Assembly (NCBI GenBank): GCA_016929205.1
Contig: JAFGJF010000044.1
Span: 1-10,811, forward strand
DNA length: 10,811 bases
DNA from: Anaerolineae bacterium
GTDB lineage: Bacteria > Chloroflexota > Anaerolineae > JAFGEY01
Reading direction: 5' to 3'
Shown here: positions 1 through 10,811 of the stretch, piece by piece
Layout of the letters: every line of letters starts with the position of its first letter
How positions within the stretch are numbered: position 1 is the first letter of the stretch
Translations under genes and position numbers: made by a program
Notes under the pieces: model-generated
The model's input: the letters and a program-made list of their open reading frames with translations, nothing else
Told to the model about the DNA's origin: nothing
Databases searched by the model: none

Positions 1-533
1 CGGGAATGCTGCATGAGCACATAGCTGTAGGGCAGCATCACCGCGTCGAAGGGAAATCGGTCCAGGCTGCGGCTGTGCATCGCCGCCGCCTTGAGCCCGT
101 GGGCGGTGACCCCCAAAAAGCGGACCAGCCCCTGCTCGCGGGCCTCGACAAAGGCCTCCAGCGTCCCGCCCGGGCCCATCGCTTTCTCCCAGCCCTGGGG
201 GTTGGCCAGACCGTGCATCTGCCACAGATCGACGTGGTCAACGCGCAGCCGGTCCAACGAACGGCGCAGATTGTCCCACGCGCCCCTGGCCGAGCGCTGG
301 CGGGTCTTGGTGGCGATGAAAAAGTGGTCGCGATGTTGGTCCATCCACGGGCCGATGCGCTGTTCGGCGTTGCCGTACATAGGCGCGGTGTCGATGTGGT
401 TGATCCCATGCTCGAGCAGCAGATCGAGGACCCGGTCGGCCTCGGCCTGCCTGGCGGCGCTCAACGCATAGGAGCCAAAAATAACGCGCGTGCTGTCGTG
501 GCCGGTGCGGCCAAAAGGGTGTTTGGCAATCAT
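1..533 (-). CDS. Aldo/keto reductase, N-terminal part (C-terminus beyond the window edge)
   Basis: An NAD(P)H-dependent oxidoreductase of the aldo/keto reductase superfamily, expected to be cytosolic and to reduce carbonyl groups. 177 codons are visible; the frame is open at position 1. I translated it by hand from the minus strand. Residues 43-61 read [19 protein letters not shown], the family's catalytic block, giving Asp48 and Tyr53. Lys76 follows in FFIATK, and His107 in VDLWQMH, so the full Asp-Tyr-Lys-His tetrad is present. A (beta/alpha)8 barrel of about 280-330 residues is usual, so roughly 40% is missing. The ATG at 533-531 is chosen because GGAGGG lies 7 nt upstream. It is downstream of the helicase gene on the same strand, but a 252-nt gap containing two hairpin repeats argues against tight coupling. 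The substrate cannot be told. The family call is firm. Confidence 0.93.
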
Positions 534-557
534 AGGGTGACCCTCCGTCGTCGCCGA

Positions 558-602
558 GAAACCAGGTTTTGCGCCAAGAACCTGCGCAAAAAACCTGGTT
601 TC
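558..602. repeat. Inverted-repeat hairpin, copy 1 of a pair
   Basis: GAAACCAGG (558-566) pairs with CCTGGTTTC (594-602). TTTT faces an A run, then GCGC (571-574) pairs with GCGC (584-587) around a 9-nt loop. It lies between the aldo/keto reductase start and the helicase stop. It resembles copy 2 at 628-671, and the bases that differ keep the pairing. It could be a dispersed intergenic repeat or an RNA structure in the reductase leader. No T tract makes it a clear terminator. Confidence 0.85.
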
Positions 603-627
603 GTAGAGGTGTGCAGGCCAATTATGA

Positions 628-671
628 GAAACCGGGTTTTGCGGCAAAATCCCCGCAAAAAACCCGGTTTC
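628..671. repeat. Inverted-repeat hairpin, copy 2 of a pair
   Basis: GAAACCGGG (628-636) pairs with CCCGGTTTC (663-671). TTTT faces AAAAAA, and GCGG (641-644) pairs with CCGC (653-656). The architecture is the same as at 558-602, and the spacing between copies is 70 nt start to start. Compared with copy 1, an A-T pair became G-C and a C-G pair became G-C, so selection or copying has kept the hairpin rather than the exact sequence. Confidence 0.85.
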
Positions 672-731
672 GTGCCTGAGATGATCTTACCACAGATCAC
701 CTGACACCTGCTGTCAAGTTTAGCACCAACT

Positions 732-759
732 CCTGACGCCTCACGCCTCACGTTTCACG
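732..759. repeat. Short 7-mer tandem array
   Basis: Four heptamers stand in a row: CCTGACG, CCTCACG, CCTCACG, TTTCACG. They lie in the 252-nt gap between the helicase stop and the reductase start. It is a small degenerate microsatellite with no visible function. The same gap holds two short dyads: TGATCT N6 AGATCA at 682-699 and TGACA N5 TGTCA at 702-716. Confidence 0.6.
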
Positions 760-785
760 TCGCGGTGCCATCTACCGCCCACGTC

Positions 786-2492
786 TCACTGCGCGCGCTG
801 CAGCACCACCGCCCGCCCGCGCAGTTTCCAGCCGCCCATTTTGTGCAAGACGTGCGCTTCGTGCTGCTTGAGCACGTCGACAAAGGTGTGCCGGGCATAG
901 ATGTCGATCGCGCCGATCGCCTCACCGGGAATGCGCGCCGTGCCGGCAATCGCGCCGACGATCTCGCCGGGATGTACCTGGTCTTGTTTGCCCATATCCA
1001 TCGTCAGGCGGACCATATTCGGCTCGTGGCTGCCCTTACGCTGCGAACGTTCTTTTCGCCCCGCCCGGCCCTTGCGCGGCCCACGTTCTCCGCGCCGGAT
1101 CGGTTCACCACCCCGCGTTCGTCCCCGGCGATCCGCCCTGTCGCCGGAAAACGCCGGCATCTCGGCGATATCCTCAACCGGGCGCTGCCGTTCCTGGGCG
1201 CGCGCCAGTTGCACCGCCGCCGCGGCGAGGTCGAGCGGATCGCAGCCCGTCGCGGCCAGTTTGGCCAGCATGGCGCGCTCGCGCTCAAACTGCCCCAGGG
1301 CAAATTGATCGGCCAACTGGTCGAGAAACTGCTCGTCGCGGTGATTCAGCACTTGCGCCGCCGTCGGCAGCCTGGCAAAGGCAATCGTGTCCCGCATATA
1401 ACGTTCGATCTTGTGCACGCGGAACCGCTCGCGCGGCGTGACCAGGCTCAACGCGACGCCCGCCCGGCCGGCCCGCCCCGTGCGCCCGATGCGATGGACG
1501 TAATACTCGGGGTCGACCGGCAGATCGTAATTGATCACGTGCGAGATGTCCTCGATATCCAGCCCTCGGGCGGCGACGTCGGTCGCCACCAGCAAAGACA
1601 CGCTCCCGGCTCGCAGACGACCTCCACGGCGAAAACGGCCCAGGATCGTCTCCCGCGTCTCCTGCTTTAGGTCGCCGTGCAGCGCCTCCGCCGGAAAACC
1701 GCGGGCCGACAGCGCTTCGGCCAGCTCGGCCGTGCCCGCTCGCGTGCGGCAAAAGATCAGGGCACTGTCCACATCCTGCATTTCCAACAAGCGCACGATC
1801 GCCGCCAGCTTGTCCGACTCGCGGACGACGTAATAGCGCTGCTCGGTATTACCGACCGTCAACTGCTGCGGATTGACGGTGATCGCCTCCGGGGTATGCA
1901 TATAACGGTCGGCCAGCCGGCGGATCGGGTCGGGCAAGGTGGCCGAAAAAAGCGCCGTCTGGCGCGTCTCGGGCGTCTGGCTCAGCAGCGATTCAATATC
2001 CTCAATAAAGCCCATACTCAGCATCTCGTCGGCCTCATCCAGCACCACAAACCGCACGGCGCTCAGATCGAGCAGGCCTTTCTCAACCAGGTCCAGCATC
2101 CGCCCCGGCGTGCCGACGACAATGTCAACGCCGCGTTTGAGGCGGCTGATCTGGCGCGCGTACGACTGCCCGCCGTAAACGGGCAGGACGCGCACGTCGC
2201 AGTGTCGTCCATAACGGTGGATCGCCCCGGCGACCTGGTTGGCCAGCTCGCGGGTGGGGGCAATGACGAGGCCCTGGATGCCATCGCCCTGCGGATCGAG
2301 GGTGTGCAGCATGGGCAAGGCAAAGGCCGCCGTCTTGCCGGTGCCCGTCTGGGCCTGGCCCATAATATCACGCCCTTCCAACAGCGGCGGCACCGCCTGC
2401 ACCTGGATCGGGGTCGGTTCCTGGTATCCCAATTCGCTCACCGTCTGTACCAATTCGGGGCACAGGCCGAGTGTTTCAAACGTCGTGGTCAT
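786..2492 (-). CDS. deaD: DEAD-box ATP-dependent RNA helicase with C-terminal DbpA/CsdA-type RNA-binding domain
   Basis: A 568-residue ATP-dependent RNA helicase, expected to remodel RNA structure in ribosome assembly and in mRNA decay or cold adaptation, as known for DeaD/CsdA. Visible motifs in order are: F5 and Q30 of the Q motif (GYQEPTPIQ); Walker A AQTGTGKT at 47-54; PTRELA at 79-84; TPGR at 128-131; DEAD at 152-155; SAT at 183-185; IFCRT at 246-250; ATDVAARGLDI at 303-313; and HRIGRTGR at 333-340. A basic Arg/Gly/Lys-rich linker precedes a domain at about 493-568 that matches the DbpA RNA-binding fold. A few extra residues (GGRLRAG, about 290-296) sit before motif V. The ATG at 2492 is preferred over upstream non-ATG starts because GGGAG lies 6 nt before it and the Q motif follows at once. 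It is preceded by a structured leader. The family is certain; deaD rather than another paralogue name is likely. Confidence 0.97.
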   Translation of the reverse strand: MTTTFETLGLCPELVQTVSELGYQEPTPIQVQAVPPLLEGRDIMGQAQTGTGKTAAFALPMLHTLDPQGDGIQGLVIAPTRELANQVAGAIHRYGRHCDVRVLPVYGGQSYARQISRLKRGVDIVVGTPGRMLDLVEKGLLDLSAVRFVVLDEADEMLSMGFIEDIESLLSQTPETRQTALFSATLPDPIRRLADRYMHTPEAITVNPQQLTVGNTEQRYYVVRESDKLAAIVRLLEMQDVDSALIFCRTRAGTAELAEALSARGFPAEALHGDLKQETRETILGRFRRGGRLRAGSVSLLVATDVAARGLDIEDISHVINYDLPVDPEYYVHRIGRTGRAGRAGVALSLVTPRERFRVHKIERYMRDTIAFARLPTAAQVLNHRDEQFLDQLADQFALGQFERERAMLAKLAATGCDPLDLAAAAVQLARAQERQRPVEDIAEMPAFSGDRADRRGRTRGGEPIRRGERGPRKGRAGRKERSQRKGSHEPNMVRLTMDMGKQDQVHPGEIVGAIAGTARIPGEAIGAIDIYARHTFVDVLKQHEAHVLHKMGGWKLRGRAVVLQRAQ

Positions 2493-2510
2493 TCTATTCT
2501 CCCAACATCG

Positions 2511-2556
2511 CGGATGTGCGGTCCATTCCCAAAGCGGGGCCCGGATCACACATCCG
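2511..2556 (-). promoter_or_regulatory. Long hairpin in the helicase 5' leader
   Basis: CGGATGTGCGGTCC (2511-2524) is complementary to GGATCACACATCCG (2543-2556) over 14 positions, with one mismatch and one wobble, around an 18-nt loop. In the mRNA it would sit between the terminator hairpin at 2569-2594 and the Shine-Dalgarno sequence at about 2498-2502. It could shape access to the ribosome binding site. That role is inference; the pairing is seen. Confidence 0.7.
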
Positions 2557-2568
2557 TAGCAGTGCAAC

Positions 2569-2594
2569 AAAAAAGCCCTGCCGGTCGGCAAGGC
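2569..2594 (-). terminator. Intrinsic terminator inside the helicase leader (attenuator candidate)
   Basis: On the minus strand GCCTTGCCG and CGGCAGGGC form an 8-9 bp stem with one wobble and a GACC tetraloop, followed directly by six T residues. It is downstream of the promoter at 2645-2672 and about 77 nt before the helicase ATG. No minus-strand gene lies between the promoter and this terminator, so it most simply acts as an attenuator or ends a short leader RNA. Confidence 0.75.
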
Positions 2595-2644
2595 TCAGTT
2601 AGCTCATCGTATGATCGTGCTCGTAGCGCGCATGCAACGAACAC

Positions 2645-2672
2645 ATTATACCACAGAAACGCGGACAGGCAA
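2645..2672 (-). promoter_or_regulatory. Sigma70-type promoter of the helicase gene
   Basis: The minus strand reads TTGCCT (2672-2667), a 16-nt spacer, then a perfect TATAAT (2650-2645). Transcription would start near 2638, giving a leader of about 145 nt. The -35 box lies in one of two ACATTTTGCC direct repeats (2668-2677 and 2685-2694 as the complement), spaced 17 nt apart, which could be a protein site. The call rests on sequence match only. Confidence 0.65.
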
Positions 2673-2822
2673 AATGTGGGACGTGGCAAAATGTTTTGGG
2701 CAGTGCGGCGTCACCCGGTATCGCTTCTTGATGCCTCGAGAACCGGGAAATTTGACGTACGCAACTTTTTTTCCTCCGCACTCGTAAATCTTGTAGATGG
2801 AGCGAAATGGAAGGAGCATTCT

Positions 2823-3452
2823 ATGTATATTGGACATTTCGCCGTTGGTCTGACAGCGAAACCTGCCGCACCCAAGGTATCGTTGGGGATTTCGTTGGTG
2901 GCGACTCAAGTGCTGGACATCCTGTACGCCATTTTGCTGCTCGTTGGCGTGAACCAGGCGGACGCTGCCGGTCCGTGGGATCACGGGCTGGTGATGTCTT
3001 TGGTTTGGTCCGCGGTGACTTGTGCCATCTCTTTCCTGTTCTACCGCGACATCCGATCGAGCATCGTCGTCGGCCTTTTGGTGCTGAGCCACTGGGTCTG
3101 CGATTTCATCTCCTGGGATCACGCTCTTCCGCTCGCGTTTGGCAACTCGCCACGAGTGGGACTCGGGCTGTACAACTCGATCCCGGTCATGCTGGCACTG
3201 GATTTCGGCCTCTTTGGCGGTGCATTTGCCCTCTACCTGTTCAGGACAAAAGCAAACGACCGTACGGGAAAATGGGCGCCCTGGCTCCTGGTCGCTTACC
3301 TCATCGCCCTGATTCCCACCAGCTTGCTGCCCGGAAAGCTTTTGATCATCATGGCCTTGGGTATGGCCTTGCTTGCGCCGTTCGGGTGGTGGATCGACCA
3401 GCACCGTTCTCTGGTCGCGGTGAACTGCACCGCAAACCGCACACTGCAGTGA
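2823..3452 (+). CDS. Membrane protein, metal-dependent hydrolase (YdjM/DUF457-like)
   Basis: A 209-residue integral membrane protein that resembles proteins annotated as membrane-bound metal-dependent hydrolases (YdjM/DUF457 type), whose substrate is unknown. Polar residues that could bind metal stand in or beside membrane segments: His5 (GHFAVG), Asp32 (QVLDILY), Asp53-His54 (PWDH), and His90, Asp94, Asp99, His100 (SHWVCDFISWDH). VGLGLYNS at about 112-119 is also typical. Hydrophobic stretches near 22-43, 56-75, 80-90, 117-138 and 150-188 suggest about five or six passes. The ATG is chosen because AAGGAG lies 6 nt upstream; the longer open frame upstream is antisense to the helicase. It is transcribed divergently from the helicase. 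The last nine or ten residues (NCTANRTLQ) are encoded by a dispersed 30-bp repeat, so the native C-terminus was probably replaced. The family call is moderate. Confidence 0.75.
   Translation: MYIGHFAVGLTAKPAAPKVSLGISLVATQVLDILYAILLLVGVNQADAAGPWDHGLVMSLVWSAVTCAISFLFYRDIRSSIVVGLLVLSHWVCDFISWDHALPLAFGNSPRVGLGLYNSIPVMLALDFGLFGGAFALYLFRTKANDRTGKWAPWLLVAYLIALIPTSLLPGKLLIIMALGMALLAPFGWWIDQHRSLVAVNCTANRTLQ
3422..3451. repeat. Dispersed 30-bp repeat, copy 1 (in a gene 3' end)
   Basis: This 30-nt block is identical to 10586-10615. It starts GAACTGCACC and ends with the 10-nt palindrome CACTGCAGTG. It covers the final codons of the membrane protein gene and reaches the stop codon. Partial similarity continues a few bases on both sides (GCGG before, TTGC and CTT after). 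Confidence 0.9.
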
Positions 3453-3535
3453 TTGCGCTTGTGGTTGCCCGGCCCTGTCACATTCCACCGCTCGCCGCCA
3501 TCAAGCCATAGCGCAACCGTTCAGAAAGGAGCAAG

Positions 3536-4924
3536 ATGTCGGAGTGGATTGATGCCTCAGCCGTCACCCTCGCCAAAGCCATTCGCGCCCGCGAGGTGTC
3601 CTCACGGGACGTCGTGGAAGCGTGCCTGGCGCGGATCGAACAGGTCAATGCCCGGCTGAATGCCGTCGTTCAAATCGATGCCGAATCGGCGCTTTTGCAA
3701 GCCCGGCAAGCCGACGACGAGCTGGCCCGAGGGCAGGTCCGTGGTCCCCTGCACGGAGTGCCGATGACGATCAAGGACAGCCTCGACACCGCCGGGATGG
3801 TCACCACGGCGGGCAGCAAGGGTCGGGCCGGCTTTGTTCCCAAGAATGACGCGACGGTCGTCTCGCGCCTGCGCGCGGCAGGGGCAATCCTGATCGGCAA
3901 GACCAATACGCCCGAGCTGACGCTCGCCTACGAGACGGACAACCTGGTCTACGGCCGGACCAACAATCCCTACGATCTGTCACGCACGAGCGGGGGCAGC
4001 AGCGGCGGGGCTGCGGCGATCGTCGCCGCCGGGGGCAGCCCTTTCGACATTGGCAGCGATACGGGCGGCAGCATTCGCGTTCCCGCCCACTTTAACGGGA
4101 TCGCCGGCATCCGGCCGACGTCGGGCCGGGTTCCAAGAACCGGGCACATGCCGCCGCCCGGTGGGGCGATGGAGGCGTTGACGCAGCTCGGTCCATTGGC
4201 CAGAACGGTTCAAGATCTGATCGTGATCCTGCCGATCATCGCCGGCATCGACTGGCGCGATCCGGCGATCGTTCCGATCGCTTTGAGCGATCCGGGTGAG
4301 GTCGACCTGGCAGGGTTGAGCGTTGCCTTTCACACCGACAACGGCATCGCCACGCCGGTACCCGAGATCCGCGCGACCGTCGAGGCTGCGGCTCGAGCGC
4401 TCGACGGGGCCGGACTGGCGGTCGTCCGGGCCCGCCCGCCCGGGATCGAACAGGCCGCTCCGCTCTGGTCCGAATGGATAACCGCCGATGGCGGCGCCGG
4501 CATCCGGGCCCTTTTGCAGATGTGCGGCACCGACGAACCACATCCCTGGACGCAGCGTCTGATCGACCACGCCCGGGCCGGGCAGATCACGGTGGCAGAG
4601 TTTGGCGGGCTGCTGGCCCGGCTGGACATGTTTCGCAGCCAGATGCTCTCCTTTATCCAGCAGCACGACCTCATCCTCTGTCCGGTCAGCGCCCACCCGG
4701 CGCTGCCACATGGCGCTGCCGTCGAAAACGTGTTATACTTTTCATATACCTTTACTTACAATCTGACAGGTTGGCCGGCTGTGGTCGTCCCGGTGGGTGC
4801 CACGGCCGAAGGGCTGCCCATTGGCGTCCAGGTCGTCGCCCGTCCCTGGCGCGAAGACGTGGCGCTCAAGGTCGCTCAATTCCTGGAAAACACGTTCGGC
4901 GGCTGGCGACGCCCGCCTCTCTAG
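3536..4924 (+). CDS. Amidase-signature family amidohydrolase
   Basis: A 462-residue cytosolic hydrolase that cleaves amide (C-N) bonds with a Ser-cisSer-Lys triad. The triad is fully visible: Lys80 in GVPMTIKD, Ser155 in SGGSSGG and Ser179 in [11 protein letters not shown]. The 24-residue gap between the serines matches the family. GKTNTPE at 121-127 and the C-terminal [13 protein letters not shown] block are also typical, and the length is normal. ATG 3536 is preceded by AAAGGAG 4 nt upstream. No gatB or gatC neighbours are present and the protein lacks other hints of GatA, so a stand-alone amidase acting on a small amide or xenobiotic fits better; the substrate is unknown. The 83-nt gap to the previous gene has no clear terminator, so read-through is possible. 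Confidence 0.93.
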
Positions 4925-5196
4925 TACTACCGGCAGGGGTGAAGCCCCCACGAGAATCAATTCTCGTAATGATTTTACGAGTCAAATTGCGGAAGAAAAA
5001 CACATTGAGCTGCAAGAATTGGTCAATGACTGGCTCAGGAACAACATTCTAAAAACGTGCGGGAATGACAAGCTGCTAGCCCGCGTTCATATCATGAAAA
5101 TTGCACATTGGGCCGTTTATATCAAATGTCAACAGAACCTGGCCTGGATTTGGATACACTGCGGCGCCAGCATCAGGATAGCGCAGCATCTTTTGC
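4925..5196 (+). other. Intergenic stretch with hairpins, no confident gene
   Basis: This 272-nt gap is richer in A and T than its flanks. It starts with GGGG TGAAG CCCC at about 4936-4949, then two overlapping hairpins at 4950-4981. Positions 4987-5046, in the frame of codon ATT 4987, read IAEEKHIELQELVNDWLRNN, which looks like a helical protein fragment, but no start codon with a ribosome site leads it. It may be a decayed gene remnant. I see no convincing promoter for the next gene. Confidence 0.45.
4950..4981 (+). repeat. Two mutually exclusive hairpins after the amidase gene
   Basis: ACGAGAAT (4950-4957) pairs perfectly with ATTCTCGT (4960-4967) around CA. CTCGTAA (4963-4969) also pairs perfectly with TTACGAG (4975-4981). 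The two stems share 4963-4967, so only one can form at a time. A possible terminator or attenuator lies 25 nt after the amidase stop, but no strong T tract follows. Confidence 0.6.
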
Positions 5197-6090
5197 ATGA
5201 TGGACAGGATCGGTTCCCTTGTGAACAAACACCCCTATTTTGACTTGTGGCTGCACGATGACCGCGAATTGGCATCGTTTACGGGCCAAACGATCGAGGA
5301 TCGGATCACACTTCACGAATGGCCGCTGTCGTGCGTGCAGCAGCTCCAACTGGAGGATGGTCGCAAGCTGATCTACAAGAGCCAAGCCGGCCCCACCGTG
5401 GAACCGGCATTCTACAAACGCGCTGCGAGCCCGCTCCTGCTGTCCACCGAGACGCTGTGGGAATCGGACGGGCACGCGTGCATGCTCATCGAATTCATCG
5501 AGGCCCCACACCTGGAGGATCTCGATTTGCCGGAGGATGAGGCCGTGCGCACCGGCCAAGAAATAGTCGCCCGGATCGCCGAGATCAAAGGTGATCCGCC
5601 ATGCTACATCGACATCGGTAGCGCGGACAAATGGGGGCAGCTCGTCGACGCGACCGTGAGGGATCTGCGAGGACTCGTCGCTTTGGGCCGCTTTCAGCAC
5701 GTCACCGGCGACACGGTGCGCGAGCTCGACCGGCTTGCACGCGATCCAATCGTCCTGGAAGCCCTCGAGCGGGATCCGGGCCTCGTCCACGGCGACCTGG
5801 GCGGCGACAACGTGTTTCGCTGTCCAGATGGGTACAAAATCATCGACTGGCAGCGTCCCATTCGCGGCCCCCGGGAACTCGACTTGATGGTTTTCGCCAG
5901 CCGGATGGGTTCTATCCGCCGGTTCGAATTTGATCCCCTCAAATACGTGCATCCGGGTATCGCCGCCATGTGGGCGTTTCTGAGCGCGCAATGGTTCACG
6001 GAATGCAAAACGCGCTGGATTCCCAAAGCCACCGACTATGACAGCGTCATCGCAAACACACCTGACGAAATGAAGCGTTTTCTTACCTGA
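5197..6090 (+). CDS. Aminoglycoside phosphotransferase-like kinase (APH/choline kinase fold)
   Basis: A 297-residue protein-kinase-like small-molecule phosphotransferase. The catalytic loop LVHGDLGGDNVF (196-207) gives His198, the catalytic Asp200 and Asn205. KIIDWQ (214-219) holds the metal-binding Asp217 in place of DFG, and the following GPRELDL is usual for APH-type enzymes. Lys61 in LIYKSQ is the likely ATP-binding lysine on strand 3. The known family phosphorylates aminoglycosides, homoserine, choline or other hydroxylated compounds; the substrate here cannot be told. Start choice is uncertain: ATG 5197 (or ATG 5200) has no good Shine-Dalgarno sequence, and GTG 5221 is an in-frame alternative. 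The neighbours are unrelated, and an inverted-repeat element begins 40 nt after the stop. Confidence 0.85.
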   Translation: MMDRIGSLVNKHPYFDLWLHDDRELASFTGQTIEDRITLHEWPLSCVQQLQLEDGRKLIYKSQAGPTVEPAFYKRAASPLLLSTETLWESDGHACMLIEFIEAPHLEDLDLPEDEAVRTGQEIVARIAEIKGDPPCYIDIGSADKWGQLVDATVRDLRGLVALGRFQHVTGDTVRELDRLARDPIVLEALERDPGLVHGDLGGDNVFRCPDGYKIIDWQRPIRGPRELDLMVFASRMGSIRRFEFDPLKYVHPGIAAMWAFLSAQWFTECKTRWIPKATDYDSVIANTPDEMKRFLT

Positions 6091-6130
6091 TCTGGACATC
6101 AGCCTTGTGGCGGCGGCACAGTCCCAAACT

Positions 6131-6260
6131 TGAGATTCGGTCATAAATGTAAAGTGTGGTTGGCGGCGTTTATGGAAAAACGCCCTACATCTTGGATGAT
6201 CATCGCTTGTAGGGCACATTTCCATACGTGCCGATTCTTTGGAGTTATGACCGAATCTCA
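6131..6260. mobile_element. 130-bp near-palindromic foldback (MITE-like or structured RNA)
   Basis: TGAGATTCGGTCATAA (6131-6146) pairs perfectly with TTATGACCGAATCTCA (6245-6260). Nested inside and nearly concentric are AAAG/CTTT (6151-6154 with 6237-6240), CGGCG/TGCCG (6164-6168 with 6229-6233, one wobble), TATGGAAA/TTTCCATA (6171-6178 with 6219-6226) and GCCCTACA/TGTAGGGC (6182-6189 with 6208-6215). The palindrome GATGATCATC (6195-6204) is at the tip. An alternative stem, GGCGTTT/AAACGCC, lies at 6165-6184. Whether it is a DNA element or an RNA is open. No transposase is encoded. Confidence 0.75.
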
Positions 6261-6320
6261 GCCCAAACTGATTGACTTGCTCGAGCAAAAAGCGTATAAT
6301 AACTGCAACTGCGGACTTGG
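6247..6320 (+). repeat. Promoter-bearing repeat, copy 1
   Basis: The 74 nt from ATG 6247 to CTTGG at 6320 align without gaps to 6959-7032 (51 of 74 identical by my count). The 45 nt at 6262-6306 align to 8131-8175 (34 of 45). Its first 14 nt are part of the right arm of the 130-bp foldback. The repeat contains the promoter at 6272-6300. It can also be read as a short frame beginning MTESQPKLIDL. Confidence 0.8.
6272..6300 (+). promoter_or_regulatory. Strong sigma70-type promoter for the HEAT-repeat gene
   Basis: TTGACT (6272-6277), a 17-nt spacer and a perfect TATAAT (6295-6300). The start point would be near 6307, leaving a leader of about 75 nt. That leader carries a small nested hairpin at 6318-6344 (TGGTT/AACCA outside, CTTGA/TCAAG inside). 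The next start codon downstream is the HEAT gene at 6382. Confidence 0.8.
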
Positions 6321-6381
6321 TTTGTCTTGATAGTCAAGTAACCAGATAGAATCACCATCTAGATCACAAAGGTGACTTGCT

Positions 6382-6987
6382 ATGAGTCAACAATCAGGAC
6401 CAAACAACCATCAAGTCGATCAACTCGTCGCCGACCTGCGCGATCGGGACGATGACGTACGCGCCGACGCGGCCGAAGCACTCAGACGCATGGCCGATCT
6501 GCGTGCCGTCGAACCGCTCATCGCCGCCCTGCTCGATCAGCACTGGGTCGTGCGCTGGCACGCTGCCGGAGCATTGGGCAGCCTGTGCGATCCGCGCGCC
6601 GTCGAACCGCTCATCGCCGCCCTGCACGATCCGATCCATTGCGTGCGTGAGGCTGCGGCCGAGGCGCTGGGCCAACTGGCCGATCCACGCGCCCTGTACC
6701 CGCTGATCGCGGCCCTGCGAGACCCGGACAAGCGAATGCGCACCTGTGCTGCCGCCGTATTGGGCGACCTGACCCATCCCTGCGCCGTGGAACCGCTGAT
6801 CGCCGCCCTGCATGACCCGGACCCATCTGTGCGCTACCGGGCCGCCGCGGCATTGGGCAGCCTGGCCGACCGGCGGGCCATCGAACCACTCACCGCTGCC
6901 ATGCAAGACCAGAACATCGGGGTGCGCTGGTCTGCGGCTCGGGCGCTGGACAGCCTGCATGAGCGAATCTCAAGCCAAAGCGATTGA
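6382..6987 (+). CDS. HEAT-repeat protein (PBS-lyase-like repeats)
   Basis: A 201-residue protein made almost wholly of six 31-residue HEAT repeats at about 12-42, 43-73, 74-104, 105-135, 136-166 and 167-197. The consensus is VEPLIAALHDPxxxVRxxAAxALGxLxDPRA. Such alpha-solenoids act as protein-binding scaffolds; no catalytic site is visible and no partner can be named. There is no signal peptide or membrane segment, so it is cytosolic. ATG 6382 has AAAGGTGA 6-7 nt upstream, a good ribosome site. Repeats 2, 3 and 5 are also very alike in DNA (93-bp period). The stop codon TGA 6985-6987 lies inside the -35-like box of the downstream repeat copy, so the last residues (ERISSQSD) are repeat-derived. 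Confidence 0.93.
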   Translation: MSQQSGPNNHQVDQLVADLRDRDDDVRADAAEALRRMADLRAVEPLIAALLDQHWVVRWHAAGALGSLCDPRAVEPLIAALHDPIHCVREAAAEALGQLADPRALYPLIAALRDPDKRMRTCAAAVLGDLTHPCAVEPLIAALHDPDPSVRYRAAAALGSLADRRAIEPLTAAMQDQNIGVRWSAARALDSLHERISSQSD

Positions 6988-7032
6988 CCTGCCCACACAA
7001 AGCGCATATCGTGAAGGCAGGTACAAACTTGG
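6959..7032 (+). repeat. Promoter-bearing repeat, copy 2 (degenerate), overlapping a gene end
   Basis: It aligns without gaps to 6247-6320 and, in its 6974-7018 part, to 8131-8175 (35 of 45 identical). TTGACC (6984-6989) and a 17-nt spacer are kept, but the -10 is TATCGT (7007-7012), so activity is doubtful. It overlaps the last 29 nt of the HEAT gene. In another frame it begins MSESQAKAIDL and, past one stop codon, goes on DNRDKAETIG, so it may be a relic of a coding sequence. ACCTGCC (6987-6993) and GGCAGGT (7016-7022) could form a stem. Confidence 0.75.
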
Positions 7033-7116
7033 GCGGGTCCACGTCAACTGAGACAACCGCGACAAAGCTGAGACAATTGGGCGATAGGGATGCGACACAT
7101 CCTTGGTAGACTGGGA

Positions 7117-7138
7117 TTGGCTGGTCGCTGCCAGCCAA
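7117..7138 (+). promoter_or_regulatory. Perfect hairpin in the CPBP gene leader
   Basis: TTGGCTGG (7117-7124) pairs with CCAGCCAA (7131-7138) around TCGCTG. It lies 19 nt before the AAGGAGG ribosome site of the CPBP gene. Positions 7040-7079 just upstream carry CTGAGACAA twice. A leader RNA structure is plausible; no known riboswitch is recognised. Confidence 0.5.
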
Positions 7139-7170
7139 CAACCATTCCAAGAACCCAAGGAGGTTACCCG

Positions 7171-8049
7171 ATGTCGCAAGAAACCAACGTTCGCACGGAT
7201 CGGCTCGAGCAGTTCGCCTTTGGTTGGCCGGTCATGTTCTCTATCCTGGTCATCCTCGCCGCAGGGCTGCTGACCGAAATCCCGCTTGACACTGTCCTGG
7301 AACCGCTGGTGGGCAACCCAGTCGCCGAATTCTGGAAGGTGCTGATCGAACATACCTTGACCGGCCTGATCCTGGTGCGGCTGCTGCACAAACTGGGCCT
7401 GTTCAAACGGGCCGGATTCACCCCTCTCGGGCAGTGGAAAGCGGTCTGGCTGGTCTGGCCGCTGCTGGTATTCGCACTGCTCAACCTCGACTCGCTGATC
7501 GACGGCAGCCTGGTCATCGACTGGTCCCGTCCCGGCCTGATCGCGCTGTATATGTGCATGAATCTGGCGATCGGTTTTTGCGAAGAGGTGATGGGGCGTG
7601 GGGTCGTCCTGCTGGCCATGCTTGGAAAATGGGGCCGCACCCGGCGCGGCATCTACCGGGCCGTGATTGTGTCCGGACTGCTCTTTGGCATCGGCCACAT
7701 CTTTAACTTGCTCACCGGCCGCCTGACGCCACTGGCCAGCCTGACCCAGATCGGTTTTAGCGTGTTCTTTGGTGTCGCCTTTGCCGCCTGCTTTTTGAGA
7801 AACAATGCGATCTGGCCAGTGGTGATCGTGCACGCGCTGATCGACATAGCCGGCGGCCTGCGGCACATCGCCGTGGGCGGAGCCGCTCAAGCCGCCGTAG
7901 CCAACAATACCGCCATCCAGGCCGTCACCGCGCTGCTCATCACCCTGCCGCTGTTCCTCTACGGCCTCTTTATCCTGCGCAAGGTGTCGCCGCCCAAACG
8001 GCAGGACGCGACCGGCAGCGCGTCCCGAAACCCGCTCGCGTCCACATAA
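7171..8049 (+). CDS. CPBP-family intramembrane metalloprotease
   Basis: A 292-residue multi-pass membrane protein of the CPBP (CAAX protease and bacteriocin-processing, Abi) family. Such enzymes cleave proteins within the membrane; known bacterial members act in bacteriocin self-immunity and peptide maturation. The three motifs are visible: EEVMGR (Glu138, Glu139, Arg143), FGIGH (Phe172, His176) and HALID (His221, Asp225, where Asn or Asp is usual). About seven hydrophobic stretches run from 19 to 275, and the tail after KVSPPKR is short and polar. ATG 7171 is chosen because a perfect AAGGAGG lies 7 nt upstream; an earlier in-frame ATG at 7090 has none. A degenerate promoter repeat precedes it by about 160 nt. 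No bacteriocin gene is next to it, so the target is unknown. Confidence 0.93.
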   Translation: MSQETNVRTDRLEQFAFGWPVMFSILVILAAGLLTEIPLDTVLEPLVGNPVAEFWKVLIEHTLTGLILVRLLHKLGLFKRAGFTPLGQWKAVWLVWPLLVFALLNLDSLIDGSLVIDWSRPGLIALYMCMNLAIGFCEEVMGRGVVLLAMLGKWGRTRRGIYRAVIVSGLLFGIGHIFNLLTGRLTPLASLTQIGFSVFFGVAFAACFLRNNAIWPVVIVHALIDIAGGLRHIAVGGAAQAAVANNTAIQAVTALLITLPLFLYGLFILRKVSPPKRQDATGSASRNPLAST

Positions 8050-8063
8050 CTATCCGCAGAGGG

Positions 8064-8113
8064 CACAGGTGATCGCCGATTCGTCGAAATCCGCGCAATC
8101 GGCGTCACCTGTG
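8064..8113. repeat. Long hairpin between the CPBP gene and the next promoter
   Basis: CACAGGTGATCGCCGATT (8064-8081) pairs with AATCGGCGTCACCTGTG (8097-8113): 17 pairs with one bulged T and a 15-nt loop. It begins 14 nt after the CPBP stop. No T tract follows, so it is not a classic terminator; it may stabilise the 3' end or be a DNA site. Confidence 0.75.
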
Positions 8114-8130
8114 GATGAGCCACCCTCTTG

Positions 8131-8175
8131 GCCAAAACGATTGACTTGTCCGCGCAAAGCGCGTATAATGAGAGC
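8131..8175 (+). repeat. Promoter-bearing repeat, copy 3
   Basis: 45 nt align to 6974-7018 (35 identical) and 6262-6306 (34 identical). The -35, the 17-nt spacer and the -10 are all preserved. Read in the equivalent frame it gives AKTIDLSAQSAYNES, close to copies 1 and 2. Similarity ends soon after 8175. Confidence 0.8.
8141..8169 (+). promoter_or_regulatory. Strong sigma70-type promoter before the toxin-antitoxin pair
   Basis: TTGACT (8141-8146), a 17-nt spacer and a perfect TATAAT (8164-8169). A transcript starting near 8176 would have a leader of about 97 nt before the BrnT ATG at 8273. This makes it the most likely promoter for both toxin and antitoxin. Confidence 0.75.
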
Positions 8176-8181
8176 AAATAA

Positions 8182-8210
8182 TGGAATCCGCTCGACCCAT
8201 CGTCACGCGC
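8182..8210. repeat. Direct repeat bracketing the toxin-antitoxin pair, left copy
   Basis: 29 nt match 8843-8871 at 25 positions; the four differences are all transitions. The last 15 nt (CCCATCGTCACGCGC end) are identical. The left copy follows the promoter repeat, 62 nt before BrnT. The two copies are 661 nt apart. Confidence 0.8.
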
Positions 8211-8246
8211 CACCTTGTTCAAGCCCAGTCACGGTCCAAGAGAGCC

Positions 8247-8274
8247 TTGACAGCACAAGAAAGTGTGCCATAAT
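8247..8274 (+). promoter_or_regulatory. Second promoter with an operator-like dyad at the toxin start
   Basis: TTGACA (8247-8252), a 16-nt spacer and CATAAT (8269-8274). The whole spacer is the dyad GCACA N6 TGTGC (8253-8268), a fitting site for a ribbon-helix-helix antitoxin repressor. The -10 overlaps the toxin ATG at 8273-8275, so transcripts from here would begin inside the toxin gene. Confidence 0.5.
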
Positions 8275-8557
8275 GAAAGCAACCGTAGAATGGGACCCGG
8301 CCAAAGCTAGAACCAATCGTCGTAAACACGGCGTGGCATTTGAGGAAGCCGCCACCATCTTGGCTGATCCGCTTTCATCTACCATCCTCGATCCTTTGCA
8401 CTCGGAAACAACGGAAGACCGGTTCGTCACTATTGGACAATCTATTCGAGGACGGTTATTGGTAGTTGTACATGCCGACCGGAGTGATACAATTCGCATC
8501 ATCAGCGCTCGTGTTGCAAATGCACACGAAAGGAAAACCTATGAAGAGACAACCTGA
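8273..8557 (+). CDS. brnT: BrnT-family ribonuclease toxin
   Basis: A 94-residue protein of the BrnT type II toxin family, RelE-like ribonucleases known to block translation by cutting RNA until bound by their antitoxin. The N-terminal VEWDPAKARTNRRKHGVAFEEAATILADP block (5-33) and the C-terminal RLLVVVHADRSDTIRIISAR stretch (61-80), followed by ERKTYEE, are family hallmarks and near consensus; the length is normal. ATG 8273 lacks a clear Shine-Dalgarno sequence, so toxin translation may be weak. The antitoxin gene overlaps its end by 17 nt, the usual operon order for this family. It is bracketed by direct repeats, suggesting the pair arrived as a unit. Function is inferred from family only. 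Confidence 0.93.
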   Translation: MKATVEWDPAKARTNRRKHGVAFEEAATILADPLSSTILDPLHSETTEDRFVTIGQSIRGRLLVVVHADRSDTIRIISARVANAHERKTYEETT

Positions 8558-8768
8558 GATCGAACGCGATTCTGACATGCTGGATGATTATGATTTCAGT
8601 CAAGGCGTGCGCGGCAAATACGTGCCGCGCTTCGCACAAGGTAGCAATGTAGTGGTATTGTCGCCGGATGTAGCTGAAATATTCCCCGATTCAGAATCAG
8701 TCAACAATGCCTTACGCATGTTGGTCGAAATTGCGGGCAAAAGCACCAGCAAGGTATCTGCTCACTAG
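8541..8768 (+). CDS. Antitoxin partner of BrnT, ribbon-helix-helix-like
   Basis: A 75-residue small protein. The N-terminal part (about 1-35, MLDDYDFSQGVRGKY) should wrap the toxin. Residues 36-41 (NVVVLS) form a likely DNA-binding strand, followed by helices from about 42-50 and 51-66 (SESVNNALRMLVEIA), as in ribbon-helix-helix repressors. Proteins of this pattern are common BrnT partners, but it is not the classic BrnA (DUF4415) sequence, so no symbol is given. ATG 8541 follows AAAGGA with 6-nt spacing, far better than the toxin's start, which would favour antitoxin excess. It probably represses the operon, perhaps at the dyad 8253-8268. Confidence 0.88.
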   Translation: MKRQPEIERDSDMLDDYDFSQGVRGKYVPRFAQGSNVVVLSPDVAEIFPDSESVNNALRMLVEIAGKSTSKVSAH

Positions 8769-8809
8769 AACTAAACGAGCCTTTTACAGCATCCAGAACT
8801 CTCTAGACG

Positions 8810-8849
8810 GATTCCACCTCGGACTTGGCAATGTAGGGAAGGTGGAATC
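8810..8849. repeat. Inverted repeat before the serine hydrolase gene
   Basis: GATTCCACCT (8810-8819) pairs perfectly with AGGTGGAATC (8840-8849) around a 20-nt loop. The right arm overlaps the right copy of the direct repeat. It lies 42 nt after the antitoxin stop. It could be the end structure of an inserted unit or a weak terminator; no T tract follows. Confidence 0.65.
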
Positions 8850-8871
8850 TATTCAACCCATCGTCACGCGC
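8843..8871. repeat. Direct repeat bracketing the toxin-antitoxin pair, right copy
   Basis: Partner of 8182-8210 (25 of 29 identical). It lies 17 nt before the next start codon. Weak similarity to the left copy appears to continue upstream (AATG, AG, then TGGAATC), which hints that a longer segment including the promoter was duplicated and has decayed here. Confidence 0.8.
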
Positions 8872-8888
8872 GCAAAAAAAGAGGGTAC

Positions 8889-9884
8889 ATGCAAGACCTG
8901 ATCCGCAGACTAGAACAGGCCGCCCTGAACACAGCCTTCTCGGGCGTGATCTCGATCTTTCAAGACGCGTCCACCCTGTTCAACAAGGCGTTTGGCTACC
9001 GGGACACCAAAAACACGCTGCCCAATACGACCACGACCCTGTTTGGCATCGCCTCGGGCACCAAGCTCTTTACCGCGTTGGGCATCGGCGTGCTCGTCGA
9101 CCAGGGCGCGATCTCGTTGGGGACGGCCGTCAAAGACATTGACCCGGACTATACGAATTTCATCGACGAACAGGCGACCATTCAACACTTGCTGACCCAT
9201 ACCTCGGGGATCTATGACTATTACGACGAGGAAATCGAGCAGGATTTCGAGCAGTTCAAGGTGGCTATCCCGTGGTGTGAATTGGAAACGCCGTCAGACT
9301 ATCTCCCCCTATTCAAGGACCAGACAAAAAAATTCTCCCCCGGAGAGCGATTCTCTTATTCCAACGGCGGTTATGTCTTTTTGGGCATACTGATCGAAAA
9401 GCTGACCGGCACGCTTTACCGGGACTTTATCCGTGAGCACGTCTTACAGCCAGCCAACATGCACCGTTCTGGATTTTATGCCTTTCATGACCTGCCACAA
9501 AACACCGCGAACGGCTATCTAGAGGATCGCAGGACAACCAACATCTATCACCTGCCGCTGAGAGGCGGTGGAGACGGGGGAATGTACACCACGACAAGCG
9601 GCCTGCGTGCCTTTTGGGACAGCTTGTTTGCCCACCAAATCCTGTCTCCAGAACTCACCGCAACGTATCTGGACACACACTGGGCCCTCAACGACGTCGA
9701 TGGTTATGGCTGCGGGATCTATAAACGGCTCGACGACAGTATGTTTTCGATCGTCGGCGGGGATGCCGGGGTTGGGTTCGATTCCCGGTACCTTGTCCGG
9801 GAGAAACTGACGGTCAACATTCTTTCCAACATCACCAATGGCGAAGACGATATCCGGGAGATTGTCCTGGATTTCCTGGTTTGA
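8889..9884 (+). CDS. Beta-lactamase-family serine hydrolase (class C/AmpC-like fold)
   Basis: A 331-residue penicillin-binding-protein-like serine hydrolase. The nucleophile motif is SGTK (Ser56, Lys59), the second motif is YSN (157-159), and LLTHTSGI (101-108) and GGGDGGMYTT (226-235) are usual for this family. The third motif, normally K/H-T-G or H-x-G, reads VGGDAG at about 289-294, so its basic residue is missing. No signal peptide is visible, which suggests a cytosolic esterase, peptidase or amidase rather than a resistance beta-lactamase. ATG 8889 has GAGGG only 3 nt away, a poor spacing, but no better start exists. The next gene follows after 31 nt and may be co-transcribed. The substrate is unknown. 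Confidence 0.92.
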   Translation: MQDLIRRLEQAALNTAFSGVISIFQDASTLFNKAFGYRDTKNTLPNTTTTLFGIASGTKLFTALGIGVLVDQGAISLGTAVKDIDPDYTNFIDEQATIQHLLTHTSGIYDYYDEEIEQDFEQFKVAIPWCELETPSDYLPLFKDQTKKFSPGERFSYSNGGYVFLGILIEKLTGTLYRDFIREHVLQPANMHRSGFYAFHDLPQNTANGYLEDRRTTNIYHLPLRGGGDGGMYTTTSGLRAFWDSLFAHQILSPELTATYLDTHWALNDVDGYGCGIYKRLDDSMFSIVGGDAGVGFDSRYLVREKLTVNILSNITNGEDDIREIVLDFLV

Positions 9885-9915
9885 CGATACACACACTATG
9901 TAGGAGCGCATCACC

Positions 9916-10539
9916 GTGACCACAGCAGCACCCCATCCTCGCGTCCTCCTGATCGGCGGCACGTCCCATACCGGCAAATCGACGCTCGCCCAGTCGCTGG
10001 CCTCGACGCTCGGCTGGCGCTACATCACGACAGACCTGCTCGCCCGCCACCCCGGACGACCGTGGAAGACCGCACCCGAAACGGTGCCCCAGCACGTGGC
10101 CGAGCATTACCTGACCTTGTCCGTCAACGAGTTGATCGCCGACGTGCTGCGGCATTACCGGGACAACGTCTGGCCAATCGCCAAGGCGTTTGTTATGTTA
10201 CACGTTAACGATCCGGCTCAAGGCGGCCTGGTCATGGAAGGATCGGCCTTGTGGCCCGAATCGGTGGTCTCGTTGGACCTGGACCGGATCGCCGCCGTCT
10301 GGCTCACCGCCGGCGACGACCTTTTTGAGGCCAGAATTTACCACGAAAGCCGCTATCAAGACAAAACAGGCCGCGAGCAAACCCTGATCGACAAGTTTTT
10401 GGCGCGCACCCTGGCCTACAACACGCGGATGATGGAGGCCGTCAACCGGCTCGGGCTGTCCAGCATCGACCTGGACACGACGTCCTCGCAGGAAGACCTG
10501 GCTGGCCGGTGCCTGTCCTTGTTGCAGAGACAAAAATAA
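9916..10539 (+). CDS. P-loop kinase-like ATPase (2-phosphoglycerate-kinase-like)
   Basis: A 207-residue nucleotide-binding protein. The Walker A motif is GTSHTGKST (Gly15, Lys21, Ser22). TTD (Asp40) follows the second strand, where small-molecule kinases bind substrate. LVMEGSALWPE (105-115) resembles the block found in 2-phosphoglycerate-kinase-like and related P-loop kinases, and ARIYHESRY (139-147) could be the lid region. It most likely phosphorylates a small metabolite; which one is unknown. The GTG start at 9916 is supported by AGGAG 9 nt upstream and by the Walker A motif close behind. The 31-nt gap to the hydrolase gene suggests an operon, but the two functions are not clearly linked. 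Confidence 0.85.
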   Translation: MTTAAPHPRVLLIGGTSHTGKSTLAQSLASTLGWRYITTDLLARHPGRPWKTAPETVPQHVAEHYLTLSVNELIADVLRHYRDNVWPIAKAFVMLHVNDPAQGGLVMEGSALWPESVVSLDLDRIAAVWLTAGDDLFEARIYHESRYQDKTGREQTLIDKFLARTLAYNTRMMEAVNRLGLSSIDLDTTSSQEDLAGRCLSLLQRQK

Positions 10540-10558
10540 AGTATCTTGGCAAAAAGCA

Positions 10559-10622
10559 GGGGCAATCCCGGCAGTGGATGGCGGGGAACTGCACCGCAAA
10601 CCGCACACTGCAGTGGTTGCCC
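10559..10622. repeat. Foldback element containing copy 2 of the 30-bp repeat
   Basis: GGGCAA (10560-10565) pairs with TTGCCC (10617-10622), CC (10567-10568) with GG (10615-10616), and GCAGTG (10571-10576) with CACTGC (10606-10611). The loop is about 29 nt. The repeat core 10586-10615 is identical to 3422-3451. The element starts 20 nt after the kinase stop codon and has no T tract. Confidence 0.7.
10586..10615. repeat. Dispersed 30-bp repeat, copy 2
   Basis: Identical over 30 nt to 3422-3451, in the same orientation and again at the 3' side of a plus-strand gene. It ends in the palindrome CACTGCAGTG. Confidence 0.9.
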
Positions 10623-10684
10623 TTCCGGGTGGGCACAAGACCCATCCCTAGCCCAAAACACGGAGAGGATACGAAAGGGAACAA

Positions 10685-10811
10685 GATGACCACACCGACA
10701 GACCAGGAGAATGCCGACTGTACGAGCCGTGTAGGTCGGGTTCCCAGGTTCATACCAACCCACACCTCCACCCAACCACAGCCTTATCGCCAACCCCCAA
10801 CTCGACCTACA
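10685..10811 (+). pseudogene. Possible start of a small gene interrupted by an inverted-repeat element
   Basis: ATG 10685 follows AAAGGGA with about 6-nt spacing and opens a frame to the window edge. Residues 1-15 (MTTPTDQENADCTSR) are encoded before or at the border of the element at 10730-10811. The rest is a proline/threonine-rich translation of repeat DNA and is unlikely to be native. The product is not recognised. It may instead be a chance frame. Confidence 0.35.
10730..10811. mobile_element. 82-bp terminal-inverted-repeat element (MITE-like)
   Basis: TGTAGGTCGGGTT (10730-10742) and AACTCGACCTACA (10799-10811) are inverted repeats with one mismatch. The interior is C-rich on the plus strand and encodes nothing recognisable. 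The element ends exactly at the window edge, so target duplication or further repeat DNA cannot be checked. Confidence 0.65.

Follow-up and report, generated by a model that had tools for sequence, protein, structure and literature searches.

Three related sequences before unrelated genes

What are the three similar stretches of DNA that precede unrelated genes in this part of an Anaerolineae contig, and how did they come to lie there? The initial annotation took them for a promoter-carrying repeat and named relics of a gene start as an alternative. The window, that is, the whole stretch of 10,811 nucleotides (10.8 kb) that was analysed, contains the following features around the three copies, designated R1, R2 and R3:

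6131..6260, no strand assigned: palindrome of 130 nt, with outer arms of 24 nt (21/24 complementary) and a DNA fold z of -5.5
6247..6320, plus strand: R1, repeat copy with a putative promoter, upstream of the HEAT gene; -35 box TTGACT at 6272-6277, spacer of 17, -10 box TATAAT at 6295-6300
6382..6987, plus strand: gene for a HEAT-repeat protein, probably expressed from R1
6959..7032, plus strand: R2, decayed copy upstream of the CPBP gene; TTGACC at 6984-6989, spacer of 17, TATCGT at 7007-7012
7171..8049, plus strand: gene for a CPBP/Rce1-like membrane protease, downstream of R2
8117..8180, plus strand: R3, copy before brnT; -35 box TTGACT at 8141-8146, spacer of 17, -10 box TATAAT at 8164-8169
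8273..8557, plus strand: gene for a BrnT-family toxin (PF04365, 96 bits), probably expressed from R3
8541..8768, plus strand: small ORF behind brnT, where an antitoxin gene would be expected, without a family match

R1 (6247-6320) and R2 (6959-7032) form a gapless alignment of 74 nt, with 51/74 positions identical and 23 differences. R3 aligns with each of them without gaps over 50 nt, its gapless homology beginning at 8130. In the common 50-nt register, 38/50 positions are identical between R1 and R3, 37/50 between R2 and R3 and 31/50 between R1 and R2 (62-76%). With one 1-nt gap, the similarity of R3 extends back to the ATGAGC at 8117, and all three copies then start at ATGASC. The local ungapped HSP scores of the three pairs are 163, 142 and 142. 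When the 300-nt neighbourhoods were shuffled 200 times, the maxima were 72, 76 and 99. In whole-window controls, no direct pair scored above 106 (30 shuffled windows) or 117 (30 block-shuffled windows). The gapless alignment of the three copies, claimed at the outset, is therefore real, since the pair scores lie above both the local and the whole-window nulls. A 27-nt pattern built post hoc from the copies matches 3/3 copies and 0/200 shuffles. With up to three mismatches allowed, the core pattern matched R1, R2 and R3 only within the 10.8-kb window and revealed no fourth copy there. These comparisons support the common descent of R1, R2 and R3 as copies of one segment of about 70 nt, and R1 and R2, which diverge by 31% in the alignment, are old copies by that measure.

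Each copy lies before a different gene (HEAT, CPBP and BrnT), as originally described. The HEAT gene ends within R2: its last 29 nt are the first 29 nt of the copy, and its stop codon (6985-6987) falls inside the -35 box of R2. This overlap, like that of R1 with the palindrome described below, is not mentioned in the initial annotation. Homologues of the HEAT protein are at most 58% identical among the best 120 of 3644 listed, and the overlap with R2 therefore lacks a close relative for comparison. Relatives of the CPBP and BrnT proteins were not confirmed in viral contigs. For the helicase of the window, the next relatives are at most 71% identical among the best 120 of 7999 listed; 10 of the 11 proteins in that set named with an organism belong to Chloroflexi or Anaerolineae and 1/11 to Proteobacteria. 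The window itself appears to comprise an entire contig of 10,811 bases.

Promoter-like features of the copies

The hexamers are as the initial annotation gave them: TTGACT, TTGACC and TTGACT, 17-nt spacers, and a perfect TATAAT in two copies, R1 and R3. In a scan for sigma-70 promoter-like sites, 6 sites were found in the window as against 3.3 (sd 2.0) in shuffles, a total not clearly above chance. The consensus is matched at 11/12 positions by R1, at 11/12 by R3 and at 9/12 by R2, which places R1 and R3 among the three top-scoring sites of the window. The third 11/12 site, at 8247-8274, overlaps the start codon of brnT. Between R1 and R3 the hexamers are kept at 12/12 positions and the other positions at 26/38 (12/38 differ), a contrast that is borderline and post hoc (Fisher p 0.047). 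The hexamers of R2 differ at 3/12 positions, the level expected without constraint.

Relative to the expected transcription start, which in R1 is predicted from the position of the -10 box to lie near 6307, the block shared by the copies extends from about -60 to +14, roughly the footprint of RNA polymerase. From these features, we read R1 and R3 as kept promoter cores and R2 as a decayed one. R1 and R3 are probably working promoters, and R2, whose -10 box has decayed, probably has weak promoter activity or none. Common expression of the HEAT gene and the brnT pair is plausible. The view of the copies as a promoter-carrying repeat thus stands with respect to common descent and to a sigma-70-like core in two copies; R2 (TTGACC/TATCGT) is unlikely to be a good promoter. 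No hairpin conserved across the copies was found: the fold of R2 is better than that of its shuffles (z -2.65), unlike those of R1 (1.25) and R3 (-1.37). The leader of R1, taken as RNA, gave a z of -0.79, and neither RNA families, at gathering thresholds, nor tRNAs were detected.

Alternative origins of the copies

Could the copies be independent promoters that became alike through convergence, owing to a common sigma factor and possibly a common regulator? A promoter-like site of the helicase, on the minus strand of the window, has TGTCCGCG and GTATAATG in common with R3 at equal spacing, a likeness that could be chance or host preference, and the promoter-core pattern was matched once in viral contigs, by an unrelated contig. 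However, outside the hexamers the copies match at 26/38 (R1/R3), 22/38 (R1/R2) and 28/38 (R2/R3) positions, as against a mean of 9.6/38 and a maximum of 20/38 in 1275 pairs of sites from E. coli, which is not the host and whose sites were mostly weak (just 3/51 reach 10/12). These were 51 distinct sites, coding or not, that match at 9/12 positions or more and have a spacer of 17 nt, drawn from two 50-kb stretches of K-12. The similarity of the copies also extends about 25 nt 5' of the -35 box. Convergence is therefore a highly improbable origin and was ruled out as the main reading by this control of promoter-like sites, which bears out the earlier remark that the spacers are more alike than those of ordinary convergent promoters. 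The copies may instead descend from coding sequence, as 5' ends (M-S/T-ESQ-x-K-x-IDL) of a duplicated and broken gene or as 3' ends of a HEAT-like gene. The peptides of the ATG frame are alike in R1 and R2, R2 truly contains the end of the HEAT gene, and, to the eye, the HEAT frame ends in ERISSQSD-stop in R2 and in DRISAQTD-stop in R1. The initial annotation had remarked that most differences between R2 and R3 fall in codon positions 1 and 3. This is correct for that pair (6, 1 and 3 differences at codon positions 1, 2 and 3), whereas the differences between R1 and R2 (8, 9 and 6) and between R1 and R3 (5, 4 and 2) carry no coding signature, and R3 contains a frameshifting indel. The protein search proposed for the MSESQAKAIDL frame gave no homologue of the 66-aa ORF that carries this peptide among proteins of about 36-115 aa, a range in which a long protein starting in this way would be missed, and this ORF has no Pfam match. 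When viral contigs were scanned with the first 21 nt, 3 loci were found, two of which are identical over the 2000 nt compared and have MTESQSK at the beginning of a 67-aa frame. In the third, MTESQSK occurs close to the 3' end of a 688-aa phage ORF, portal-like by eye, and the tail that follows resembles the R1 peptide (p 0.003, picked post hoc). However, BLASTP of the R1 peptide against this tail gives no alignment, and the resemblance of the R2 peptide has a p of 0.43; the phage ORF is thus a weak lead only. With an inconsistent codon signature and one weak phage resemblance confined to R1, the gene-start relic finds little support, and descent from coding sequence appears improbable.

A further candidate is a non-autonomous MITE-like mobile element with an outward promoter, of which the palindrome would be the element at R1, and R2 and R3 truncated ends. 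MITEs have terminal inverted repeats, a target-site duplication and several whole copies, and some carry outward promoters. The likeness consists of the long palindrome adjoining R1 (6131-6260, at R1 only), with its fold z of -5.5, and of a possible 8-nt direct flank repeat. The right arm of the palindrome ends in the 14 nt with which R1 begins (ATGACCGAATCTCA, present in inverted form at 6131-6144), and R2 starts with the same 14-mer (S being C or G). A search for ATGASCGAATCTCA with up to two mismatches gave 3 occurrences in the window, all exact: both palindrome arms and the start of R2. In addition, CCCAAACT was found at 6123-6130, directly left of the palindrome, and at 6262-6269, one base past its right end. 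Among 42,564 comparisons made in the window, 10, this pair among them, gave an 8-nt match at such spacing, and the pair looks like a target-site duplication. However, insertion alone fails to explain the pattern, because the right-hand CCCAAACT falls within sequence common to R1, R2 and R3; the homology passes through the supposed element end, and R1 and R2 remain alike for 60 nt beyond it, for which an 8-nt target-site duplication cannot account. R3 has no good arm match, no second palindrome copy or other full element was seen within the window, and no transposases were detected among the 10 proteins scanned. When the left arm was extended as a fourth, inverted copy, the match was weak (p 0.006 against R2, 0.37 against R1 and 0.12 against R3). 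Such an element is thus an unlikely source of the three copies.

Copies in other genomes and comparison with known systems

Are related copies present elsewhere? The initial annotation had proposed a consensus search over the host and related genomes, in which many intergenic copies before unrelated genes would speak for mobility. The exact 27-nt pattern, run over 84,980 species with a single genome apiece, gave 3 matches (Lachnospiraceae, Cerina and an uncultured genome), all inside long open frames (434, 290 and 328 codons) and without TATAAT at 17 nt. They are apparently chance matches, about one being expected by our own estimate. This outcome is no argument against further copies in the host, because an exact scan would miss diverged ones. 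In viral contigs, the core-27 pattern gave 2 matches, identical over the 1276 nt compared and lying inside a 309-codon frame. Plasmid and phage records gave no match to 6100-8280 at blastn sensitivity with E up to 0.01. An integron cassette array was also considered. The core sites of attC are GTTRRRY and RYYYAAC, and no attC core was found in 6122-6345, 6950-7060 or 8100-8200, by which this candidate was rejected. A single RYYYAAC lies at 8851, beside another repeat.

Putative mobile promoters are characterized by near-identical copies across a genome, by positions before non-homologous genes and by presence or absence between related genomes. Such promoters, and promoter reuse in prokaryotes, were reportedly described by Matus-Garcia in 2012, Nijveen in 2012 and van Passel in 2014. 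According to citing passages in two papers, they are short promoter-bearing sequences repeated before non-homologous genes of one genome (PMC8049555, PMC9208149). The three-copy family resembles these so-called mobile promoters, in that a related promoter-like sequence precedes three non-homologous genes (HEAT, CPBP and BrnT). It differs in comprising three diverged copies (62-76% over 50 nt) within one 10.8-kb window. These copies give no sign of transfer over long distances or between genomes, and the dispersed cassette of the initial annotation is conjectural. In the halovirus HF2, short intergenic repeats each contain a promoter; nine repeats were cloned and 9/9 had promoter activity, and the repeats and their positions are kept among related viruses (PMC8707807). 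The present copies are likewise short repeats between genes with a putative promoter. However, HF2 is an archaeal virus with observed promoter activity of its repeats, whereas the promoters here are predicted from sequence alone. Among the PMC records listed for promoter mobility and reuse, for MITEs in Chloroflexi, for promoters of BrnTA and for transcription starts in Anaerolineae, nothing on this repeat was found.

Probable local duplication of a promoter segment

The reading that we prefer, with a probability of roughly 0.6, is that one promoter segment was locally duplicated and reused before unrelated accessory genes. A complete promoter of the sigma-70 type, from roughly -60 to +14, would have been present in an ancestral segment of about 70 nt. 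This segment would have been copied inside this region, presumably via local duplication or recombination, and its copies would have been reused upstream of unrelated accessory genes. Through ordinary recognition by RNA polymerase, R1 would most likely drive the HEAT gene, and the brnT-family gene, together with the ORF behind it, would most likely be expressed from R3. R2 would have lost its good -10 box and would probably be weak or inactive.

Some findings count against a duplicated promoter. The consensus match of R2 is poor, and the palindrome arm that is common to R1 and R2 is unexplained by plain promoter duplication. Moreover, the 22/38 non-hexamer matches between R1 and R2 were also reached against R2 by an unrelated place in the window, although the likeness of R1 and R2 is increased by the 25 nt 5' of the -35 box. 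The age of the copies, the lack of a fourth one in the window, a total of promoter-like sites not clearly above chance and the borderline hexamer contrast also weigh against this reading. As a variant of local duplication, the copies may form a shared promoter-operator, through which the toxin-antitoxin-like pair behind R3 would regulate R3 and, via R1 and perhaps R2, the HEAT and CPBP genes as well. The chance of this is slight; if true, the antitoxin would control a small local regulon made by promoter duplication.

Overall, the locus appears to be mostly ordinary biology, a known kind of thing, in which the link to the palindrome stands out. If the copies are active, local duplication can hand accessory genes of this lineage a ready-made promoter, and the HEAT gene and the toxin-antitoxin-like pair would be placed under one expression signal. 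The locus adds one more case to the question of how new genes acquire promoters, which three old copies on one contig cannot decide.

Other repeats on the contig

A second repeat in leader position was found at 3412-3540 and 10575-10690, with a core of 45/51 identical positions and a score of 201, above the null maxima of 106 and 117. The first copy reaches the start codon of an amidase gene, and the second reaches position 10686, which may be the start of an ORF truncated at the edge of the contig. This pair suggests that intergenic (leader) duplication also happened elsewhere on the contig. Since repetitive intergenic sequence is present at more than one place of the contig, leader duplication is favoured, rather than a promoter cassette of a special kind.

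A repeat of 29 nt, at 8182-8210 and 8843-8871, scored 109, below the block-shuffle maximum of 117, and we do not regard it as established. The exact core of 15 nt is present twice in the window and in 0/200 shuffles (post hoc), and the repeat might bracket the toxin pair. Two similar 45-nt palindromes were also observed, at 558-602 and 628-671.

The small ORF downstream of brnT

The BrnT-family toxin gene (8273-8557), which lies downstream of the third repeat copy, is followed by a small ORF:

8541-8768, small ORF in the antitoxin position, 3' of brnT

No match to this ORF was found in Pfam, NCBIfam or PADLOC, and it is possibly an antitoxin of an unrecognised family. The gene pair is bracketed by a 29-nt near-repeat (8182-8210 and 8843-8871, 25/29 identical), which showed no significance versus block shuffles, the null windows for direct repeat pairs. 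A second promoter-like site, TTGACA-16-CATAAT (8247-8274), overlaps the start codon of brnT.

A phage ORF with a tail weakly resembling the R1 peptide

A viral-contig locus, L007, matched in the scan with the first 21 nt of the repeat, carries a phage ORF:

L007 590-2656, minus strand, 688-aa phage ORF, portal-like by eye

The tail of its product, MTESQSKENLYSLLEQK, bears a weak likeness to the peptide read in the ATG frame of R1, the repeat copy before the HEAT gene.

Other repeats and palindromes

Directly preceded by an APH-family kinase gene, a 130-nt palindrome has nested arms and CCCAAACT at either flank (6123-6269 including flanks). Two similar 45-nt palindromes (558-602 and 628-671), spaced 70 nt apart, follow the pattern GAAACC.GGTTTTGCG...AAAACC.GGTTTC. 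A leader repeat (3412-3540 and 10575-10690) precedes the amidase start and a possible start at 10686, and the first bases of its left copy fall within the 3' end of the upstream gene for a 209-aa protein.
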